From: Myxococcota bacterium
Lineage (GTDB): Bacteria > Myxococcota_A > UBA9160 > SMWR01
Length of the DNA: 64,000 nucleotides
Assembly: GCA_039030075.1 (NCBI GenBank)
Contig: JBCCEW010000001.1
Span: 352,227 to 416,226, forward strand
Direction of reading: 5' to 3'
Positions 1 to 64,000 of the stretch are shown here, one piece after another. The position numbers were made by a program, and so were the translations under genes. Numbering within the stretch: position 1 is the first letter of the stretch; the number at the start of each line of letters is the position of its first letter. The notes under the pieces were generated by a model. It did no database searches, was not told where the DNA came from, and saw nothing but the letters and a program-made list of their open reading frames with translations.

Positions 1-4
1 CTAC

Positions 5-36
5 TTGACATCTCCACGGTGGTGTCGACGTTTACA
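5..36 (+). promoter_or_regulatory. Possible promoter of the heptapeptide gene
   Basis: A perfect TTGACA hexamer lies at 5-10. No good TATAAT-like hexamer follows at 16-18 nt; the nearest AT-rich stretch is TTTACA at 31-36, too far for an ideal spacing. Transcription from here would give a short leader, then the ribosome site at 60-68 and the peptide gene at 72. This is a weak candidate. Confidence 0.25.
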
Positions 37-71
37 TGAGTAACGCATCAACTAGCCAAGGGAGGTGACTC

Positions 72-95
72 GTGAACGGTCCGGGCAATAACTAA
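72..95 (+). CDS. mccA: Candidate microcin C-type precursor heptapeptide (MccA-like)
   Basis: This 7-codon reading frame (GTG start, TAA stop) encodes M-N-G-P-G-N-N. A near-perfect Shine-Dalgarno sequence, AGGGAGGTGA, ends 3 nt before the start (GGAGG at 61-65, 6-nt gap). The peptide has the length of E. coli MccA (MRTGNAN) and the terminal asparagine that MccB enzymes adenylate. A hairpin terminator follows at 105-140, as a stem-loop follows mccA in the E. coli operon. A clear MccB homologue lies 1.6 kb downstream on the same strand. The same frame contains an upstream ATG at 36 that stops at 66-68, so it cannot extend the peptide. Gene finders skip ORFs this short. The product would be activated at its C-terminal Asn and joined to AMP, giving a Trojan-horse inhibitor of aspartyl-tRNA synthetase. 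The call is inference from size, sequence, translation signals and neighbourhood. Confidence 0.7.
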   Translation: MNGPGNN

Positions 96-104
96 AGGAA
101 AACC

Positions 105-140
105 GCGGGCGGAGGGCATGGCTCTCCGCCCGCTTTCTCT
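105..140 (+). terminator. Hairpin terminator/attenuator after the heptapeptide gene
   Basis: A 10-bp perfect stem, GCGGGCGGAG (105-114) with CTCCGCCCGC (124-133), has a 9-nt loop and is followed by TTTCTCTTT. It starts 9 nt after the peptide stop codon and ends just before the next gene at 147. Full termination would give an abundant short peptide mRNA, and read-through would express the membrane protein, as described for the mccA-mccB stem-loop of E. coli. Confidence 0.8.
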
Positions 141-146
141 TTCGTC

Positions 147-1148
147 ATGGAGGACGTTCACATAGGCAAGGAGGGCAATGGATTGGGCGATCTGATGGCC
201 TGGATCCTCTACGGGGTTTGGCTAGATGGCTTCGAGTTCCTTTCGAACAACGCGGACACCGTCATTGCGCTGGCTCAGTTCTTCTTGGCGGGAATGATCG
301 GTCTGTTCACCATCTATGCCTACATCTACTCTCGGCGCCGAGACAAACTCCAGTTCTTCCACAACAACTGGAACAAGCAACAGGACATCAACCTGCAATG
401 CCTGGTCAACGATGATGTGTTGAAGATCGTTGAGGGCCTGATCTACGGGCCGGATCATGAAGTCGACGTACAGGAGGCTCGGGCCTTCACATTCGCTTTT
501 CTTCATCTCAACAAGATCCAGAACAACTTCGAAGCGATGTCTCAGCGAGTCATCTCGCGCAGGGAGTACGTCGAGATGTCGCTTCCAACCCTTCGGCTAT
601 TCGCGCGGAGCAAGAATCTCATTTGCTACCTGGTGGAGCAGCGTGGCTACAGCCCTGAGTTCCGAGACTCGGTTGTTGAGCTGATCGCTGATCTGGATCC
701 TCTGGATCCGCCCCCCTTTATGTCCGAGATACCGGCTCTGCCCCGCGAAGTCTCTGGTGCGGTGCCTGCGATCGAGCAGGCCTCGGTGGGTGCAGCGGCG
801 GATAGAGATTCAGAGTTGGCGCCAGAACAGGTGTCGTCTCTGGTCGCACGGTTCAACAAGATCGTAATGAAGCGAGTCAGCCCGCTCGCTAGACCGCTCT
901 TGGCTGCTCCGGTGACGCATTTGGCGAGTGTCGGCTTCTTGCTGAATCCTATTCTGCTTGGAGCGCAGCTCTATCGCGCGATCACTACTTCACCGGCTGG
1001 ACTCTCCCCGGCGATGTTTGGCGGATTCGCGGCGCTGAACCTCTTGACTGCCCTGGCTGCGATTAGGACGCAAGATGCTCTCATGTTTCTTTCGTTTGCG
1101 CTGAGCTTCGTGATCTCGCTCTCGATCTTCGGGCTCATTGTTGTCTAG
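147..1148 (+). CDS. Integral membrane protein of unknown family, second gene of the mcc-like locus
   Basis: This 333-residue protein has one or two hydrophobic segments near the N terminus (about residues 17-34 and 39-62), then Arg-rich SRRR. A soluble helical region runs to about residue 240, and three hydrophobic segments fill the C terminus (about 250-272, 290-308, 312-333). It is not an MFS transporter and so does not resemble the usual microcin C exporter MccC (12 helices). I do not recognise the family. It lies directly behind the heptapeptide gene and its terminator and ends 6 nt from the convergent GNAT gene, so a role in export, membrane sensing or self-protection is possible, but this is only context. 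No strong ribosome site precedes the ATG; GCCCGCTTTCTC separates it from the terminator stem. Confidence 0.7.
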   Translation: MEDVHIGKEGNGLGDLMAWILYGVWLDGFEFLSNNADTVIALAQFFLAGMIGLFTIYAYIYSRRRDKLQFFHNNWNKQQDINLQCLVNDDVLKIVEGLIYGPDHEVDVQEARAFTFAFLHLNKIQNNFEAMSQRVISRREYVEMSLPTLRLFARSKNLICYLVEQRGYSPEFRDSVVELIADLDPLDPPPFMSEIPALPREVSGAVPAIEQASVGAAADRDSELAPEQVSSLVARFNKIVMKRVSPLARPLLAAPVTHLASVGFLLNPILLGAQLYRAITTSPAGLSPAMFGGFAALNLLTALAAIRTQDALMFLSFALSFVISLSIFGLIVV

Positions 1149-1154
1149 TCGCCC

Positions 1155-1631
1155 TCAGAGTTCGAGTTCATGGACTATCTCGAATTCTTGAAATCCGGCT
1201 GAGCGGTAGGCCGACCTTGCAAGCTCGTTCCCGGCGTATGCGACCACCTTGACGCTTGTGGCGCCTTCTTCCCGCGCCCATTCGATAGAGATGTCGATGA
1301 GCTGCTTTCCTATGCCCTTCCCTCTGTGGCCCTCGGCGACGCACATCGTGTGGATCTGGGCGAGGCGAACATCGTTGCGGTGAGTCATCTCTGAATCGGG
1401 GATCATTCTCGTGATCACGTAGCCAACAACCTGGCGGGTCTCGTCCTCGTAGACGAATGCCGCATGGTCTTCGAGCCTCTCGATCGCTCTTCGGAAGTAC
1501 ACGAGTGCTTCGTCTGTGAATGGAAAGGACAGGTTGGAACTGGGGACGTACTGGGCTTCCCATGCAAAAATCTGGCGATTCAGCTCCTGAATCGAATCTA
1601 GATCTACAAGTTGAGCCTCTCGGACAGTCAT
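1155..1631 (-). CDS. GNAT-family N-acetyltransferase, possible microcin self-immunity enzyme
   Basis: This 158-residue single-domain GNAT has the acetyl-CoA pyrophosphate-binding motif A, VAEGHRGKGIGKQL, around residues 98-111 (Q/R-x-x-G-x-G/A type), and a C-terminal NELARSAYRSAGF segment typical of the fold. It is divergent from mccB (98 nt between start codons) and convergent with the membrane gene. In known microcin C clusters the C-terminal domain of MccE, and stand-alone RimL-like enzymes, acetylate the processed aspartyl-adenylate analogue and give immunity. The same role fits here but is inferred. A role in tailoring, or an unrelated housekeeping substrate, cannot be excluded. Confidence 0.75.
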   Translation of the reverse strand: MTVREAQLVDLDSIQELNRQIFAWEAQYVPSSNLSFPFTDEALVYFRRAIERLEDHAAFVYEDETRQVVGYVITRMIPDSEMTHRNDVRLAQIHTMCVAEGHRGKGIGKQLIDISIEWAREEGATSVKVVAYAGNELARSAYRSAGFQEFEIVHELEL

Positions 1632-1675
1632 AATTTCGCTCGATTCAAGGTTGTCGTGGCGCCGAGATGGTGCGT

Positions 1676-1706
1676 TTGACGCGAATCACACAGACTACTC
1701 TACGAT
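1676..1706 (+). promoter_or_regulatory. Possible mccB promoter in the divergent intergenic region
   Basis: TTGACG at 1676-1681 is followed 19 nt later by TACGAT at 1701-1706, or at 17 nt by the weaker TCTACG. It lies upstream of the ribosome site GGGAG (1717-1721) and the preferred ATG at 1730. If real, it shows that translation cannot begin at the upstream ATG at 1667. Confidence 0.35.
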
Positions 1707-1729
1707 GCAACTCAATGGGAGTCCAGACG

Positions 1730-2764
1730 ATGTACGTATTGGCACCGTACTGTGAGGTGCGAAAGGTCGGCGATGCGTTTCACGTCGGGTTCGGTTCCGC
1801 CCGAACGATCGTCGATGATCCTGCAGAAGTAGACGGGCTGTTTCGAATCTTGGCCCAGTTCCGTACGCCTGCTGACCTCGAGGGGTTTCGGGCGGATCTG
1901 GTTGGCGAGCGTTCCGTTGAGCTTGTCGATCGCCTTGTTCGGAATCGGGTGCTCGTTCCTTCGAAGGATGTTCCTGAGTACAACCGGCATCACCGTGAGC
2001 AGCTGTACTTCCTGCTCGCTGGCGCTGCTCCGAACGACGTTTCCGGGCGGCTCGCGCGAAGTTCGGTGACGATCGTGGGTTGCGGGGGAATCGGCTCGCT
2101 AATGGCGCTCAAGCTTGCCACGGTCGGTGTGGGAGAGGTTGTCCTGATGGACGACGATCTTGTTGAGCCCCACAACCTTTCTCGCCAGTTCTTGTTTCGG
2201 GAGGGCGACGTAGGGTTTGCGAAGGTGGGTATTCTCAAGCGCGAGCTAGAGCTGCGGAACTCCAACGTTTCGATCGTGGGTGTCCCCGAACGCGCTCGAT
2301 TTGAACACGATGTCAACATACCCCGCTCGGATGTCCTGATCCTCGCGGCAGACGAGCCAGGCATCATTCCAAAGGCAAACGCGTACTGCATAGACGCTGA
2401 TCAGGCGTTCATGCATATCTGCTACATCAATGACATCGCTGCTTGGGGGCCGCTTGTAGTCCCGGGATCCTCGGGATGTTGGTCGTGCCAAGCCCACATA
2501 GGCAGCACGCAGTCCCAGCGCAGCTCTGAGGACCAGGAGGTTCTCGACGACATCAATGGGAGCTACACATGCCCGGTTATCTCGAGCGTTAGCTCTATCG
2601 CTGTGTCGCTGGCCTGCCTGGACGTGCTAAGGCACTTGGGTCGGTTCGGTGAGCCGAAGTCTCTCAACCATAGAATCGGACTTTGGACGCACGAACTCCG
2701 GTTCGAGTATCAGGACTTCAGCCGGAACCCGGGATGCGTAGACTGCGGACGGATGCCTTCATGA
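1730..2764 (+). CDS. mccB: MccB-type peptide adenylyltransferase (ThiF/E1-like)
   Basis: The preferred 344-residue product closely matches E. coli MccB (350 aa) in layout. A roughly 90-residue N-terminal peptide-clamp domain (start MYVLAPYCEV) precedes the E1-like adenylation domain. The domain has the glycine-rich ATP loop VGCGGIGS (about residues 116-123), an acidic strand MDDD, the SRQFLF arginine, DVGFAK lysine, YINDIAAWGPLVVPG, and two CxxC zinc knuckles (GCWSCQ and the C-terminal CVDCG). SLNHRIGLW matches the MccB C-terminal region. The enzyme is expected to use two ATP to convert the C-terminal Asn of the heptapeptide through a succinimide and attach AMP by an N-P bond. The ATG at 1730 is preferred over 1667 because GGGAG lies 8 nt upstream and the protein then starts where MccB does. 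It overlaps the next GNAT gene by ATGA. A ThiF-family enzyme of another pathway is less likely given the C-terminal match. Confidence 0.9.
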   Translation: MYVLAPYCEVRKVGDAFHVGFGSARTIVDDPAEVDGLFRILAQFRTPADLEGFRADLVGERSVELVDRLVRNRVLVPSKDVPEYNRHHREQLYFLLAGAAPNDVSGRLARSSVTIVGCGGIGSLMALKLATVGVGEVVLMDDDLVEPHNLSRQFLFREGDVGFAKVGILKRELELRNSNVSIVGVPERARFEHDVNIPRSDVLILAADEPGIIPKANAYCIDADQAFMHICYINDIAAWGPLVVPGSSGCWSCQAHIGSTQSQRSSEDQEVLDDINGSYTCPVISSVSSIAVSLACLDVLRHLGRFGEPKSLNHRIGLWTHELRFEYQDFSRNPGCVDCGRMPS

Positions 2765-3210
2765 CGCTTCGGATCACCTCGATGAGCCGCAATTGCCTGG
2801 AACCGACAATAGAAGTCGCAGTGCGAGCTTTCGGGGAGGAGACGCGCGCGGACGCAGTCGATGATTTCGAATACTCGCTCACGGAGCTGAAGTATCGGGC
2901 ACATACGCTTGTTGCGCTCGATTCGGACGTCGTAGTGGGAGCCGTTCAAGTGGTGTGGGGCTACCTGATGCCTGATACATACACCCTGGCCTGGCTTTGC
3001 GTCGATCCACCGCGCCAAAAGAACGGTGTCGGTACACTGCTAATGGAGAACGCGATCTCGTACACGTCACAGCGCTTGCTGTCGGGTCGCGTCGGTACGA
3101 TCTACCTGTCCGCGCTGTTTCGTCACGAATTCTACGAGCGGTTTGGATTCACTAGGGGACCGAAGAATCATCATGGTGCTCCTGTGATGCTCATGGTTGT
3201 AAACGACTAG
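2761..3210 (+). CDS. GNAT-family N-acetyltransferase coupled to mccB
   Basis: The 149-residue GNAT begins at the ATG that overlaps the mccB stop (ATGA, 2761-2764), so the two genes are translationally coupled. Motif A is seen as LCVDPPRQKNGVGTLLM (about residues 79-95), and the C terminus has FYERFGFTRGP, the usual late GNAT element. The tight coupling suggests a direct role in the same pathway, either immunity by acetylating the toxic aminoacyl-nucleotide or tailoring of the product. The longer frame from 2683 lies wholly inside mccB and has no ribosome site. This is the second acetyltransferase in the cluster; the two are dissimilar in sequence and need not share a substrate. Confidence 0.8.
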   Translation: MTLRITSMSRNCLEPTIEVAVRAFGEETRADAVDDFEYSLTELKYRAHTLVALDSDVVVGAVQVVWGYLMPDTYTLAWLCVDPPRQKNGVGTLLMENAISYTSQRLLSGRVGTIYLSALFRHEFYERFGFTRGPKNHHGAPVMLMVVND

Positions 3211-3420
3211 ATGGTAGGTGAGCACGAGCAAGTTGGCGTCGTGGCGAACAGGGCTTCTCTGGGCGCCCCAAGATCTTTCTGGTGACTGTGTTTTGCGATG
3301 CGGGATGTTGAACTGAGCAAGCTTCTATCCTCCGGTTTGCCCCCTTCCATCCACTGCGGATTGCCTTGCCAAGCGCAACGAGTTGTCTGCGCAACGGAAT
3401 GGTCAGGAGAGTTCGCTCTC
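3211..3420. other. Intergenic space between the mcc-like locus and hipA
   Basis: This 210-nt gap lies between the plus-strand GNAT and the end of the minus-strand hipA. I see no convincing gene, no strong terminator hairpin and no repeat. Confidence 0.5.
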
Positions 3421-4662
3421 TCAATTATCGACTCCGGCGGCGGCGTTCTCGATCTGCTGGTTGATCAGCCCTCGAATGTCGGAGGGAAGGACGTCCTTGG
3501 CGTCGAGCGAGCGCCAGGCATCCAGCGTTCGCGCTGTGGTTTCGCCTGTGAGCTCCCAGATCGGACTGACAGGAAGGCGAGCAGTGTCGGTGAAACGCCG
3601 GACCTGATCCTTGGTGATTCCACTAAGGCTGCGGCTCTTGCCGAAACTGAGCCCGAGCTTGTCCTTAGCCATGTAGGGAACCGTTGAGACGAAGTCATAG
3701 GCGGGGGCAAGTATGGGTGTGCGCTGGTCCGGGTAGAGAAGCGACCAGTTCTTGAGGTGCATGTCGCCGTTTCCGATTAGCACCGTGAAGACGAGTCTTC
3801 GCACGAACTCTCCGGTGCCCTCATCCCCGATCTCTGCCCGAAGGACGGCTGCGATGTTGGCGTAGCTGTGGCCTTCGTACTTGTCATCTGGGAAGGCGCC
3901 GAAGACCTGGGCGAAGTCCTCCATGTGGACGCGCTGGTTTGCAGGGCCACGGTCGAACCGCTCGATCGCCAGCGCGTTCCCTTTGAGGCTGGTGGCGTCT
4001 TCCGGTAGTCCCTGGATTTCTTCGATGGGAAGGAGCTTGGTCGCGGGCACGTCGATGCCGATGGCTCGCGCGAGCTCCAGCATGGCGAATTCGTTCTCTG
4101 GAACGGCAGCGAAACGCATGTCGGGGAGCTTGACGATCCAGGAGCCGCCCATTCCGTCGACAGGAATGGTCAGGCCTCCGTTCGCCTCCTGGATCGCTGA
4201 GAACTTCAGCTGCACGCCGGCGAGGGAGAAACGGAGGGCGGAGTCAGGCTCAGCCTCGACGTCGCCGTCGTGCCCTTTGGGCGCTCTCTCCGGCTCGCTC
4301 GTGTGGTCATGGGGTGAGACGACGACAGCACCAGGTAGATCGGCTCCAAGGGCGGCGAGCAGAAAGAACTCGCGCTGTTGCTTCACGCCCGCTCGCTCGG
4401 CGAGATATCTCCGAAGGTGGCCTTCGGGCAGAAGATTGGAGAAGAAGGGGGGTAGGCGTGCTGATTGTCTTCGAATGCTGGAGACGAGTTCGCCGCCGCT
4501 CCCCTTGAACGAGAGGCTGAGAGCCGGCCGCTCTGGATCTTCGATGTAGTCCTCCTCAAAGGCGAAGATATGCTGGTCGCCCGCGAGGCGGTTGATGACG
4601 CCGATACGACGGCCATGAAGCTCCACCGCAAGCGCCCTAACTGTGTGGAGGTCAGGTCTCAT
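3421..4662 (-). CDS. hipA: HipA-family serine/threonine kinase toxin
   Basis: This 413-residue HipA-type protein has an N-terminal HipA domain containing PPFFSNLLPEG and a C-terminal kinase domain. Key elements are LAGVQLKFS (the SGxQPK-like ATP-loop segment), ERFDR, the catalytic IGNGDMHLKNWSL and the metal-binding PAYDFVST. E. coli HipA phosphorylates glutamyl-tRNA synthetase and causes growth arrest; the same target is likely but not shown. I chose the ATG at 4662 because GGGAGG lies 6 nt upstream. It overlaps hipB by 11 nt, so the pair is one operon with antitoxin first. All catalytic residues appear present, so the kinase is probably active. Confidence 0.92.
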   Translation of the reverse strand: MRPDLHTVRALAVELHGRRIGVINRLAGDQHIFAFEEDYIEDPERPALSLSFKGSGGELVSSIRRQSARLPPFFSNLLPEGHLRRYLAERAGVKQQREFFLLAALGADLPGAVVVSPHDHTSEPERAPKGHDGDVEAEPDSALRFSLAGVQLKFSAIQEANGGLTIPVDGMGGSWIVKLPDMRFAAVPENEFAMLELARAIGIDVPATKLLPIEEIQGLPEDATSLKGNALAIERFDRGPANQRVHMEDFAQVFGAFPDDKYEGHSYANIAAVLRAEIGDEGTGEFVRRLVFTVLIGNGDMHLKNWSLLYPDQRTPILAPAYDFVSTVPYMAKDKLGLSFGKSRSLSGITKDQVRRFTDTARLPVSPIWELTGETTARTLDAWRSLDAKDVLPSDIRGLINQQIENAAAGVDN

Positions 4663-5011
4663 CGATGGCCTCCCAATCAGCACGGGTCACATTGGAGGTG
4701 TCTTCGATGTAGAGCGCTTCGGCGCTTCGGCCGTCATCACCGCTTTGGTGGTGATAGTCGCGGAGTAGGGCGTTAACTCCGGGCACGAGGGCGCGCGGCA
4801 CGAGGATCAGGTCGTGGTCAAGGACGCGGACGAGGTCGAGAAGGGTGTCGTATCGGGGGGCAACCCTGCCGGTTTCGATCCAGGACACGTGAACCTGGGG
4901 CAGGCCAGCGCGTTCGCCGAGCTCGCGCTGACTCCAGCCGCGGTTCAAGCGCGCCTGTTTGAGTTCCAGGCGCATTGCTTCAGGTAGGCTGTTGAGTCGG
5001 GTAGATTTCAT
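4652..5011 (-). CDS. hipB: HipB-family XRE antitoxin and operon repressor
   Basis: The 119-residue protein has a helix-turn-helix of the Cro/C1 (XRE) class at about residues 15-65 (KQARLNRGWSQREL, then VSWIETGRVAPRYDTLL) and an acidic C-terminal tail. HipB proteins bind HipA and repress the operon. AGGA lies 6 nt before the ATG at 5011. The start codon lies within the first of four operator-like repeats (5010-5120), which fits direct autoregulation. The tail of hipB overlaps hipA. Confidence 0.92.
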   Translation of the reverse strand: MKSTRLNSLPEAMRLELKQARLNRGWSQRELGERAGLPQVHVSWIETGRVAPRYDTLLDLVRVLDHDLILVPRALVPGVNALLRDYHHQSGDDGRSAEALYIEDTSNVTRADWEAIDET

Positions 5012-5120
5012 ATGCGATCCTATATCAAAAAGGCAATTTCATATAGTTTCGCATATGACTCGTATTAGAGTCAATATGTGATTCTATATTGATTAGCCAA
5101 ATTGATATAGTTTTACATAT
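5010..5120. promoter_or_regulatory. Four HipB operator-like repeats upstream of hipBA
   Basis: Four 16-bp sites alternate in orientation: ATATGCGATCCTATAT (5010-5025), ATATAGTTTCGCATAT (5041-5056), ATATGTGATTCTATAT (5074-5089) and ATATAGTTTTACATAT (5105-5120). Sites 1 and 3 are direct copies; 2 and 4 are their inverse. Start-to-start spacing is 31, 33 and 31 bp, about three helical turns, so all sites face one side of the DNA. E. coli hipBA also has four HipB operators. The stretch is far more AT-rich than anything around it. Confidence 0.8.
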
Positions 5121-5718
5121 CAAAACCGGTGCTTACTCGCAATTTCAAGGGGTTAAGGGCGCGATTGCGCGAACCCCGTGGTGTGCTCATTGGCAGAACG
5201 CAAGGAAGTGGGCTCCAGCGCAGGGCTTTGCCGGGGCACGGAGCCTCTCTGGGCGTGTCCAGATAGCTCTTACCTCAGAAGGTCCCCCTCGGTGCCATTG
5301 GGACGCCTCTGCGGGCTTCTGTCGGCGATTCCCGACCCTCAGTGCTCAGATAGGTGGCGAGACGAATCGCGAAGGGCCGGCAGGCGCTGTCTCAGAACGT
5401 GGCTCGAGCTCCAGAAGCACTGCGTCCCGGCAGCCGTCCTGGGGCGTTGGAACCGCGCAGAGCTCTCTATTCGTCCGAGGTCTGAGCCGACGTGCGGGTG
5501 ACACCATCAAGGAAGTCGAATCAAGAGTGTTCGGCTGGCGCTGGCGAAGGTCTGTTCGTTGCTCACCGCTAGGGCAGCGATCCCACATCAAAAGCGAGAG
5601 CGCCCTCTGGCCCGACCATCAAGCGCCGGAGTCACGGCCCGGGGTTGAGGCAGCGGCTTCACCAAGACGAAGGATGTCTCATCAGAGCGTGGTTCGAAAA
5701 TCTCTACTCTGTGTCTCT
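5121..5718. other. Long gap without a convincing gene
   Basis: About 600 nt lie between the hipBA control region and the next gene. Open frames exist on the plus strand, but they lack a ribosome site, have unnatural composition (rich in Ser, Arg, Trp) and run into the antisense of the gene at 5719-6162. I see no RNA gene or repeat here. It may be decayed island DNA. Confidence 0.5.
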
Positions 5719-6162
5719 CTACGTGGCGCTGACCAGCTTCTCAGCGTGCCGAATGCCTTTCGGAGTCATCTCGAACAGGAGCTCTCCGTCTTCGCTTTCG
5801 TCTACGACTCTAAACTGGCCGGTGCCGACATTCACGTACATCCAGAATTTCGCCACCCACTCGTCTTCTTCTGTTATCCACGGCGCACGGAATGCTCCTT
5901 CTGAGAGCCAGATCTTGTTTCGGCGAAACCTTCGCGCAAGTTCCGCTACCTGGTCCTTCGGGTAGCCGGTGTACGCGGCCAGTTTCGTAACGTCTGTGCC
6001 TACGTACATGGTGGACAGTAGTACTGCAGCGGCGACGAATGCCTCGTGATCTCGTTCAAGCTCAGGGTCCCACTCCTCTATTGCCAAGACTACCTGGCCG
6101 AACGGTGGTGGGGTTCCATCATCGCTCGCCTCGGAGAATGAGACGATATTGTCATTGTTCAT
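5719..6162 (-). CDS. Hypothetical acidic protein
   Basis: The 147-residue protein starts at ATG 6162, preceded by AAGGAG with a 7-nt gap. It has an acidic N terminus, a helical middle (DHEAFVAAAVLLSTMYVG, then a TGYPKDQVAELARRFRRNKIW stretch that looks like a helix-turn-helix), and a C-terminal half with strands ending in PKGIRHAEKL. The shape suggests a small winged-helix protein, but I do not recognise a family. It is transcribed in the same direction as the zinc-ribbon protein upstream (6402-7202), with a 239-nt gap. Confidence 0.65.
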   Translation of the reverse strand: MNNDNIVSFSEASDDGTPPPFGQVVLAIEEWDPELERDHEAFVAAAVLLSTMYVGTDVTKLAAYTGYPKDQVAELARRFRRNKIWLSEGAFRAPWITEEDEWVAKFWMYVNVGTGQFRVVDESEDGELLFEMTPKGIRHAEKLVSAT

Positions 6163-6401
6163 ACGGGTACTCCTTTTCTGTTCTCTCTTGTGCAATCGCC
6201 GAAGCACGATAAAGGTTGTCTTGGGATGAGTCAACACTTTATTGTGTATTCTTGGATTCGCTCCGTACCCTGACCAAGGGGACGAGGGTGGGACTGCCTA
6301 CGTCAGCGCGAGGTTCGCGAGATCGGAGCGGAGGTAGCGGCCGCGCAGCGAACTCGTACCAAGACAGTCTGCCGCCGGAAGCTCGCGGCTTGGCTACAAG
6401 C

Positions 6402-7202
6402 TCACCCCGGAACCGAGACGAGACCCAGCGCTATCTGAATCTTCTTCCCACACCCTTCACACGTCCAGCGCGTACCGACCTCGATCTCGTCTTTCCAGAT
6501 CCAGACAGCCACATCGCATTCCGGCCCCGGGCAGACAGCCTTCTCCTGGGCGGGTCGCCAAGTGACTCCACGATCGCTGTTCTCGCGGACCGTATAGACT
6601 GCGCCACACGCAAAGCAGCGTGCCTCGCGTTCTTGGGCGTCCGGGATTCGTTTTCGGATCGGCTTCGCACAGCGCCCGCATTGAATAGTCGCGAAGTTTC
6701 CAAACGTCAGATTGAAAACTCCAGACGCAAGCACATCCTCAAGCTTCGCAGCGACTTCCGCGCATCGTGACCGCAATCTCGCCAGCCGCTCGCTATCCGT
6801 CGCTTGATCGAGCTGACCGAGCGTCGGCATATGCAGGTACGAGCCAAGCGCGTCGTAGTGCTTCTTCAACGCTGAGTTGTCGAGCACAACCTCAGCTCCG
6901 ATCTCCCTCATCTCATCCGGACGCTCGCCGAACTCGGTCTCTATTCCGAACCTGAGGGTCGAGCTCGCATCCGCATGTGGGTCAATCTCCAGCAGGAGTG
7001 CCAAGAGCTTGCGCGGCTGCCACGTCAAGTACTCCTCTGGCGGGATCTCAGAACGGTATGCCTCCGCGCGGTCGTAGGTTAACGCCTCCATCGCTAGCCT
7101 AAGCTCCAAAGCGGCATATCGAAGACCGTGATCGCCAGCCCTCGTCATCTCCGAAGCCCTATCTAGAGCCTCTCGAGCTAGGTTGCGAAAGTTCTCCCGC
7201 AT
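6402..7202 (-). CDS. Hypothetical protein with C-terminal zinc ribbons
   Basis: The 266-residue protein begins at ATG 7202, with GGAGG 4 nt upstream. The first 165 residues are helical and charged. The last 100 hold paired cysteines: CGRCAKPI with CFACGAV (first ribbon), then CPGPEC with CEGCGKK (second ribbon). Zinc ribbons of this type mediate nucleic-acid or protein contacts. I do not recognise the N-terminal domain; its regular helices and LRLAMEALTYDRAEAY segment resemble uncharacterised island proteins that may act in defence or regulation. Function is unknown. Confidence 0.7.
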   Translation of the reverse strand: MRENFRNLAREALDRASEMTRAGDHGLRYAALELRLAMEALTYDRAEAYRSEIPPEEYLTWQPRKLLALLLEIDPHADASSTLRFGIETEFGERPDEMREIGAEVVLDNSALKKHYDALGSYLHMPTLGQLDQATDSERLARLRSRCAEVAAKLEDVLASGVFNLTFGNFATIQCGRCAKPIRKRIPDAQEREARCFACGAVYTVRENSDRGVTWRPAQEKAVCPGPECDVAVWIWKDEIEVGTRWTCEGCGKKIQIALGLVSVPG

Positions 7203-7475
7203 TTCCCCTCCGAAGAGTCCGGAGCTCCGAGAAGCGCAGCACCTAAAGCTCTACGCATAGATTCGCTCGGAGCTGGACTTCGCGAAAACCGCAAGACCCA
7301 CGAGCTCTTCTTGAGCATCGGACTCGACTCGCTCTACGTCGAGGAACTCCGACTTGGGCAGGAACAGACCCGACAATCGCACCTGCTGCCGCAACACGCC
7401 GCCCGAGTTCGACTGACGGCCTTGTTAACGAAGCCTTAACCCGATTCCTCTAGGGTTGAATGTGGAGGAACGCCA
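7203..7475. promoter_or_regulatory. Divergent intergenic region between the zinc-ribbon gene and the small ORF at 7476
   Basis: About 270 nt separate the two divergent start codons, so promoters for both genes should lie here. A short direct repeat with TTAAC (around 7424-7440) is the only AT-rich stretch close to the 7476 start. No reliable -35/-10 pair was found. Confidence 0.3.
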
Positions 7476-7733
7476 ATGGACGAAACCAAACAAGCCGGTA
7501 AGCGAGCGAGTCGAGCCACGGCGGGCACGGTCTCGTCCGGAGACCTAACGACCGCGTATCGTATCGCGGCAAATCTCGTGGCCGATCACGGGGATACATA
7601 TCTCCCCTTGTTCGAGCGCCTCGATCTCGAGATCACTGCCCGTGACGAGAGGCGGGCGATTCTCGATCGGGCTGCTGAAGTTGCCAAGCAAGCCCCGGGA
7701 CACGCGCGCGATGATTCTCAGTCGCCGAGCTAG
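7476..7733 (+). CDS. Small hypothetical protein upstream of the integrase
   Basis: The 85-residue hydrophilic protein has a ribosome site, GGAGG, about 7 nt before the ATG. After a basic, disordered N terminus it is predicted helical (YRIAANLVADHG, YLPLFERLDLEI, RDERRAILDRAAEVA). No DNA-binding motif is evident. Small proteins of this kind recur near phage-type integrases, but the function is not known. It ends 20 nt before the first array of 12-bp repeats. Confidence 0.65.
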   Translation: MDETKQAGKRASRATAGTVSSGDLTTAYRIAANLVADHGDTYLPLFERLDLEITARDERRAILDRAAEVAKQAPGHARDDSQSPS

Positions 7734-7753
7734 CAGATGCGCCCGCGCCTCAG

Positions 7754-7789
7754 TGACTGTCACACAAATTGGTACACAAACTGGCACAC
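7754..7789 (+). repeat. Array 1 of 12-bp direct repeats (three units)
   Basis: Three consecutive 12-bp units end in the same bases: TGACTGTCACAC (7754), AAATTGGTACAC (7766) and AAACTGGCACAC (7778), consensus NNNYTGGYACAC. The same unit recurs at 7986-8033. Short direct repeats flanking an integrase gene are typical arm-type binding sites. Confidence 0.75.
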
Positions 7790-7865
7790 ATTCTGCCGCT
7801 ACGGTGATTCGACCCGGGAAGGGAATCGTTTCAGATCAATGCGTTAGCAGGCGAGGCCGTCTAGG

Positions 7866-7887
7866 TCGAATCCGGCCCGGGGAGCCA
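7866..7887 (+). other. tRNA-3'-end-like sequence, possible attachment core
   Basis: TCGAATCCGGCC (7866-7877) followed by CGGGGAGCCA (7878-7887) reads like the T-loop, T-stem, acceptor strand and CCA of a tRNA. The upstream T-stem half does not pair, so this is not an intact gene. It lies between the two arrays of 12-bp repeats and 165 nt before the integrase gene, as expected of an attachment-site core. Short and uncertain. Confidence 0.35.
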
Positions 7888-7985
7888 CAATCCCCTCTCA
7901 TCTGACTTCAAGACAACCCGCCAAGCCACTCAGGGCACTGAACAACGCTGATCAACAGACGCATTATTGTGTTGACAGTTGTGTG

Positions 7986-8033
7986 ACATTGGTATACGAA
8001 TTGGTACACATTCTGGCACACACGGAGGTACAC
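7986..8033 (+). repeat. Array 2 of 12-bp direct repeats (four units)
   Basis: Four consecutive 12-bp units: ACATTGGTATAC (7986), GAATTGGTACAC (7998), ATTCTGGCACAC (8010) and ACGGAGGTACAC (8022). They end 18 nt before the integrase start, so integrase binding could also control its own expression. Confidence 0.8.
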
Positions 8034-8051
8034 AGTTTGTGATCTGAAACC

Positions 8052-9374
8052 ATGAGCGACTACTTGATCCAGAGGAACGGGTACTTCTACTACTACCGGC
8101 GCGTTCCCAAACATCTGGCTCCCATCGAGCCCCGCGAGCACATCAAGATCTCGCTACGCACCAGGGACAAGGCCCTGGCCCGAAAACGCGCCCTCATTCA
8201 CAACGAGAGCACCGAACGCTATTGGCGTGAGCTTGGCGCCGCGCCCACAATCGAGGATGGCGACCAATACCGCGCTGCGGTCCAAACCGCGCGCCTTCAT
8301 GGCTTTGTCTATCGCGACATCATTGATCTCTCCGCCAACGCGGAGCTCACCGAGGTTGTGAATCGCCTCCTCGCGTTACGAGATGCCACCCCAGCGGCAG
8401 AAGGCAATTCGCTCCTCCGCGATGCCCTTCTGGGGACAGCGAGCAGGCCCGAGGTGCTCCTAAGTCAGGCCTTCGACATCTATCGCCCACGTTGCGTTGA
8501 CCGCTTATCCGGAAAGTCGGATCTACAGATCCGAAAATGGGAGAACCCGCGGCGACTCGCGATCGAGAACTTCATTCGTGCTGTAGGAGACAAGCCGATC
8601 GCTGATGTCTGCCGCAAGGACGTCCTTGCGTTTCAGGATTGGTGGATCGCGCGTATTCGGGACGAGGGCATAAGATCCGCCACGGCCAACAAGCAGTTGC
8701 GGCAGGTCAGAGACATCCTGTCGAGTGTCGTCATCGCATGCGAGCTGAGTTCTGATGATGCGGATGTACACACTATGTTCGCGAAGATCCAGTTCCTCTC
8801 TACGGATGGGAGCCGCCGGTCGTTCGAGGCATCCTACGTCCAAGACGTTCTTCTTACAGGCGACGCATTGGATGGGATGAACAACGAATCCCGAGCGCTC
8901 GTCTACCTCATGGCTGATACCGGTGCTCGCGTGTCGGAGATCTCAGGCCTTCTCGCTGAGGACATCCGCTTGGATACGCGCATCCCGTTTATTCACATCC
9001 GCGCGAATGAGAAGCGTGACCTTAAGACCCCGAGCTCCGAGCGTAAGATTCCACTCGTTGGAGCAGCACTCTTTGCAGCGCAACAATTTCCGGACGGCCT
9101 GTCGCGATACTCGAGTGCGGATAGTGCCTCGAGCCAGGTCAACAAGTACCTCAGAGAGAACCGGCTGAATCCAACGAAACAGCATTCGCTCTATTCGCTG
9201 CGACACACCTTTAAGGATCGGCTGCGTGACGTTCAGGCCCCCGAAGAGGTCATCGACAACCTCATGGGTCACAAATCTCGGGGGCCCAAGTACGGCCGCG
9301 GGCACATCCTCGAAACGAGGCTCGAATGGCTAGAGCGAATCGCCTACGACGCGTCCGAAATCACATGGGTATGA
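8052..9374 (+). CDS. Tyrosine recombinase/phage-type integrase
   Basis: The 440-residue integrase begins with an RNGYFYYYRRVP segment and basic helices (DUF6538-type N terminus). A SAM-like core-binding domain follows (about 140-235), then the catalytic domain: DTGARVSEISGL (first Arg, near 295), YSLRHTF (second Arg, with Tyr in place of the usual first His), LMGHKS and KYGRGH with the candidate nucleophilic Tyr. The start follows the second 12-bp repeat array; GATCTGAAACC is only a weak ribosome site. Its partner attachment site may be the tRNA-like core at 7866. It is unrelated in sequence to the integrase at 9938-11041. Confidence 0.92.
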   Translation: MSDYLIQRNGYFYYYRRVPKHLAPIEPREHIKISLRTRDKALARKRALIHNESTERYWRELGAAPTIEDGDQYRAAVQTARLHGFVYRDIIDLSANAELTEVVNRLLALRDATPAAEGNSLLRDALLGTASRPEVLLSQAFDIYRPRCVDRLSGKSDLQIRKWENPRRLAIENFIRAVGDKPIADVCRKDVLAFQDWWIARIRDEGIRSATANKQLRQVRDILSSVVIACELSSDDADVHTMFAKIQFLSTDGSRRSFEASYVQDVLLTGDALDGMNNESRALVYLMADTGARVSEISGLLAEDIRLDTRIPFIHIRANEKRDLKTPSSERKIPLVGAALFAAQQFPDGLSRYSSADSASSQVNKYLRENRLNPTKQHSLYSLRHTFKDRLRDVQAPEEVIDNLMGHKSRGPKYGRGHILETRLEWLERIAYDASEITWV

Positions 9375-9615
9375 TGGCGAGCTCGCGCCAATATGCACGG
9401 CCTCGCTCGCTCGGATTCTCGTTCTAGCCCAGCAAGAGCTGGCAAGCCGAGTGGGGGATTTCTAGGCGAGGATCTTGAGGTAGGGGTCGATCGGCCCGGC
9501 TTCGCTGTGGCGGCTCTTGGAGCCGGGCCTGCAAGCGCGGTTGCGCGGCGAGGCCTACAGGTCAGGGTGTAGGCTTCCGATAGCCAGATCGAAGGGCTTT
9601 CTAGGAGATGCGCTC
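9375..9615. other. Intergenic region after the integrase
   Basis: About 240 nt without a convincing ORF. The last 10 nt hold the ribosome site AGGAGA for the gene at 9616. No clear terminator is seen. Confidence 0.4.
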
Positions 9616-9825
9616 ATGAAGTTTGGTCTTGTGCTTGCCGCAATCGCACTTCTCGCTTCCGCAGGGCTCGCCTACGCTGCGCTTGATGTAAACCCGAGGG
9701 CGGCTGTCGAGTACTACCCCGGACATACCCACGAGGGTGAGACGACGATCGGGGCTCCGTCGCATAGTGGCGGAACCGATAAGTGGGGCTGTCACAACGC
9801 CTCACGGCCGTATCACTGCCACTGA
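9616..9825 (+). CDS. Small secreted His/Cys protein
   Basis: The 69-residue protein starts at ATG 9616 with AGGAGA 7 nt upstream; a longer frame from 9517 lacks this signal. Residues 1-20 (MKFGLVLAAIALLASAGLAY) form a Sec signal peptide with probable cleavage after AYA. The mature part has HTHEG and ends GCHNASRPYHCH. A GCH...YHCH ending is shared by small extracellular proteins and domains of unknown role, possibly metal-binding through the His/Cys cluster. It lies alone between the two integrases. Confidence 0.65.
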   Translation: MKFGLVLAAIALLASAGLAYAALDVNPRAAVEYYPGHTHEGETTIGAPSHSGGTDKWGCHNASRPYHCH

Positions 9826-9937
9826 GCCCGGCTTGGCGAGGCCCACGGCGCGGCGCGAGGCGCGCGCCTGGTTCTCGCTTGACAACTGAACACCCGACGC
9901 GCGGGCCCTCTGTCCATAGGCCGGGGGGCTTCGGGCG

Positions 9938-11041
9938 TCAGCCTTCGAGCGCGTCGGAGATTCCAAGAACGGCGCGCTTTCGAAGCTCGTTCGTCGAGGC
10001 CACATATCGCTCGACGACGCCGAGCCCGCTCCAGCCTCCGAGATCACGAACGGTCTCGATGTCGGTTCCGTTCGCGAGCGCTAGGGAAGCGAACGAGCGG
10101 CGAAGCATGTGTAGGCCCGGCTTGGTGGCAGGGTCGAAGAGATCCGCATCCTCGAAGGCCGTTCGCACGGCTGCGCAGAGGGGCTTGAGAGGCCAGCGCG
10201 AGCCTGTCTTCTCGTTGCGCTGAAACACCCAGTCCGAATCGGACGAATTCGCGAGCCGCAGCCGGTGTAGTCGCAGAGCTCTGATCAGCGCTGGGGAGCA
10301 ATCGATCGTCCGCTCAGCGTGATTCTTTGGAGCGAAGTCTTCGGCTTCTGGCTTGGAGCAGATGTGAATCACGCCTTCAGCCAACTCTACGTCCCGCCAT
10401 AGCAGCGCTCGCAGCTCAGAGTTCCGCATACCCGTGTGTGCAGCCGTGAGCAGCACGATTCGGACCCTCGGCGCGGCCGCGTCCAGGAGATCTCTGATCT
10501 GTGCTGCTGAGAGGATAGTTGGGGCAGGGCGGGCCTCTCGGAGCAGCTTGATGGGGCAGGGCAAGCGATCAAGCTCGCTGTCGTCCACAGCGAGCCGGAG
10601 AGACGCTTTGAGGAGCCTGAGCGCTTGGTTGATCGTGGGCGGTCTCAGGCCATCTTCACGGCGTCTCGCGCAGAACTTGGAAACGTCCGAACGACGGAGC
10701 GTGTCGGCGGGTTTCTGGCCTAGGAGACGCTTCAGCGGTCGCGAGACAGTGAGGGCTGACTTCACCGTACGAGGTCGGGAGCCCTTGTCGCGGAGGTGCT
10801 GGATGTAGCGGTCGACGGCCGCAGCGACCGTGAGCCTCGAACCTCTAGGAGCGGGCGGTGGGGTTTGGGCTGGGACACCGCGCCGGGCGACTCGTTCCTT
10901 TGTGGCCTGGAGCTCGAGCAGCTCGCGTTCGGCCTCGAGCCGGGTCTTGCCCGCCGAGCGCCGAATCCTCCTCCCACCGATCCGAATGTCGACATACCAG
11001 CGCCCACCGCGCGGGTACACCTTTCCATCATCAGAGCGCAT
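9938..11041 (-). CDS. Tyrosine recombinase next to the tRNA-Lys attachment site
   Basis: With the start at ATG 11041 the protein has 367 residues (a frame to 11119 adds 26 unlikely residues). The N-terminal YPRGGRWYVDIRIGGRR is the AP2-like/arm-binding type, followed by a core-binding domain and the catalytic domain. Catalytic residues visible are TGMRNSELRALLW (Arg I), HMLRRSF (His-x-x-Arg), GGWSG (Trp) and VVERYV (Tyr nucleophile). The gene ends its island side about 150 nt from the tRNA-Lys 3' fragment at 11190-11234, the usual arrangement of an integrase and its own att site. It is the likely agent that inserted the island. Confidence 0.92.
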   Translation of the reverse strand: MRSDDGKVYPRGGRWYVDIRIGGRRIRRSAGKTRLEAERELLELQATKERVARRGVPAQTPPPAPRGSRLTVAAAVDRYIQHLRDKGSRPRTVKSALTVSRPLKRLLGQKPADTLRRSDVSKFCARRREDGLRPPTINQALRLLKASLRLAVDDSELDRLPCPIKLLREARPAPTILSAAQIRDLLDAAAPRVRIVLLTAAHTGMRNSELRALLWRDVELAEGVIHICSKPEAEDFAPKNHAERTIDCSPALIRALRLHRLRLANSSDSDWVFQRNEKTGSRWPLKPLCAAVRTAFEDADLFDPATKPGLHMLRRSFASLALANGTDIETVRDLGGWSGLGVVERYVASTNELRKRAVLGISDALEG

Positions 11042-11189
11042 GATCTCGTCCGATCCGCCCGAGATTCCGAAGGGCGGCGACTGTGCCCAACGTGTGTCCG
11101 TTCGACCGCGCGCGGACACAGGTTGAGTAGGGTGCGTTTCTGATGGGAAACCAGGCGGTTAGGAGCGTCTCCGGGACTGCTGTGTCGCT

Positions 11190-11234
11190 CTTTTAATCCG
11201 AGGGTCGGGGGTTCGAGCCCCCCACGGCCTACCA
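11190..11234 (+). repeat. attR: displaced 3' half of tRNA-Lys(UUU)
   Basis: The 45 nt run from the anticodon loop CTTTTAA (11190-11196) through the variable region and T-arm (GGGGG TTCGAGC CCCCC) to the acceptor strand ACGGCCT and encoded ACCA. The 5' half is missing: no AGGCCGT acceptor strand, D-arm or matching anticodon stem lies upstream. This is the classic footprint of integration into a tRNA 3' end and marks the island's right boundary. Confidence 0.85.
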
Positions 11235-11272
11235 ACACAAGCGACGCCGAACCCGCTCGCTCGCTGCCTGGC

Positions 11273-11617
11273 CTACGCCGGGCCCAGCTTGTCGAGGTCG
11301 AGCGGCAGCTTCGCTCCGAGCCAGAGCGCGTCCTCGTCGTGCTCGCGTCGCACGTTCCCGTGCAGCGGATGCACGAGCACCGAGCGACCGTCGCGGTGAC
11401 GCAGCAGCCACGCGAGCACGGTGGACAGCTGGTGCGTCTCGAAGGGCAGCTGGAACATCGGCTCGGCGTGCGGGCCGACCGGCTGGGCGCGCAGCCGCCC
11501 CACGCGAATGCTGTCGAGCTCCTGCTCCGCCCGAGTGTGGAGTTCCTGCAAACCGGACTCGCCGGTCGGGTCGTAGACGTGGGCGTGGTAGCCGGTCGGG
11601 TCGACGCGATCGCTCAT
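11273..11617 (-). CDS. DOPA 4,5-dioxygenase-family protein
   Basis: The 114-residue protein begins YHAHVYDP and contains VGPHAEPMFQLPF, a central LAWLLRHRDG and VLVHPLHG. These histidines and spacing match the small DOPA-dioxygenase family, iron-dependent extradiol enzymes or relatives of unknown substrate. The start overlaps the azoR stop by 4 nt (ATGA), so both are one transcript, suggesting a small redox or aromatic-compound unit. It is the first core gene after the island. Confidence 0.85.
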   Translation of the reverse strand: MSDRVDPTGYHAHVYDPTGESGLQELHTRAEQELDSIRVGRLRAQPVGPHAEPMFQLPFETHQLSTVLAWLLRHRDGRSVLVHPLHGNVRREHDEDALWLGAKLPLDLDKLGPA

Positions 11618-12222
11618 CGGGAGGCTCCGGGTGCCAAGGCCGCGCGCGCATCGGTCAGGGCTTCGGCCAGTCTGGCTTCCCCTCCCGCCACCAGCCCGTC
11701 GGCAGCGTAGATCTGGATCTCACCCACGCCGATGAACGCGAGGACGTGCCGCAGGTAGGGCGTCGCGAAGTCGACGGGGCTGCCCACGGGCGTTCCACCG
11801 CTCGCGACGGCGAGGTACGCCGGAATGCCCGAGAGCAACCCCTCGGGTCCGTTCGCCGTGTAGCGGAAGGTCTCGCGCGCGCGCACCACCAGGTCGATCC
11901 AGGCCTTGAGGGCTGCGGGGATCCCGAAGTTGTAGATCGGGACGGAGAGGACGAGCGCGTCGGCCGCGCGCAGCTCCTCGATCGGATCGGTCGACACCGC
12001 GAGCCGCTCCCGCTGCTCGGGCGTGCGCGCGCCCGCGTCGGTGAAGAACGCCGTGACGAGGGTCTCGTCCAGGAGTAGCGGCGGCTGTGTCGTCAGGTCG
12101 CGCGTGGTGAGCTGCCAGTCGTCGCCCGAACTGGCGCGAAGGGATTCGACGATGGCATCGGCGAGCTGGCGACTCGCCGAGTCGCTGCGCCGGGCGCTGG
12201 AGTCGATGCGGAGTACGTGCAC
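11614..12222 (-). CDS. azoR: FMN-dependent NADH-azoreductase family protein
   Basis: The 202-residue flavodoxin-fold protein has an N-terminal VLRIDSSARRSDSASRQL phosphate-binding segment, the central SVPIYNFGIPAALKAWIDLVVR motif and ASGGTP. These are typical of AzoR/AcpD enzymes, which reduce quinones and azo bonds with NAD(P)H as FMN-bound dimers. The GTG at 12222 is preferred because AGGAGA lies 7 nt upstream; an in-frame ATG at 12243 lies ahead of that ribosome site. It is the first gene of a two-gene unit with the dioxygenase-like gene. Confidence 0.9.
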   Translation of the reverse strand: MHVLRIDSSARRSDSASRQLADAIVESLRASSGDDWQLTTRDLTTQPPLLLDETLVTAFFTDAGARTPEQRERLAVSTDPIEELRAADALVLSVPIYNFGIPAALKAWIDLVVRARETFRYTANGPEGLLSGIPAYLAVASGGTPVGSPVDFATPYLRHVLAFIGVGEIQIYAADGLVAGGEARLAEALTDARAALAPGASR

Positions 12223-12260
12223 GAGAACATCTCCTGGGCGCATGCTGCGCCACGGGTCGG

Positions 12261-13880
12261 TCAGGCAGGGTCGCAGGTCGGGTCGGGGGTGAAGACGCGT
12301 GGCGCGCCAGCCACGGTGGGCAGCGCGGCCCGCAGCAGCTCGATCAACTCCTCGGTGACCACCGGCGCTTCGAGTTCGGTGTGGCCGGCGGGGACCAGGC
12401 TCGTCGAATCGGCGCCCGGGAGCAGCGCGCTCGAGACCCGTACGACGTCGTCCGAGCCGTCACCCACGTCACCGATCACGTTGTGGAAGCGGACGTTCGC
12501 GGGGACCGGAAGGTCGGCCAGCGGTGCCAGCAGGGGGTGGTCCGGGGCAAGGGCACGAATACTGGTCGGCCCTCCCGCTTCGAAATAGGACCGGAAGCGT
12601 GGCCGCAATGCGTCGGCGTCGGAGGCGGCCACGCGTCGGAAGAGCTCGGTGAACTCGGGCGGAAGCTCGATGAGCGCGTTGCCGAGCGCTCCCGCCAGAC
12701 CACCGGCGAGGTCGCTCCCGCGATGGGGCGACATCACGAAGATCGCGCGCTCGATCGACGGCATCGGGTTCAACCAGAAGAGCGATTCGAGGAGCGCGCG
12801 ATCCGCATCCGAGACCCTCAGCTTCGCCGGGGGGACCCGGAACACCTCGCGCCATAGCCGGTCCCCGCTCTTCGAGATCGATGCCTTCAGCAACAGGCCG
12901 CCCATGCTGTGGCCCACCGCGACGATGCCCGCGTCGTGGCCGAGCGCCTCGAGGGTCCGGCGCAGCGTTCGTCGCATCTCGCGCGAAGTCCACAGATAGG
13001 GCACGCCGGTCGCATAGAAGTAGTGCCAGACCTGGTAGTGGCGACGCAGCTCGGGTTCGCCGTAGACGGCGTTGGTGAGCGCGCTCCAAACGGAAGGACT
13101 CGAGCCCAGGCCATGCACCATCAGGAGCGGCGTCCTGGCTGGGTCGTAGGGCTCGAGGAGGAAGAGTCCCTCGCGCTCCTTCGAGAACGCGCGCAGGAGC
13201 CCTGTGCGTCCTTCCCGGGTGAGCCTCGCCGAATCGAGCAGCCGCGAATAGGGCACCGTGAGATCCGCGGCCAGACTGAGTCGCCGTCCCTCGAGCCGGG
13301 CCGCGTCGAAGCGACGCGGGTCCACCCAGGAGACCCGTGCGCAGTCGGTCGACGGAAAACTCAGGAGTGCCGTGGCGGGAGTGAAGCGCCCCTCCGGCGG
13401 GAACTTCGCCCAGGGAATCGGCGAGGGGGGCGCGCGACCCTCGAGCGATACGGGCAGCCCGTCCCCCGGAGTCTGGTAGTGGCGCAGTCCTTCCACGCGG
13501 ACGCGCTGCGTGGGGACGACCCGGAGCTCCGCGTCGCGCGGCGCGAACGCGATCCCTGTCAGCTCCGCCTCTGGCACAGCGAGAAGCGAGGCGAGCGCCC
13601 GGCGTCGGGACGCGCGCGCGCGAGCGGATGCGGGATCTTCGGCCGTTTCGCGGCGGGCGTCGGCGAGCTCGGCGGCGATGCGTTCCGTCGTCGGCGCAGC
13701 CTCTGTCCGAAGGCGGGTCTGAACGGGGTTTGCGCACGCCACCGCGACGGCGATTGCGACGAAGCTCCCGAGCGCGCGAGCTGCGGCCAAGCCGCGCTCC
13801 CAAGGGAGGCGGCGACAGGGTGCTTCGACGGACACGACGTGGAAAGACGGGAGAGGCACGGGACTCGCAGGTGGCGCCAT
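12261..13880 (-). CDS. Alpha/beta-hydrolase lipoprotein
   Basis: The 539-residue protein has an N-terminal hydrophobic stretch ending in a lipobox-like AVACAN, so it is probably an outer- or inner-membrane lipoprotein. The C-terminal half is an alpha/beta hydrolase: LLMVHGLGSSPSVW (oxyanion region), the nucleophile elbow VGHSMGGLL, FVMSPHRGSD, and PAGHTEL with the likely catalytic His. The order and MVHGLG...SPHRGSD pattern match the 653-residue paralogue at 17782-19743. Substrate is unknown; such proteins are annotated as lipase-like esterases. The exact start is unsure because 30-odd residues precede the hydrophobic segment. Confidence 0.8.
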   Translation of the reverse strand: MAPPASPVPLPSFHVVSVEAPCRRLPWERGLAAARALGSFVAIAVAVACANPVQTRLRTEAAPTTERIAAELADARRETAEDPASARARASRRRALASLLAVPEAELTGIAFAPRDAELRVVPTQRVRVEGLRHYQTPGDGLPVSLEGRAPPSPIPWAKFPPEGRFTPATALLSFPSTDCARVSWVDPRRFDAARLEGRRLSLAADLTVPYSRLLDSARLTREGRTGLLRAFSKEREGLFLLEPYDPARTPLLMVHGLGSSPSVWSALTNAVYGEPELRRHYQVWHYFYATGVPYLWTSREMRRTLRRTLEALGHDAGIVAVGHSMGGLLLKASISKSGDRLWREVFRVPPAKLRVSDADRALLESLFWLNPMPSIERAIFVMSPHRGSDLAGGLAGALGNALIELPPEFTELFRRVAASDADALRPRFRSYFEAGGPTSIRALAPDHPLLAPLADLPVPANVRFHNVIGDVGDGSDDVVRVSSALLPGADSTSLVPAGHTELEAPVVTEELIELLRAALPTVAGAPRVFTPDPTCDPA

Positions 13881-13995
13881 CCCAGTGTAGGGAGCACGGC
13901 GGCACGCGCGCGTCGAGGCGCCGAGCTGGGCAGAGCGGTCGGCAGGGGAGGGGACGGCAACACCCGCCCGCCCCCTCCCGCGCCTGGCGCGGGCG

Positions 13996-14460
13996 CTACA
14001 TGCAGCCGGCGGTGCCGGCGCAGCCGAGGCCCGAGGGGCCGGGCGCCCCGGAGCCCGTGAACATGTCGAGGAAGAGCGGATTGAAGTCCTCTCCGTCCAC
14101 GTCGTTGTCGCAGTCGAAATCCGAGATCGGGTTGCCCAGCTGCGGGAGACACGCGGCCGTATTCGGCGGAATCGTGGAACTGAAGTGCTGGAGGAAGGCG
14201 CACGGGTCGCTCGGCGTGGGCTGGTTGAAGTCGGCGCCGTCGACGTCGAAGTCGTTGTCGAGGTCGGCGTCGCAGAAGTTCCCGTAGCCGTCCATGTCGA
14301 CGTCGCAGTTGAACGGTGGCGGGTTGGGAACGTTGACGCAGTTGTCGATGGCGTCGGGTACGCCGTCGCCGTCCGTGTCCGGCGCGAGTCCGGCGAGGAC
14401 CGCGCTCGGGAACGCGATGGCGAAGGCGATGGCGATGGCAGTCAAGAAATAGGACTTCAC
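13996..14460 (-). CDS. Secreted protein with calcium-binding aspartate repeats
   Basis: The 154-residue product starts at GTG 14460, which follows GAGGAG by 7 nt; earlier in-frame ATG codons lie upstream of that ribosome site. A signal peptide (LTAIAIAFAIAFPSAVLA) ends near residue 23. The mature part has thrombospondin type 3/dockerin-like loops: DTDGDGVPDAIDNC, DVDMDGYGNFCDADLDNDFDVDGADF and DFDCDNDVDGEDFNPLFLDMF. It ends in Gly/Cys-rich residues. Such modules bind Ca2+ on the cell surface. It is monocistronic. Confidence 0.8.
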   Translation of the reverse strand: MKSYFLTAIAIAFAIAFPSAVLAGLAPDTDGDGVPDAIDNCVNVPNPPPFNCDVDMDGYGNFCDADLDNDFDVDGADFNQPTPSDPCAFLQHFSSTIPPNTAACLPQLGNPISDFDCDNDVDGEDFNPLFLDMFTGSGAPGPSGLGCAGTAGCM

Positions 14461-14635
14461 GAAGACACTCCTCGATCGGTCCGCACCCGAGATCATCGAA
14501 CCGCCCGAGCGCTCGCCGGTCAAGCCGAAACGCGGCTCCGGGTGCTGGGGATTTCCTGGGGAGCGCAATCGGAGAGCGCTGACGCTTCCTCGTGTCGACT
14601 CACCCTTGTGTCGATCGCGGGCGGTCCGTCTCCCA

Positions 14636-14670
14636 AGAAAAAGCGGGCCGCGCCAAGAGGCGCGACCCGC
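14636..14670 (-). terminator. Terminator of the thiolase gene
   Basis: On the minus strand GCGGGTCGCGCC pairs with GGCGCGGCCCGC around a CTCTT-type loop (14643-14670), then TTTTTCTT (14642-14635). It lies 53 nt past the thiolase stop codon. Confidence 0.8.
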
Positions 14671-14722
14671 TGGAGCGGGCGCAGGCGAGACGGCGTCGGG
14701 CCGCCTCGCCGGAATCGTCGTC

Positions 14723-15964
14723 TCAGACGCGCTCGATGATCACCGCGGGGGCCATGCCGCCGGCCGCGCACATCGTGATCAGCGCCTTGTTCCCGCCAGA
14801 GCGCTCGAGCTCGTCCAGGGCCGTACCGATCAGGATCGCGCCGGTGGCGCCGATCGGGTGGCCGAGGGCCATGGCGCCACCGTTCACGTTCACCTTCTCG
14901 CGGTCGAGGTCGAGGTCGCGGATGAACTTCTCCGCCACTACCGAGAAGGCTTCGTTGATCTCGAAGACGTCGATGTCGTCGGTGGTGAGCCCCGCCTTCT
15001 CGAGCACCTTCTTCGCGGCCGGCACCGGAGCGTTGAGCATCAGCGTCGGGCAGTCGCCCATGTTGGCGGTCGCGATGATCCGCGCGCGCGGCTTCAGGCC
15101 CGACTGCTTCACCTGGTTCTCGGAGGCGAGCAGCAGGGCGCCCGCGCCGTCCACCACACCCGACGAGTTGCCGGCGTGGTGGATGTGGTTGATCTCGCCG
15201 AGGTCGGTGTACTTCTGCTTGATCAGGTCGCCGTAGGTGGTGCCCTGCTCGTCGATCGGGATGCCCGCCCAGGCCGCGAAGGAGGGCTTCAAGCTCGTGA
15301 GCTTCTCCATCGTCGTGCCCGGTCGCGGGAACTCTTCCTTGTCGAGGGCGACGCTGCCGTCCTCGTTGTGCACCGGGACGAGGGCGCCGTCGAAACGGCC
15401 TTCCTTGATGGCGCGCTCGGCACGCTGCTGCGACACGAGGGCCAGCTGGTCGACGGCATCGCGGTCGATGCCTTCGATCGTCGCGATCGCATCGGCGCAC
15501 ACACCCTGTTGGGACTGGGGGTGCTTCTTGCGCAGCGAGAGGTTGCCGCTGTCGATCATCGGCGGCGTCGTCGGGTCCGCCGACGCGGCCGTGTAGCTCA
15601 TCATCTCGGTGCCGCCGGCGATCACGAGATCTTCCATCCCGGACATGACCTGGGCCGCGGCGAGGTTCACGCTGGTGATCCCGGAGCCGCAGAAGCGGTC
15701 GAGGGTCACACCCGAGGCCTTGACGTCGTAGCCGGCGTCGAGCGCGGCCATGCGGCCGAGGTCGCCCCCCTGGCTCCCGCGCTGGGAGCTGGTGCCCCAG
15801 ATGATGTCGTCGACGCGGGAGGTGTCGAGGTCGTTCCGCTCGGCGAGGGCCTTGAGGACCGTGGCGCCGAGGTGCTGGGGATGGAGGTGGGCGAGGGCGC
15901 CCTTGCCGACCTTGCCGATGCCCCGGGGCGTGCGGCAGGCGTCGATGATGAAAGCGTCGGACAT
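14723..15964 (-). CDS. Thiolase (acetyl-CoA acetyltransferase family)
   Basis: The 413-residue protein has the complete thiolase signature set: DRFCGSGITSVNLAA (acyl-Cys near residue 90), NVNGGAMALGHPIGATGA (catalytic His) and CAAGGMAPAVIIERV (second Cys). It condenses or cleaves acyl-CoA with CoA. Sequence alone cannot decide between a biosynthetic and a beta-oxidation role. Strictly, its final motif has CAAGG rather than the common CxGGG. It is monocistronic, with a terminator 53 nt downstream. Confidence 0.93.
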   Translation of the reverse strand: MSDAFIIDACRTPRGIGKVGKGALAHLHPQHLGATVLKALAERNDLDTSRVDDIIWGTSSQRGSQGGDLGRMAALDAGYDVKASGVTLDRFCGSGITSVNLAAAQVMSGMEDLVIAGGTEMMSYTAASADPTTPPMIDSGNLSLRKKHPQSQQGVCADAIATIEGIDRDAVDQLALVSQQRAERAIKEGRFDGALVPVHNEDGSVALDKEEFPRPGTTMEKLTSLKPSFAAWAGIPIDEQGTTYGDLIKQKYTDLGEINHIHHAGNSSGVVDGAGALLLASENQVKQSGLKPRARIIATANMGDCPTLMLNAPVPAAKKVLEKAGLTTDDIDVFEINEAFSVVAEKFIRDLDLDREKVNVNGGAMALGHPIGATGAILIGTALDELERSGGNKALITMCAAGGMAPAVIIERV

Positions 15965-16179
15965 CGGGAAGTCTCCTTTGGCGGGGTTGGGGGCAACGGC
16001 GATCCCGTGCCGCCGGCATTGTACTGGCGCCCCCTCGGATGTCAGGGGCGGCCGGGAAGGGCTGCAGTACAGGGTGGCTGGAAGTCAGGAGGGCCTGCCG
16101 GGCGGTGTTCCAGGGCCCGCGCCCGGTATCTTCGCGTCACGCCGATCGCCGTCGCGAGCCGCGAGAACGAGGAGAGCCG

Positions 16180-16941
16180 GTGCCCGGAGAGCGCGTGGTT
16201 GCCGAGACGCTGCCCGACCCGCTCGAGCTGGACGCGCTCCTTCGACGCTACGGCGCGGAGGAGGCGCTGCCCTACCTCGGTGAGCTGAGCTGGTTGCGCC
16301 TGGTGGCGTTCGCCGCGAGCCGCCAGGTCGCCGATCCGCCGCTGCCCTATCTGACCTACCCGCTGTTTCGCGAGTACGGCGAGGCGCGGAACTACGACCT
16401 CGAGGAGACTCGCGCGGGGTGGGAGCTGCTGCTCACCGGCCGCCTGAACGAGTTCCTGCCCCAGGTGACGCGGCATCTGATCCGCTCGACGGGTCGGATC
16501 CCGCCCGAAGTGGAGGCGCTGCTGCGTCACCCGCCTTTCGGCGTCGAGGTGAAGCCCGACGTCTTCGACCCGCCGACCCACCTGCCCGAGACCGTCTGGG
16601 CGCAGCTGTGGGACGACTTCCGCGTCTGGCGCGGTCAGACCAGCGCCGACCGGCTGCACTATCGCCGTGATCTCCTGTTCCGAGACACGCTTCGCCGGGT
16701 CTACGAGCAGGCGTCGGCCGGGGCCGTGTGCGCCTGGGCCGATGAGATCACCGGGTTGCGTTCCGTCCAGCTGGCGCTGCTCGTCTACGCAGAGTTCAAC
16801 GGCGTGGCGCTGCGCCTCGAGGACATCGAAGGGGTGCGGCAGGCACTGCGCGCAGGCGACCTCACAGCCCTGATCGAGGCGGGCCTCGCCTTCTTCGCCG
16901 AGCAGGGTCCCGACGCGGCCTACCGTTTCCTGACGGACTGA
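16180..16941 (+). CDS. Hypothetical soluble protein
   Basis: The 253-residue protein starts at GTG 16180, with AGGAG 5 nt before it; an extended frame to 16039 has no such signal. It is leucine- and arginine-rich, mostly helical, and lacks membrane segments. Recurrent phrases such as PPFGVEVKPDVFDPPTHLPETVWAQLW are not from any family I know. It is followed after 88 nt by the Nudix gene on the same strand. Confidence 0.7.
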   Translation: MPGERVVAETLPDPLELDALLRRYGAEEALPYLGELSWLRLVAFAASRQVADPPLPYLTYPLFREYGEARNYDLEETRAGWELLLTGRLNEFLPQVTRHLIRSTGRIPPEVEALLRHPPFGVEVKPDVFDPPTHLPETVWAQLWDDFRVWRGQTSADRLHYRRDLLFRDTLRRVYEQASAGAVCAWADEITGLRSVQLALLVYAEFNGVALRLEDIEGVRQALRAGDLTALIEAGLAFFAEQGPDAAYRFLTD

Positions 16942-17029
16942 TGCTCACTCGCCCAACCGCGACGCCATCGCGCGTCGAGGCGGCTCGACGCTCGACCCTC
17001 TAGACTGCGCACTCTTTCGAGGAGCCCCC

Positions 17030-17752
17030 ATGGCCGACGAGACCCCGCGTTCCTTCTCCGACCGCCTCGCGGTTCAGCCCGACAAGCCGGCCGAGCTGGT
17101 GGCGGCAGCGACCGTCATCCTGCTGCGCGACTCCGACGACGGGCTCGAGACCCTGATGCTGCGCAAGAACTCGAAGATCGCCTTCGGAGGGATGTGGGTC
17201 TTTCCGGGGGGTCGCATCGACGATGACGACGGATCTCCCGACGATCCGATGGAAGAGCGGGCGCGCTTGGCCGCGGTGCGCGAGGCCGAAGAGGAGGCGT
17301 CGCTCGACCTGGATCCCGACGGCCTGGTCTGGTTCTCCCACTGGACGCCGCCGCCGGTCGAGATCCGGCGCTTCTCCACCTGGTTCTTCGCGGCGCCGGC
17401 GCCGAGCAGCGAGGTGACGATCGACGACGGCGAGATCACCGACAGCCGCTGGCTCTCCCCTCGCGCGGCGCTCGACCAGCAGCGCGAGGGCGAGATCGAG
17501 CTGGTGCCGCCGACCTTCGTGACGCTCCACTACCTGCAGCCCTATGACACCGCAGCCGAGGCCCTGGCCGGACTGGGCGGGGACGGCTTGCGCCGCTACG
17601 TGACGCAGATCGGCAAGGGCGATGAGGGCATGGTCGTGATGTGGGAAGGGGACGCGGGCTACGACGCGCGCGATCCCAATCTGCCTGGGGCACGGCATCG
17701 GCTCACGATGTCGAAGCAGGGCTACCACTTCGACGACTCGGGCGTCGCGTAG
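17030..17752 (+). CDS. Nudix hydrolase
   Basis: The 240-residue protein has the Nudix box spread over GGRIDDDD and ARLAAVREAEEEASLDL (G-x5-E-x7-R-E-x2-E-E pattern, about residues 62-92). The metal-binding R-E-x-x-E-E core is intact. N-terminal AATVILLRDSDDGLETLMLRK and WVFPGG are the usual strands. Length and layout resemble the NUDT19-like branch that acts on CoA derivatives; substrate not shown. GAGGAG-type ribosome site precedes the ATG. It converges with the lipoprotein hydrolase gene. Confidence 0.9.
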   Translation: MADETPRSFSDRLAVQPDKPAELVAAATVILLRDSDDGLETLMLRKNSKIAFGGMWVFPGGRIDDDDGSPDDPMEERARLAAVREAEEEASLDLDPDGLVWFSHWTPPPVEIRRFSTWFFAAPAPSSEVTIDDGEITDSRWLSPRAALDQQREGEIELVPPTFVTLHYLQPYDTAAEALAGLGGDGLRRYVTQIGKGDEGMVVMWEGDAGYDARDPNLPGARHRLTMSKQGYHFDDSGVA

Positions 17753-17781
17753 CCGCCCCGGCCGAGGCCTCCGCCGGAGGA

Positions 17782-19743
17782 TCAGGGGGCGGGTGGTCCA
17801 CTGCTCACGGCGGGCAGCGCCGTGTCTTCTGCGCCGAAGGCCGGTGCCGGGGTCGTCTCGTGGGAGGCTGCGATCACGTGCTCCGACGCGATCAGGTGTT
17901 CGACCAGGATGCGCCCGACTTCCATGATCGTCCCGGGGTGGGACTGGGTGGAGTGGCCCGAGCGCACCACGCGTTCGCTCTGCACGCCTTCGATGTGGGC
18001 GCTCTCGTAGGCGACCACTCCGTCGGCGCCTTCCTCGACCGGACCGTCTCCCTGCACGGCGATGATCGAGTGGGCGCTCACGTGGGGGGCGATCGGTAGC
18101 GAGCGCAGGGTGACCAGGAAGGGATTCGACGGCGTCATGTTGTCGATCGCGGTCGGGATCGTGTCGAGCGCGTCGTGGTCGATGAGGTCGGGGTTCAGCC
18201 GCACGGCGGTCGCGAATGCATCGACCATCAGGACCGGTAGGGTCACGAGGCCCGACACCCACTTCGCCGCACTCCAGAGGGTGAGATAGCTGCCGCCGTG
18301 GGGCGTCGCGATGAAGACGACCCGCTTCACGTAGGGGAGTGGTTCGAAGAAGAGGCTGCGGCGCAAGACGTGTGCCGACTCGGCGTCGAGCTCGAGGTCT
18401 TCGAAGGGGGCCTCGAAGCGCCAGAACTGGTCCCCGCTGTCCACCGAAGTGAGCTTCGTCAGCAGCCCGCCCTGGCTGTGCCCGATCACCACCATGTTGC
18501 GCAGCACAGGGTCGCGGCCGTTCGGGTCCAGCTCGTCCACCGCGTTCTGGAGGGACTCGCGCAAGAGTCCGGCCGAGAACGAGACCGGCTGGCCCGTGTC
18601 GTAGGTGAAGAGCCAGACCTGGAAGTTCTCGCGCAGGATCGGGATGCCCATCACTTCGTTCACGAGCTCGGCCCAGCGCCCCGGGCTCGAAGCGGTGCCG
18701 TGGACGAGCACCAGCGGGATTCGCCCCGGGCTGTACGGGTGGAGCAGGAAGAGGCCCTTCCCGAACTGCTCGGGAGGACGGATCCCGTAGTTGCCGAAGA
18801 ACGCCGCGAGTTCACTCTCCCAGAACCGCGAGAGGGTGAGCGTGCTCGCGAGCGCCGCCGTCGTCTCGAACTCGAGGGGAACGGGGCGCCCGCTCACCTC
18901 GATCTCGTCGCCGGCGTCGGCCGCGTGGATGTTCACGTGCCCACGGAGGCGCCCGGTCTGGATCCCTTCCCGCGGCGCTTCGATGTGGAGCAGCGCGGTC
19001 ACCGGGAGGTGCACGATGTTCGGCACGGGCGTGAGCGGAGGCTCGATGTCGGCCGCGAGCTGGGTGCGAGCGGCGAGCGGTGCACCGATGCCCGGGTGTC
19101 GGTAGCGGTTGCGCAGCCCTTGGACGGCCAGGTCGGCCGAAGCCTGGAAGTCGATCAGGTCGTAGCGGTCCCAGCGGAGGTCGCGCTCGTCGACGTCGAC
19201 GGTGACCTCTCCGAAGGGCAGCGGGTAGGTCCCGTCGCGCAGCACGACACGCTCGCTGTCCGGGTCGGCGAAGCCGCGGGTCAAGCCGCGGTTGTAGAGG
19301 TCCGAGGCCAGGCGCAGGCGCGGGTCGAATGGGTCCGGGCTGGCGTCGGCGTCTTCGGGGAACAGGAAGGCGTAGGCGTAGATGGCCGCCGCGAGGTAGT
19401 GCTCGGGCGACTCGGTGCGCTCGGCGTGGAGGAACGAGAGCTCCGCGAGCGCGAAGAGTCGGTCGTCGGCCTCGGCCCAGAAGATGTCCTTGCGCATCCG
19501 GTCGAGGGTCAGCGCCGGATAGTCCTCGTAAGCCCCGTCGAGCGCACTCCGAAGCAGCACCGCCCGGGTGAACGAACTCGGCTCGTCGCCCGAGAGGGCA
19601 CTCTGGGCCAACGCACCGTGCACCTTCCGCGGGTCCATCAGCTTCGTGCCGATGGGCGCCGTACAGCCGGTGCCGACGGCGAGGAGCCAGAGACTCGCGA
19701 GAGTCAGTCGGGTCGTCGCGGTCCAGCTCGAGCCTTGCCACAT
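17782..19743 (-). CDS. Alpha/beta-hydrolase lipoprotein
   Basis: The 653-residue protein starts at ATG 19743 (GGAGGA upstream). Its signal ends in LLAVGTGCTAP, a good lipobox. A long N-terminal region (about 60-370) has no known domain, although its FTRAVLLRSALDGAYEDYPALT helices look repetitive. The C-terminal hydrolase has LVLVHGTASSPGRW, VIGHSQGGLL (nucleophile Ser), FIATPHGGSYL and VRSGHSTQSHP (candidate His). It is a paralogue of the gene at 12261-13880. The open frame runs on upstream to 21102, but that part is only a shadow of the next gene. Confidence 0.85.
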   Translation of the reverse strand: MWQGSSWTATTRLTLASLWLLAVGTGCTAPIGTKLMDPRKVHGALAQSALSGDEPSSFTRAVLLRSALDGAYEDYPALTLDRMRKDIFWAEADDRLFALAELSFLHAERTESPEHYLAAAIYAYAFLFPEDADASPDPFDPRLRLASDLYNRGLTRGFADPDSERVVLRDGTYPLPFGEVTVDVDERDLRWDRYDLIDFQASADLAVQGLRNRYRHPGIGAPLAARTQLAADIEPPLTPVPNIVHLPVTALLHIEAPREGIQTGRLRGHVNIHAADAGDEIEVSGRPVPLEFETTAALASTLTLSRFWESELAAFFGNYGIRPPEQFGKGLFLLHPYSPGRIPLVLVHGTASSPGRWAELVNEVMGIPILRENFQVWLFTYDTGQPVSFSAGLLRESLQNAVDELDPNGRDPVLRNMVVIGHSQGGLLTKLTSVDSGDQFWRFEAPFEDLELDAESAHVLRRSLFFEPLPYVKRVVFIATPHGGSYLTLWSAAKWVSGLVTLPVLMVDAFATAVRLNPDLIDHDALDTIPTAIDNMTPSNPFLVTLRSLPIAPHVSAHSIIAVQGDGPVEEGADGVVAYESAHIEGVQSERVVRSGHSTQSHPGTIMEVGRILVEHLIASEHVIAASHETTPAPAFGAEDTALPAVSSGPPAP

Positions 19744-19814
19744 GGGCGTGTCCTCCACCGGGGGTGGCCGGGAGTATGCGGGGCGTCGCCCAGCTGCGCG
19801 ATGCCCGGCGTGGT

Positions 19815-21686
19815 CTAAGGGGCCGTGGCCGCCGCTTCTTCCCGCAGCGAGCGCAGCGTTTCCTGGAAATCCCGGCGCCCCGGAGCCAGCGTGGCGGCGC
19901 GTACATAGGCGTCGATCGCGGCGTCGAGGGATCCGGTGAAGTAGCGCGCCGCTCCCAGGTTTCCGTAGGCGTCGGCGTCGTTCGGCGCGAGCGCGACCGC
20001 GCTCTCGAGGTAGGGAATCGCTTCGGCACGGCGGGCCGGACGATGTTGCAGGATCAGCGTCCCGAGGTTGTAGGCGACGTTGGGTCCGCTCGGCTGGAGA
20101 TCGTGGAGGCGGGTCAGCGCCGCGATCGCGCCATCGATGTCGTCTTCCAACTCGCGCGCAAGGCTCGCGCGTAGGCGCCAGGCGAGACGGTATTCCGGGT
20201 AGATCGCCAGCGCGCGCTCGGCGTGGTCTACCGCATTGCGAGTCGCCTCGGCCCGCTCGCTCGGTTTCGCGCTGTCCTTCGCGCGTGCGAACCAGACGTC
20301 CGCGGCGGCCTGCTGAGCGTGCGCGCTTCCCTCGGACGTCACCACGTCGGTCGTGTGGAGAGTGAAGGGATCCTGCCAGGCCGCATTGCGCTGGACTGTC
20401 AAGCCCGCGAAGGCGAGCGCCACGATGCTGCACGCCACCATCGCGGCACGTGTTTGCAGCGCTGGCGGCACGAAGCGGGAAGCGCCCGCCGCGAGGCCCC
20501 AGGCTGCCGCGAGGCAGACACCGACCGACGGCATGAACAGGAAGCGCTCGCCGAGGAAGGTGCCGATCGAGAACACGACGTTCGAGACGATCGAGAACGT
20601 GGCGAGCAGATAGAACGACGCGAAGGACAGGACCCAGCGTCGCCGCCATCCGATCACGGCGAGTCCGGCAAGGGCGACGTCGAGGGCGAGGCCCGCGAGC
20701 GCGAGCGGGTGGGTCCACCCCACCCAGGCGATGTGGAAGGGGCCGTATTCGTGGGTCAGCGGGTGGGGCCACACCAGCAGGGCGTAGGCCCGGGCGTGGC
20801 TCGCGAAGACCGTGCCCCAGGTTTCGCTCGGTGTGGCGCCGAGGAAAGGATCGTTCAGCAGCTCCGGCGACGCGTTGCTGCTGGCCACGACGCTCGCGCG
20901 GATCAACAGGAAGCCCACCGCAGCGGCCCCCATCGGTGCCAGCTCCTGCCGGTGTTCTCGGAGGGATCCTCGGAAGAACCAGAGCGCGGCTGGCACCACG
21001 GCCACGAAGGTGATCGCGTTCTCCTTCGAGAGCAGGGCGGCGAAGAAGACGGCGCCGGCGCCGCCGGCTGCCGCGCGCGAGCGGGTCTCGATGGCGCGCC
21101 ACAGGAGCAGCAACGCGCCCAGGCAGCCGGCGAGCGCGAGGATCTCGTCACGCCCTTTGATGTTCGCCACCGCTTCCACGTGGAGCGGATGGACGGCGAA
21201 GAGCAGCGCTGCGGCGAAGGCGGTGGCCGATGCGCCGAGGGGCGGATCGCGGGGCCCGAGCCACTGGGCGAGGACCGCGTAGAGCAAGAGGCAGCACCCC
21301 CCGTAGAGCAGGCTGTTCACGATGTGGGAGACCCGTGCGTTCTCCCCGAAGAGACCGATCTCGATGGCGAAGGTGATGAGCGACAGCGGCCGGTAGCGAC
21401 CCCCCGCGACCAGGTTCGTCTCGTTGCCGATGGCCCCCTCGAAGCTGTCGGTTCGGAGCAGATCGGCGATCCCTGCGAAACCCGACTGGGTGAACCGGTT
21501 GTCCGTGATCGCGAGGCGATCGTCGAGGACGAAGTCATGGCCCCAGGTGTTCGCGTAGAGCAGGGTGGCGATCGCGAAGATCAGGGCACCCGACCACCGG
21601 GCCCCCGAGTTCGCGGGGGCGGGCGTGGCCTCGGCCGGCTGGGCGCCGCCTCGGGGAGTGCGTTTGCCGCGGCGTTGCTTCGCCAT
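19815..21686 (-). CDS. TMTC-like O-mannosyltransferase with TPR repeats
   Basis: The 623-residue polytopic membrane protein has an N-terminal basic tail, then many transmembrane segments from about residue 32 to 430. A DDRLAITDN motif with an acidic pair in the first periplasmic loop and GRYRPLSL resemble the GT-C fold O-mannosyltransferases. VHPLHVEAVANIKGRDEILA resembles the TMTC signature. The C-terminal 170 residues are TPR repeats (AERALAIYPEYRLAWR, NLGTLILQ, AYGNLGAARYFTGSLDAAI). In bacteria such proteins may glycosylate exported proteins. Divergent from ccmC (71 nt apart). Confidence 0.8.
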   Translation of the reverse strand: MAKQRRGKRTPRGGAQPAEATPAPANSGARWSGALIFAIATLLYANTWGHDFVLDDRLAITDNRFTQSGFAGIADLLRTDSFEGAIGNETNLVAGGRYRPLSLITFAIEIGLFGENARVSHIVNSLLYGGCCLLLYAVLAQWLGPRDPPLGASATAFAAALLFAVHPLHVEAVANIKGRDEILALAGCLGALLLLWRAIETRSRAAAGGAGAVFFAALLSKENAITFVAVVPAALWFFRGSLREHRQELAPMGAAAVGFLLIRASVVASSNASPELLNDPFLGATPSETWGTVFASHARAYALLVWPHPLTHEYGPFHIAWVGWTHPLALAGLALDVALAGLAVIGWRRRWVLSFASFYLLATFSIVSNVVFSIGTFLGERFLFMPSVGVCLAAAWGLAAGASRFVPPALQTRAAMVACSIVALAFAGLTVQRNAAWQDPFTLHTTDVVTSEGSAHAQQAAADVWFARAKDSAKPSERAEATRNAVDHAERALAIYPEYRLAWRLRASLARELEDDIDGAIAALTRLHDLQPSGPNVAYNLGTLILQHRPARRAEAIPYLESAVALAPNDADAYGNLGAARYFTGSLDAAIDAYVRAATLAPGRRDFQETLRSLREEAAATAP

Positions 21687-21757
21687 GGGCGCGCAAGGTA
21701 GCTCCGTGCGGGGATCACGGCGGCCCGCAGCGGGTTCCGCTAGCGTCGGCCCGAATC

Positions 21758-22453
21758 ATGACGAACGCCGCGAGTCCCGCTCTCCGCCGTATCGCCGCCA
21801 TTCGCCGCCCGCTGGGCGCGCTCTGTCTCGTCCTCGTCGCGGCCTGGGCCTGGACCGTCGTCGAAGCACCGATCGATCGGGTGCAGGGCGTGATCCAGAA
21901 GATCCTCTACGTGCACCCGCCGCTCGCCTACGGCGCCTACCTCGGCTTCGTGCTCACCGCGATCGGCGGCATCCTGTATCTGTGGAAACAACGCGAGATC
22001 CATGATCAGCTCGCCGTGGCGGGCGCGGAAGTCGGCGTCGTGTTCTGCACCCTGATGATGATCACCGGGCCGATCTGGGGGAAGGGCACCTGGGGCCACT
22101 GGTGGAGCTGGGATCCGCGCCTCACCCTCACGCTGCTGCTGTGGTTCGTCTACGTCTCCTATCTGTTGCTGCGCAGCTTCACCGAGGGCGGCGAGCGCAC
22201 CGCGCGCTTTGCGGCGATCTACGGGGTCGCCGGGACCGCGCTCATTCCGTTGAACTACTTCGTGATCGACCTGGCCCAAGGTCGTTCGGTGCATCCGGAA
22301 AATCTGGAGAGCGGCAGCTTGGGTGCCGGCATGGGAATGCCCTTCCTGGTGGCGAACCTCGCGGCCTTCGCGGTCTTCGTCTACCTGCTGCTCCTGCGCT
22401 GGGAAGTGGAGGCGCGACGGGCAGGTGTCGGCCGCGAAGAGGGAGCGGCATGA
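21758..22453 (+). CDS. ccmC: Heme exporter protein CcmC
   Basis: The 231-residue polytopic protein has the heme-handling tryptophan-rich motif in WGHWWSWDPRLT (about residues 110-121) and the flanking conserved histidines (YVHPPLAYGAY; IDLAQGRSVHP). It is the inner-membrane component that delivers heme to CcmE for c-type cytochrome maturation (System I). It overlaps ccmD by ATGA. The other ccm genes are not in the window; immediately upstream lies a divergent gene. Confidence 0.93.
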   Translation: MTNAASPALRRIAAIRRPLGALCLVLVAAWAWTVVEAPIDRVQGVIQKILYVHPPLAYGAYLGFVLTAIGGILYLWKQREIHDQLAVAGAEVGVVFCTLMMITGPIWGKGTWGHWWSWDPRLTLTLLLWFVYVSYLLLRSFTEGGERTARFAAIYGVAGTALIPLNYFVIDLAQGRSVHPENLESGSLGAGMGMPFLVANLAAFAVFVYLLLLRWEVEARRAGVGREEGAA

Positions 22454-22554
22454 GCTACGTGATCGCCGCGTTCGGCATCACGGTGGTCGCCCTCGCTGGG
22501 TACGCCTGGCTGCTGGTCCGGGAACGGGCCCGCCTCGAGCGCGACGAGAGTTGA
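22450..22554 (+). CDS. ccmD: CcmD-like small membrane protein
   Basis: The 34-residue ORF starts at the ATG overlapping the ccmC stop (ATGA). It has a single transmembrane helix (YVIAAFGITVVALAGYAWLLV) and a basic tail RERARLERDES. CcmD is such a small protein, always beside ccmC, and releases holo-CcmE from the CcmABC complex. The identity rests on size, topology and position. Confidence 0.85.
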   Translation: MSYVIAAFGITVVALAGYAWLLVRERARLERDES

Positions 22555-22821
22555 CCTGCGCGACGGGGACGACCCGTCGCGGCTGCTCCCCGTCCCCGAC
22601 CGCTCCAGGATCTGACTGCCCGAGCGCTCGACGCCGGACATCTCATGACCGGCAACCGACGCCCGATGTCCGGCGCACGCCGTCCCGAGGCCTCACGCAG
22701 GAGGTGTCAGGAACGTGTGCAAGTGCTTGATTTTGCTTCTGATCGGAGATCTCTCTCCGCTTTGGGCACAGCGGCTGCACTAGGGCCCGGCGGCACACGC
22801 GCCCGCCACGAAGGAGTCCTC

Positions 22822-23454
22822 ATGCAACGCATCCGCCTTTGGAGCACCGGCCTGGTCGCCCAGGTCGACACCCTGCTCGGTCGTCTCGAGAACCACGAAG
22901 CCGTCGCCGCCAGCACGCTGCGAGCGGCTACCCGGGCGGGGGCTCGGGCCCGGGTTCGCCTGCAGCGCGTCCAGCGCGACGGCGAAGCCTTGAAGCAGAA
23001 GCGCGAGGAGGCCCGTGAAGCGGTCGAGCGCTGGCAGCAGCGTGCGTCGGAGCTCGCAGGCCGCGACGAGAACGCGGCGCTCGAATGCCTGCGTCGTCGC
23101 CGCGCCTCGGAGCGCGAGGGGCGTTCGCTGGAACGGCGCCTCGAGGAGCACAGCCGCACCGAGCGCGCGCTCGCGTCGGACGTCGCTGCGGTCGAGGAGC
23201 GTCTCTCGACCCTGCGCGAGCGGCACCACGTACTCGCGACCCGCGAGTCGCGGGCCGACGCGATGGTGGTGACGCCCGACGTCGAGATGGGCGAGGTGTT
23301 CGAGCGCTGGGAGATGGCGCTCGCCGAGCGAGAGATCGCCGACGGGCATCCCGATGCGCCGGATGCCTTCGAAGCCGAGCTCGATCGCAACGAAGAGGAA
23401 GCCGAGCTGCGCGCCGAGCTCGCCGCGCTGCGGGACTTCGAGGTGCCGCGATGA
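22822..23454 (+). CDS. PspA/IM30-family protein
   Basis: The 210-residue protein starts at ATG 22822 after AAGGAG (7-nt gap). It is a long coiled coil. The N-terminal LWSTGLVAQVDTLLGRLENHEAV is the amphipathic membrane-binding helix typical of PspA/Vipp1, followed by heptad-rich RVQRDGEALKQKREEAREAVERW and ERSLERRLEEHSRTERAL-type helices. Such proteins form rings that protect or remodel the inner membrane under stress. It overlaps the next gene by ATGA, so the two are coupled, likely as one membrane-integrity unit. Confidence 0.75.
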   Translation: MQRIRLWSTGLVAQVDTLLGRLENHEAVAASTLRAATRAGARARVRLQRVQRDGEALKQKREEAREAVERWQQRASELAGRDENAALECLRRRRASEREGRSLERRLEEHSRTERALASDVAAVEERLSTLRERHHVLATRESRADAMVVTPDVEMGEVFERWEMALAEREIADGHPDAPDAFEAELDRNEEEAELRAELAALRDFEVPR

Positions 23455-24821
23455 GTGCGTTCTTCCCCGACACCGCCGCCCTCGAAAAAACCCAGGCGAC
23501 CGCAGCGTCGCCGCCGAACACGAGCCCGCCGGAGCCCAAGGAGACTCCGGCGCGCTTCACCGAAGCCTCGCGCATGCTGCGCGCGGCGGGCTCCGTGGCG
23601 TTGGTCGCGGCCCTGTCGACCTTCCTGTGGCAGCACTGGGAGGCCGGCAGTGATCTGACCCGCGCGGGAACCCTGCTCGCGCATACCGTGGGCCTGACAC
23701 TGGCGGGCCTCTTCTGCGGGCTTCGCGCGCGCGACGGCAAGGCCGCGCGGACCTTCCTCGGCCTGGCCGGAGCGTCGTTGCCGATCGTCGCCTGCGTGGG
23801 AGGTGGACTCGTCTACTCCCAGCTCGGACCCGAGCCGGTCGCCGGATTGGCCGACTACGCCACCTGGGTGGCGCCGTCACTGGCCACTGCGCTGCTCGCG
23901 GGCGCTGGGGCATTCGTCGTAACGATCCCCGTCGCCGCCCTGGCGATGGGGGCCTTCGGCCGACGCTGCCTGGTGCCGCTCACTGCAGCCGCGGTGGCCG
24001 GCAACGCGCTCTTGCTCCTACCGACGCGGGACGCCGACGCGATCGCCGTGCTGGCGGGGCTCGCGCTCGTCGGCCTGGGTGCGCTCGAGTGGCGTGTGCT
24101 GCGACGCGAGCCCAGCCTGGCGAATCTCGAAGGCGGGATCGCGCGGGCGTTGGTCACCGCGCCGCTGCTCGTGCTGGTCGGGCGCCACATCCTCCACTAC
24201 GAGGCGTCGGCCCTGTTCCTCGCGGTCGGCTGGTTCAGTGTGGCGCTCGGACTCACGGCGGTCTCCTGGGTGAGCCGCTTGCCCGAGCAAGCGCGGAACG
24301 TCGCGCGCTGGAGCGCCGTCGTCCCGGCTGGCTGGGCCGCAGCGGCTTTCGCCGACGCGCTCGGCGGTGCGGGGTTGGCCCAGGGCTTCCTGGTGCCGAT
24401 GGCGGCGGCGGGCTTTGCGGCCCAGCTCGCGCTGGCTTCGTTCTTCGCCGGTGACGAACCGTGGGGTGCGTCGTTCCGACGGGTGGGCGTGCTCGCCTTC
24501 GCCGGGGCGTGCGTCCTGAACCTGGCCCTGGTGCCGGGACTCGTCGCCTCGCTGCTGGCGGGCATCGCCGGCATCGGTCTGCTCGGTTGGGGGACGCTGC
24601 GGGATCAGCGTCCGCTGCAGTGGATCGGAGCCGCGTCGGCCCTTGCCGCGGTGGCGGTCCACGTCCAGCACGCGATCGCCCTCTACGCCTGGAGTCGCTG
24701 GGGCAGCCTCGCGCTCCTCGGCGTGCTGGTGATCCTCGCGGCCAGCTGGGTGGAGCGCGCCGGGCCCGTGGCCCTGCGGCGCATCGAGATCTGGAAGCGA
24801 CGCCTGGCGGCCCGCACCTAG
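23451..24821 (+). CDS. Polytopic membrane protein coupled to the PspA-like gene
   Basis: The 456-residue protein begins at the ATG overlapping the previous stop. After a Pro/Thr-rich cytosolic N terminus of about 40 residues it has roughly 12 transmembrane helices rich in Ala, Leu and Val. No transporter or enzyme motif is visible. Its coupling to a PspA-like gene suggests a partner in membrane stress or a sensor, but the family is not recognised. Confidence 0.75.
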   Translation: MSAFFPDTAALEKTQATAASPPNTSPPEPKETPARFTEASRMLRAAGSVALVAALSTFLWQHWEAGSDLTRAGTLLAHTVGLTLAGLFCGLRARDGKAARTFLGLAGASLPIVACVGGGLVYSQLGPEPVAGLADYATWVAPSLATALLAGAGAFVVTIPVAALAMGAFGRRCLVPLTAAAVAGNALLLLPTRDADAIAVLAGLALVGLGALEWRVLRREPSLANLEGGIARALVTAPLLVLVGRHILHYEASALFLAVGWFSVALGLTAVSWVSRLPEQARNVARWSAVVPAGWAAAAFADALGGAGLAQGFLVPMAAAGFAAQLALASFFAGDEPWGASFRRVGVLAFAGACVLNLALVPGLVASLLAGIAGIGLLGWGTLRDQRPLQWIGAASALAAVAVHVQHAIALYAWSRWGSLALLGVLVILAASWVERAGPVALRRIEIWKRRLAART

Positions 24822-25682
24822 CTAGGGCGTGGCCGAGCCCGCGGGCCGCTGGGGAATCGGGCGCTTCTCCAGCGGTCCGTCGGGCAGGGTGCCATCGATG
24901 TCGGTGAACCCGTAGCGCTCGGCGACCTCGCGCGACGCGAGCGCGCACCCACTGTGCTCGCCCACGTTCGGATCGGCGGCCAGCGCCGCCACCGCGCGCC
25001 CGGTGAAGCGCTGGGACTCACCGCGCACTTTGCCGAGGCCGGTGAGCTGTGCACGGTTGCCCGCGACGCGCTCGGTCAGGACGAGTCCGGGCCAGAGCGA
25101 CACGACGTGGACGCCGTGGGGCGCCAATTCGTGCGCGGTGTCGGCAGTGATCCGATCGAGGGCGGCCTTGCCGACACCGTAGGCTACGTGCCAGGCGTAC
25201 TTCTTCGCTCCCGACGAGCTGATGTTCGCGATCAATCCGCGGCCGGCCGGGACCATGCGCTGAGCCGCGAGCGCGCTGGCGACATAGGCCGAGCGGGTGC
25301 CGACGCCGATCATGTCGTCCCAGCAGGACAGCGGCGTCTCGTAGAAGGGCTTCCCGGAGGTGAGCTGGCGGGGAATCAAGAACGCGTTGTTGACGAGCAC
25401 GTCGAGCCGGCCCTGTTCGGCGTCGATCTGCGAGAACACGCGTGCGACCGCATCGTCGTCCCGGTGATCGCAGACCAACGCGGTTGCGCGCCCCCCGGCA
25501 GCGGCGACCTCGGCGGCGGTGGCGTGGATGGTGCCCGGCAGGGGCGCGTCCCCCTCGCGCTCGGAGCGGCCGGTCAGGTAGACGGTGGCGCCGGCGGCCG
25601 CGAGCTCGAGCACGCAGCCCTTGCCGATCCCGCGGCTGCCGCCGGTAACGAGCGCGACCTGTCCCTCGAGCGGTCCGCTCAT
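24822..25682 (-). CDS. Short-chain dehydrogenase/reductase
   Basis: The 286-residue classical SDR has the TGGSRGIGKG cofactor loop, NNAF, the catalytic Ser (NISSSG) and YGVGK (Tyr-x3-Lys). It is similar in layout to DHRS1-like enzymes. It overlaps the amidohydrolase by ATGA and is the last gene of a five-gene minus-strand operon (24822-30437). Substrate not evident; in this context, an alcohol/ketone step in degradation of a CoA-linked or cyclic compound is plausible. Confidence 0.88.
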   Translation of the reverse strand: MSGPLEGQVALVTGGSRGIGKGCVLELAAAGATVYLTGRSEREGDAPLPGTIHATAAEVAAAGGRATALVCDHRDDDAVARVFSQIDAEQGRLDVLVNNAFLIPRQLTSGKPFYETPLSCWDDMIGVGTRSAYVASALAAQRMVPAGRGLIANISSSGAKKYAWHVAYGVGKAALDRITADTAHELAPHGVHVVSLWPGLVLTERVAGNRAQLTGLGKVRGESQRFTGRAVAALAADPNVGEHSGCALASREVAERYGFTDIDGTLPDGPLEKRPIPQRPAGSATP

Positions 25683-27151
25683 GCTTCGTCTGCCACGAGC
25701 TTCGCGGCGGCGTCGGCGCAGCGGGTGCCCTCGAAGAAGCGCGGGTTCACGCTGGTGTAGAAGCGCATCGGGTTCGTGCACACGAAGGCTTCGAAGGCGG
25801 CCTCGTCGAGGTGACCGTCTTCGACGAGCTCCCAGGCTTCGGCGAGGATGCCGGCCATGTCCGGCACGTCCCAGTGGCCCATGTCCGAGCTGAACATCGC
25901 CCGCAGCTGGGCGCCCAGCGGGTTGAGCTCCGTGTTGAACGCCCAGGCGACCATCGGATCGTCGGCTTCGCAGCCGAAGTAGAAGTTCGGCACGAAGCGG
26001 TCGCGCACGTCTTCGGCGCGGTCGATCCCGCAGGCGGACCACTCGTCGAGCGTGGGCGGCTCGGGCTCGAGCTTCGTGAAGGACTGGCTCAGGCCGTCCA
26101 GATCGGCGCGGAACCGTTCGTCGCCGTACTTCTCGAACAGGTCGATCATCAGGCGCGTGTCGATCCGGGCGGGGTCGAGGTGGTGGATCGTCTCGCGGTT
26201 GCGTTTCTCCCAATGGGAGAGCAGGTCGGCGTAGAGCGAACATGCCCAGCCCACGCCGCCTTCGAGGAGGCCGAAGCCGAGCTCGGGGAAGCGATGGGTG
26301 ACGCCGCCAAGGAAGAGCGATTTGCAGAACGCTTCCATGCTCGCGCCGAAGGAGCCGATGTGGTTGTACATGTAGTTCGACACCGAGCGGCGGGCGCCCC
26401 AGCCCATGCCCGGGGTGTGCGAGGCGGGGGACACCCCGAGCTCCACGCAACGTGCCCACAGCGGGTCGTAGTCGTACTCGCTGTCGAGTCCCAGGGTGTC
26501 GATCCGCGTTTGGGCGCCGGATCCCCAGTTCGGCACCGACTTGTCGCTCGCTTCGGTCGCGTTGCCGACGGGCCGGTGGATCGCCCCGTTGATCATGATC
26601 GCCTTGAAGCCGAGGCCCGCGACCGCGTGCTCGAGCTCGGCGAGCGCCTCGTCGGGCGTATGGGTCGGGATCAGGGCCACGGGCGTCATGCGGTCGGCGT
26701 AGGGGAAGTAGATCTCCGCGTGGAACGCGTTGAGCGCGCGGCACGCGACCTGGCGCAGCTCGGCATCGCGCATCGAAAGCGTCGTCAAGCCGCGGCTCGG
26801 GTAGAGCACGGTGAAGTCGATGCCGAACTCGTCGAGCCGTTCGTAGAGCAGGCGCGGCAGGTGCGCGGTCGCCCGGTCCTTCGTGTTCGCCGCCGGCAGG
26901 CTCCACCAGGACGGACGGGTGGCCCAGATCTCGCGGCGTTGGTCCTCCGAGAGTGCGCTCCACGGGCGCAGCACCATGTCGTCGAAGTCCATGCCGCCGG
27001 CGGCCTCGAAACGCGCGGCCAGATCCCCGCCCGCGAGATCCTTCACGTAGTCGAGGAAGAAGCTGCGGAACACCGGCAGGGTTTCGATCAGGTGCCCGTC
27101 GGCGTCCACGACGGGGTGCCCCAGTCGGGCGCGGATGTCAGCCGAGGTCAT
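25679..27151 (-). CDS. Amidohydrolase-2 family metal-dependent hydrolase/decarboxylase
   Basis: The 490-residue protein carries the family metal signature VDADGHLIE near residue 15, SHTPG (metal His) in the middle, and SSDMGHWD near residue 412 (metal Asp). The amidohydrolase-2/ACMSD group includes non-oxidative decarboxylases and ring hydrolases. It starts at ATG 27151 after GGAGGA and overlaps both neighbours by ATGA. In the operon it probably acts on a small carboxylic or ring compound. Confidence 0.88.
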   Translation of the reverse strand: MTSADIRARLGHPVVDADGHLIETLPVFRSFFLDYVKDLAGGDLAARFEAAGGMDFDDMVLRPWSALSEDQRREIWATRPSWWSLPAANTKDRATAHLPRLLYERLDEFGIDFTVLYPSRGLTTLSMRDAELRQVACRALNAFHAEIYFPYADRMTPVALIPTHTPDEALAELEHAVAGLGFKAIMINGAIHRPVGNATEASDKSVPNWGSGAQTRIDTLGLDSEYDYDPLWARCVELGVSPASHTPGMGWGARRSVSNYMYNHIGSFGASMEAFCKSLFLGGVTHRFPELGFGLLEGGVGWACSLYADLLSHWEKRNRETIHHLDPARIDTRLMIDLFEKYGDERFRADLDGLSQSFTKLEPEPPTLDEWSACGIDRAEDVRDRFVPNFYFGCEADDPMVAWAFNTELNPLGAQLRAMFSSDMGHWDVPDMAGILAEAWELVEDGHLDEAAFEAFVCTNPMRFYTSVNPRFFEGTRCADAAAKLVADEA

Positions 27152-27696
27152 CGGGAGTCCTCCGGGAGTGCGTCGCGCAGCACCGCTTCCGCGTCGCTCT
27201 CGTAGCGAGCTCGGTAGGCGGCCTGGGTCACGCGCGGCAGGGTGTCTTCGAGTGCGTTGGCGTCGAAGCCGCCTGCGGCCTCGGGCGCCCCGGCACGGGC
27301 GAGCATCTGGGGCAGTCGCGTCCGCAGGCGTTCCAATGCCCACGTCAGCGGATCCCCGTCGGCTACCGGGTCCAGGTGCAACACTTCGTTGCTCTTCGCT
27401 CGCCAGTCGACGTAGTGGTAGTGCGGATCCTCGTCGAAGCAGTCGAAGCGCAGCAGTTCGCGAAGTTCGCCGTCGACGGGGCCGCACACGTGGAGCGACA
27501 CGCCGCGATCGTCGAGCCCGGCGAGGTCGGCGCTGTCGAACCCTTCGGCGGGGGCAGTCGCCGAAGCGGCGGCGATTGCCTCGTTGAGCAGTCGGTACTC
27601 CACGCCGATCCGCAGGCTCCCCACGTCGAACCAGCGCGTCTGGGCTTCGACCGGCGGGATCGGCATGACGTCGTAGCGGGTGATGTGGTCGCTCAT
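27148..27696 (-). CDS. Hypothetical protein in the catabolic operon
   Basis: The 182-residue protein starts at ATG 27696 (GAGGAG, 6 nt upstream). It is acidic and soluble, with a DPHYHYVDWRAKSNEVLHLDP stretch rich in His and Tyr in the middle, then GDPLTWALERLRTRLPQML and a helical tail. I do not recognise the family. It sits between acyl-CoA ligase and amidohydrolase and overlaps the latter by ATGA, so it is probably a subunit or dedicated accessory of the same pathway. Confidence 0.7.
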   Translation of the reverse strand: MSDHITRYDVMPIPPVEAQTRWFDVGSLRIGVEYRLLNEAIAAASATAPAEGFDSADLAGLDDRGVSLHVCGPVDGELRELLRFDCFDEDPHYHYVDWRAKSNEVLHLDPVADGDPLTWALERLRTRLPQMLARAGAPEAAGGFDANALEDTLPRVTQAAYRARYESDAEAVLRDALPEDSR

Positions 27697-27715
27697 CGGC
27701 GCTCCTCGAGAGGGT

Positions 27716-29287
27716 TCATTGGCGTTCCTCCAGTCCGAGGGCCTGGGCCGCCTGGGTGCGAAGGGTGCCCTTGGCGATCTTGCCACCGGACGAGCGCGGT
27801 AGCTCGTCGACCACCCAGAGATGCTCGGGCCAGGATTCGACGGAAACGCCGGCCTCTCGCAGGTGCGCCGTCAGGGCCTCGAGGTCGAGCGTCTGGCCGG
27901 GAAGCAGCTCGACCACCGCACAGACCCGCTCGCCGAAGACCGCGTCCGGAACGGGCACTGCCGCGGCCAGCGCCACCGCCGGGTGGGATCCGACCGCCGC
28001 CTCGACCACCGGCGCGCTGATGTTCTTGCCGCCACGGATGATGATGTCCGCGGTGCGACCCACCACCCGCAGCACTCCCGCCGCGTCGATCTCGCAGGTA
28101 TCGCCGGTGAGCATCCAGCCATCCGGGGTCCGGAGCTTCGCGTTCGCTTCGTCGTCGTCGTAGTAGCCCTGGCTCGTGAGGGGGCCGAGGCAACCCGCCT
28201 GGCCGCGGCCGCCGGCTGTGACGTCCCGTCCCGCCTCGTCGAACAGGCGCACCTGCATCTCGTCGATGACATGGCCCGCGGTGCGCAGGCGCACGTCGCG
28301 GGTGTCGTCGAGGGTCGTGCGGGACAGCGCCCCGGTCTCGTTCGAGCCATAGAACTGGAGCACCCGCGCACCCGTGCGCTCTTCGAAGGCCGCGGCGCGC
28401 GCGTAGGGGACGGCTTCGCCCCCGGTGAACAGCACGCGCAGTGACGGCAGTGGGCGCTCCGCGAGTGCGTCGAGCATGAGGATGAACTGGGTGCTGACTG
28501 CGGCCAGCACGCTGACCTGGTGCTGGGCGATCGCGTCGATCATGGCCGCCGCGTCGAAATCGGGGAGCAGCACCGTCGGCGCACCGAGCAGGGTCGGCGT
28601 GAAATGCGCGGTCCACAGGCCGAAACCGAAGGGGGCGGGCAGAGCGCTCAGGAAAACGTCGTCCGCTCCCAGGCCTCCTGCCTCCACGGCGAGCCGGTGA
28701 AAGTGGTTCCAGCGCGCCTGATCGTGGGTCACGCACTTCGGAAGCCCGGTGGTTCCCGAGGTGGAGTTCAGCAGGAAGAGGTCGGTCGGTCCGAGTCGGC
28801 GGCCTGGATCGAGCTCGTGGGCCGGCGCGGGGGCCGGGCCGCCGTCGAGGGCGACTTCTCCGGTGAGGGTCGTTCCGTCGCCGCAGACGAAGTGATGGCG
28901 GAGGGCCGTCTCTGCGCGGAGCGGTTCCGTCCAGCGGGCGAGATCGAGCCCGCGATGGTGGGCTTCCGAGAGCAGTGCGCGCGCGCCCGAGCGGGTGATC
29001 AGGTGCCGGATCTCCGCTTCGCCAGCGCGGGGACCGATGCCGACGGCGACGAGCCCCGCTCTCTCGGTGGCGAGGAAGGCGGTGTGGACGCCCGGCCCGT
29101 CGGGCAACAGCACGGCGACGCGGTCGCCGGGTTCGAGCCCGGCTGCGACCAGGCGCCGTGCCCAGGCATCCGAGCGCTCCGCGTACTCGCGCCAGCTGCA
29201 ACGCCGGGTTCCCACCAGGAACGCGGGCGCGTCGGGGGTGCGGGCGGCGTGGGCGTCGACGAGGTTGGCGAGGGTCTGCACGGACAC
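27716..29287 (-). CDS. AMP-dependent acyl-CoA synthetase/ligase
   Basis: The 523-residue adenylate-forming enzyme has the P-loop-like motif LNSTSGTTGLPKCV, QFYGSNETGALS, the GWMLTGDTCEIDAAGVLRVVGR hinge-Asp region, and the C-terminal PRSSGGKIAK catalytic lysine. It activates a carboxylic acid through acyl-AMP to acyl-CoA. The GTG at 29287 is likely because the upstream gene stops 10 nt before. It is second gene of the operon, after the CoA transferase. Confidence 0.9.
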   Translation of the reverse strand: MSVQTLANLVDAHAARTPDAPAFLVGTRRCSWREYAERSDAWARRLVAAGLEPGDRVAVLLPDGPGVHTAFLATERAGLVAVGIGPRAGEAEIRHLITRSGARALLSEAHHRGLDLARWTEPLRAETALRHHFVCGDGTTLTGEVALDGGPAPAPAHELDPGRRLGPTDLFLLNSTSGTTGLPKCVTHDQARWNHFHRLAVEAGGLGADDVFLSALPAPFGFGLWTAHFTPTLLGAPTVLLPDFDAAAMIDAIAQHQVSVLAAVSTQFILMLDALAERPLPSLRVLFTGGEAVPYARAAAFEERTGARVLQFYGSNETGALSRTTLDDTRDVRLRTAGHVIDEMQVRLFDEAGRDVTAGGRGQAGCLGPLTSQGYYDDDEANAKLRTPDGWMLTGDTCEIDAAGVLRVVGRTADIIIRGGKNISAPVVEAAVGSHPAVALAAAVPVPDAVFGERVCAVVELLPGQTLDLEALTAHLREAGVSVESWPEHLWVVDELPRSSGGKIAKGTLRTQAAQALGLEERQ

Positions 29288-29297
29288 GGCGACCGGA

Positions 29298-30437
29298 CTA
29301 CTGGATCGCCTTCGTCTCTCGCAACGCAGCGAGTTCGTCCGCGGAGAAACCCCACTCGGACAACACCGCGTCGGTATGGGCGCCCCCCACGGCCGGCGGG
29401 CGCTGGACCCCGCCCGGCGTGCGAGAGAAGCGCGGCGCCGGTGCGGGCTGGGCAACGCCGTCGATCTCGAGGAACGCGTTCCGCGCCCGGTTGTGGGGGT
29501 GCTCGCGCGCCTCTCCCATGTCGAGCACCGGGGCGAAGCACGCGTCACTGCCTTCGAGGAGTTCGCACCACGCGTCGCGGCTGCGCGTCTTGAACAGGTC
29601 CGCGAAGCGCTCGCGGAGCTTCGGCCATTGGGCGCGGTCGTGCTGGTCCGGGAGCGACTCGGCGTCGAGTCCGGTCTTCTCGAGCAACGTCGCGTAGAAC
29701 TGGGGCTCGATCGATCCGAGCGAGACGTACTTGCCGTCCGAGGTCTCGTAGGCGTCGTACCAGGGGGCACCGCTGTCGAGCATGTTGGTGCCGGGCGGTC
29801 CCCAGAACCCGGATTGCTGCGCCGAGTGGAAGACGGTCATCAATGCGGACGCGCCGTCGACCATCGCGGCGTCGACGACCTGTCCTTCCCCAGATCGCAC
29901 GCGTTCGAGCAGCGCGCACACCATCCCGAAGGCGAGGAGCAGTCCACCGCCGCCGAAGTCTCCGACGAGGTTGAGCGGGGGTGTCGGCGGTTGGTCGGCG
30001 CGACCGATGTGGGCGAGCGCACCGGCGAGCGCGATGTAGTTGATGTCATGACCCGCGGCCTGGGCCAGAGGACCCTCTTGGCCAAAGCCGGTCATGCGTC
30101 CGTAGACCAGGCGCGGATTGCGGCCCAGGCACACGTCGGGACCGAGTCCGAGTCGCTCCATCACGCCGGGTCGGAAGCCCTCGAAGAGGCCGTCCGCCTG
30201 TTCGACCAGACGCAGGACGGTGTCGAGCGCTCGGGGTTGCTTCAAATCGACGCAGATGCTGCGACGGCCCCGGCTCAAGAGGTCGCCAGAGACCTGGTCT
30301 TCGGACACGAAGGCAGCCGGCCCCGGTTTGACGATCCGGATCACCTCGGCACCCATGTCCGCGAGCACCATCGCGCAGTACGGACCGGGTCCGATCCCCG
30401 CGATCTCCAGCAGCCGAATCCCCTCGAGCGGTCCCAT
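29298..30437 (-). CDS. CoA-transferase family III / alpha-methylacyl-CoA racemase-like
   Basis: The 379-residue protein has GIGPGPYCAMVLADMGAEVIRI at the N terminus, DLKQPRAL, FRPGVMERLGLGPD, YGRMTGFGQEGP and VDAAMVDGASALM. These match family III CoA transferases. The GIGPGPYCAM N terminus and H-D-INY (GHDINYIALAG) support the AMACR branch, which epimerises 2-methylacyl-CoA in branched-chain or sterol side-chain breakdown. It starts at ATG 30437 with GAGGAGG, and is first in the five-gene operon. Confidence 0.88.
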   Translation of the reverse strand: MGPLEGIRLLEIAGIGPGPYCAMVLADMGAEVIRIVKPGPAAFVSEDQVSGDLLSRGRRSICVDLKQPRALDTVLRLVEQADGLFEGFRPGVMERLGLGPDVCLGRNPRLVYGRMTGFGQEGPLAQAAGHDINYIALAGALAHIGRADQPPTPPLNLVGDFGGGGLLLAFGMVCALLERVRSGEGQVVDAAMVDGASALMTVFHSAQQSGFWGPPGTNMLDSGAPWYDAYETSDGKYVSLGSIEPQFYATLLEKTGLDAESLPDQHDRAQWPKLRERFADLFKTRSRDAWCELLEGSDACFAPVLDMGEAREHPHNRARNAFLEIDGVAQPAPAPRFSRTPGGVQRPPAVGGAHTDAVLSEWGFSADELAALRETKAIQ

Positions 30438-30553
30438 GGCGTCCTCCTCGGCCGCCCGTGGGGGCGGGAGCCGCAGGATACCCGGCCTGTGGGTCCCAGA
30501 ACGGCCGCAAAACCTCCGAATTGGGAGGGAATCCCCGCGGGTTGGCGTCTGGC

Positions 30554-30845
30554 TCACCTATTTGGGTGAAAACTTACCGTGTCGTTTTCATCAGAAAGGG
30601 GGGCGCTTGGTGCCCCTAGCTGCCGGTATTTCTATGACCCAGAGAGCAACGGGAGCCAAAAGATGGCATCAGGGGCAAACGGCCATTGGGAAGCAGATCT
30701 TGGGATTCCTCGTCTCGATCGATCGCACCCCACGGCACCCCGGGCTCTCCCGGAGAGGCTCGGTCAACCCGGAGTCATGGTCCGCACTCCCTAGGCAACA
30801 CGATTGATTGACCCTCAGGGCCCGTCCGATTCGTCGGACGGGCCC
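30554..30845 (+). ncRNA. Candidate small transcription unit 1 (twin of 32770-33062)
   Basis: A 39-nt head at 30554-30592 contains the dyad TCACC-N6-GGTGA (30554-30569) and GTGTCGTTTTCATC. The unit ends with the hairpin at 30818-30845. The same head (32 of 39 bases identical) and a similar tail recur at 32770-33062, while the middles differ. An internal ORF of 43 codons (ATG 30663, GGGAG upstream, stop 30792-30794) is possible but has no counterpart in the twin. I read this as a small RNA or leader transcript; a short peptide gene is the alternative. The head may be the operator of the LuxR-type gene that lies between the twins. Confidence 0.4.
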
Positions 30846-30854
30846 ACCGGTTTT
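30818..30854 (+). terminator. Strong hairpin terminator of unit 1
   Basis: A 12-bp perfect stem GGGCCCGTCCGA / TCGGACGGGCCC closes a stable TTCG tetraloop (30818-30845), followed by ACCGG and TTTT (30851-30854). It separates unit 1 from the LuxR gene. Confidence 0.8.
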
Positions 30855-30961
30855 GGTCGTCCCTAGGCGCGAAAACGCCGCGCTGGACGCTGCCGGGCGC
30901 GGCCGGGCATAATCCCCCATCGAAGGGAGGAGGTGCCATTGCCCCGGCACCGCGATGCCTA

Positions 30962-32108
30962 ATGGACCACCGTGCCCAGTGGCTGATCGACCGCATCTAC
31001 GCGGCCGCTCTATCACCCGACGTGTGGAACGAGGTCGTCCTCGGAATCAGCGACCACCTCGGGGGGCGCCGCTGTGTTCCTGGGTTTCGTCACGCCCTCT
31101 CTGAACACCGACGATTCGCCCTACGCGGTGGGCCTCGGTGATGACTACCGCACCACCTTCGCCGAGCACTTCTTCACCGAGCTGCCCTGGTCGATCAAGA
31201 TGAACGACCACTTCATGGGGCGCTGGCGGACGATGGACGAGGTGATGGGCCACGTCGATCTCGAGAAGACCGAGTTCTACGCGAACTGGCTGCGTCCCCA
31301 GGGATTGGCCTGCCACTGGCCGGCGGGTTTCAACATCGCGAACCCGGATGTGGAGGGCGAGGTCGCGGGCGGCTTCTCGGCGTTTCGTCGCGAGGGACAG
31401 CCCCCCTTCACCGAGGCCGACTTCGCCGGGCTCGAGGGGCTCACGCCGCACCTGCACCGCGCGGTCGAGATCTACCGCCAGCTCCACGGTGCCGACGTGA
31501 TGCGGCGCGCGCTGAACGAGGCCGTCGACCGCTTGCCGGTCGGGTTGCTGCTCCTCGACGTGAATCGCAACGTCGTCGTCGAGAACAAGAGCGCGCGCGC
31601 GATCCTGGAATCGGACGACGGACTCCACGTCGACCGGCACGGCCCCGGAGCGGCCGAGGCGCGGGAGAACGCCGAGCTGCAACGCCTGCTCGCCGAGGCG
31701 ATCGAGGCGCAGCGCGGCCAGTACTACAACGGGCCGGGGTTCGTGTCGGTCTCACGGCCTTCCGGGGAGCGTGCGTACGCCGTCATGGTCACCCCGTTGT
31801 TGGCGGGCCCGGGGCCCCAGGGCGGTGAGGACGCCGTCGTAGCGGTCTTCGTGACCGACCCCAGTGCGAAGATCGTCGCCGGGTCCGAGGCGCTCGAGGT
31901 GCTGTACCAGCTCACCTACTCCGAAGCCGAACTCGTGCGCCTGCTCTCGCTCGGGATGTCTCTCGACGAGGCGGCAAGCCAGCGAGGCGTCAGCCTCAAC
32001 ACCGCGCGCAGTCATCTGAAGCGCGCCTTCTCGAAAACGGGCACGAACCGCCAGGGCGAGCTGGTGCACCTGATCGTCTCGGGCGTCGGGCAGATCGGCG
32101 AGGGCTGA
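30962..32108 (+). CDS. LuxR-family transcriptional regulator with an apparent frameshift
   Basis: The C terminus (about the last 60 residues) is a LuxR helix-turn-helix: LTYSEAELVRLLSLGMS, then RGVSLNTARSHLKRAFSKTG. The central part resembles the sensor region of stand-alone LuxR regulators. The intact main frame begins only at GTG 31074, but the upstream frame from ATG 30962 encodes MDHRAQWLIDRIYAAALSPD and joins it perfectly (HLGG-AAVFLGF) if one G is removed from the run of six G at 31061-31066. So either this copy is frameshifted or the assembly has an extra G. A leader with AGGGAGGAGGT (30926-30934) and a TAATG junction precedes the ATG. Confidence 0.75.
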
Positions 32109-32125
32109 GCCGTCGCCACGAGCGA

Positions 32126-32650
32126 CTAGTCGTCGCTCTCGCGTTCCAGCGTTACTTCGATCGCGAGCTCGTCCGCGAGCTTCTCGAGCACCGGACGCAG
32201 GGCATCGACTTCGTCGGGTGCGCGCAAGTGGGCCGTGACATGGAAGAGAGTCTCTCCCGACATCGGCGCTGAGCTGGTATGGGAGGTCAGCTCCTCGACG
32301 TTCACACCCCGTGCTGCGAGTGCTGCCGACAGTTCTCGCACGATCCCCGGACGATCGAGGCCAACGCCTTCGAGCCGCAGCCGCGGTTGGGTCGGGGGTG
32401 CGTGGTCCGCTGCGCGCGTCGCAATCACGCGCAGGCCGGTCGTGGAGAGCGCTTCGAGGGCGGCTGCGAGGGCATCTGCGCGTTCGGGGGCCACCGATAC
32501 CCGGAGGAGGCCGGCGAACTGACCGGCGAGATGGGCCATGCGGCTCTCGAGCCAGTTCGCCCGGTGATCCGCGATCACCCGGCTCAGGGCCTCGACGAGT
32601 CCGGGCCGGTCGGGGCCGATCACCGTGAGCACCAGGGACGCATGTGCCAT
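32126..32650 (-). CDS. Protein with two ACT domains, GcvR-like
   Basis: The 174-residue protein is two tandem ACT domains: LTVIGPDRPGLVEALSRVI (about residues 8-26) and LEGVGLDRPGIVRELSAAL (about 93-111). Each has the typical G-x-DRPG turn. Such pairs occur in GcvR-type regulators and amino-acid-binding sensors; there is no catalytic domain. ATG 32650 is the start, as a longer frame to 32773 extends into the unit 2 head. It converges with the LuxR-type gene (17 nt apart). Confidence 0.85.
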   Translation of the reverse strand: MAHASLVLTVIGPDRPGLVEALSRVIADHRANWLESRMAHLAGQFAGLLRVSVAPERADALAAALEALSTTGLRVIATRAADHAPPTQPRLRLEGVGLDRPGIVRELSAALAARGVNVEELTSHTSSAPMSGETLFHVTAHLRAPDEVDALRPVLEKLADELAIEVTLERESDD

Positions 32651-32769
32651 TTCCGGGCCCTTTCCGGTCGTGAGGGGCGGCTGACGGGAGCGGGAGACAC
32701 CCGCGGGGGGGAATTCGAACTCGATGCGCGTCGAAAACGCCCCGTTCGGGGCCACTTTACGGCCGAGAA

Positions 32770-33062
32770 TCACCCGTTTGGGTGATAAATCAGCGTGTCG
32801 ATTTCATCTCTTTGGTGGGCGCTCTGGACTGCGGCGCTTCGTAGGATCGCCCGTGACAGCTCAGGAAGGCGTCCAGGCGCGAGCGCAATCACAACACCCC
32901 GCGCTCGTAGAGGCGGCCTCGGAATCACCGGGGGCCTCGCTGCCGGACACCGGACGGGCTGCCGAGATGGTGCGGTCGTCATCAATTAAACCAAGGTCCG
33001 CATCCCTTCCGAACGATTCGCACCATAGGGGCCCGCTTCTTGTCGATCAAGAAGCGGGCCCC
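32770..33062 (+). ncRNA. Candidate small transcription unit 2 (twin of 30554-30845)
   Basis: The 39-nt head at 32770-32808 contains TCACC-N6-GGTGA (32770-32785) and GTGTCGATTTCATC, and matches the head of unit 1 at 32 of 39 positions. The 3' part shares GGTCCGCA (32995-33002; 30779-30786 in unit 1), a CCCT and an AACGATT-like motif before a strong hairpin. Unit 1 spans 292 nt and unit 2 293 nt. Conserved ends with a diverged middle are what one expects from related small RNAs or leaders. No shared ORF was found. Confidence 0.4.
33028..33062 (+). terminator. Hairpin at the end of unit 2
   Basis: A 15-bp perfect stem GGGGCCCGCTTCTTG / CAAGAAGCGGGCCCC with a 5-nt loop (33028-33062). Only ACTCGTTCG follows, so the U tract is weak; it may end the transcript by structure or serve as a processing or stability element. 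Confidence 0.6.
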
Positions 33063-33188
33063 ACTCGTTCGAGCGGTTCACTCGGGATCGCTATCGCACC
33101 CTCGAGGGGGGCAGTGCCGGGTACGAGCGGGCGCGACTCGGCTCCACTCCCGCCAGCGCAGCGCCGCGAAACCCGATAGGGTCCGCGC

Positions 33189-33512
33189 GTGTCGGACGCT
33201 CGCCTAGATCCCCCGAAGCTGCGCGGTGCCCAGAAGCGCCATCTGCGAAAGCTCGCCCATGACCTGGATCCGGTCGTCCAGGTGGGGGCGTCGGGCGTCA
33301 GCGAGTCGGTGGTTGCGGCCGTCGACGGGGCGCTGGCCGCCCACGAGCTGATCAAGCTGCGGATCGCCCACGAGCGACCCGAACGCCAGGAGATGGCCGA
33401 GGCGCTCGCGGCCGAGACGGGGAGCGTGCTCGCCGGCATGGTCGGGCGCGTGGCGGTCCTCTACCGACCGGCGGCCGATCCGGAAGACCGACGCATCTCC
33501 TTGCCTGCGTAG
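33189..33512 (+). CDS. yhbY: YhbY-type CRM-domain RNA-binding protein
   Basis: The 107-residue protein begins at GTG 33189. It is a single CRM domain: LRGAQKRHLRKLAHDLDPVVQVGASGVSESVVAAVDGALAAHELIKLRI, with the signature GxxG-like loop, then EMAEALAAETGSVLAGMVGRVAVLYRP. YhbY associates with pre-50S ribosomal particles in E. coli. The G-x-x-G RNA-binding element appears as GASG. It is followed by the VTT-domain gene after 67 nt, with no clear operon linkage. Confidence 0.92.
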   Translation: MSDARLDPPKLRGAQKRHLRKLAHDLDPVVQVGASGVSESVVAAVDGALAAHELIKLRIAHERPERQEMAEALAAETGSVLAGMVGRVAVLYRPAADPEDRRISLPA

Positions 33513-33579
33513 ACACAGCGCGCGGCCCGGGCCCGCCGCCTCGTTTGACATCGCGAGGGCGGCTCGTGACTCTCTCGGC

Positions 33580-34287
33580 GTGGAAGGCCGCCGCTGGATC
33601 TACCTTGGCGTCGGGGCCGTGGCGTTGTTCGCGGTCTTTCTCACGCTGCGTCGGGTGATCGGTCTCGAGTTCCAGCCCGACTCGCTGCGCGGGGTGGTCG
33701 AAGGACTCGGCGTGTGGGCGCCGATCGCGTTCGTCGGGATCGTCGCGTTTCGCGTCCCGCTCGGCGTTCCATCCCAGGTCGTGCTCATCGGCGGCGGACT
33801 CGTGTTCGGACTCGTGCAGGGCACCATCTACGGCGCGATCGGGCTGTTGGTCTCGGGCCTCGTGCTCTTCCTCACGTCGCGCTGGGCAGGTCGCGAAGCC
33901 GTACTGTCCCGAGTGCCGGGTCGCCTGCGACATCTCTTCGACATCGCCGGCTCGCGTCTCGGCGCGCTCTTCATCGCCGTCGGCACGGCGTACCCCCTCG
34001 GACCGATCACCACGTACCACCTGATCGCCGGCGTCACGCGCATGTCCGTGATCGCGTTTGCCCTCGCCCTCGCGGTCGGGTCGCTCGGGCGCGCCGCCAT
34101 CTACACCTACTTCGGGAGCAGCCTGGTCGAGGGCGAGATGGATCAGGTCATCTGGGCCGCAGGCGTCCTGTTGCTGGCAGGGCTCGTCCCGCTGGCGTTC
34201 CCGACGCCGCGTCAGTGGATCCTGCAGATGCTCGAGCGCCCGGCGGAATCCGAAGCAGACGCTTCGCCGGGAGACGGCGCCAGCTAG
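33580..34287 (+). CDS. VTT-domain (TVP38/TMEM64/DedA-like) membrane protein
   Basis: The 235-residue polytopic protein has five or six hydrophobic segments and the VTT core: FRVPLGVPSQVVLIGGGLVFGLVQG and the AIGLLVSGLVLFLTSRWAGR segment. Such proteins act as lipid scramblases or flippases, including undecaprenyl-phosphate recycling in the DedA branch. It has a GTG start and ends overlapping the convergent TPR gene by 4 nt. Confidence 0.85.
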   Translation: MEGRRWIYLGVGAVALFAVFLTLRRVIGLEFQPDSLRGVVEGLGVWAPIAFVGIVAFRVPLGVPSQVVLIGGGLVFGLVQGTIYGAIGLLVSGLVLFLTSRWAGREAVLSRVPGRLRHLFDIAGSRLGALFIAVGTAYPLGPITTYHLIAGVTRMSVIAFALALAVGSLGRAAIYTYFGSSLVEGEMDQVIWAAGVLLLAGLVPLAFPTPRQWILQMLERPAESEADASPGDGAS

Positions 34288-35129
34288 TGCTTCACCAGTC
34301 GCCAGTAGGCCACGAGGTGGCGAACGCTGGCTTCCTCGTCGCCGCGCTGTTCGCAGAGACGCGCCAGGTTGAAGTGCGCTTCGGCGCAAGCCGGGTCGTC
34401 TTTCAGACAGGTCCGGTAGGCGTCCACGGCTTCGTCGTCGCGGCTCAGATCTTCGAGGACGACGGCCAGGTTGAAGCGGGCCGTGACGTCGCTGGGCTCG
34501 AGGGCGAGGGCGCGGCGGTAGCGCTGCTCTGCCGATGCGAGCTCGCCCGCCTCGTGCTCGAGACGCCCGAGGTTCACGTGGGCGTCCGCGAGCTCGTCGT
34601 TCTCGTCGACCGCGCGCGTGTACGCTGCGCGCGCGCGCAGCGGGTCGACCTCTTCGAGCTCGCAGCCGAGCCGATACCAGCGATCGGCCTCGGTCTCCCC
34701 GGGCGCGAGCGTGGGCTCGCGTCGGGAGGCCGCGCGCTCGCGAAGATCGATCACCGTCGAGGGGCGCCAGGATTCGAAGTCGAAGACCCACTGGCCGTCC
34801 TCGGGAGACCAGAGTCCGGCGTCTTCGCGGACGACGAGTTCGCCCTGGGCGTTGGCGAGTCCGAGTTCGCGGAGGTCACTGTTGGGGGGCAGGCTCGCGC
34901 GCAGGCGCGAGAGCGCGCGACGGACGCGTCGCGGATGGATCCGGCCCGCCGAGAGGTCGCGCAGGCGGCGCAGGAAGTGCAGGTCGCGGAAGGCGAATCG
35001 CCATTCCCCCCGCGGCCCACGCGTGGGTTCGACGCCGCCGGCCTTCGCCAGGGAGCGCACGCGGGTGGGCGGCACGCCCAGGATCTGGGCCGCCTCGCGC
35101 ACGCCGTAGGTGGTCTGTGCCGGTTCCAT
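34284..35129 (-). CDS. HTH (MerR-like) - TPR fusion protein
   Basis: The 281-residue protein has an N-terminal helix-turn-helix (YGVREAAQILGVPPTRVRSLAKAGGV, about residues 8-33), a linker with FAFRDLHFLRRLRDL, and C-terminal TPR repeats (YRLGCELEEVDPLRARAAYTRAV, NLGRLEHEAGELASAEQRYRRAL, FNLAVVLEDLSRDDEAVDAY, FNLARLCEQRGDEEASVRHL). A MerR-like DNA reader fused to TPRs suggests a regulator that senses a protein partner. Start ATG 35129 is preferred over upstream in-frame codons. It lies between the convergent VTT gene and ku. Confidence 0.75.
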   Translation of the reverse strand: MEPAQTTYGVREAAQILGVPPTRVRSLAKAGGVEPTRGPRGEWRFAFRDLHFLRRLRDLSAGRIHPRRVRRALSRLRASLPPNSDLRELGLANAQGELVVREDAGLWSPEDGQWVFDFESWRPSTVIDLRERAASRREPTLAPGETEADRWYRLGCELEEVDPLRARAAYTRAVDENDELADAHVNLGRLEHEAGELASAEQRYRRALALEPSDVTARFNLAVVLEDLSRDDEAVDAYRTCLKDDPACAEAHFNLARLCEQRGDEEASVRHLVAYWRLVKH

Positions 35130-35193
35130 CGAACGACGTCCGCCCAGCGGGCGGCCCCCCTCGTCGTCGGCGCGGGCCTGGCCGGGCCCGGCC

Positions 35194-36048
35194 TCAGCTG
35201 CGTTTTCCGCCGGCCTTCTTCTTCGGAGCGCGCGCACTCTTCGCGGCGCGCTTCGGGCCCTTGCGGCCCGCCGGTGCGGGTGTGGACTCGAGACTGGCCT
35301 TCAGCGCATCCATCAGGTCGATGATCTTGCCCTCGGGTTCTTCACTCGGGGCGAAGGTCACTTCCTGGCCTTCGACCTTCTGGGCGATCACTTCCTCGAT
35401 GCGCTTCTTGACTTCGTTCTCGTACTGCTCGGGCTGGAACTCGTCACCCGCAATCTGGTCGATCAGCTGGACGGCGAGCTTCACCTCGGCATCGGTCAGG
35501 GTCGCTTCGACGCGCTCGACGTCTTCGAAGGAGCGCAGCTCGTCGGCGTAGCGAAGCTGTTCGAGGATCAGTCCACCCTGGAACGGGCGGAGCGCCACGA
35601 TGTACTGCTTTCCGCGCGCGGCGTAGGAGGCGATCGCGCAGCGGCCCGTCTGTTCCATCGCGCGCGAGAGCAGCGTGTACGGTTTGTCGCCGCCCTTGTC
35701 TGGGCCGAGGTAGTAAGCGCGGTCGAAGTGGAGCGGGTCGACCTGGTCCAGCGGGATGAACTCGCGGATCTCGATCATCCGGTTGCTCTCCGCCTCGAGC
35801 GCCTTCAGTTCCTCGTTCGTGAAGAGCACGTACTGGCCCTTGGCGAACTCGTAGCCCTTCACCATCTCGTCGCGCGGGACGACCTTCTCGTCCTTGGGAC
35901 AGATGTACTGCTGCTTCAGGCGGGTGCCGCACTGATGGAGCATGTTGAAGGAGATCTGGCCGCTCGATTCGGTGGTGCTGTAGAGCTTCACCGGAATCGA
36001 GACGAGGCCGAACGAGATGGTCGCGGTCGAGATCGCGCGCGCAGCCAT
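35194..36048 (-). CDS. ku: Bacterial Ku protein (non-homologous end joining)
   Basis: The 284-residue protein has the Ku core ring domain from ARAISTATISFGLVSIPVKLYS, GTRLKQQYICPKDEKVV, AYYLGPDKGG and LILEQLRYADEL. Its Lys/Ala-rich tail (RKGPKRAAKSARAPKKKAGGKRS) is typical of DNA-contacting bacterial Ku extensions. Ku binds broken DNA ends and recruits LigD. It diverges from ligD with 71 nt between start codons, so both share a promoter region. Confidence 0.95.
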   Translation of the reverse strand: MAARAISTATISFGLVSIPVKLYSTTESSGQISFNMLHQCGTRLKQQYICPKDEKVVPRDEMVKGYEFAKGQYVLFTNEELKALEAESNRMIEIREFIPLDQVDPLHFDRAYYLGPDKGGDKPYTLLSRAMEQTGRCAIASYAARGKQYIVALRPFQGGLILEQLRYADELRSFEDVERVEATLTDAEVKLAVQLIDQIAGDEFQPEQYENEVKKRIEEVIAQKVEGQEVTFAPSEEPEGKIIDLMDALKASLESTPAPAGRKGPKRAAKSARAPKKKAGGKRS

Positions 36049-36119
36049 GGCGGAATCCTTAGGCTAGGCGGGGTAGGGCGTCAACGTGAGCGGCGGCAGG
36101 TCCGCCGAAGGAAGGATCG

Positions 36120-38645
36120 GTGCCCCGAGGCGATCAGCTGAGCGGCCGGCTCGAGCGCTACCGCGGGATGCGGGACGCCGACCAGACGCCCGAACCGTTT
36201 GGGGGCGAAAGCGCCCACCGGCCGGGTCTCTTCGTCGTGCAGCAGCACGCGGCGCGGCACCTGCACTTCGATCTGCGCCTCGAACACAACGGAGTTCTCT
36301 GGTCTTGGGCGGTTCCGAAGGGACCGAGCCTCGATCCTGCCCAGAAGCACCTCGCCGTCCGGGTCGAAGACCACCCGGTCGAGTACGCCGACTTCGAGGG
36401 CATCATTCCCGAGGGGAACTACGGCGCCGGGGCCGTGATCCTCTGGGACCTCGGTCGCTGGATCCCGGTCGAGGACCCGGAAGAGGGGATCGAGCGCGGC
36501 AAGCTGCTCTTCGACCTCGAGGGCTTCAAGCTCGGCGGGCGCTTCACGCTCGTTCGGACCCGGGGCCGGGACCGGAACGGCGACGGACGCGAGTGGCTCC
36601 TGATCAAGAAGCCCGACGCCTGGGCCGAGACCGACGTGCCGCTGGCCGACGGCTCGATCCTGTCGGGTCTGAGCGTCACCGAGCTCCGCGACGGCGCCCC
36701 GCGTTTCGACACCCTGGCCCGCGAGATCGAGGCCCGGGAGCCACGTCGTCACCGACTCGCCATCGACGCGGTGAAGCCGATGCTCGCCGAGCCGATCGCC
36801 GAAGCCTTCGACGATCCCGACTGGCTCTTCGAGGTGAAGTACGACGGCTATCGCATGCTGGGTGCCCGCGACGACGGCAAGGGCGTGTTGCGCACACGCA
36901 ACGGGCGACCCGCCGAAACGCGCTTCCCCGAGATCGCGCACGCGTTGTCCCGCCTGCCCGTGGATCACGTCGTCCTCGACGGCGAGATCGTCGCCACGGA
37001 TCGGGAGGGCCGTCCCGACTTCGGGCGCTTGCAGCGTCGCGCGATGTTGGACCGCCCCCGCGACATCGCCCGCGCGCGCGTCGAGAACCCGGTGCGCTAC
37101 TTCGTCTTCGATCTGCTCGCCTTCGGACCCTTCGACCTGCGCGCGCTGCCCCTGCGCCAACGACGCGCTTGGCTCGAGGCGCTGATCCCGGCGCAGGGGC
37201 CCGTCCGCCTCGCGCCATCGTTCGCCGCGGAAGGCACCCGTGTGCTCGCACAGATCGAGCAGCTGGGACTGGAGGGTCTGGTCGCGAAGCGCGCGGACGC
37301 TGCCTACCGCGCCGGGCGGTCCGCGGATTGGCGCAAGCTGCGTCTCCTCCAGGCCGACGACTTCGTGGTGGTGGGTTTCACCGCGCCGCGCGGCGGCCGC
37401 ACGGGGTTCGGCGCGCTGCATCTGGCCTCCCACGTCGACGGCGAGCTCCGCTACTTCGGCCGGGTCGGGACGGGCTTCGGCGAGGAGGAGCTCACCCGCC
37501 TGCGCGCGGATCTCGATGCGCTGCGCGTCGACGCACCGCCGTGTACGGGGCGCGTCCCCGAGACCCGCGGCCACACCTGGGTGCGCCCCGAACTCGTGGG
37601 CGAGGTGCGCTTCGCCGAGGTGACTTCCGACGGCCTGCTGCGCCAGCCGAGCTGGCTCGGGTTGCGCAACGACAAGTCCCCCGGCGAATGCGTACGTTCA
37701 GGAGACGCTGCGTTGCCCGCCCTCGAGGCGCCGAGTCCGGCAGCCGCGACGGTGACCCCCGGCGACGTCCGCTTCACCAACCTCGAGAAGGTGTTCTGGC
37801 CCGAGAGCGGCGCGACGAAGGGCGACCTCATCGACTACTACCGAAAGGTCGGCCCCTGGATCCTGCCCTATCTGCGGGACCGGCCGCTGGTGATGACGCG
37901 CTACCCGGATGGGATCGAGGGTAAGTCCTTCTTCCAGAAGGATGCGCCCGAGTGGGTGCCGGACTGGGTGCGCACCGAGCAGATGTGGAGCGAGCACGCC
38001 GAGCGCGAGGTCAACTACTTCGTCTGCGACGACCTCGCCTCGCTGCTCTACGTCGCGAACATGGGAACCATTCCGCTTCACGTCTGGTCGAGCCGCGTCG
38101 CGGACCTGCAGCGCCCCGATTGGTGCATCCTCGACCTGGATCCGAAGGGCGCGGACTTCTCTGACGTCGTCGCCGTCGCGAAGGTCGTGCACGCGCTCTG
38201 CGAGGAGATTGGGCTGCCCTCGTTTCCGAAGACGAGCGGGTCGACCGGCCTGCACGTGCTGGTGCCGCTGGGCGGTCAGCTCGGCTACGAGCAGAGTCGC
38301 ATGCTCGCCGAGCTCCTCGCGCGCGTCGTCGTCCAGCGACTACCCGAGCGCGCCACCGTCACGCGACGCGTCCGTTCGCGGGAGGGAAAGGTCTACGTCG
38401 ACTTCCTCCAGAACGGCCACGGACGGCTGCTCGTCGGCCCCTTCAGCGTGCGTCCGCTGCCGGGAGCCCCGGTCTCGATGCCGCTTCGTTGGGACGAGGT
38501 GAACGGCCGGCTGCGCGCCCAGCGCTACACGATGTCGAACGCGCTCGCGCGTCTGCGACGGCTGTCGGAAGACCCGCTGGCCGCCGTGCTTCACACGACG
38601 GCAGACGTGACGGGCGCCCTCGCACGTCTCGCCGAGGTCCGCTGA
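36120..38645 (+). CDS. ligD: ATP-dependent DNA ligase LigD (PE-LIG-POL)
   Basis: The 841-residue protein has three domains in the order phosphoesterase (about 1-190; HLHFDLRLEHNGVLWSWAVPKG and EGIIPEGNYGAG), ligase (about 215-530; nucleotidyl-Lys EVKYDGYRM, LDGEIVATDREGR, EGLVAKRAD, DWRKLRL) and primase-polymerase (about 550-841; FTNLEKVFWPESGATKGDLIDYY, catalytic LDLDPK, LHVLVPLG, KVYVDFLQN). This is the Pseudomonas order, unlike mycobacterial POL-PE-LIG. GTG start with AAGGAAGGA upstream. It works with the divergent ku in end joining. Confidence 0.95.
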   Translation: MPRGDQLSGRLERYRGMRDADQTPEPFGGESAHRPGLFVVQQHAARHLHFDLRLEHNGVLWSWAVPKGPSLDPAQKHLAVRVEDHPVEYADFEGIIPEGNYGAGAVILWDLGRWIPVEDPEEGIERGKLLFDLEGFKLGGRFTLVRTRGRDRNGDGREWLLIKKPDAWAETDVPLADGSILSGLSVTELRDGAPRFDTLAREIEAREPRRHRLAIDAVKPMLAEPIAEAFDDPDWLFEVKYDGYRMLGARDDGKGVLRTRNGRPAETRFPEIAHALSRLPVDHVVLDGEIVATDREGRPDFGRLQRRAMLDRPRDIARARVENPVRYFVFDLLAFGPFDLRALPLRQRRAWLEALIPAQGPVRLAPSFAAEGTRVLAQIEQLGLEGLVAKRADAAYRAGRSADWRKLRLLQADDFVVVGFTAPRGGRTGFGALHLASHVDGELRYFGRVGTGFGEEELTRLRADLDALRVDAPPCTGRVPETRGHTWVRPELVGEVRFAEVTSDGLLRQPSWLGLRNDKSPGECVRSGDAALPALEAPSPAAATVTPGDVRFTNLEKVFWPESGATKGDLIDYYRKVGPWILPYLRDRPLVMTRYPDGIEGKSFFQKDAPEWVPDWVRTEQMWSEHAEREVNYFVCDDLASLLYVANMGTIPLHVWSSRVADLQRPDWCILDLDPKGADFSDVVAVAKVVHALCEEIGLPSFPKTSGSTGLHVLVPLGGQLGYEQSRMLAELLARVVVQRLPERATVTRRVRSREGKVYVDFLQNGHGRLLVGPFSVRPLPGAPVSMPLRWDEVNGRLRAQRYTMSNALARLRRLSEDPLAAVLHTTADVTGALARLAEVR

Positions 38646-38669
38646 AGCGCTGCGTCGAGTCGAGGCCCG

Positions 38670-39395
38670 CTAGAAGCGGAACGAGACTCCGCCCGCGACG
38701 TGGTGGGCGTTCAGGTGCGTATCGGCGTCGATGTCGAGGTCCGGGCCGAAGTCGAAGTCCACGCTCGCGTCGTAGTCGAGGTCGAGGCGGGTGTGACGGT
38801 ACTCGGCGAACACGGCGAGCCAGTCGGTGAGTTGGATCGCGAGACCGCCGCGCGCGTCGAGACCGACATCGAACTTCGCGTCGATGAAGTCGTCGAAGCC
38901 GACGTTGAAGCGAGAGATGTCGGCTCGCGCGATCGTGAGCGTGACGCCGGGGCCGATCGCGCCGTAGGGCTGGATCTGGCCATTCGGGAACTCGTCACTC
39001 GAGAGCAGCGGCAAGCGCAGCATCAGGAGCGGTGTGATCGGCACCGCGATGATGTCGATGTCGGCGATGCTGTCGTCCTTCGCCCGGTAGGTCGAGAGAT
39101 CGAGGGCGAGCCCGACGAAATTCGCGGCCCCTGGGAACCAGTAGCCGCCGCGGATGCCGAAGGAGCCCTGGGGCTCGTCGTAGTCGAGCCGGACGCGGGT
39201 GAGCGCACCGAGTCCGACGAGATTGCAGCCGTTGCAGTTGAGCTCGTCGTTCTCGGCGAAGGCGGCTCCGGCGTAGAGATCGAAGAAACCCTCGGCGTGT
39301 CCGAGGGAAGGCCACGCCATCCAGATGACGAGGGTGGCAAGCGCCGTGCGCCACGCATGGATGGACGTCGCGCGTTGGGACGAAACCTCTCGCAT
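38670..39395 (-). CDS. Outer-membrane beta-barrel protein
   Basis: The 241-residue protein has an N-terminal signal-like segment (ALATLVIWMAWPSLGHA), then a predicted eight-strand barrel with alternating hydrophobic residues and a final ...AGGVSFRF ending in Phe, the usual C-terminal barrel signal. Asp/Gly-rich loops (VDFDFGPDLDIDADTH) are present. Similar outer-membrane proteins of this class have unknown roles. The gene is monocistronic and convergent with ligD. Confidence 0.75.
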   Translation of the reverse strand: MREVSSQRATSIHAWRTALATLVIWMAWPSLGHAEGFFDLYAGAAFAENDELNCNGCNLVGLGALTRVRLDYDEPQGSFGIRGGYWFPGAANFVGLALDLSTYRAKDDSIADIDIIAVPITPLLMLRLPLLSSDEFPNGQIQPYGAIGPGVTLTIARADISRFNVGFDDFIDAKFDVGLDARGGLAIQLTDWLAVFAEYRHTRLDLDYDASVDFDFGPDLDIDADTHLNAHHVAGGVSFRF

Positions 39396-39511
39396 CGGGT
39401 GCGCCTCCGTGCCGAAGCGATGCGCGGCCCTCGTCCTGTGGCGCTCTCGACCCCGGCGGGCTCACCCTAGCACGGGGCTCGGGCCCTTCGGGGCCGCTAT
39501 CCTTCGCCGCC

Positions 39512-40993
39512 GTGGCTCAATTCGCGTCGGATCAGCTTCGTTTCGTCGTCGGACACGAAGGCGGTGTCTCGGATGCCGACATCGCCGCGTGCCTGCGCAT
39601 CGAAGCGACGGGCGACCCCGAGCGCTGGCTCGCCTTCACCTGCTGGACCGATCCCGCCCGCTCCCATTGGGAGACGGCGTCGGGCGACCGCAAGCCCACA
39701 CCTCCCGGGGTGGATGCCCTGGAGTGGATGCTCGGCGAGCTGAAGCAGGATCTCGCGGGCTGGCTCGGCCGCGCCGGGCTCGAAACGGGCGCTGCGGCGG
39801 CGCTTCCCGACGGCGTGGAAGCGGCGCTGCGCAACCCGCCCGTCGACTTCGATGCGGTTGGCCCCGACGCACGCGCACCGAGCTACGGCGAGAAATGGAC
39901 GACGTATCCGCCCGATGTCGTGCCCGTGTGGGTAGCGGACATGGATTTCCCGGTCGCCGAGCCGATCCGTCGCGTGCTGCGGCGGAGCGTCGCGCGCTCC
40001 GACCTCGGCTACCCGATCCACCCGGCGCCGACACCGGTACCCGACCTCACCGTCGCGCGGATGCGCGACCGCTACGGCTGGGCAATCGAACCGCGCAACG
40101 TCGAAGTGCTCTCGGACGTCGTCCAGGGGATGTACGTCGCCCTCGAACAGTGCTCCGAGCCCGGCGAAGGCGTCGTGGTGCAGACGCCGATCTACCCGCC
40201 GTTCCTCGGGAGCGTGCGCAAGACCCGACGCCGGCTCGTCGAGAATCCGCTGGTGCGCGGCCCCGAGGGCTACGGCTTCGATCTCGACCACCTGCGACGG
40301 GTCGCCGATGCCGGTACGCGGATGCTGCTCCTGTGCAACCCGCACAACCCGACAGGCCGCGTCTTTCGTCGTGAAGAACTCGAGGCGCTCGCCGAGGTCG
40401 TGCTCGAGCGCGATTGGATCGTCGTCTCCGACGAGATCCACCAGGACCTCGTCTACGAGGGGCATCACCACGTGCCCTTCGCTTCGCTCGGGCCCGAGGT
40501 CGCGGCGCGCACCATCACCCTCACGGCGGCCTCCAAGGCCTTCAACGTCGCCGGACTGCGCTGCGCCCTCGCGATCTTCGGTGACGAGAAGCTGAGGCAG
40601 CGCTTCAACGGCTTGCCCCGGCACCTGCGCGGTGGGGTGGGCATCCTGGGCATCGAGTCGCTCCGCGCGGCCTGGGAGCACGGCGAGCCCTGGCTCGAGG
40701 CCGCGCGCGCCTACCTCGAGGCCAACCGCCGCTTCACGCTCGATTTCGTCGCACGCGCCTTCCCGGACGTCGTCGTCCACCCGCCCGAGGCGACCTACCT
40801 GGCCTGGCTCGACTTCCGCTCCATGCAGCTCGAACCCAGCCCCTACGCCGTCTTCCTCGAAAAGGGGAGGGTCGCGCTCTCGGATGGGCTGGCCTTCGGC
40901 GAGGAAGGGCGGGGCTTCGCGCGCATCAACTTCGCGACGTCGCGCCGGGTGCTCACCGAGGCCCTCGAGCGAATGGTCAAGGCGCTGCAATAG
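39512..40993 (+). CDS. MalY/PatB-type cystathionine beta-lyase with N-terminal extension
   Basis: The 493-residue protein is a PLP fold-type I enzyme. The canonical MalY part begins near residue 107 (NPPVDFDAVGPD, then VPVWVADMDFPVAEP), with LLLCNPHNPTGRVFR, IVVSDEIHQDLVYEGH and the PLP-lysine segment TAASKAFNVAGL. It should cleave cystathionine or other C-S bonds. The first 106 residues are an unrecognised extension with open, high-GC coding sequence. The GTG at 39512 lacks a strong ribosome site, so a start nearer the MalY core remains possible. Confidence 0.8.
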   Translation: MAQFASDQLRFVVGHEGGVSDADIAACLRIEATGDPERWLAFTCWTDPARSHWETASGDRKPTPPGVDALEWMLGELKQDLAGWLGRAGLETGAAAALPDGVEAALRNPPVDFDAVGPDARAPSYGEKWTTYPPDVVPVWVADMDFPVAEPIRRVLRRSVARSDLGYPIHPAPTPVPDLTVARMRDRYGWAIEPRNVEVLSDVVQGMYVALEQCSEPGEGVVVQTPIYPPFLGSVRKTRRRLVENPLVRGPEGYGFDLDHLRRVADAGTRMLLLCNPHNPTGRVFRREELEALAEVVLERDWIVVSDEIHQDLVYEGHHHVPFASLGPEVAARTITLTAASKAFNVAGLRCALAIFGDEKLRQRFNGLPRHLRGGVGILGIESLRAAWEHGEPWLEAARAYLEANRRFTLDFVARAFPDVVVHPPEATYLAWLDFRSMQLEPSPYAVFLEKGRVALSDGLAFGEEGRGFARINFATSRRVLTEALERMVKALQ

Positions 40994-41056
40994 ACGCCAA
41001 CCACCTCCATCGGGGACACTGCGCTCCGAGCGAGACTCCAGAACGAAAGGAAGCCC

Positions 41057-42166
41057 ATGCCTACGCCGTGGCAGCGAGATCTAGAAGCCGACAGCAAGAA
41101 GTTCGAGGCGTGGCTGGCGAAGCAGCTGCCCGGTGCGAGCGACGTCCAGATGTCGCCCCTCGTGGCACCGACGAGTTCCGGGTTCTCGAACGAGACGCTG
41201 CTCTTCGATCTGGCCTGGACGGAAGACGGCAAGCGCCACGAGGAGAAGCTCGTCGTGCGCATCCAACCCACGGGGTACCAGGTCTTCCTCGAATACGACC
41301 TGGGATTGCAGTTCAACACGATGCGGCTGCTGGCGCCGACCGACGTTCCCGTGCCCGAGATGCGTTGGCTCGAAGAAGAGGACATGAGCGTCTTCGGCGC
41401 GCCCTTCTACGTGATGGTGCAGGTGTCGGGGCGCGTTCCGACGGACAACCCGCCCTATCACGTCGACGGCTGGATGCACGAGATCTCGCCGGCGGAGCGC
41501 GAGGCGATCTGGCTGGCCGGTTTCGAGTCGATGGCGCGCATCCACAAGCTCGATGTCGATGCGACCGGGTTCGGCTTCCTGCGTCGTCCCGAGCTCGGCC
41601 CGACGCCGCTCGCCCAGGAGATCGCGTACTACGAGAAGTACTACGCCTGGGCTTCGGATGGACGCGAGAATCCGGTCCTCGAACAGACCCACGACTGGCT
41701 GGTCGCGAACCAGCCCCAGGACGAGCCCGAGGGCCTGGTGTGGGGCGACGCGCGGATCGGCAACATCATCTTCGACGGGACGAAGCCCGCCGCCGTGCTC
41801 GACTGGGAGATGGTCAGTACCGGTAGCCCCGAACGCGACGTCGGCTGGGCCGTCTTCCTCGATCGCCACCACAGCGAGGCGATGAATACGCCCCGGCTCG
41901 AAGGGTTCCCCTCCTACGAGGACACCGTTGCCTACTACGAGCAGCAGTCGGGCCACACCGTGAAGCATCTCGACTACTACCAGATCTTCACGGGCTGGCG
42001 CTTCGGGATCATCATGCTGCGCATCGCCCAGCAGCTGAAGCACTACGAGTTGATGACGGCCGAACAAAGCCGCGGCATGGAGCTCACGAACCACGTAGTG
42101 CGTCTGACCGCGAAGCTGATGGACATTCCGATGCCGGGAGAGGGCAAAGAGGGCGGCTACGTCTAG
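41057..42166 (+). CDS. Aminoglycoside phosphotransferase-fold kinase (ACAD10-like)
   Basis: The 369-residue protein has kinase-like fold elements: SSGFSNETLLFDL (N-lobe), VVRIQPTGYQVF, FGAPFYVMVQVSGRVP, and the catalytic Brenner-like VWGDARIGNIIFD with AVLDWEMV (metal). The usual HGD is WGD here. This APH subfamily includes ACAD10-type proteins that act on acyl or hydroxyacyl substrates. GAAAGGAAG precedes the ATG. It is followed 21 nt later by the phosphotriesterase-like gene, probably same transcript. Confidence 0.85.
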   Translation: MPTPWQRDLEADSKKFEAWLAKQLPGASDVQMSPLVAPTSSGFSNETLLFDLAWTEDGKRHEEKLVVRIQPTGYQVFLEYDLGLQFNTMRLLAPTDVPVPEMRWLEEEDMSVFGAPFYVMVQVSGRVPTDNPPYHVDGWMHEISPAEREAIWLAGFESMARIHKLDVDATGFGFLRRPELGPTPLAQEIAYYEKYYAWASDGRENPVLEQTHDWLVANQPQDEPEGLVWGDARIGNIIFDGTKPAAVLDWEMVSTGSPERDVGWAVFLDRHHSEAMNTPRLEGFPSYEDTVAYYEQQSGHTVKHLDYYQIFTGWRFGIIMLRIAQQLKHYELMTAEQSRGMELTNHVVRLTAKLMDIPMPGEGKEGGYV

Positions 42167-42187
42167 GCGCCGGGGGAGGGTCGACAC

Positions 42188-43171
42188 GTGACCGAGATCC
42201 AGACCGTCACCGGGCCGACGACACCGGAGCAGCTCGGCAAGACCCTGATGCACGAGCATCTGTTCATCGGGTACCCGGGCTACGACGTGGATTGGCTGCG
42301 ACCGGGTCCCAGCCGGCGCGATCACGTCGCGAAGTGCGTCGACAAGATCGAAGAGATGAAGTCGGTCGGGGTGACGTCGATGCTCGACCCGTGCCCGACC
42401 GATCTCGGCCGCGATGTGGAACTGATGGCCGAGGTCGCCCAGCGCACCGGCTTCTCTTTGATCTGCGCCACCGGGCTCTACAAGGAGGCCGAGGGGGCGA
42501 CGGCCTATTGGAAGTTCCAGATGGGCTTTGGCTCGGTCGTCGAGACGATGGCCGAGCTCTTCATCCGCGAGCTCACCGACGGCATCGCCGATACCGGCAT
42601 TCGGGCCGGCATCATCAAGGTCGGCACGGGTCACGGCACCCTCACCGATTACGAGCAGGCGGTCTTCTCCGCCGCGGCGAAGGCGTCCATCGAAACCGGG
42701 GCGCCAATCACCACCCACACCGACGGCGGGCGCTTCGGTGACGACCAGCAGCGCTTCCTGGTCGACCACGGCGTGCCGCCCCACCGGATCATCATCGGGC
42801 ACTCCTGCGGGACGGCCGACCACGACTACCACTGCGGCATCGCCTCAGGCGGGTCGTATCTCGGCTTCGATCGCTTCGGTCTCGACATGATCCAGCCCGA
42901 TACGGACCGCGTCGCGTCGCTCGCGAAGCTCGTGGCGGCGGGCTACGGCGACCGGGTGGTGGTTTCCCACGACTCGGTCTGGTGCTGGGGCGGGATGCCG
43001 ATCCCGAACCCGGAAGTGCAGGTGGCGATGGAGAAGATCTGGACGCCCAGTCACTTCGCGACCCGGATCGCGCCCCAGCTGCGCGAGGCGGGCGTCACCA
43101 ATGCCCAGATCGACGCGATGCTGATCGACAACCCGCGTCGCTTCTTCGCCGGGGATCCGCTGGCGAACTAG
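42188..43171 (+). CDS. Phosphotriesterase-like lactonase/hydrolase
   Basis: The 327-residue TIM-barrel protein begins GTG and has TLMHEHLF (metal His-x-His), the IKVGTGHG segment with the bridging Lys, TTHTDGG, IGHSCG and SHDSVW (metal Asp). All metal ligands of the PTE family seem present. Members are mostly lactonases rather than true phosphotriesterases. It converges with the PLP-enzyme gene at 43168, overlapping 4 nt at the stop codons. Confidence 0.88.
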   Translation: MTEIQTVTGPTTPEQLGKTLMHEHLFIGYPGYDVDWLRPGPSRRDHVAKCVDKIEEMKSVGVTSMLDPCPTDLGRDVELMAEVAQRTGFSLICATGLYKEAEGATAYWKFQMGFGSVVETMAELFIRELTDGIADTGIRAGIIKVGTGHGTLTDYEQAVFSAAAKASIETGAPITTHTDGGRFGDDQQRFLVDHGVPPHRIIIGHSCGTADHDYHCGIASGGSYLGFDRFGLDMIQPDTDRVASLAKLVAAGYGDRVVVSHDSVWCWGGMPIPNPEVQVAMEKIWTPSHFATRIAPQLREAGVTNAQIDAMLIDNPRRFFAGDPLAN

Positions 43172-44337
43172 GCGGCGCCGTCGAGGGCGGTGCGCAGGTC
43201 GTCGACGAGGTCATCGGGATCCTCGATCCCGATCGAGAGCCGCACCAGGTCGTCCGGTACCGGTGAATCCGCACCCTCGACCGCCGCCCGGTACTCCACC
43301 TGACTCTCGACGCCGCCCAGCGAGCTCGCGTCGGCGAAGCAGCGTAGACGCGAAGGCAGGGCACGCGCAGCGGCCGCACCTTCCCGCAGTCGCAGGGACA
43401 CCAGCGGGCCGAAGCCGCCCTGCATCTGACGCGCCGCGATGGCGTGGCCCGGGTGCTCGGGAAGACCGGGATAGAGCACCTCGGCTAGCGCGGGATGGTC
43501 CTGCAACGCCTCGGCGACGCGTTGCGCTCCCTCGCAACTGGCGCGCACCCGCAGGTAGAGCGTGCGCATGCCGCGCAGGAGCAGCCAGGCCTCGAAGGGT
43601 CCGAGGACCGCACCGCGGTAGCCGCGCTCGTAGCGCACGGCTTCCCAGGCGGCGTCGGGCGTCGCGCACACGAGAGCCCCGGCCAGCACGTCGGCGTGAC
43701 CGTTCAGCTGCTTCGTGGCCGAGTGCATCACCCAGTCGACGCCCAGCGACAGGGGCTGGCACAGCGCGGGCGTGGCCAGCGTGCCGTCGGCCACGGTCCG
43801 CGCGCCGAAGCGTCGCGCGACCTCGACCGTGGCGGCGATGTCGGTGACGACGGTCATCGGGTTCGACGGTGTTTCGATCCAGACCAGGGTGGGTTCGTCG
43901 GGCTGCAGGAGTGTTTCGAGCCGTGCCGGGTGCGTTCCGGGCCAGCGACTCACCCGCAGTCGTCCCTTGGACTCGAGGTGAGCGAGCCAGCCGCGCACGG
44001 TCCAGTACATCTGCTCGGGAATGACGACGTGCGCGCCGTTGGGCAGCGTCTCGAACACGGTCGTGGCGGCGGCCATTCCCGAGGCAAAGAGCAGGGCTTC
44101 GGCGCCGCCTTCGAGGTCGGCGAGCAGGGCCTCGGGCGCGTCGAAGCTCGGGCTCTGGTCGCGGGCGTAGCTGTGACCGCCGGGATAGGTGCCGCTCCTG
44201 TCGCGTCGGTAGGGAGTCGACGGGTGGATCGCGGGCACGACCCCGCCCACCGCCTCGTCACTGGCTCCCAGGGCCCGCGCCGCTCGGGTCGCCGGAGCGA
44301 GGGGGCGTGCGTCGTCGGGATCAGGCGGTTGCGCCAC
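43168..44337 (-). CDS. Cys/Met-metabolism PLP enzyme (cystathionine gamma-synthase/lyase-like)
   Basis: The 389-residue protein has YARDQSPSFDAPEALLADLEGGAEALLFASGMAA and VWIETPSNP, and the PLP lysine in HSATKQLNGHADVLAG. These are hallmarks of the Cys/Met PLP family, with metC/metB/mdeA-type activities. The GTG at 44337 overlaps the upstream SDR gene by 17 nt, so they are co-transcribed. No neighbour decides between synthase and lyase. Confidence 0.88.
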   Translation of the reverse strand: MAQPPDPDDARPLAPATRAARALGASDEAVGGVVPAIHPSTPYRRDRSGTYPGGHSYARDQSPSFDAPEALLADLEGGAEALLFASGMAAATTVFETLPNGAHVVIPEQMYWTVRGWLAHLESKGRLRVSRWPGTHPARLETLLQPDEPTLVWIETPSNPMTVVTDIAATVEVARRFGARTVADGTLATPALCQPLSLGVDWVMHSATKQLNGHADVLAGALVCATPDAAWEAVRYERGYRGAVLGPFEAWLLLRGMRTLYLRVRASCEGAQRVAEALQDHPALAEVLYPGLPEHPGHAIAARQMQGGFGPLVSLRLREGAAAARALPSRLRCFADASSLGGVESQVEYRAAVEGADSPVPDDLVRLSIGIEDPDDLVDDLRTALDGAA

Positions 44338-45073
44338 CGTCGATCACGATGTCTTCGCCGTTGATGTGGGCGGCCTCGTCCGAGGCGAGGAAGGCGATCA
44401 GCGCCGCGACGGTCTCGGGTCCGCGCCCGTGGTCGAGCGGGGTCTGGCGCATCACGAGCTTCATGTCGGCGTCCTCCGGGAGCCCGGCACCGCCCTTGGT
44501 CATGGGCGTCTTGATCCCGCCGGGACACACTGCGTTGATCCGCACGCCGCGGGCGGCGTATTCGATCGCGAGGGCTTTCGTGAAGCTCCAGACCGCCCCC
44601 TTCGACGCCGCGTAGGCCGCGCCGTAGATGAGCCCGGAGACGGCGGCGGCCGACGACATGTTGACGATGTTGCCGCCGGTCTCGAGCAGATGGGGCAGGG
44701 CGGCGCGACACACGAGGAAGGTGCCGTCGGCGTTCACTGCCTGGACCTTCCGCCAGGTCTCGAAGTCCATCTCGTGGGTGTGGGCGAAGCGCAGGATCCC
44801 CGCGATGTGACAGACGGCGTCCAGGCGCCCGTAGCGCTCCAGGCCCGACGCCAGCGAGGCCGCCACCGAGTCTTCCTGGGAGACATCGCACACATTTGCG
44901 ATCGCAGAGCCTCCGAGCTCGATGGCGCGCTTCGCCGTCGCCTCGACTTCGGCGGCCTGGACGTCGGCGCAGATCAGGTGCCCGCCCTCGCTCGCGATGC
45001 GTTCCGCCGTGGCGCGCCCGATGCCCGAAGCCGCCCCGGTGATCCACACCACCTTGTCGTCGAAACGTCCCAC
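44321..45073 (-). CDS. Short-chain dehydrogenase/reductase
   Basis: The 250-residue classical SDR has TGAASGIGRATA, ADVQ, catalytic MSSAAA and YAASKGA (Tyr-x3-Lys) and the ending INGEDIVIDGGATA. NAD(P)-dependent oxidation or reduction of an alcohol, substrate unknown. It starts at GTG 45073, 15 nt after the LLM oxidoreductase stop, and overlaps the PLP-enzyme gene by 17 nt, so the three are probably one unit. Confidence 0.88.
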   Translation of the reverse strand: MGRFDDKVVWITGAASGIGRATAERIASEGGHLICADVQAAEVEATAKRAIELGGSAIANVCDVSQEDSVAASLASGLERYGRLDAVCHIAGILRFAHTHEMDFETWRKVQAVNADGTFLVCRAALPHLLETGGNIVNMSSAAAVSGLIYGAAYAASKGAVWSFTKALAIEYAARGVRINAVCPGGIKTPMTKGGAGLPEDADMKLVMRQTPLDHGRGPETVAALIAFLASDEAAHINGEDIVIDGGATA

Positions 45074-45088
45074 GTTCTCTCCGACGGT

Positions 45089-46048
45089 CTAGCGGGGGGC
45101 GAGATCGCGCGAGGCCTGGATCGGATCCACGCCCATCGGCAGCAGACCGATCATCGGCGTGTCGACCCCGTTCTCGACGTACTGCTGGATGTGCTCGCGG
45201 CATTTCTCGGGCGGTCCGTGGACGACGATCGCGTCGACCACTTCGTCCGGGATCGAGGCGGCGGCGCCCTTGCGGTCGCCTTCCTTCCACTTCGTCCACA
45301 TCGCGTCGAGCAGCTCCGAGCGGCCCAGCCACTCGTGGAACGCAGCGTAGACGGGCACGTTCAGGTAGGCGTTCACCGCGAAGCGGGCCATGTTGCGGAC
45401 GGCCTCGGTGTCGGGGTTCGGGCACACGAAGATGCGCGCCACGATCTCCTTGTCCCGGCCCCCCTGGTGGACGTAGGGCGCGACGGTCTTCACGTCTTCG
45501 GCCGAGAGCCAGTTCAGGATGGCGCCATCGCCTTCGCGGCCCGCCAGCTTCAGCATGCCCTGGCGCAGGGCCGCGACCAGCAGCTTCGGCGGCTCGTCCA
45601 TCTTGACGCCGAGGCGGAAGTTCTTCACCGAGAAGGTCTCGTAGTCCTCGGTCACCTTCTCACCGGTGAAGGCCTTGCGCAAGAAGCGCACCGTGTCGCG
45701 CACGCGCTGGTAGGGCTTTTCGAAGGGGATGCCGTTCCAGTTGCCAACGATCACGTTCGACGACGAACCGATGCCCATCACGAAGCGACCGGGCGCAGCC
45801 GACGCCAGGCTCGCGGCGCTCATCGCGAGCAACGCCGGGCCGCGGGTGTAGGCCGGGAAGATTGCGCAGCCGAGTCGCGCCTCGGGGGCCCAGGCCGACG
45901 CCAGCGCCAGGGGAGTGAACCCGTCGGTGCCGTTCGCCTCGGCACTCCAGAGGTCGGTGTAGCCGAGGTCGACCAGCTCGCGGATCCAATCGCGCTGCTG
46001 GGCGAGGGGGACCCCGTCGAGGGGGATCGTCATTCCGTAGCGTGCCAT
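45089..46048 (-). CDS. LLM-class F420-dependent oxidoreductase-like protein
   Basis: The 319-residue protein is luciferase-like: YGMTIPLDG at the N terminus, LGCAIFPAYTRGPALLAMSAASLASAAPGRFVMGIGSSS and YQRVRDTVRFLRKAFTGEKV. This subfamily includes F420-dependent enzymes of actinobacteria and some proteobacteria, though FMN use is equally possible. It is first in a three-gene minus-strand unit with SDR and PLP enzyme. Divergent from the ADH gene (108 nt between starts). Confidence 0.85.
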   Translation of the reverse strand: MARYGMTIPLDGVPLAQQRDWIRELVDLGYTDLWSAEANGTDGFTPLALASAWAPEARLGCAIFPAYTRGPALLAMSAASLASAAPGRFVMGIGSSSNVIVGNWNGIPFEKPYQRVRDTVRFLRKAFTGEKVTEDYETFSVKNFRLGVKMDEPPKLLVAALRQGMLKLAGREGDGAILNWLSAEDVKTVAPYVHQGGRDKEIVARIFVCPNPDTEAVRNMARFAVNAYLNVPVYAAFHEWLGRSELLDAMWTKWKEGDRKGAAASIPDEVVDAIVVHGPPEKCREHIQQYVENGVDTPMIGLLPMGVDPIQASRDLAPR

Positions 46049-46156
46049 GCGGCCTCCCGGGTCGTGGACGGAGCACTATACTGCGCCGCGCCCCGACGCG
46101 CGGGACGGAGCCGTCCGAACGCGCCCCAACCACCTGGACACCGAGGAGGTCCCCCC

Positions 46157-47245
46157 ATGCGCGCAGCCGTTCTCCGCGGCTACAACCAGCCTGTTGCCAT
46201 CGAAGACGTCGACATCGCGAGCCCGGGCCCGCGCGAGATCAAGGTGCGGACCCACGCCTGCGGCGTCTGCCATAGCGATCTGCACGTCCTCGAGGGCTCG
46301 CTGCCCGCGCCGCCCCCGCTGGTGCTCGGCCACGAGCCGGCCGGCGTCGTCGAAGAAGTGGGCAGCGACGTGAGCTACGTGCAGCCCGGCGATCACGTGA
46401 TCGCCTGCCTGTCGGCCTTCTGCGGCACCTGCGATTTCTGCCTCTCGGGCCGGCTGAACCTGTGCGGTGGGGAGGCGACGGCGCGCAAGCCCGAGGAGCC
46501 CCCGCGGCTCTCGCAGAACGGCGAGGTCGTCCACCAGTTCGCGCATCTCTCGGGGTTCGCCGAGCAGATGCTGCTCCACGAGAACGCGGTGGTGAAGATC
46601 CGCGAGGACATGCCGCTCGAGCAGGCCGCGCTGATCGGCTGCGGTGTCACCACCGGCGTTGGCGCGGCGCTCAACACCGCGAACATCGCGCCGGGCAGCA
46701 GCGTCGCCGTGATCGGTCTCGGAGGCGTCGGCCTGTCGGCGCTGCAGGGCGCGCGCATCGCCGGCGCCGGTCGCCTGATCGCGATCGACACGGTTCCCTG
46801 GAAGCTCGACCTGGCCCGAAAGCTCGGTGCCAGCGACGTCATCAACGCCAAGGAGGCCGACGCGGTGATGGGCGTGCACGAGCTCACCGGTGGCGGCGTC
46901 GAGACGAGCTTCGAGTGCATCGGCACTGCGCCGACGATCCAGCAGTCGGTCGCGATGCTCCAGAAGGGTGGCACCGCCGTCATGGTCGGCGTGCAGCCGA
47001 TCGGCCAGACCGTCGAGCTCATGGGCCTCGACATCGTGATCCAGGGCAAGACGATCGTGGGCTCGATGATGGGCGACAACCGCTTCCGCATCGACATGCC
47101 GCGCTATTGCGACTTCTATCTGGACGGTCGCCTGCGCCTCGACGAGATGATCTCGGCGCGCATCGGCCTCGACGACCTGAACGACGCTTTCGAGAAGATG
47201 AAGTCCGGGGAGGTGGCGCGCTCGGTCGTCACCTTCGCCTCCTGA
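46157..47245 (+). CDS. Zinc-dependent alcohol dehydrogenase (MDR family)
   Basis: The 362-residue protein starts at ATG 46157 after GAGGAGGT. It has catalytic zinc ligands ACGVCHSDLH and LGHEPAG, the structural zinc loop CGTCDFCLSGRLNLC, and the Rossmann GLGGVG. The layout is that of Adh/class III type zinc ADHs. It is followed 10 nt later by the enoyl-CoA hydratase gene, suggesting a joint role in oxidation of an alcohol to an acyl-CoA-linked product. Confidence 0.92.
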   Translation: MRAAVLRGYNQPVAIEDVDIASPGPREIKVRTHACGVCHSDLHVLEGSLPAPPPLVLGHEPAGVVEEVGSDVSYVQPGDHVIACLSAFCGTCDFCLSGRLNLCGGEATARKPEEPPRLSQNGEVVHQFAHLSGFAEQMLLHENAVVKIREDMPLEQAALIGCGVTTGVGAALNTANIAPGSSVAVIGLGGVGLSALQGARIAGAGRLIAIDTVPWKLDLARKLGASDVINAKEADAVMGVHELTGGGVETSFECIGTAPTIQQSVAMLQKGGTAVMVGVQPIGQTVELMGLDIVIQGKTIVGSMMGDNRFRIDMPRYCDFYLDGRLRLDEMISARIGLDDLNDAFEKMKSGEVARSVVTFAS

Positions 47246-47255
47246 GGAGCCTCCG

Positions 47256-48044
47256 ATGTCCGAAGAAGTCATTACCTGTGAGATTGCGGACGGTGTCGCC
47301 ACCGTCACGCTGAACCGTCCCGCGGCCGCCAACGCGATCGACCTCGCGCTGGGCCAGGGTCTGATGCACGCGGCGATCCAGGTCGACGAAGATCCCTCGG
47401 TGCGGGCCGTGCTGCTGACGGGCGCCGGCAAGATGTTCTGCGCCGGTGGCGATCTGAAGTCCTTCGCCTCCCAGGGCGACAAGGTGCCCGCGCTCCTGAA
47501 GGAGCTAACCACCTACCTGCACGCCGCCACATCGCGTTTCGCCCGGATGGACGCGCCGCTCATCGTCGCGGTGAACGGGATGGCGGCCGGGGCCGGCTTC
47601 AGCATCGCCGTGTCCGGGGATCTCGTACTCGCCGCCGAGTCGGCGAAGTTCACGATGGCCTACACCGGCGCGGGGCTCTCGCCCGATGGCAGCTCGAGCT
47701 TCTTCCTGCCGCGGCTGATCGGGCTGCGCCGGACCCAGGAGCTGATGATCACGAACCGTCGCCTGTCGGCTGCCGAGGCCCTCGACTGGGGTCTGGTGAC
47801 CCAGGTCGTGCCCGACGACGAGCTGGCCGAGAAGGCGGGCGCGCTCGCACGGCAGATCGCCCAGGGACCCACACGCGCCTATGGCGTCGTGAAGCAGCTG
47901 CTGGCGTCGAGCACCCAGGAGTCCCTCGAGACCCAGATGGAGCTCGAGTCGCGCGGCATCGCGTCGATGGCGGGGAGCCCCGACGGGCGTGAGGGCATCG
48001 CCGCCTTCGTGGAGAAGCGGGCGCCGAAGTTCTCGGGCGCCTAG
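47256..48044 (+). CDS. Enoyl-CoA hydratase/isomerase
   Basis: The 262-residue crotonase-fold protein has VTLNRPAAANAI, the oxyanion hole FCAGGDLKSF and NGMAAGAGFSIAVSGDL. The second catalytic acid lies in the SPDGSSSFFLP segment, resembling PaaG/2-(1,2-epoxy)-phenylacetyl-CoA isomerases rather than typical hydratases, so aromatic-CoA or unsaturated-acyl-CoA isomerisation is possible. Co-transcribed with the ADH gene (10-nt gap). Confidence 0.88.
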   Translation: MSEEVITCEIADGVATVTLNRPAAANAIDLALGQGLMHAAIQVDEDPSVRAVLLTGAGKMFCAGGDLKSFASQGDKVPALLKELTTYLHAATSRFARMDAPLIVAVNGMAAGAGFSIAVSGDLVLAAESAKFTMAYTGAGLSPDGSSSFFLPRLIGLRRTQELMITNRRLSAAEALDWGLVTQVVPDDELAEKAGALARQIAQGPTRAYGVVKQLLASSTQESLETQMELESRGIASMAGSPDGREGIAAFVEKRAPKFSGA

Positions 48045-48139
48045 CGCGCCGACCCACCCGGGTCCCCTATCCTCGTTTGACAATGACGGCCGACGCTGGC
48101 CCAATGCGTCGCTACCATTGACATTCGACGGGTGGACCC

Positions 48140-49042
48140 GTGGCCAACGTCCAACAGATGGTGCTCTTCGCGAAGGTGGTCGAGGCGGGCAGCTTCGCGG
48201 CTGCCGCAAAGGCCCTGGGGCAGACCCGCGCCGCCGTGAGCAAGCAGATCGCGAGCCTCGAGGAGCGGATCGGGGCCCAGCTGCTCAACCGCACCACCCG
48301 TTCGATGCACCTCACCGAGATCGGCGCCGAGTTCTACGCGCGCTGCGCCCGGATCGCCGAAGAGGCCGCGGAGGCCGAGCGGGCCGTCGCCAGCCTGCAG
48401 GGCGCGCCGCGCGGCCGGCTGCGTCTGCGGGCCCCGCTCACTTTTGGACGGCGCTACCTGACGCCGTTGGTCACACCCTTCCTCGAGCGGCATCCGGAAA
48501 TCACCATCGATCTCGTCCTCGACGACGAACCCGTCGACCTGGCCCAGGAAGGCTTCGATCTGGCGATTCGTATCGCCGCGCGCGGCGACTCGTCGCTCAC
48601 CTCCCACTTCCTCGCCGACAGCCCCCACGTGGTGTGCGGGACCCCCGGCTACTTCGAAACCGCCGGCGTCCCGACCGCGCCCGAACATCTGCGCGAGCAC
48701 CGCTGCCTGCTCTACAGCTCGCTGCCCACGCCGCGCCTCTGGCGATTCCAGAACGGACGGTCGGTGCGCGTGACGGGTGCCTTCCAGGTGAATCACGGGG
48801 AGGCGTTGCGGCGCGCCGTGCTCGACGGCGCGGGGCTGGCCTACCTGCCGCGCTTCATCGTGGGCGAGGATCTCGACAGCGGGGCGCTGCATTCGGTCCT
48901 CGACGACTGGTCCTGGTCGTCCCAGAAGGTCTACGCGGTGGTGCCGCGGCATCGGAACCTGACGCCGAAGGTGCGGGCCTTCCTCGAAGCGTTGGAGCAG
49001 TACTTCCATCCGACGGCGCCGTGGGAGCGCGACGCCGCATGA
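48140..49042 (+). CDS. LysR-family transcriptional regulator
   Basis: The 300-residue protein has the N-terminal winged helix of LysR (VVEAGSFAAAAKALGQTRAAVSKQIASLEERIGAQLLNRTTRSMHLTEIG, about residues 12-61) and a C-terminal effector domain. The GTG at 48140 is preceded by TTGACA at 48077-48082 and again near 48118. Its stop overlaps the ATG of the ilvA gene (ATGA), so it is coupled to the enzyme it probably regulates. Confidence 0.92.
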   Translation: MANVQQMVLFAKVVEAGSFAAAAKALGQTRAAVSKQIASLEERIGAQLLNRTTRSMHLTEIGAEFYARCARIAEEAAEAERAVASLQGAPRGRLRLRAPLTFGRRYLTPLVTPFLERHPEITIDLVLDDEPVDLAQEGFDLAIRIAARGDSSLTSHFLADSPHVVCGTPGYFETAGVPTAPEHLREHRCLLYSSLPTPRLWRFQNGRSVRVTGAFQVNHGEALRRAVLDGAGLAYLPRFIVGEDLDSGALHSVLDDWSWSSQKVYAVVPRHRNLTPKVRAFLEALEQYFHPTAPWERDAA

Positions 49043-50562
49043 AACCCGAAGCCGATCTCGTCGAGCGCATCCTGCGCGCCCGCGTCTACGACGTCGCCAT
49101 CGAGACCCCCCTCGATCCGGCACCGCGGCTCTCCGAACGCCTCGGCACGCGGGTGTGCATCAAACGCGAAGACCTGCAGCCCGTGTTCTCGTTCAAGGTG
49201 CGCGGCGCCTACAACCGGATCGCGGCGCTGCCGCGCGACGCGGCCGAGCGTGGCATCTTCGCTTCGTCGGCGGGAAATCACGCCCAGGGCGTCGCGTTGG
49301 CGGCGGCGCGGCTCGGCTACCCCGCCACGATCGTGATGCCGCGCACGACGCCCGAGATCAAGGTCTCCGCCGTCGCGGCCTACGGTGTCGAGGTCGTTCT
49401 CCACGGGGACAGCGTGGAAGAGGCCCGCGACGAAGCCGCACGGCGCCAGGCGGAAGCCGACGGCGTGTTCGTGCATCCCTACGACGACCTCGAGGTCATC
49501 GCCGGCCAGGGCACGATCGGCGTCGAGATCCTGCGCCAGCACCCGGAGCCGATCGAGGCGATCTTCGTGCCGGTCGGAGGCGGCGGACTCCTGGCCGGGA
49601 TCCTCCACTACGTGAAGTTCCTGCGGCCCGAGACCGCGGTGGTGGCGGTGGAGCCCGAGGATGCGGCCAGCCTGAAGGTCGCGCTCGATGCCGGGCGCCC
49701 GGTTCCTCTCGATCACGTGGGCCTCTTCGCCGATGGCACGGCGGTCCGACAGATCGGCGATCTGCCCTTCGAGCTCGTCCGCGATCGGGTCGACGGCGTC
49801 GTCACCGCGAGCGTCGACGAGATGAGCGCTGCGATCCTGGACCTCTTCGAAGAGACCCGCGTGCTCGCCGAGCCTTCGGGCGCTCTCGCGCTGGCGGGCA
49901 TGAAGAAGTGGGTGGCCGAGAAGGGCGGGGAGCGGTCGGGGGCCCTCGTCGCGATCCAGAGCGGCGCCAACATCAACTTCCATCGGTTGCGTCACATCTC
50001 GGAGCGCGCCCAGCTGGGGGAGGACCGCGAGGCCATCTTCGCGGTCACGATTCCCGAGCGCCCCGGCAGCTTCCGCGCCCTGTGCAGCGCCCTCGGCGAG
50101 CGCTCGGTCACCGAGTTCAACTACCGCTACGCCGATGACGACGAGGCCCACGTCTTCGTCGGGGTCGAGCTGCGCGAGGGCACCGAGGACCGCCACGATC
50201 TCGCCGAAACCCTGCGCGGCGCGGGCTACGCCGTGCAGGACATGACCCACAACGAGCTCGCCGTCTTGCATACCCGCCACATGGTGGGGGGGCGGGTGCG
50301 CGCCCTCGCCGACGAGCGTCTGCTGCGCTTCGAGTTCCCCGAGCGACCGGGCGCGTTGGGGCGCTTCCTGTCGCTGATGTCGCCGAGCTGGAACCTGACC
50401 CTCTTCCACTACCGCAACCACGGCGCCGCCCACGGGCGCGTCCTGGCCGGGATCCAGGTCCCTTCGCACGATGGCGAGGCCTTCGCACGCTACCTGGGCG
50501 AGCTGGGGTATCCCTGGGTGGAAGAGACCGAGAACGAGGCCTACCGGCTCTTCCTGCGCTAG
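49039..50562 (+). CDS. ilvA: Threonine dehydratase, biosynthetic type
   Basis: The 507-residue PLP fold-type II enzyme has the lysine motif FSFKVRGAYNRI (near residue 55), the phosphate loop SAGNHAQGVALAA and a second GGGGLLAGI. The C-terminal part has two ACT-like regulatory repeats (FAVTIPERPGSFRALCSAL and FEFPERPGALGRFLSLM), typical of isoleucine-feedback-regulated IlvA. Deaminates threonine to 2-oxobutyrate for isoleucine synthesis. Overlaps the LysR gene by ATGA. Confidence 0.95.
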   Translation: MKPEADLVERILRARVYDVAIETPLDPAPRLSERLGTRVCIKREDLQPVFSFKVRGAYNRIAALPRDAAERGIFASSAGNHAQGVALAAARLGYPATIVMPRTTPEIKVSAVAAYGVEVVLHGDSVEEARDEAARRQAEADGVFVHPYDDLEVIAGQGTIGVEILRQHPEPIEAIFVPVGGGGLLAGILHYVKFLRPETAVVAVEPEDAASLKVALDAGRPVPLDHVGLFADGTAVRQIGDLPFELVRDRVDGVVTASVDEMSAAILDLFEETRVLAEPSGALALAGMKKWVAEKGGERSGALVAIQSGANINFHRLRHISERAQLGEDREAIFAVTIPERPGSFRALCSALGERSVTEFNYRYADDDEAHVFVGVELREGTEDRHDLAETLRGAGYAVQDMTHNELAVLHTRHMVGGRVRALADERLLRFEFPERPGALGRFLSLMSPSWNLTLFHYRNHGAAHGRVLAGIQVPSHDGEAFARYLGELGYPWVEETENEAYRLFLR

Positions 50563-50600
50563 CGGAAGCCGTTCCCCGCACGCGGGCAAGGAGACGATCG

Positions 50601-52211
50601 ATGATCTGGAATCTGGGCGACCTGCTCGACGGGGTGGCCAAGGCGCTGCCGGCGGACAGCCCGGCGATCGTTCACGGCGACGTGCGCTTCGGCTGGGCCG
50701 AGTTCGATCGTCGCTCCAACAACCTCGCCCAGGGGCTGCGCGAGCGCGGTGCACAGCCCGACGACAAGGTCGCCTTCTATCTGCGCAATCGCGCGGAGTA
50801 CCTCGTGGTGCTCGCGGCCTGCATGAAGGCGCGGCTGGTCCACGTGAACGTGAACTACCGCTACCTCGCCGACGAGCTCCACTACATCCTCGACAACTCG
50901 GACGCGCGCTTCGTGGTATTCGGCGACGAGTTCGTGGACCGACTCGGGGAGCTGGTTCCCCGTCTGCCGAAGGTCGCCTCCTTCCTCCAGGTGGGCGGCG
51001 CGACGGCCGACTTCGCCGAACCGCTGGAGCCGCTCTGCGAAAAGGGCTCGGGCGAGGCCCTCGACATCGAGCGTTCGCCCGACGACCTGCTCTTCATCTA
51101 CACGGGCGGCACCACCGGCATGCCGAAGGGCGTGATGTGGCGTTCGGAGGATCTCTGGGGCGCGCTCGGCGCAGGGGGGAACCATCCGGCGAATCGCGGC
51201 GAGAAGCCGGCGAGTCCGCAGGCCCACTTCGACGCGGTGCGCGCTCATGGCCGCGGCCCGATCCAGATCCCCGCCTGCCCGCTGATGCACGGGACGGGGC
51301 TGCTCACCGCGATCAACAACCTGGTCGGGGGCGGCTGTTGCGTCACCCTCGAGCAGCCGAACTTCGACGCCGAAGAGCTCTTCGACACCGTCGAGCGGCA
51401 GCGCGCCGAGTCGCTGGTGATCGTGGGCGACGCCTTTGCGCGTCCGATGTGGAACGCGCTCGAAGCCCACCCGGGTCGCTGGGATCTCGCTTCACTGCGG
51501 GTCGTGATGTCGTCGGGGGTGATGTGGAGCCAGGAGGTCAAGCAGGGCCTGCTGGGGCATCTCCCCCAGCTCATGCTCGCGGACCTCTTCGGTTCGTCGG
51601 AGGCCGTCGGATTCGGGTCATCGGTGACGTCCGCGAAGGGCGGCACGAAGACCGCGAAGTTCACGATCGGCGACGACTGCCGGGTCTTCACCGAAGACCA
51701 CCGACCCGTCGAGCCGGGCAGCGGCGAGCGCGGCTTCATCGCCCGCCGCGGTCCGATTCCCCTCGGCTACTACAAGGACCCGGAGAAGACGGCGAAGACC
51801 TTCCCGACGATCGATGGCGTCCGCTACTCGGTCCCCGGGGATTGGTGCACCGTCGAGGCCGACGGGACCCTCACGCTGTTGGGGCGCGGCAGCGTGTGCA
51901 TCAACACCGCCGGCGAGAAGGTCTATCCGGAAGAGGTCGAGGAAGCCCTGAAGACCCACGACGCGGTCGAGGACGCGCTGGTCGTCGGCATTCCCGACCC
52001 GAAGTGGGGCCAGGCGGTGACGGGCGTGGTGTCGCTGCGCCCGGGCGAGGCGTTCGACGAGGCCGCGCTGCGCGAGCACGTCCGCACGAAGCTCGCGGGC
52101 TACAAGACGCCGAAGCGCGTCTTCGCCGTCCCCGAGATGTTCCGCGCCCCCAACGGCAAGGCCGACTACAAGCGGGCCACGGCGTTCGCCCGGGACGCGC
52201 TCGGCGCCTAG
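50601..52211 (+). CDS. AMP-dependent acyl-CoA synthetase
   Basis: The 536-residue adenylate-forming enzyme has FIYTGGTTGMPKGVM, LADLFGSSEAVGFG, the YSVPGDWCTVEADGTL hinge region and the C-terminal PNGKADYKRA catalytic lysine. FadD-type, activating long or medium acyl acids. GGGCGACC and an AAGGAGACG ribosome site precede the ATG. 38 nt downstream of ilvA, so possibly in the same transcript although unrelated in function. Confidence 0.92.
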   Translation: MIWNLGDLLDGVAKALPADSPAIVHGDVRFGWAEFDRRSNNLAQGLRERGAQPDDKVAFYLRNRAEYLVVLAACMKARLVHVNVNYRYLADELHYILDNSDARFVVFGDEFVDRLGELVPRLPKVASFLQVGGATADFAEPLEPLCEKGSGEALDIERSPDDLLFIYTGGTTGMPKGVMWRSEDLWGALGAGGNHPANRGEKPASPQAHFDAVRAHGRGPIQIPACPLMHGTGLLTAINNLVGGGCCVTLEQPNFDAEELFDTVERQRAESLVIVGDAFARPMWNALEAHPGRWDLASLRVVMSSGVMWSQEVKQGLLGHLPQLMLADLFGSSEAVGFGSSVTSAKGGTKTAKFTIGDDCRVFTEDHRPVEPGSGERGFIARRGPIPLGYYKDPEKTAKTFPTIDGVRYSVPGDWCTVEADGTLTLLGRGSVCINTAGEKVYPEEVEEALKTHDAVEDALVVGIPDPKWGQAVTGVVSLRPGEAFDEAALREHVRTKLAGYKTPKRVFAVPEMFRAPNGKADYKRATAFARDALGA

Positions 52212-52591
52212 TCGCCGGTGTCGCGCTCCGCAGCGTCCAGTGCTTCCAGCCCCGGACAGACGCGGAACGCGGCGGCGCGCTCGGTGGGGTCGCGTAGCTC
52301 TTCCCAGTAGGGCCAACTGCGACAGCGCTCGGGACGCACCGGGTAGATCGTGCAGCGGCTCGGCCGGCCCCCCTCGAGGAAGACGCAGGCCGAGGTCGGA
52401 CCGGCGGCGAGGCGATCCCCGCGGACGTCGACGTAGCGGGAGCGGAACGCCGCCTCGGTCATCCCGAGATGGTCGGCGATGTGGCGGGCGTCGTCGGGGG
52501 TCACCCGTACCTGGCCGCCGGGCCGGGAGCAGCAATTGCCCGAGCGCAGGCAGCGGTGCCGGAACGGGAAGGGGGCGTGGGCGTCGGGCAT
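52208..52591 (-). CDS. YkgJ-type Cys-cluster protein
   Basis: The 127-residue protein has the FRHRCLRSGNCCSRPGG cluster (C-x5-CC-type) near its N terminus and later CRSWPYW, CTIYPVRPERC and CPGLEAL, the YkgJ-type zinc- or iron-chelating cysteine arrangement. Function unknown. ATG 52591 is preferred: an in-frame ATG at 52624 lies inside the terminator hairpin. Converges with the acyl-CoA synthetase (4-nt overlap of stops). Confidence 0.85.
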   Translation of the reverse strand: MPDAHAPFPFRHRCLRSGNCCSRPGGQVRVTPDDARHIADHLGMTEAAFRSRYVDVRGDRLAAGPTSACVFLEGGRPSRCTIYPVRPERCRSWPYWEELRDPTERAAAFRVCPGLEALDAAERDTGD

Positions 52592-52602
52592 GCGAAAGAA
52601 CA

Positions 52603-52649
52603 AGGGCCCTGCCGTCGGGGCCAACGTGTGGTCCGGAACGGCAGGGCCC
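52603..52649 (-). terminator. Terminator of the small lipoprotein gene
   Basis: On the minus strand ACGGCAGGGCCC (52649-52638 complement) pairs with GGGCCCTGCCGT (52615-52604) across a 22-nt loop, then TTGTTCTTT. It lies about 20 nt past the stop codon of the lipoprotein gene at 52670-52939. Confidence 0.75.
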
Positions 52650-52669
52650 CCTGGTTCCAGCGGGAGTGG

Positions 52670-52939
52670 CTACTCCATCGCCTTCTTCATGGCGTCGGCC
52701 GCTTCGCCGGTCTTCTCTTCGGCGGCGTCCTGCGCGTCGGCGGCGGCGTCGCCCACCGCGTCGGCAGCATCCGAGGCGGCCTCACCGACCGCGTCGGCAG
52801 CGCTTGCGGCCACGTCGCCCACGGCTTCGGAAAGCTCGCCGGCGCTCTCGCCCGCAGCTTCAACGCCTTCCTGCGCCTGTTCACAGGCGATCGCCGCCGC
52901 GGCGATCGCAACCAAGGAACCCAGCGTTCGCATCTTCAT
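52670..52939 (-). CDS. Small Ala/Asp-rich lipoprotein
   Basis: The 89-residue protein begins MKMRTLGSLVAIAAAAIAC, a signal with lipobox AIAC and then EQAQEG. The rest is an Ala/Glu/Asp-rich helical repeat (AVGDVAASAADAVGEAASDAADAVGDAAADAQDAAEEK). It is like small membrane-anchored coiled-coil lipoproteins. GGAGG precedes the ATG, and a strong terminator follows at 52603-52649. Abundant small lipoproteins of this kind often act in envelope structure. Confidence 0.75.
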   Translation of the reverse strand: MKMRTLGSLVAIAAAAIACEQAQEGVEAAGESAGELSEAVGDVAASAADAVGEAASDAADAVGDAAADAQDAAEEKTGEAADAMKKAME

Positions 52940-53092
52940 GTCGTTTCCTCCCCTCGCGGTCCGTGTGGTACCGCGCGAATCAGGCCGTCGGTACGGCCCG
53001 TACTCCCCGTAGGCACCACGTTGCCACACTCCCGTGCGTCGCGCCGCGCGCGGATCTCCCCAGGGGCAGGTCGTCGGATCGCCGCGCCGGAC

Positions 53093-54193
53093 CTAGGCCC
53101 GCTTGCGGGTCATCTTCTTCCGGTTGCGGTTGATGTCCCGCAGCATGGCGATGCCCTCGTCCGCGACCTCTTGCCCGACGACCTCGTCGTCTTCGCGGTG
53201 GAGCTCCTCCATGTCGACCCAAGTCGCATACACGGAGCGCGTGCGCTCGGTGATGATGCCGGCCTTGAGCAGGGTCTTGATCAGGACGCGGAAGATGTTC
53301 GTCTGCTGGGTGAGGGTCTCGCGCCGGTCTTCGTCGCCGAACGCCTCCATCACGGCGCTGCGCACCCACTGCCAGTCGAGGCCGAAGGGCGCGTAGATCT
53401 CCTGCTTCTGCTCGGCGTTCACGAGGTTGAAGAGCAGGGTCTGGAAGCACTGAGCGGCCCAGTCCTCGACCTGCTCGTGCTCCTCGTTGGTGAGATTCGG
53501 GACCGTGCGGTCGGCCCAGATCTTCCCGAACTTGTGGTGGAAGGCTTCGTCGGTCATGACCAGCTGCACCAGGCGGCGCAGCATCGGGTCGTTGGTGCGC
53601 GCGTGCAGCGTGGCGAACGCGCCCATCGCCAGCCCTTCGACCAGCATCTGCATGCCGACGAGCTTCTTGTAGACCTTCTCGGAGCGGACGATCTGGTCGA
53701 GCAGGCTCGCCAGGGTCGGACCCGAACGCAGCGGCGTTCCGAAGCGGGCGGCGACGTAGTTGGAGAAGCCCGTGACGTGGCGCGCTTCCTCGCGTGCCTG
53801 ATTCGCGGCGTACTCCTGAGCGCCGGGTTCGCGCAGGATCTGGCAGAGGCTCGCCGAGAGCGAGAGCGCGCCCTGCTCGCCGTGCAGGATGCTCGACAGC
53901 ATGAACTGGGCGTTGGCGTTCGCCAGTTGGATCTTCTGGCCTTCGTCGAGCCGATCGGCGACGGCGCAGTTGAGCTCGACCACCATGTCGCGCGGCAGGA
54001 TCGTCTCCTCGCGCAAATCGAAGGGCTCGCGGTAGTCGATGTAGGCCGGGTCGGTGGGATCCCAGAAGTGATCCTCGGTGGCCGAGATGATCGCGTCGAA
54101 GGCGTCGCTGCGGGCCCCGTAGCGATCGGTCTCGATCATGGCCAGGAAGTTGTCGCGGTCGACGGTGTCGTAGAGCGGGTCGTGTCGGGGCAT
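53093..54193 (-). CDS. Ferritin-like diiron protein
   Basis: The 366-residue protein has ferritin-like diiron motifs: EQGALSLSASLCQ, EEARHVTGF (E-x-x-H), LVEGLAMGAF and DEAFHHKFG (E-x-x-H). A long helical bundle is expected. The arrangement resembles R2-like and AurF/desaturase-type oxygenases, not bacterioferritin storage proteins. Substrate unknown. The ATG at 54193 is preceded by GAGGAGA; a frame extending to 54937 is only the shadow of the next gene. Confidence 0.8.
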   Translation of the reverse strand: MPRHDPLYDTVDRDNFLAMIETDRYGARSDAFDAIISATEDHFWDPTDPAYIDYREPFDLREETILPRDMVVELNCAVADRLDEGQKIQLANANAQFMLSSILHGEQGALSLSASLCQILREPGAQEYAANQAREEARHVTGFSNYVAARFGTPLRSGPTLASLLDQIVRSEKVYKKLVGMQMLVEGLAMGAFATLHARTNDPMLRRLVQLVMTDEAFHHKFGKIWADRTVPNLTNEEHEQVEDWAAQCFQTLLFNLVNAEQKQEIYAPFGLDWQWVRSAVMEAFGDEDRRETLTQQTNIFRVLIKTLLKAGIITERTRSVYATWVDMEELHREDDEVVGQEVADEGIAMLRDINRNRKKMTRKRA

Positions 54194-54304
54194 GGTTCTC
54201 CTCGGACCCGCAAGCGTAGCCGGGGAGGGAACGGGCGCCGAGCCCGGCGGCCGGGCGGCCCCGCGTCGGCGGGCCCTGCGCCGAGGGGCTAGGGTCGGCG
54301 CGTC

Positions 54305-55606
54305 GTGGAAACGTGGGCGCGCGAGTTCTTCTGGGTCTGTGTGGCGGTCGTCGCCGTCGGGGTCCCGCTGTACGCGGCGCGCGTGCGCGGGAGCACCTAC
54401 GCCGGCTTTGCCGCCGTGATCCTGCTGTTTTCGCTGCCGGGCGCCCTGTGGAGCGAGGCGCGTCTGGCGGGGTTGGCCGGCGGCGGGAGCGCCCGCTGGG
54501 TGTCCGTGGGCTTCGCCCTGGGCACGCTGGCTGCCGGCTGGCACCTCGCGCATCTGGTCCGGGCGCGTTTGCGCGGGCCCGTCTTCCGCTGGCTGGTGAG
54601 CGTTCCCGGCCAGGCCTTCGTCGCGGCGGGCTTCGTCGCGATCGGCTGGGCCCTGCTGTTGTCCCCCTTCCGGCTGGGGCTGTGGGCCGCGGGTGCCGAC
54701 GCATGGTTGACCGCGCTTCGCTGGCTCGACCTCGTGCCCTTCGTCCTCGCGCTGGGATCGATCCGGACCTCGTTGCTGCCCCGGGTCGAACACGTGCAGG
54801 TGCAGCTCGCCCCGGCGCCCCATGATCGCGCCGAGGCCTTCGTCCGGGCGCCGGTCGTGCGCCAGCGCGGCTGGCCGGCCCCGGCTGCGTCGGGCGCGGA
54901 GCCTGGGCTGCGCATCGTCCAGATCACCGATCCCCATCTCGGGCCGTGGCAGCCCGTGGCGCGTTTGCAGCGCAGCCTCGAGTCACTCCTCGAGAGCGAC
55001 CCGGATCTCGTCCTGCTCACCGGCGACTTCCTGACGATGGAAGGGCAGGGCACGCCAGGAGCACTGGGAGAAGCGCTCGCCCCGCTGCGCGCCGTGCAGG
55101 ATCGTTGCTACGCGATCTTCGGAAACCACGACCACGAGGCGCCCGACGAGGTGCGCGGCGCACTCGAGCAGTGCGGCGCCGACCTCCTGATCGACGACGC
55201 CCGCCGGGTCGACACCCGCTGCGGCCCGGTTCAGATCATCGGGGCCGACTACGTCGGCCGCGGTCGCGGCGAACATCTCGCGGGCCTGCTCGCACGCTTC
55301 CCCCGCGAACCCGACGCCTTGCGCCTGCTGCTCTTGCACGACCCACTGGGCTTTCGCGAGATTGCGCCCGGCGAAGTCGATCTCACCTTGTCCGGGCACA
55401 CCCACGGTGGTCAGGTTGGCTTGGTCTCCTTCGGCTTGGACTGGACGGTCCTCGGGCGCACACGCTGGCCCGACCACGGGTTCTTCGCCCAGGGCTCGAA
55501 CCGCCTCTACGTTCACCGCGGGACGGGCTTCTACGGGTTTCCCTTGCGCATCGGAGTCCCCGGGGAGCACTCGGTCCTCGAGCTGCTGCCCCACGCCACG
55601 CGCTGA
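54305..55606 (+). CDS. Membrane-anchored metallophosphoesterase
   Basis: The 433-residue protein starts at GTG 54305. Residues 1-165 hold four or five transmembrane segments, then a calcineurin-like phosphoesterase domain: IVQITDPHLG (D-x-H), LLTGDFLTM (G-D), IFGNHDHE (GNHD), LLLLHDP and LSGHTHGGQ (GHTH). All metal ligands are present. Resembles YkuE-like enzymes that act on lipids such as UDP-diacylglucosamine analogues at the membrane. Confidence 0.9.
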   Translation: METWAREFFWVCVAVVAVGVPLYAARVRGSTYAGFAAVILLFSLPGALWSEARLAGLAGGGSARWVSVGFALGTLAAGWHLAHLVRARLRGPVFRWLVSVPGQAFVAAGFVAIGWALLLSPFRLGLWAAGADAWLTALRWLDLVPFVLALGSIRTSLLPRVEHVQVQLAPAPHDRAEAFVRAPVVRQRGWPAPAASGAEPGLRIVQITDPHLGPWQPVARLQRSLESLLESDPDLVLLTGDFLTMEGQGTPGALGEALAPLRAVQDRCYAIFGNHDHEAPDEVRGALEQCGADLLIDDARRVDTRCGPVQIIGADYVGRGRGEHLAGLLARFPREPDALRLLLLHDPLGFREIAPGEVDLTLSGHTHGGQVGLVSFGLDWTVLGRTRWPDHGFFAQGSNRLYVHRGTGFYGFPLRIGVPGEHSVLELLPHATR

Positions 55607-55797
55607 GCGCGACACACGTTGCCGACGGGTGGCCCACCCAGGTACGGTCCCCGCGTGCCCGTTGCCCTCATGCGCACACCGAAGGATGCCCGCGCGTTGC
55701 CCATGCCGGCGCGATCCCCCGCGTCACCGAGCGGTTCCGGGCGGGCACTGACCTTCAGGGGGAGGCCGCCCGGAGGGTGCGTCGCCCCGGAGAATCG

Positions 55798-56988
55798 ATG
55801 CTGAACGGCAGTGTGCACCCGGATTTCGAACGCACGGCAAAGACCTTCTTGAAGCAGGTGCCGTCGGGCCCCGGTGGGGCCGCGCTCTGCGTCTATCACC
55901 GGGGAGAGAAGGTCGTCGATTGCTGGGCGGGCACCCGCAACCTGGACGGGGACCCCTGGGAAGAGGACACGCTCTCGCTGTCCTATTCCACCTCGAAGGG
56001 GGTGGCCTCGACCCTGCTGCACATGCTCGTGGACCGGGGCCTGCTCGACTACGACGACCCGGTGGCCGCCCATTGGCCCGAGTTCGCGCAGGGTGGGAAG
56101 GCCGAGATCACCATCCGACAGGTGATGTGCCACGAGGCGGGGCTCTACAGCATCCGTCAGCTCGTCGACCACGCCCATCGGATGCTGGACTGGGAGTACA
56201 TGGTCGAGGCGCTGGGCGACGCGGTGCCGCTGCATCGGCCCGGCAAGGCCCATGGCTACCACGGGCTGACCTACGGCTGGCTGGTCGGAGAGCTGATTCA
56301 GCGCGTCACCGGGAAGAGCTTCAGCGACCTGCTGGCCTCGGAGATCGCCGAGCCGCTCGGCCTGGACGGGCTGTTCATCGGGCTGCCGAAGCGCCAGATG
56401 AAGCGGCGCGCGACCCTGATTCCGTCGGGCCTCGTGCAGCCCGGCGGGACGTCGGCGCAGAACATCCAGCGCTGGAGCCGTGGCATCAATCGCTTCCTGC
56501 GTCTGGTGGGGAACCCGGTCGACCTGGAGCAGGTCGCCGAGGCCTTGCTGCCGACCGGCATGGACGACCTCGACTTCGACAGCGAGGAGTTCCTGCGGGT
56601 CCCGGTACCCGCGGCCAACGGCATGTTCACTGCGCGTTCGCTCGCGAAGCTCTACGCGACGCTCGCGAACGACGGTGAGCTCGGCGGCGTGCGACTGCTC
56701 TCACGCGACACTCTCTGGCGGGCGACCGAGGTGCAGAACCGCGGCATCGGTCGCGTGATCCCGATCCCGATGCACTGGCGACTCGGCTATCACCGCGTCG
56801 CGACGCTGGGCGCGTCAGTCCCGGCCGGTTTCGGGCACTCGGGCTTCGGCGGCTCGGGCGCCTGGGCCGATCCGGACCGCGAGCTGTCGGTGGCGCTCAC
56901 CCTCAACAGCGGCGTCGGCACGCCCTTCGGCGATCTGCGGATCATCCGCATCGGCACCGCGGCCCTGCGCTGCGCGGAAGCCCGCTAG
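55798..56988 (+). CDS. Serine hydrolase of the beta-lactamase/EstB family
   Basis: The 396-residue protein has the SYSTSKGVAS box (S-x-x-K, near residue 65), the LTYGWLVGE Tyr motif and GFGHSGFGGSG near the C terminus (equivalent of the H/K-T-G box). Family members are esterases or peptidases rather than true beta-lactamases. ATG 55798 is followed by MLNGSVHPDFER; the upstream open frame has no ribosome site. Possibly linked to the phosphoesterase gene (190-nt gap). Confidence 0.85.
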   Translation: MLNGSVHPDFERTAKTFLKQVPSGPGGAALCVYHRGEKVVDCWAGTRNLDGDPWEEDTLSLSYSTSKGVASTLLHMLVDRGLLDYDDPVAAHWPEFAQGGKAEITIRQVMCHEAGLYSIRQLVDHAHRMLDWEYMVEALGDAVPLHRPGKAHGYHGLTYGWLVGELIQRVTGKSFSDLLASEIAEPLGLDGLFIGLPKRQMKRRATLIPSGLVQPGGTSAQNIQRWSRGINRFLRLVGNPVDLEQVAEALLPTGMDDLDFDSEEFLRVPVPAANGMFTARSLAKLYATLANDGELGGVRLLSRDTLWRATEVQNRGIGRVIPIPMHWRLGYHRVATLGASVPAGFGHSGFGGSGAWADPDRELSVALTLNSGVGTPFGDLRIIRIGTAALRCAEAR

Positions 56989-56998
56989 TCCGCTCCGA

Positions 56999-57928
56999 CT
57001 AGGGCTCGAGCACCACCTTGATCGCGCCCGAGGCGCGATCGGCCGCCGTGCCGAAGGCTTCGGGGGCGGCCTCCAGCGGGAAGCGGTGGGTGATGATCGC
57101 GTCGGCGAGTTCGCTGCGCGCGAGCACACCGGCAGCGACGTCGACATCGCGCGCGACCCCGTCGCGTCCGTACATGCTGGCCGGAATCACCCGAACTTCC
57201 TTGAGGCAGAGCGCGAAGCCGGGGAGGGCGAGGCCGTCCCAGTAGGTGGCCAGGAGCAGCAGTCGCGCACCCGGACGCGCACGCGCGACCGCATCCTCGA
57301 GGGCCGCTGGCGTTCCGGCCGCGTCGATCACGAGGTCATAGCCGTCGCTGGGTTCGCCGGCGCCGAGCCGAGCACCGGCGGCGCGTTGGGCGTCGTGGCG
57401 CGCGACCAGGTCGACCGGTGCACCGGCCGCACGGACCGCGGCGATCGCGCACAGTCCGATGCTGCCGCCGCCGATCACGCAGACCCGTTCGTCGCCGCGC
57501 AGCCGCGCCCGGCGCAGCCCGTGCACCGCCACGGCCAGCGGTTCGACGAGACAGGCATCTTCGACCCGCACGTGTCGCGCGAGGGGAACCAGGCAGCGTT
57601 CCGGCACGCGGATCGTCTCGGCCATGCCGCCGTCGTGGGAAGTCCCGATCACGATCGTTGGCCCGAGGGCGCAGAGGTTGTAGTCACCGGCGCGGCAGGC
57701 GGGGCAGGCGTCGCAAGGGCGCACCGGTTCGATCGCGACAGGCGTGCCGTCGGGCGTGGTGCCCGCCATCTCGTGTCCGAGGGTGACGCCCTCGAGACCC
57801 TGGGCCACCAGGTGGAGATCGGAGCCACAGATGCCCGCGGAGCGGATCGTGACGTCGATGCCCTCGTGGCGCGGCGGCTCGACGTCGACGACTTCGACTT
57901 TCCCGGCACGGGCTCGTACGGCGCGCAT
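56999..57928 (-). CDS. Zinc-type alcohol/threonine dehydrogenase-like protein
   Basis: The 309-residue MDR protein has the catalytic zinc ligands ICGSDLHL and LGHEMAG, a structural zinc loop PCDACPACRAGDYNLC, and the Rossmann VIGGGSIGL. It is shorter than usual ADHs (about 350). Substrate unknown. Convergent with the serine hydrolase gene (10 nt) and divergent from the MBL gene (75 nt). Confidence 0.88.
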   Translation of the reverse strand: MRAVRARAGKVEVVDVEPPRHEGIDVTIRSAGICGSDLHLVAQGLEGVTLGHEMAGTTPDGTPVAIEPVRPCDACPACRAGDYNLCALGPTIVIGTSHDGGMAETIRVPERCLVPLARHVRVEDACLVEPLAVAVHGLRRARLRGDERVCVIGGGSIGLCAIAAVRAAGAPVDLVARHDAQRAAGARLGAGEPSDGYDLVIDAAGTPAALEDAVARARPGARLLLLATYWDGLALPGFALCLKEVRVIPASMYGRDGVARDVDVAAGVLARSELADAIITHRFPLEAAPEAFGTAADRASGAIKVVLEP

Positions 57929-58003
57929 CGCCGCAGGCTACCCCAGGAAACGCGCGCCCACCGGAACCGCGCGGCGCGGTACCCTGCGCGCCAGGAGGAC
58001 GGC

Positions 58004-58954
58004 ATGGCGTACGACAAGGGCCTTCACGATCTCGGCAACGGCTGTTTCGCCTATCTGCAGCCCGATGGGTCCTGGGGCTGGAGCAACGCCGGGCTCGTCG
58101 TGGATGGCGAAGCGACCCTGCTCGTCGACACGCTCTTCGATCTCCCGCTCACCGCCGAGATGCTGACCACCATGCGCGACGCGGTCCCCGCGGCCGCTTC
58201 GATCGACGTGCTGGTGAACACCCACGCGAACGGCGACCACTGCTACGGCAACGAGCTCGTCGAGGGCGCCGTGATCCTCGCCTCCGAGGCCTGCGCCGAA
58301 GAGATCTCCGAGGTGCCGCCGGCCTTGCTCGCCGAGATGGTGAAGAACGCCGACGCCTTCGGAGAACCCGGCGCGTCGTTCGTCCGCCACGCCTTCGGCC
58401 CCTTCCAGTTCGAAGGCATCACCGTGACGCCGCCCACCGAGACCTTCCGCGGCGAAGTGCGGCGACAGGTGGGCGACAAGGAAGTGCGGCTCCTCGAGGT
58501 GGGGCCCGCACACACGCGGGGCGACGTGCTCGTCCACGTGCCCGAGGACCGCACCGTCTTCACCGGCGACATCCTCTTCACCGAGGGACACCCGATCATC
58601 TGGGCCGGACCCATCGCGAACTGGGTGGCCGCCTGCGACACGATCCTCGCGATGGACGTGGAGACGGTGGTGCCCGGCCACGGCCCCTTGTCGGGCCCCG
58701 CGGAGGTGGAGGCCCTGCGCGGCTATCTGCACCACATCGAGAAGGAGGCGCGGCGTTGCTTCGATGCGGGATTGCCGCGGGAGGAGGCGGCGCGTGCGGT
58801 CGCGCTGGATGATTACGCGTCTTGGGGGGATGCGGAGCGGATCGCGGTGAATGTCGCGGCGTTGTATCAGGAGTTTGGGGATACGGCGCCTCCGCCGAAT
58901 ACCGCAGAACTCTTCATGCTCATGGCGCAATTGTTTGCTGACAGGGCAGCCTGA
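58004..58954 (+). CDS. Metallo-beta-lactamase-fold hydrolase
   Basis: The 316-residue protein has the metal motif NTHANGDHCYGN (H-x-H-x-D-H with Asn for the first spacing) near residue 70, then PAHTRGD and VPGHGPL. It is a glyoxalase II/SoxH-like MBL enzyme. AGGAGG precedes ATG 58004. Its stop codon lies in the first unit of the 73-bp tandem repeats. Confidence 0.88.
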   Translation: MAYDKGLHDLGNGCFAYLQPDGSWGWSNAGLVVDGEATLLVDTLFDLPLTAEMLTTMRDAVPAAASIDVLVNTHANGDHCYGNELVEGAVILASEACAEEISEVPPALLAEMVKNADAFGEPGASFVRHAFGPFQFEGITVTPPTETFRGEVRRQVGDKEVRLLEVGPAHTRGDVLVHVPEDRTVFTGDILFTEGHPIIWAGPIANWVAACDTILAMDVETVVPGHGPLSGPAEVEALRGYLHHIEKEARRCFDAGLPREEAARAVALDDYASWGDAERIAVNVAALYQEFGDTAPPPNTAELFMLMAQLFADRAA

Positions 58955-59150
58955 CGGCGTTTCGCGCCCGATCTCTGCGTTGCGTCGCCCTCGACGTCCG
59001 CAGTTGTTCGCCTCTAGGGCCGCCTGACGGCGTTTCGAACCCGATCTCTGTGTTGCGTCGCCCTCGACGTCCGCAGTTGTTCGCCTCTAGGGCCGCCTGA
59101 CGGCGTTTCGAACCCGATCTCTGCGTTGCGTCGCCCTCGACGTCCGTGCG
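58951..59150 (+). repeat. 73-bp tandem repeat array
   Basis: Units begin at 58951, 59024 and 59097 with CTGACGGCGTTTCG and are 73 bp apart; the third copy is complete for about 53 bp. The first unit overlaps the stop codon of the MBL gene. Inside each are GATCTCTG, CGTTGCGTCGCCCTCGACG and CGCAGTTGTTCGCCTC. After the array are two TTCGGGCGTCGCG copies (59157, 59233). No spacers, no cas genes. The rest to 59262 has no gene. Confidence 0.85.
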
Positions 59151-59262
59151 GACGCCTTCGGGCGTCGCGCCTCGATCTCGGGCCCGCTCCGCTCGTCAGG
59201 TTCTAGGCACGCGTTCGTGCGGCTGCGCCGCCCTTCGGGCGTCGCGGCTCGCTGCGCGAGCC

Positions 59263-60417
59263 CTAGTCATCCGAGTTCTGTTGCGGGGGCGGGGCCGGGG
59301 GAGGCGTGGCGCGGAAGAGGTTGGCCACGGCGCCGACGCCGCGGGCAGCCTGCCAGCCTTCCATGCCGGCGGTCCACACCAGGGTGTCGGGGCGCACGCG
59401 CCCGGCGCCAACGGCCTGGGCGAGCTGGGCGGGCGTGAACGGTCCGACGCTCTGGCCGTTCTCGATGATGTGCCAGGGCTGCACCGGCGCCGGGGGCGGC
59501 GGCGGTGTCGGGGAGGGCGCTGCCGGGCCGGGACCCATCGGGCCGTTGCCACCGGCTCCGCCGGTGGGCGGAGCCCACTGCTGCGCCATGGCCATACCCA
59601 TGCCGACACCCACACCGGCGCCGGCGAGACCGCCGGCCGGGTTCTCGGCCGCCACGGGCATCGCGGTGCCCAGCTGGTACTGCTGGTAGGCATTCATGTC
59701 GCCGATCACGCCCATGCTGGTGCGCACGTCGAGGGCCTGCTCGACCTCGGCGGGCACCGAGACGTTCACGATCACCAGCTGCGGGATCTCGAGCCCGTAC
59801 TCGTCGTCGATGCGCTGGACCACGGCCGTGCGCACCTGCTCGGAGAGGTCGGCGTAGTTCGCGGCCAGGTCGAGGACGCCGAGCTCCGATTTCGCGAGCA
59901 CGTCGGCGAGGCACTGGTTGATGATCGCGCGCAGCAGCTCCTGGATCTCGTCGGCGACGAACTCGCCGTCGGTCCCTACCAGCTCGGTGAGCAGGGTCTT
60001 CGGGTCGGTGGCGCGCAGGGCATAGGTGCCGAAGGCGCGCACGCGGATCGGCCCGAAATCGGCGTCGCGCATCAGCACCGGGTTCGGGGTGCCCCAGCGG
60101 AGGTCCGGGATCTGCCGCGTGCTGACGAAGTAGACCTCGGCCTTGAAGGGGCTGTCGAAGCCGTAGAGCCAGCCCGCGAGGGTCGACAGGATCGGCAGGT
60201 TCTTCGTCTCGAGGCGGTGCTGGCCGGGCCCGAAGACGTCGGCGATCTGGCCCTGATGGACGAAGACCGCCATCTGGCCGGGTCGCACGATCAGTTGGGC
60301 GCCGTACTTGATCTGGTTGTGGTAGCGCGGGAAGCGCCACACCAGGGTGTGACGGCTGTCGTCGACCCATTCGATGATGTCGACGAGTTCGGCTCGCAGC
60401 TTGTCCATGAATCCCAT
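59263..60417 (-). CDS. SPFH-domain protein with C-terminal GYF_2 domain
   Basis: The 384-residue protein begins MGFMDKLRAELVDIIEW and carries an SPFH/Band 7-like domain (about residues 20-210) as in YdjI-type virion-core proteins. A Gly/Pro-rich linker with AGAGVGVGMGMAMAQQW and PSPTPPPPPAP follows. The last part is a GYF_2 domain (QPWHIIENGQSVGPFTPAQLAQAVGAGRVRPDTLVWTAGMEGWQ). Such proteins may organise membrane-stress complexes. It is downstream (51 nt) of the TFIIB-type zinc-finger gene. Confidence 0.85.
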   Translation of the reverse strand: MGFMDKLRAELVDIIEWVDDSRHTLVWRFPRYHNQIKYGAQLIVRPGQMAVFVHQGQIADVFGPGQHRLETKNLPILSTLAGWLYGFDSPFKAEVYFVSTRQIPDLRWGTPNPVLMRDADFGPIRVRAFGTYALRATDPKTLLTELVGTDGEFVADEIQELLRAIINQCLADVLAKSELGVLDLAANYADLSEQVRTAVVQRIDDEYGLEIPQLVIVNVSVPAEVEQALDVRTSMGVIGDMNAYQQYQLGTAMPVAAENPAGGLAGAGVGVGMGMAMAQQWAPPTGGAGGNGPMGPGPAAPSPTPPPPPAPVQPWHIIENGQSVGPFTPAQLAQAVGAGRVRPDTLVWTAGMEGWQAARGVGAVANLFRATPPPAPPPQQNSDD

Positions 60418-60468
60418 GTCGTGTCCTCTCGGTTCGTACTGAGGTGAAGGTGTGGTCGCGCAGGCGCG

Positions 60469-61323
60469 CTAGGTGAGGAGGTCGAAGAGGATCCGGAGGA
60501 TCCCACCGCTGGTGTCCGCGCGCGCGTAGCCTGACGTGTCGGTCTGGACCCGGATCCGCGCGGCGGCCTGAGCCGCGGCGCGCTTCGCGGCCTCGTGCTC
60601 GTCGGTCTTCGTGTCGAGGAGCGGCGACGTCTGGCCGCCGGATAGAATGAAACCGGCGACCTGCTCGAGTTCGTCGGCATCGAGGAAGGTGCCGTCGTTG
60701 CGGCACTCGTCGAGGATCACGCCGGACGAGCGCTTGTAGTTCACGCGGTGCATGTGCATGTCGCACTCGGGGCAGCGGCGGTAGGTGACCTTCTGGTCGA
60801 GGGGGTTGCCGCCGCGCACCCGCGGCGGTGGCGCCACGTTGCCCGCGGCGCGGCGCAGCTCGGCGGCCTTGCGTACCAGGGCGTCGAAGTTGCCCCCGCC
60901 CACCCAGAGGCCGTGGCAGCCCTCGCACTCGTTGACCGAGATCCCTGCGATCTGGCTGGGCGGCATGCGCATCTCACAGGCGGGGCAGGGCAGCTCGTGG
61001 CCCTCGGCCCGAACGGCCTCGGGACGGAAGGCGACCCCACACCCGACGCAGAAGCGGCTGTCGTCCGCATTGCGGGCGAAGCACTCCGGGCAGATCAGGG
61101 ACAGCTTCTCCGGATTCCGGACGATGTCCGACCCGCAGTAGCTGCAGCTCTTCGCCTCCTCGCTGACCTGGGCACCGCACGCCCCACAGCGGGCGATCGC
61201 CGCGTCCACCGAACGCAACGGCTCGTTCGCCAGCTCCTCGCCGCAGCGGCACGCGATGGTGTCGGCGGCGATCTGGCTGACATCGTATTGGGTATGGCAG
61301 ACCGGGCAGGCGATCAGCTGCAC
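60469..61323 (-). CDS. TFIIB-type zinc-finger protein
   Basis: The 284-residue protein has at least four zinc clusters: CPVCHTQYD with CRCGEE, CGACGAQ with CSYCGSD, CPECFARN with CVGCGVA, CPACEMRM with CEGCHGLWV (zf-TFIIB type) and CPECDMHMHRVNYKRSSGVILDECRNDGTF (second zf-TFIIB). Function unknown; found with SPFH/YdjI genes. The GTG at 61323 is the preferred start; a longer frame to 61584 overlaps the DAACS gene. 51 nt upstream of the SPFH gene. Confidence 0.75.
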   Translation of the reverse strand: MQLIACPVCHTQYDVSQIAADTIACRCGEELANEPLRSVDAAIARCGACGAQVSEEAKSCSYCGSDIVRNPEKLSLICPECFARNADDSRFCVGCGVAFRPEAVRAEGHELPCPACEMRMPPSQIAGISVNECEGCHGLWVGGGNFDALVRKAAELRRAAGNVAPPPRVRGGNPLDQKVTYRRCPECDMHMHRVNYKRSSGVILDECRNDGTFLDADELEQVAGFILSGGQTSPLLDTKTDEHEAAKRAAAQAAARIRVQTDTSGYARADTSGGILRILFDLLT

Positions 61324-61474
61324 ACCGGTTTCATCGACGCGACGGCGAGGAGCCTTGAAAGCGTGCGCCTGCGCATGGCTTGCAGTTCGCTTGCCGGTCG
61401 CTGAAATCGTCCCGATCGCACCGGAGCGTCCGTTCGCGAGCCCCCACGCTATGTTCCGCCGCTGGGGGTGGCGA

Positions 61475-62743
61475 ATGAGCGAGCAGCGGCAGCGCCTGAC
61501 GGGTCGCATCTTGATCGGGATGGCGGCGGGGATCACCGTCGGCCTCGGTTTCAACCTGGCGGGCACGGGGAGCGCGCTCTCCACGTTCGTGGTGGACGGC
61601 GTCTTTCACGTCGGCGGCCAGATCTTCCTCGCCTCGCTGAAACTCCTGGTCGTCCCGCTGGTGCTGGTGTCGATCGTCTGCGGCGTGGCCTCCCTGGACG
61701 ACCTCTCGCGGCTCGGGCGGGTCGGTGGCAAGACGCTGGGCCTCTATCTGATGACGACGGCGATCGCGATCTCCCTGGCGCTCTCCGCGGCGATGCTGGT
61801 GCAGCCCGGAGCCGGTTTCGATCTCGAAGCGCCGAGCTTCGCGGCGAAGGAGCCGCCCTCGGTCGTCGACACCCTGATCAACCTGTTCCCCTCGAACCCG
61901 ATCCAGGCCATGGCCGACGGCGAGATGCTGCAGATCATCGTGTTCGCGAGTCTCTTCGGGATCGCGATGACGCTGTCGGGCGATCCGGGGAAGCGCGTGC
62001 TGGCCTTCTTCCAGGACCTGAACGAGGTGATCCTGCGGCTCGTCATGCTGCTGATCAGCCTGGCTCCCTACGGTGTCTTCTGTCTGCTCGGGAAGGTCTT
62101 CGCCGCCGAGGGGCTCGCGGCCATCCGCCCGCTGGGTTGGTACTTCGGGCTGGTGCTCGCGGTGCTCTTCACCCATGCCCTGTTCACCTATCCGCTGCTC
62201 GTGCGAACGCTTGCGCGGCTGAACCCGGTGGTGTTCCTACGGAAGATGCGGGCCCCGCTGGCGCTCGCGTTCAGTACGGCGAGCAGTGGCGCCACGATCC
62301 CGGTGACCCTCGAGACGGTCGAGCGGCGCCTCGGGGTGAACAACTCGATCGGGTCCTTCACGGTCCCGCTCGGCGCCACGATCAACATGGACGGGACGGC
62401 GATCATGCAGGGCGTGGCGACGGGCTTCATCGCCCAGGCGTACGGCATCCCGCTGGGTCCCGGCGACTTCCTCTCGGTCGTGCTCACCGCCACCCTGGCG
62501 TCGATCGGCACGGCGGCCGTCCCGGGTGTGGGGCTCGTGATGCTCGCCATGGTGCTCCGGCAGGTGAACCTCCCGGTCGAGGGGATCGGTCTGATCATCG
62601 GCGTCGACCGGTTGCTCGACATGGTGCGGACCGCGGTGAACGTGACGGGCGACGCGGCCGTGACCTGCGTCGTCGCGAACAGCGAAGGGCAGCTCGACCG
62701 CGACGTCTTCCGAGACCCCCAGGCCGGCGCCGATCCCGCCTAG
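61475..62743 (+). CDS. Dicarboxylate/amino acid:cation symporter (DAACS)
   Basis: The 422-residue protein has the DAACS/GltP signature FSTASSGATIPVTLE and the NMDGTAIMQGV motif that binds Na+/H+ and substrate, plus about eight transmembrane helices and re-entrant loops. It imports Glu, Asp, C4-dicarboxylates or short amino acids. ATG 61475 follows GGGGGTGGCGA; an in-frame ATG at 61451 is also possible. Divergent from the zinc-finger gene. Confidence 0.9.
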   Translation: MSEQRQRLTGRILIGMAAGITVGLGFNLAGTGSALSTFVVDGVFHVGGQIFLASLKLLVVPLVLVSIVCGVASLDDLSRLGRVGGKTLGLYLMTTAIAISLALSAAMLVQPGAGFDLEAPSFAAKEPPSVVDTLINLFPSNPIQAMADGEMLQIIVFASLFGIAMTLSGDPGKRVLAFFQDLNEVILRLVMLLISLAPYGVFCLLGKVFAAEGLAAIRPLGWYFGLVLAVLFTHALFTYPLLVRTLARLNPVVFLRKMRAPLALAFSTASSGATIPVTLETVERRLGVNNSIGSFTVPLGATINMDGTAIMQGVATGFIAQAYGIPLGPGDFLSVVLTATLASIGTAAVPGVGLVMLAMVLRQVNLPVEGIGLIIGVDRLLDMVRTAVNVTGDAAVTCVVANSEGQLDRDVFRDPQAGADPA

Positions 62744-62796
62744 GCGCCGAAACACCGCGCTAGCCCCCGGGCCGCGCCCCGTGTTTCAATCGCCCT

Positions 62797-63387
62797 ATGG
62801 AAGAGCGCGCCCGCAGCATCGTCCTGGCCGCCATCGAGCTGGCCGAGGAGGGGGGCTTCGAGGGCGTGCGGCTACGCGACGTGGCCGCGCGCGCCGGAGT
62901 CGCCCTCGGGACGCTCTATCGCCGCTTCCGCAGCAAGGAAGACCTCCTGCTCGCCGCCCTGGAGCTGCAGGTCTGGTCGCACCAGCAGCAGTTCGAAACC
63001 GAGCCGCCTGCGGGCCCCTCCGCCGAAGCGCGGGTCACGGCCTTCTTCCGGACGACCACGGAGGCGATGTGCTCCCGGCCCCAGCTCGCGAGGGCCCTGG
63101 TGCGCGCGATCGTCGCCGGTGGCCCCGAACTGAGCCAGCGCGTCGCCGCGTTCCACGGCCACATCGAGGAGCTGATCACGCGCGCTTTACGAGGTGACGG
63201 CGTGGCGCCCGACCTGCCGCCGACCGAGCACGAACGGCAGGTCGCGCACGTGCTCCTGCGGGTTTGGTTCGCATCGCTGATCGGTTGGGCGAGCGGTCTG
63301 CAGGGGGTCGCAGAGGTGGTCGAGGAGACCGAGAGTGCGGCGCGCTTGATCATCGGCGAATCCACCGCGCTGGCCCGCAGCGCCTGA
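62797..63387 (+). CDS. TetR-family transcriptional regulator
   Basis: The 196-residue protein has the TetR HTH (LAAIELAEEGGFEGVRLRDVAARAGVALGTLYRRFRSKEDLLLAAL) and a C-terminal helical ligand domain. It is like KstR-type repressors of sterol/acyl-CoA catabolism. It lies alone between the symporter and the ferredoxin gene; its target is not clear. Confidence 0.88.
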   Translation: MEERARSIVLAAIELAEEGGFEGVRLRDVAARAGVALGTLYRRFRSKEDLLLAALELQVWSHQQQFETEPPAGPSAEARVTAFFRTTTEAMCSRPQLARALVRAIVAGGPELSQRVAAFHGHIEELITRALRGDGVAPDLPPTEHERQVAHVLLRVWFASLIGWASGLQGVAEVVEETESAARLIIGESTALARSA

Positions 63388-63528
63388 CAGGAATCGGCGA
63401 CGTTCTCTTGCTCCCGTCGGGGGAACATGTTTGAATCGCCCTCGCCGGTGCTCCGTCCCAGAACGCCGGCGTCCTCGTAGACGTCCCGCCGTCGCGCACG
63501 CGACGAGGCCAATCGAAGGAACCGCCCG

Positions 63529-63720
63529 ATGAAGATCGTGATCGACTATGACCTGTGTGAGGCCAATGCGGTGTGCATGGACGTTTGCCCCGAGTGTTTT
63601 CGGGTCGAGGAAGACGACACGCTCACGGTGCTGATCGAAGAGCCCGGCGAAGAGCTGCGCGGCAAGGTCGAAGAAGCGGTGCGTCTCTGCCCGCGGCAGG
63701 CGATCGTTCTCGAAGGCTGA
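63529..63720 (+). CDS. Small [3Fe-4S]-type ferredoxin
   Basis: The 63-residue protein has CEANAVCMDVCPECF with only three of the four first-cluster cysteines at C-x5-C-x3-CP spacing and CPRQAIVLEG at the end. This is the pattern of P450-partner 3Fe-4S ferredoxins. It would pass electrons to a cytochrome P450 or other oxygenase not in the window. GAAGGA precedes the ATG. Confidence 0.88.
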   Translation: MKIVIDYDLCEANAVCMDVCPECFRVEEDDTLTVLIEEPGEELRGKVEEAVRLCPRQAIVLEG

Positions 63721-63754
63721 CCGAGTCCGCTCTCGCGGGCCGACGTCCCCGAGC

Positions 63755-63814
63755 GCAAGCCTGCACCCCGAACGGGAAGCCTGCACCTCGAACCGGAAGC
63801 CTGCGCCTCGAACG
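63755..63814 (+). repeat. Three 20-bp tandem repeats
   Basis: Units of 20 bp at 63755, 63775 and 63795 share AAGCCTGC and CTCGAAC-like parts. They lie between the ferredoxin and the terminator of the tRNA-Ala gene. Confidence 0.6.
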
Positions 63815-63848
63815 AAAACGGCCCGACGACCCAAGGGTCGACGGACCG
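63811..63848 (-). terminator. Terminator downstream of tRNA-Ala
   Basis: On the minus strand CGGTCCGTCGACCC pairs with GGGTCGTCGGGCCG (one mismatch and one G-U) and is followed by TTTTCGTT. It begins 12 nt past the tRNA 3' end. Confidence 0.75.
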
Positions 63849-63859
63849 TTCGAAGAGGT

Positions 63860-63935
63860 TGGTGGAGCTGAGGGGGATCGAACCCCTGACCCTCAGACTG
63901 CCAGCCTGATGCTCTCCCAGCTGAGCTACAGCCCC
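63860..63935 (-). tRNA. tRNA-Ala(GGC)
   Basis: A 76-nt cloverleaf on the minus strand: acceptor GGGGCTG/CAGCTCC, D-arm TAGCTCAGCTGGGAGAGCA, anticodon loop CTGGCAG (anticodon GGC), T-arm AGGGG TTCGATC CCCCT, and encoded ACCA. It reads Ala codons GCC and GCU. Confidence 0.95.
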
Positions 63936-63947
63936 ACGCGGACTCTC

Positions 63948-63975
63948 AAGCTAACGCAGCTTTCCCCGCTGTCAA
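63948..63975 (-). promoter_or_regulatory. Promoter of the tRNA-Ala gene
   Basis: On the minus strand TTGACA (63975-63970) is followed by a 16-nt spacer and TAGCTT (63953-63948), 12 nt before the tRNA 5' end. Typical stable-RNA promoter with a GC-rich discriminator. Confidence 0.65.
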
Positions 63976-64000
63976 AAACCCTGTGGCTTCGGGTCGTTGG

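What the first reader, a model, noticed from the sequence alone, without database searches (positions are those of the whole stretch)
72..3210. A microcin C-like peptide-nucleotide biosynthesis locus
The plus-strand order is heptapeptide gene, terminator, membrane protein, (divergent GNAT), mccB, GNAT. The ThiF/E1 protein matches E. coli MccB over its length and its zinc knuckles. The peptide ends in Asn as every known MccA does. The set lacks MccC (MFS exporter), MccD, the MccE decarboxylase domain and MccF, so the tailoring and export would differ from the enteric type. I know of no such cluster in this kind of GC-rich, deltaproteobacterial-like background, though I cannot search.
Basis: partly seen in the sequence, partly recalled or inferred. 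Interest (0 to 1): 0.93.

Follow-up and report, generated by a model that had tools for sequence, protein, structure and literature searches.

The report
Microcin C-like cluster with SemiSWEET protein
A lower-GC stretch of a bacterial genome carries a seven-codon gene ending in asparagine and a gene for an MccB-family enzyme, which together likely make a microcin C-like peptide-nucleotide antibiotic, next to a very rare membrane protein whose tail is predicted to fold like a SemiSWEET transporter and would export the product.

Summary
A GTG-started seven-codon frame (fM-NGPGNN, 72-95) with a strong ribosome-binding site and a 13-pair terminator lies upstream of an enzyme (1730-2764) that matches crystallised E. 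coli MccB end to end (211 bits; next best ThiF 56) and falls within the MccB heptapeptide group in trees, in a separate clade with nine database proteins. Eight related loci carry such a heptapeptide before mccB; five of those peptides start MN, as here. So this is a real mcc-type locus; its peptide-nucleotide chemistry is likely but untested. The host is less surprising than claimed: an mcc cluster is published from the myxobacterium Hyalangium minutum. What is new is the gene behind the terminator: a two-domain membrane protein without a Pfam match and with six relatives found, in a locus where no MFS/ABC pump homologue was found. Its last 80 residues are predicted to fold like SemiSWEET/MPC carriers (a relative's model against 4rng: 1.5 A over 82 columns, but E 0.4; profile score 29.0 against 19.3 for the best shuffle), with the sugar-site Trp and Asn replaced. 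One relative and one MccB-clade protein come from single contigs of equal length (4,435). Exporter is my best guess, immunity the main rival. New variant of a known kind.

The parts
60..67 (+). Shine-Dalgarno GGGAGGTG of the heptapeptide gene
   Evidence: sequence; counted as a match
72..95 (+). mccA-like gene: GTG-started heptapeptide (M)NGPGNN, stop included
   Evidence: heptapeptides ending in Asn in 8 of 32 related loci under a looser rule
105..142 (+). intrinsic terminator, 13-pair stem and T-rich tail
147..1148 (+). membrane protein of a very rare family (start at 147, or more likely at TTG 183); candidate exporter or immunity protein
   Evidence: no Pfam/NCBIfam/PADLOC match; family P0033-P0039
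216..707 (+). its N-terminal hydrophobic helix and conserved helical domain (residues 12-175 counted from TTG 183)
   Evidence: alignments A3/A4; no fold assigned
888..1145 (+). its C-terminal SemiSWEET/MPC-like domain (residues 236-321 counted from TTG 183), predicted
1155..1631 (-). GNAT acetyltransferase, divergent; role in the system unclear
   Evidence: Pfam PF00583 64.2 bits
1730..2764 (+). mccB: MccB-family peptide nucleotidyltransferase
2761..3210 (+). GNAT acetyltransferase, start overlapping the mccB stop; candidate immunity enzyme
   Evidence: Pfam PF13508/PF00583; ATGA overlap

Best explanation
The locus likely makes a microcin C-like peptide-nucleotide: the MccB-family enzyme would join a nucleotide (AMP predicted) to the C-terminal asparagine of the heptapeptide fMNGPGNN, and the rare membrane protein with a predicted SemiSWEET-like tail would carry the product out of the cell. 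The terminator behind the seven-codon gene would give many short mccA messages and fewer read-through messages into the membrane-protein gene. mccB and the GNAT that overlaps its stop codon would form a second transcription unit, and this GNAT would acetylate processed aspartamide-nucleotide left inside the producer. Shown by sequence: the heptapeptide frame with its ribosome-binding site and terminator, MccB family membership with the checked active-site and zinc residues, the small size of the membrane-protein family found, and no homologue of the MFS and ABC pumps searched for in 76 kb. Predicted: the SemiSWEET-like fold. Inferred: the chemistry, export by the membrane protein, immunity by the GNAT, and the transcription units.
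For: MccB match over the whole length, 211 bits against 56 for ThiF; 20 of 20 checked positions equal E. coli MccB; trees; heptapeptide and terminator beyond chance; 8 of 32 related loci with a heptapeptide ending in Asn before mccB; 18 of 35 comparison loci keep an MFS or ABC pump gene in the cluster, whereas here none was found and the membrane protein follows mccA directly; SemiSWEET-like tail by profile with controls and by model; P0004 (MccB clade) and P0035 (membrane family) each come from one contig and both contigs are 4,435 bases. A RiPP cluster with a small non-MFS, non-ABC exporter exists: EamA-type PaaC of pantocin A (PMC12250964, passage).
Against: 17 of 35 comparison loci (16 Nocardiopsidaceae and L030) also lack a homologue of the pump queries, so a pump gene next to mccB is not obligatory. 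mccB is not in the mccA transcript here: a minus-strand GNAT lies between. Co-occurrence of the membrane family with mccB rests on one window and one equal contig length. Fold evidence is indirect: no Foldseek E-value under 0.3; the window's own model is weak (pLDDT 63.8) and its top two VIA rows are unrelated STAT5a chains; the tail of the window protein alone scores 19.7. The GNAT does not match PF13302, which MccE and five other GNATs scanned do match. SemiSWEET-type carriers are known for sugars and small acids (recalled), not peptides.
Confidence: 0.52

Rival explanations
1. The peptide-nucleotide is made as proposed, but the membrane protein is a self-immunity or sensing protein, or serves another purpose, and export uses a pump encoded elsewhere or does not occur.
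For: 17 of 35 comparison mccB loci lack a homologue of the pump queries in the DNA held. The best-conserved part of the protein is its helical N-terminal domain, not the carrier-like tail.
Against: The gene follows mccA directly, the tail looks like a carrier, and a candidate immunity GNAT is already coupled to mccB.
Confidence: 0.3
2. The locus is a decayed or incomplete mcc cluster on a mobile island and makes nothing.
For: Lower GC than the rest of the window, a nearby recombinase and HipBA pair, no pump or tailoring genes found.
Against: The five reading frames are intact, 20 of 20 checked enzyme residues are kept, ribosome-binding site and terminator are intact.
Confidence: 0.11
3. The enzyme is a ThiF-like RiPP enzyme of another kind that modifies a different substrate, and the heptapeptide is coincidental.
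For: ThiF-like enzymes catalyse several RiPP reactions (PMC12250964, sections and passages; PMC12150305, start of abstract in the listing). AU p 0.085 leaves some room.
Against: 211 bits to MccB over its length against 52 for PaaA; placement inside the heptapeptide group; chance figures for the heptapeptide.
Confidence: 0.07

Closest known systems
E. coli microcin C cluster mccABCDE-F (MccA MRTGNAN; L004)
   Same: Seven-codon precursor ending in Asn behind a strong Shine-Dalgarno, terminator after mccA (PMC6495379), MccB matched over its length, a GNAT present
   Different: Precursor starts with GTG and reads NGPGNN; a membrane-protein gene, not mccB, follows the terminator; no homologue of MccC, MccD, MccE or MccF found nearby
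Hyalangium minutum mcc cluster (PMC7157772, passages seen)
   Same: mcc-type cluster in a myxobacterium, MccB-type enzymes acting on Asn-ended peptides
   Different: There: two precursors, the one whose length I saw being 36 residues, two mccB genes, three genes for an ABC-type transporter and a HIT hydrolase; none of these pump or HIT genes found here
mccA-mccB-MFS(-GNAT) loci of Chlamydiota, Verrucomicrobiota, Proteobacteria and a Deltaproteobacteria MAG (L016, L024, L025, L027, L028, L033)
   Same: MccB-family enzyme; heptapeptides such as MNTVPGN or MNSVVRN 80-272 bases before mccB in five of these six (L025 is cut 60 bases before mccB)
   Different: MFS pump gene next to mccB; no member of the rare membrane family in these genomes
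SemiSWEET / mitochondrial pyruvate carrier fold
   Same: Predicted three-helix fold of the C-terminal 80 residues; Ser 275 and Phe 282 columns shared
   Different: Fused behind a conserved helical domain; SemiSWEET Trp column is Thr in 7 of 7 and Asn column Phe, Cys or Tyr; no Pfam match

Membership tests
MccB (microcin C nucleotidyltransferase) | Full-length match including the N-terminal peptide-binding part | tested here: met
   residues 2-341 to 6om4, 3h5a, 3h5n at 211 bits
MccB (microcin C nucleotidyltransferase) | E1 active-site residues and two CxxC zinc pairs | tested here: met
   20 of 20 checked positions equal E. coli MccB (the roles are recalled E1 knowledge)
MccB (microcin C nucleotidyltransferase) | Groups with MccB, apart from ThiF/MoeB | tested here: met
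   27-row group 98/98, outgroup split 100/99; AU test of the alternative p 0.085, not rejected
MccB (microcin C nucleotidyltransferase) | Nucleotide transfer to the C-terminal Asn of its peptide | not testable with these tools
   needs purified enzyme and synthetic peptide
MccA heptapeptide precursor | Seven residues, C-terminal Asn, strong Shine-Dalgarno (criteria of PMC6495379) | tested here: met
MccA heptapeptide precursor | Close to mccB | tested here: inconclusive
   1,634 bases away with two genes between, against 47-236 in the seven other heptapeptide loci measured
Minimal mcc cluster (precursor, MccB, exporter) | MFS MccC or ABC exporter gene | tested here: not met
   no hit at E 0.01 in the window and 12 kb upstream; exporters of other kinds not excluded
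MccE-type immunity GNAT | GNAT of the PF13302 kind | tested here: not met
   2761-3210 matches PF13508/PF00583 only; MccE and five other GNATs match PF13302. The minus-strand GNAT passes PF13302 narrowly (27.4 bits, cut-off 25.4)
SemiSWEET/MPC superfamily (C-terminal domain) | Three-helix carrier fold | tested here: inconclusive
SemiSWEET/MPC superfamily (C-terminal domain) | Sequence-profile relation | tested here: inconclusive
   hhalign score 29.0, probability 66.8 over 53 columns; 0 of 150 shuffles and 0 of 41 MFS windows as high; global mode only 13.0 probability
SemiSWEET/MPC superfamily (C-terminal domain) | Sugar-site Trp and Asn (role recalled) | tested here: not met
   Thr in 7 of 7, and Phe/Cys/Tyr, at those columns; so not a sugar SemiSWEET
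SemiSWEET/MPC superfamily (C-terminal domain) | PQ motif in the first helix | tested here: inconclusive
   outside the hhalign match; extrapolated register puts no Pro or Gln there, while the HMMER register sets invariant Gln 262 on the Q and residue 261 on the P

The most novel reading that the evidence does not exclude
A new branch of microcin C-like systems in which the MFS or ABC pump is replaced by a membrane protein made of a conserved helical domain and a SemiSWEET-type half-carrier, so that a fold known for moving sugars and small acids has been turned into an exporter of peptide-nucleotide antibiotics and is co-expressed with the precursor gene by read-through of its terminator.
Probability: 0.38. 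Interest if true: 0.74.

Novelty: new variant of a known kind. Interest (0 to 1): 0.6.

Why it matters
Peptide-nucleotide antibiotics block aspartyl-tRNA synthetase by a Trojan-horse route, and the clusters I read about draw on a short list of pumps and immunity enzymes. A deep MccB clade with its own rare membrane partner would add a new export or immunity principle and a new precursor sequence. The substrate test is cheap: one synthetic heptapeptide and one purified enzyme. If the SemiSWEET-like tail moves a heptapeptide-nucleotide, it would widen what that fold is known to carry.

Tried and rejected
Considered and set aside. (1) ThiF/MoeB identity of the enzyme: set aside on scores and trees. 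(2) DUF4760 for the N-terminal part of the membrane protein, an idea by eye: hhalign 11.9 against three DUF4760 proteins, with 83 of 150 shuffles as good. (3) A heptapeptide nearer to mccB: none in the window by the rule. (4) MccC, MccD, MccE, MccF, MccH, ABC or GNAT homologues from mcc loci: no tblastn hit at E 0.01 in the window and 12 kb upstream (11 queries); no S66 (MccF-type) match in the genome. BLASTP of either GNAT with MccE gave nothing. (5) Contigs of P0002-P0010 and P0034-P0039: not fetched; two scans of genome contigs with the enzyme and a viral-contig scan with the membrane family did not yield them, and metagenome scans had a cap of zero. The membrane family was found in 1 of 377 genomes of the phylum (own one), 1 of 90 of the class (own), 0 of 19 genomes that hold other mcc loci and 0 of 58 of another phylum, two of them also among the 19; no match in plasmids. 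Both database searches for it scored only the roughly 8,000 candidates sharing most words, so six relatives is a lower bound. (6) Defence reading: the enzyme's PADLOC hits were E1-type matches in the 25 of 33 rows shown. (7) Literature: eight searches. 'Microcin C' with 'SemiSWEET': 0 papers. SemiSWEET with bacteriocin (5 papers) and with RiPP (2): listings seen; I read passages of one, PMC10094308, which reports an unrelated sucrose-type SemiSWEET. The library lacks most subscription papers and the mBio 2014 survey I tried, so absence in print is not shown.
Full report
What is in the sequence. Positions 60-142 hold GGGAGGTG, a GTG-started seven-codon frame (M)NGPGNN ending in two asparagines, and a terminator with a 13-pair stem (one G-U pair, no mismatch). 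A TGA two codons before the GTG means the frame cannot be longer. Then come a membrane protein (147 or, more likely, 183 to 1148), a GNAT on the minus strand (1155-1631), the ThiF/E1 enzyme (1730-2764) and a GNAT (2761-3210) that begins inside the enzyme's stop codon.

Is the heptapeptide more than chance? On both strands of the window there are 2 frames of 6, 7 or 8 codons ending in Asn, and 1 of them, this one, has a Shine-Dalgarno match of 5 bases or more. In 3 Mb of Markov sequence with the window's dinucleotides there were 11 such 7-codon frames, none with that match. Under a looser rule (4-base match, within 1.5 kb upstream) 8 of 32 related loci have such a peptide (L016, L021, L024, L027, L028, L029, L033, L056) and 24 do not, among them all 16 Nocardiopsidaceae loci. 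Five of the eight begin with MN, as here; these five are MAGs of Chlamydiota (two), Bacillota and Proteobacteria (two). By a script that asks for a stem and T-run, 3 of 7 such loci have a terminator-like hairpin between peptide and mccB, one of them weak (-2.5 kcal/mol), and 4 have none. PMC6495379 (introduction, bioinformatics and discussion sections read) says that most MccA precursors have seven residues, that all end in Asn and follow a strong Shine-Dalgarno, and that E. coli has a terminator between mccA and mccB.

The enzyme. phmmer against PDB chains gives MccB first (three distinct sequences, 211 bits, residues 2-341), then ThiF at 56 bits over residues 103-254. In NCBIfam the 25 of 27 families shown are ThiF/MoeB-type and others, all under their cut-offs; the nearest to its cut-off is a TOMM leader-binding model (35.0 of 36.9 bits); no MccB model is listed. 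Twenty of twenty checked positions, covering arginines 86 and 89, GCGGIG, the Asp/Asn/Arg/Gln/Lys active-site set and both CxxC pairs, equal E. coli MccB (roles recalled). A protein search returned 32 proteins at E 0.001, its own entry included, among 7,997 scored candidates; P0002-P0014 are 34-52% identical over 88-100% of the query. In a quick tree of 48 rows and a careful tree of 34 the window enzyme and P0002-P0010 form one clade (100; 100/100). It lies within the group that holds E. coli MccB and the heptapeptide loci (98; 98/98); ThiF and MoeB lie outside. Holding the clade together with ThiF/MoeB costs 12.4 log units, AU p 0.085, not a rejection at 0.05. The position in the adenylating group suggests AMP as the nucleotide; this is inference.

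What is missing and what stands in its place. tblastn with 11 proteins of mcc-type loci (MccC three, MccD, MccE, MccF two, MccH, a GNAT, two ABC) found nothing at E 0.01 in the window or the 12 kb upstream; it did not even report the window's GNATs, so remote homologues would be missed. Of 35 comparison loci, 18 hold a homologue of MFS or ABC pump queries in the cluster (several of the queries come from these loci); the 17 without are 16 Nocardiopsidaceae loci, all with a HIT (MccH) gene behind mccB, and L030. Some loci are cut short, and other pump types were not searched. A pump-less mccB locus is therefore not unique. The window's membrane protein has no Pfam, NCBIfam or PADLOC match at E 0.01. 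Two searches of 5.8 billion proteins found seven members including its own entry, a lower bound. It is not found in 376 other genomes of its phylum, nor is the enzyme at E 1e-20. Its relative P0035 and the MccB-clade protein P0004 each come from a single contig, and both contigs are 4,435 bases long. I take this as probable linkage; the contig could not be fetched.

How it most likely works. Short mccA messages end at the terminator and are translated many times; read-through makes the membrane protein. MccB, from its own unit with the coupled GNAT, adds the nucleotide to Asn7. The membrane protein exports the product and the GNAT blunts what is degraded inside. Only the gene anatomy and family relations are shown. 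No sigma-70-like promoter was found by consensus. The GNAT is not clearly of the MccE kind: MccE and the five other GNATs scanned match PF13302, this one does not.

Comparison and novelty. The cluster belongs to the mcc kind by precursor and enzyme. PMC7157772 (passages) describes a validated mcc cluster in Hyalangium minutum with two precursors, two mccB genes, three genes for an ABC-type transporter and a HIT hydrolase, so the host group alone is no surprise. PMC9239234 (passages) names precursor, MccB and an export gene as the minimal set. The review PMC12250964 (part of section 2, section 2.4 and passages) holds no mention of SemiSWEET. I class the locus as a new variant of a known kind.

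Context. GC is 0.55-0.585 in the cluster genes, 0.60-0.62 in the 12 kb upstream, 0.58-0.60 from 2 to 10 kb of the window and 0.69 in the rest; a HipBA pair and a tyrosine recombinase lie downstream. The locus probably arrived on a mobile island.

Noticed in passing
L056:6920-9243 (IMGVR_UViG_3300050175_000025): A viral contig carries MLGKTRN, an mccB-type gene and an MFS gene in a row, next to genes with phage tail and DNA-transfer protein matches: a phage- or prophage-borne mcc-like operon. The two genes match PHROGs of unknown function (phrog_19840, phrog_2034).
   Followed up: partly
window 3421-5011 (-): HipA kinase and HipB-like antitoxin pair directly downstream of the cluster.
   Followed up: no
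window 8052-9374 (+), GC step near 10 kb: Tyrosine recombinase with DUF6538 near the step from 0.60 to 0.67-0.71 GC, the likely edge of a mobile island.
   Followed up: partly
L003:3314-5557 (about 9 kb upstream of the window start): A protein joining a trypsin-like domain and a non-specific DNA/RNA endonuclease domain.
   Followed up: no
L009-L015, L017-L020, L022, L023, L026, L032, L035: 16 Nocardiopsidaceae mccB loci all have a HIT (MccH) gene behind mccB, no hit to the pump queries beside it, and no heptapeptide by my rule; their precursor and exporter are unexplained.
   Followed up: partly
L007:3737-8073 and L079:1018-5369: Acinetobacter and Moraxella plasmids carry two ThiF-family genes in a row followed by an ABC protein; the Acinetobacter one lies beside BREX genes.
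   Followed up: no
L037-L042: ThiF relatives of MccB type in Hermodarchaeota MAGs (24-28% identity); the two I placed in a tree fall outside the MccB group.
   Followed up: no
P0035, P0036: Two longer members of the membrane-protein family have about 110 extra N-terminal residues with a hydrophobic start, perhaps an additional outward-facing domain.
   Followed up: no
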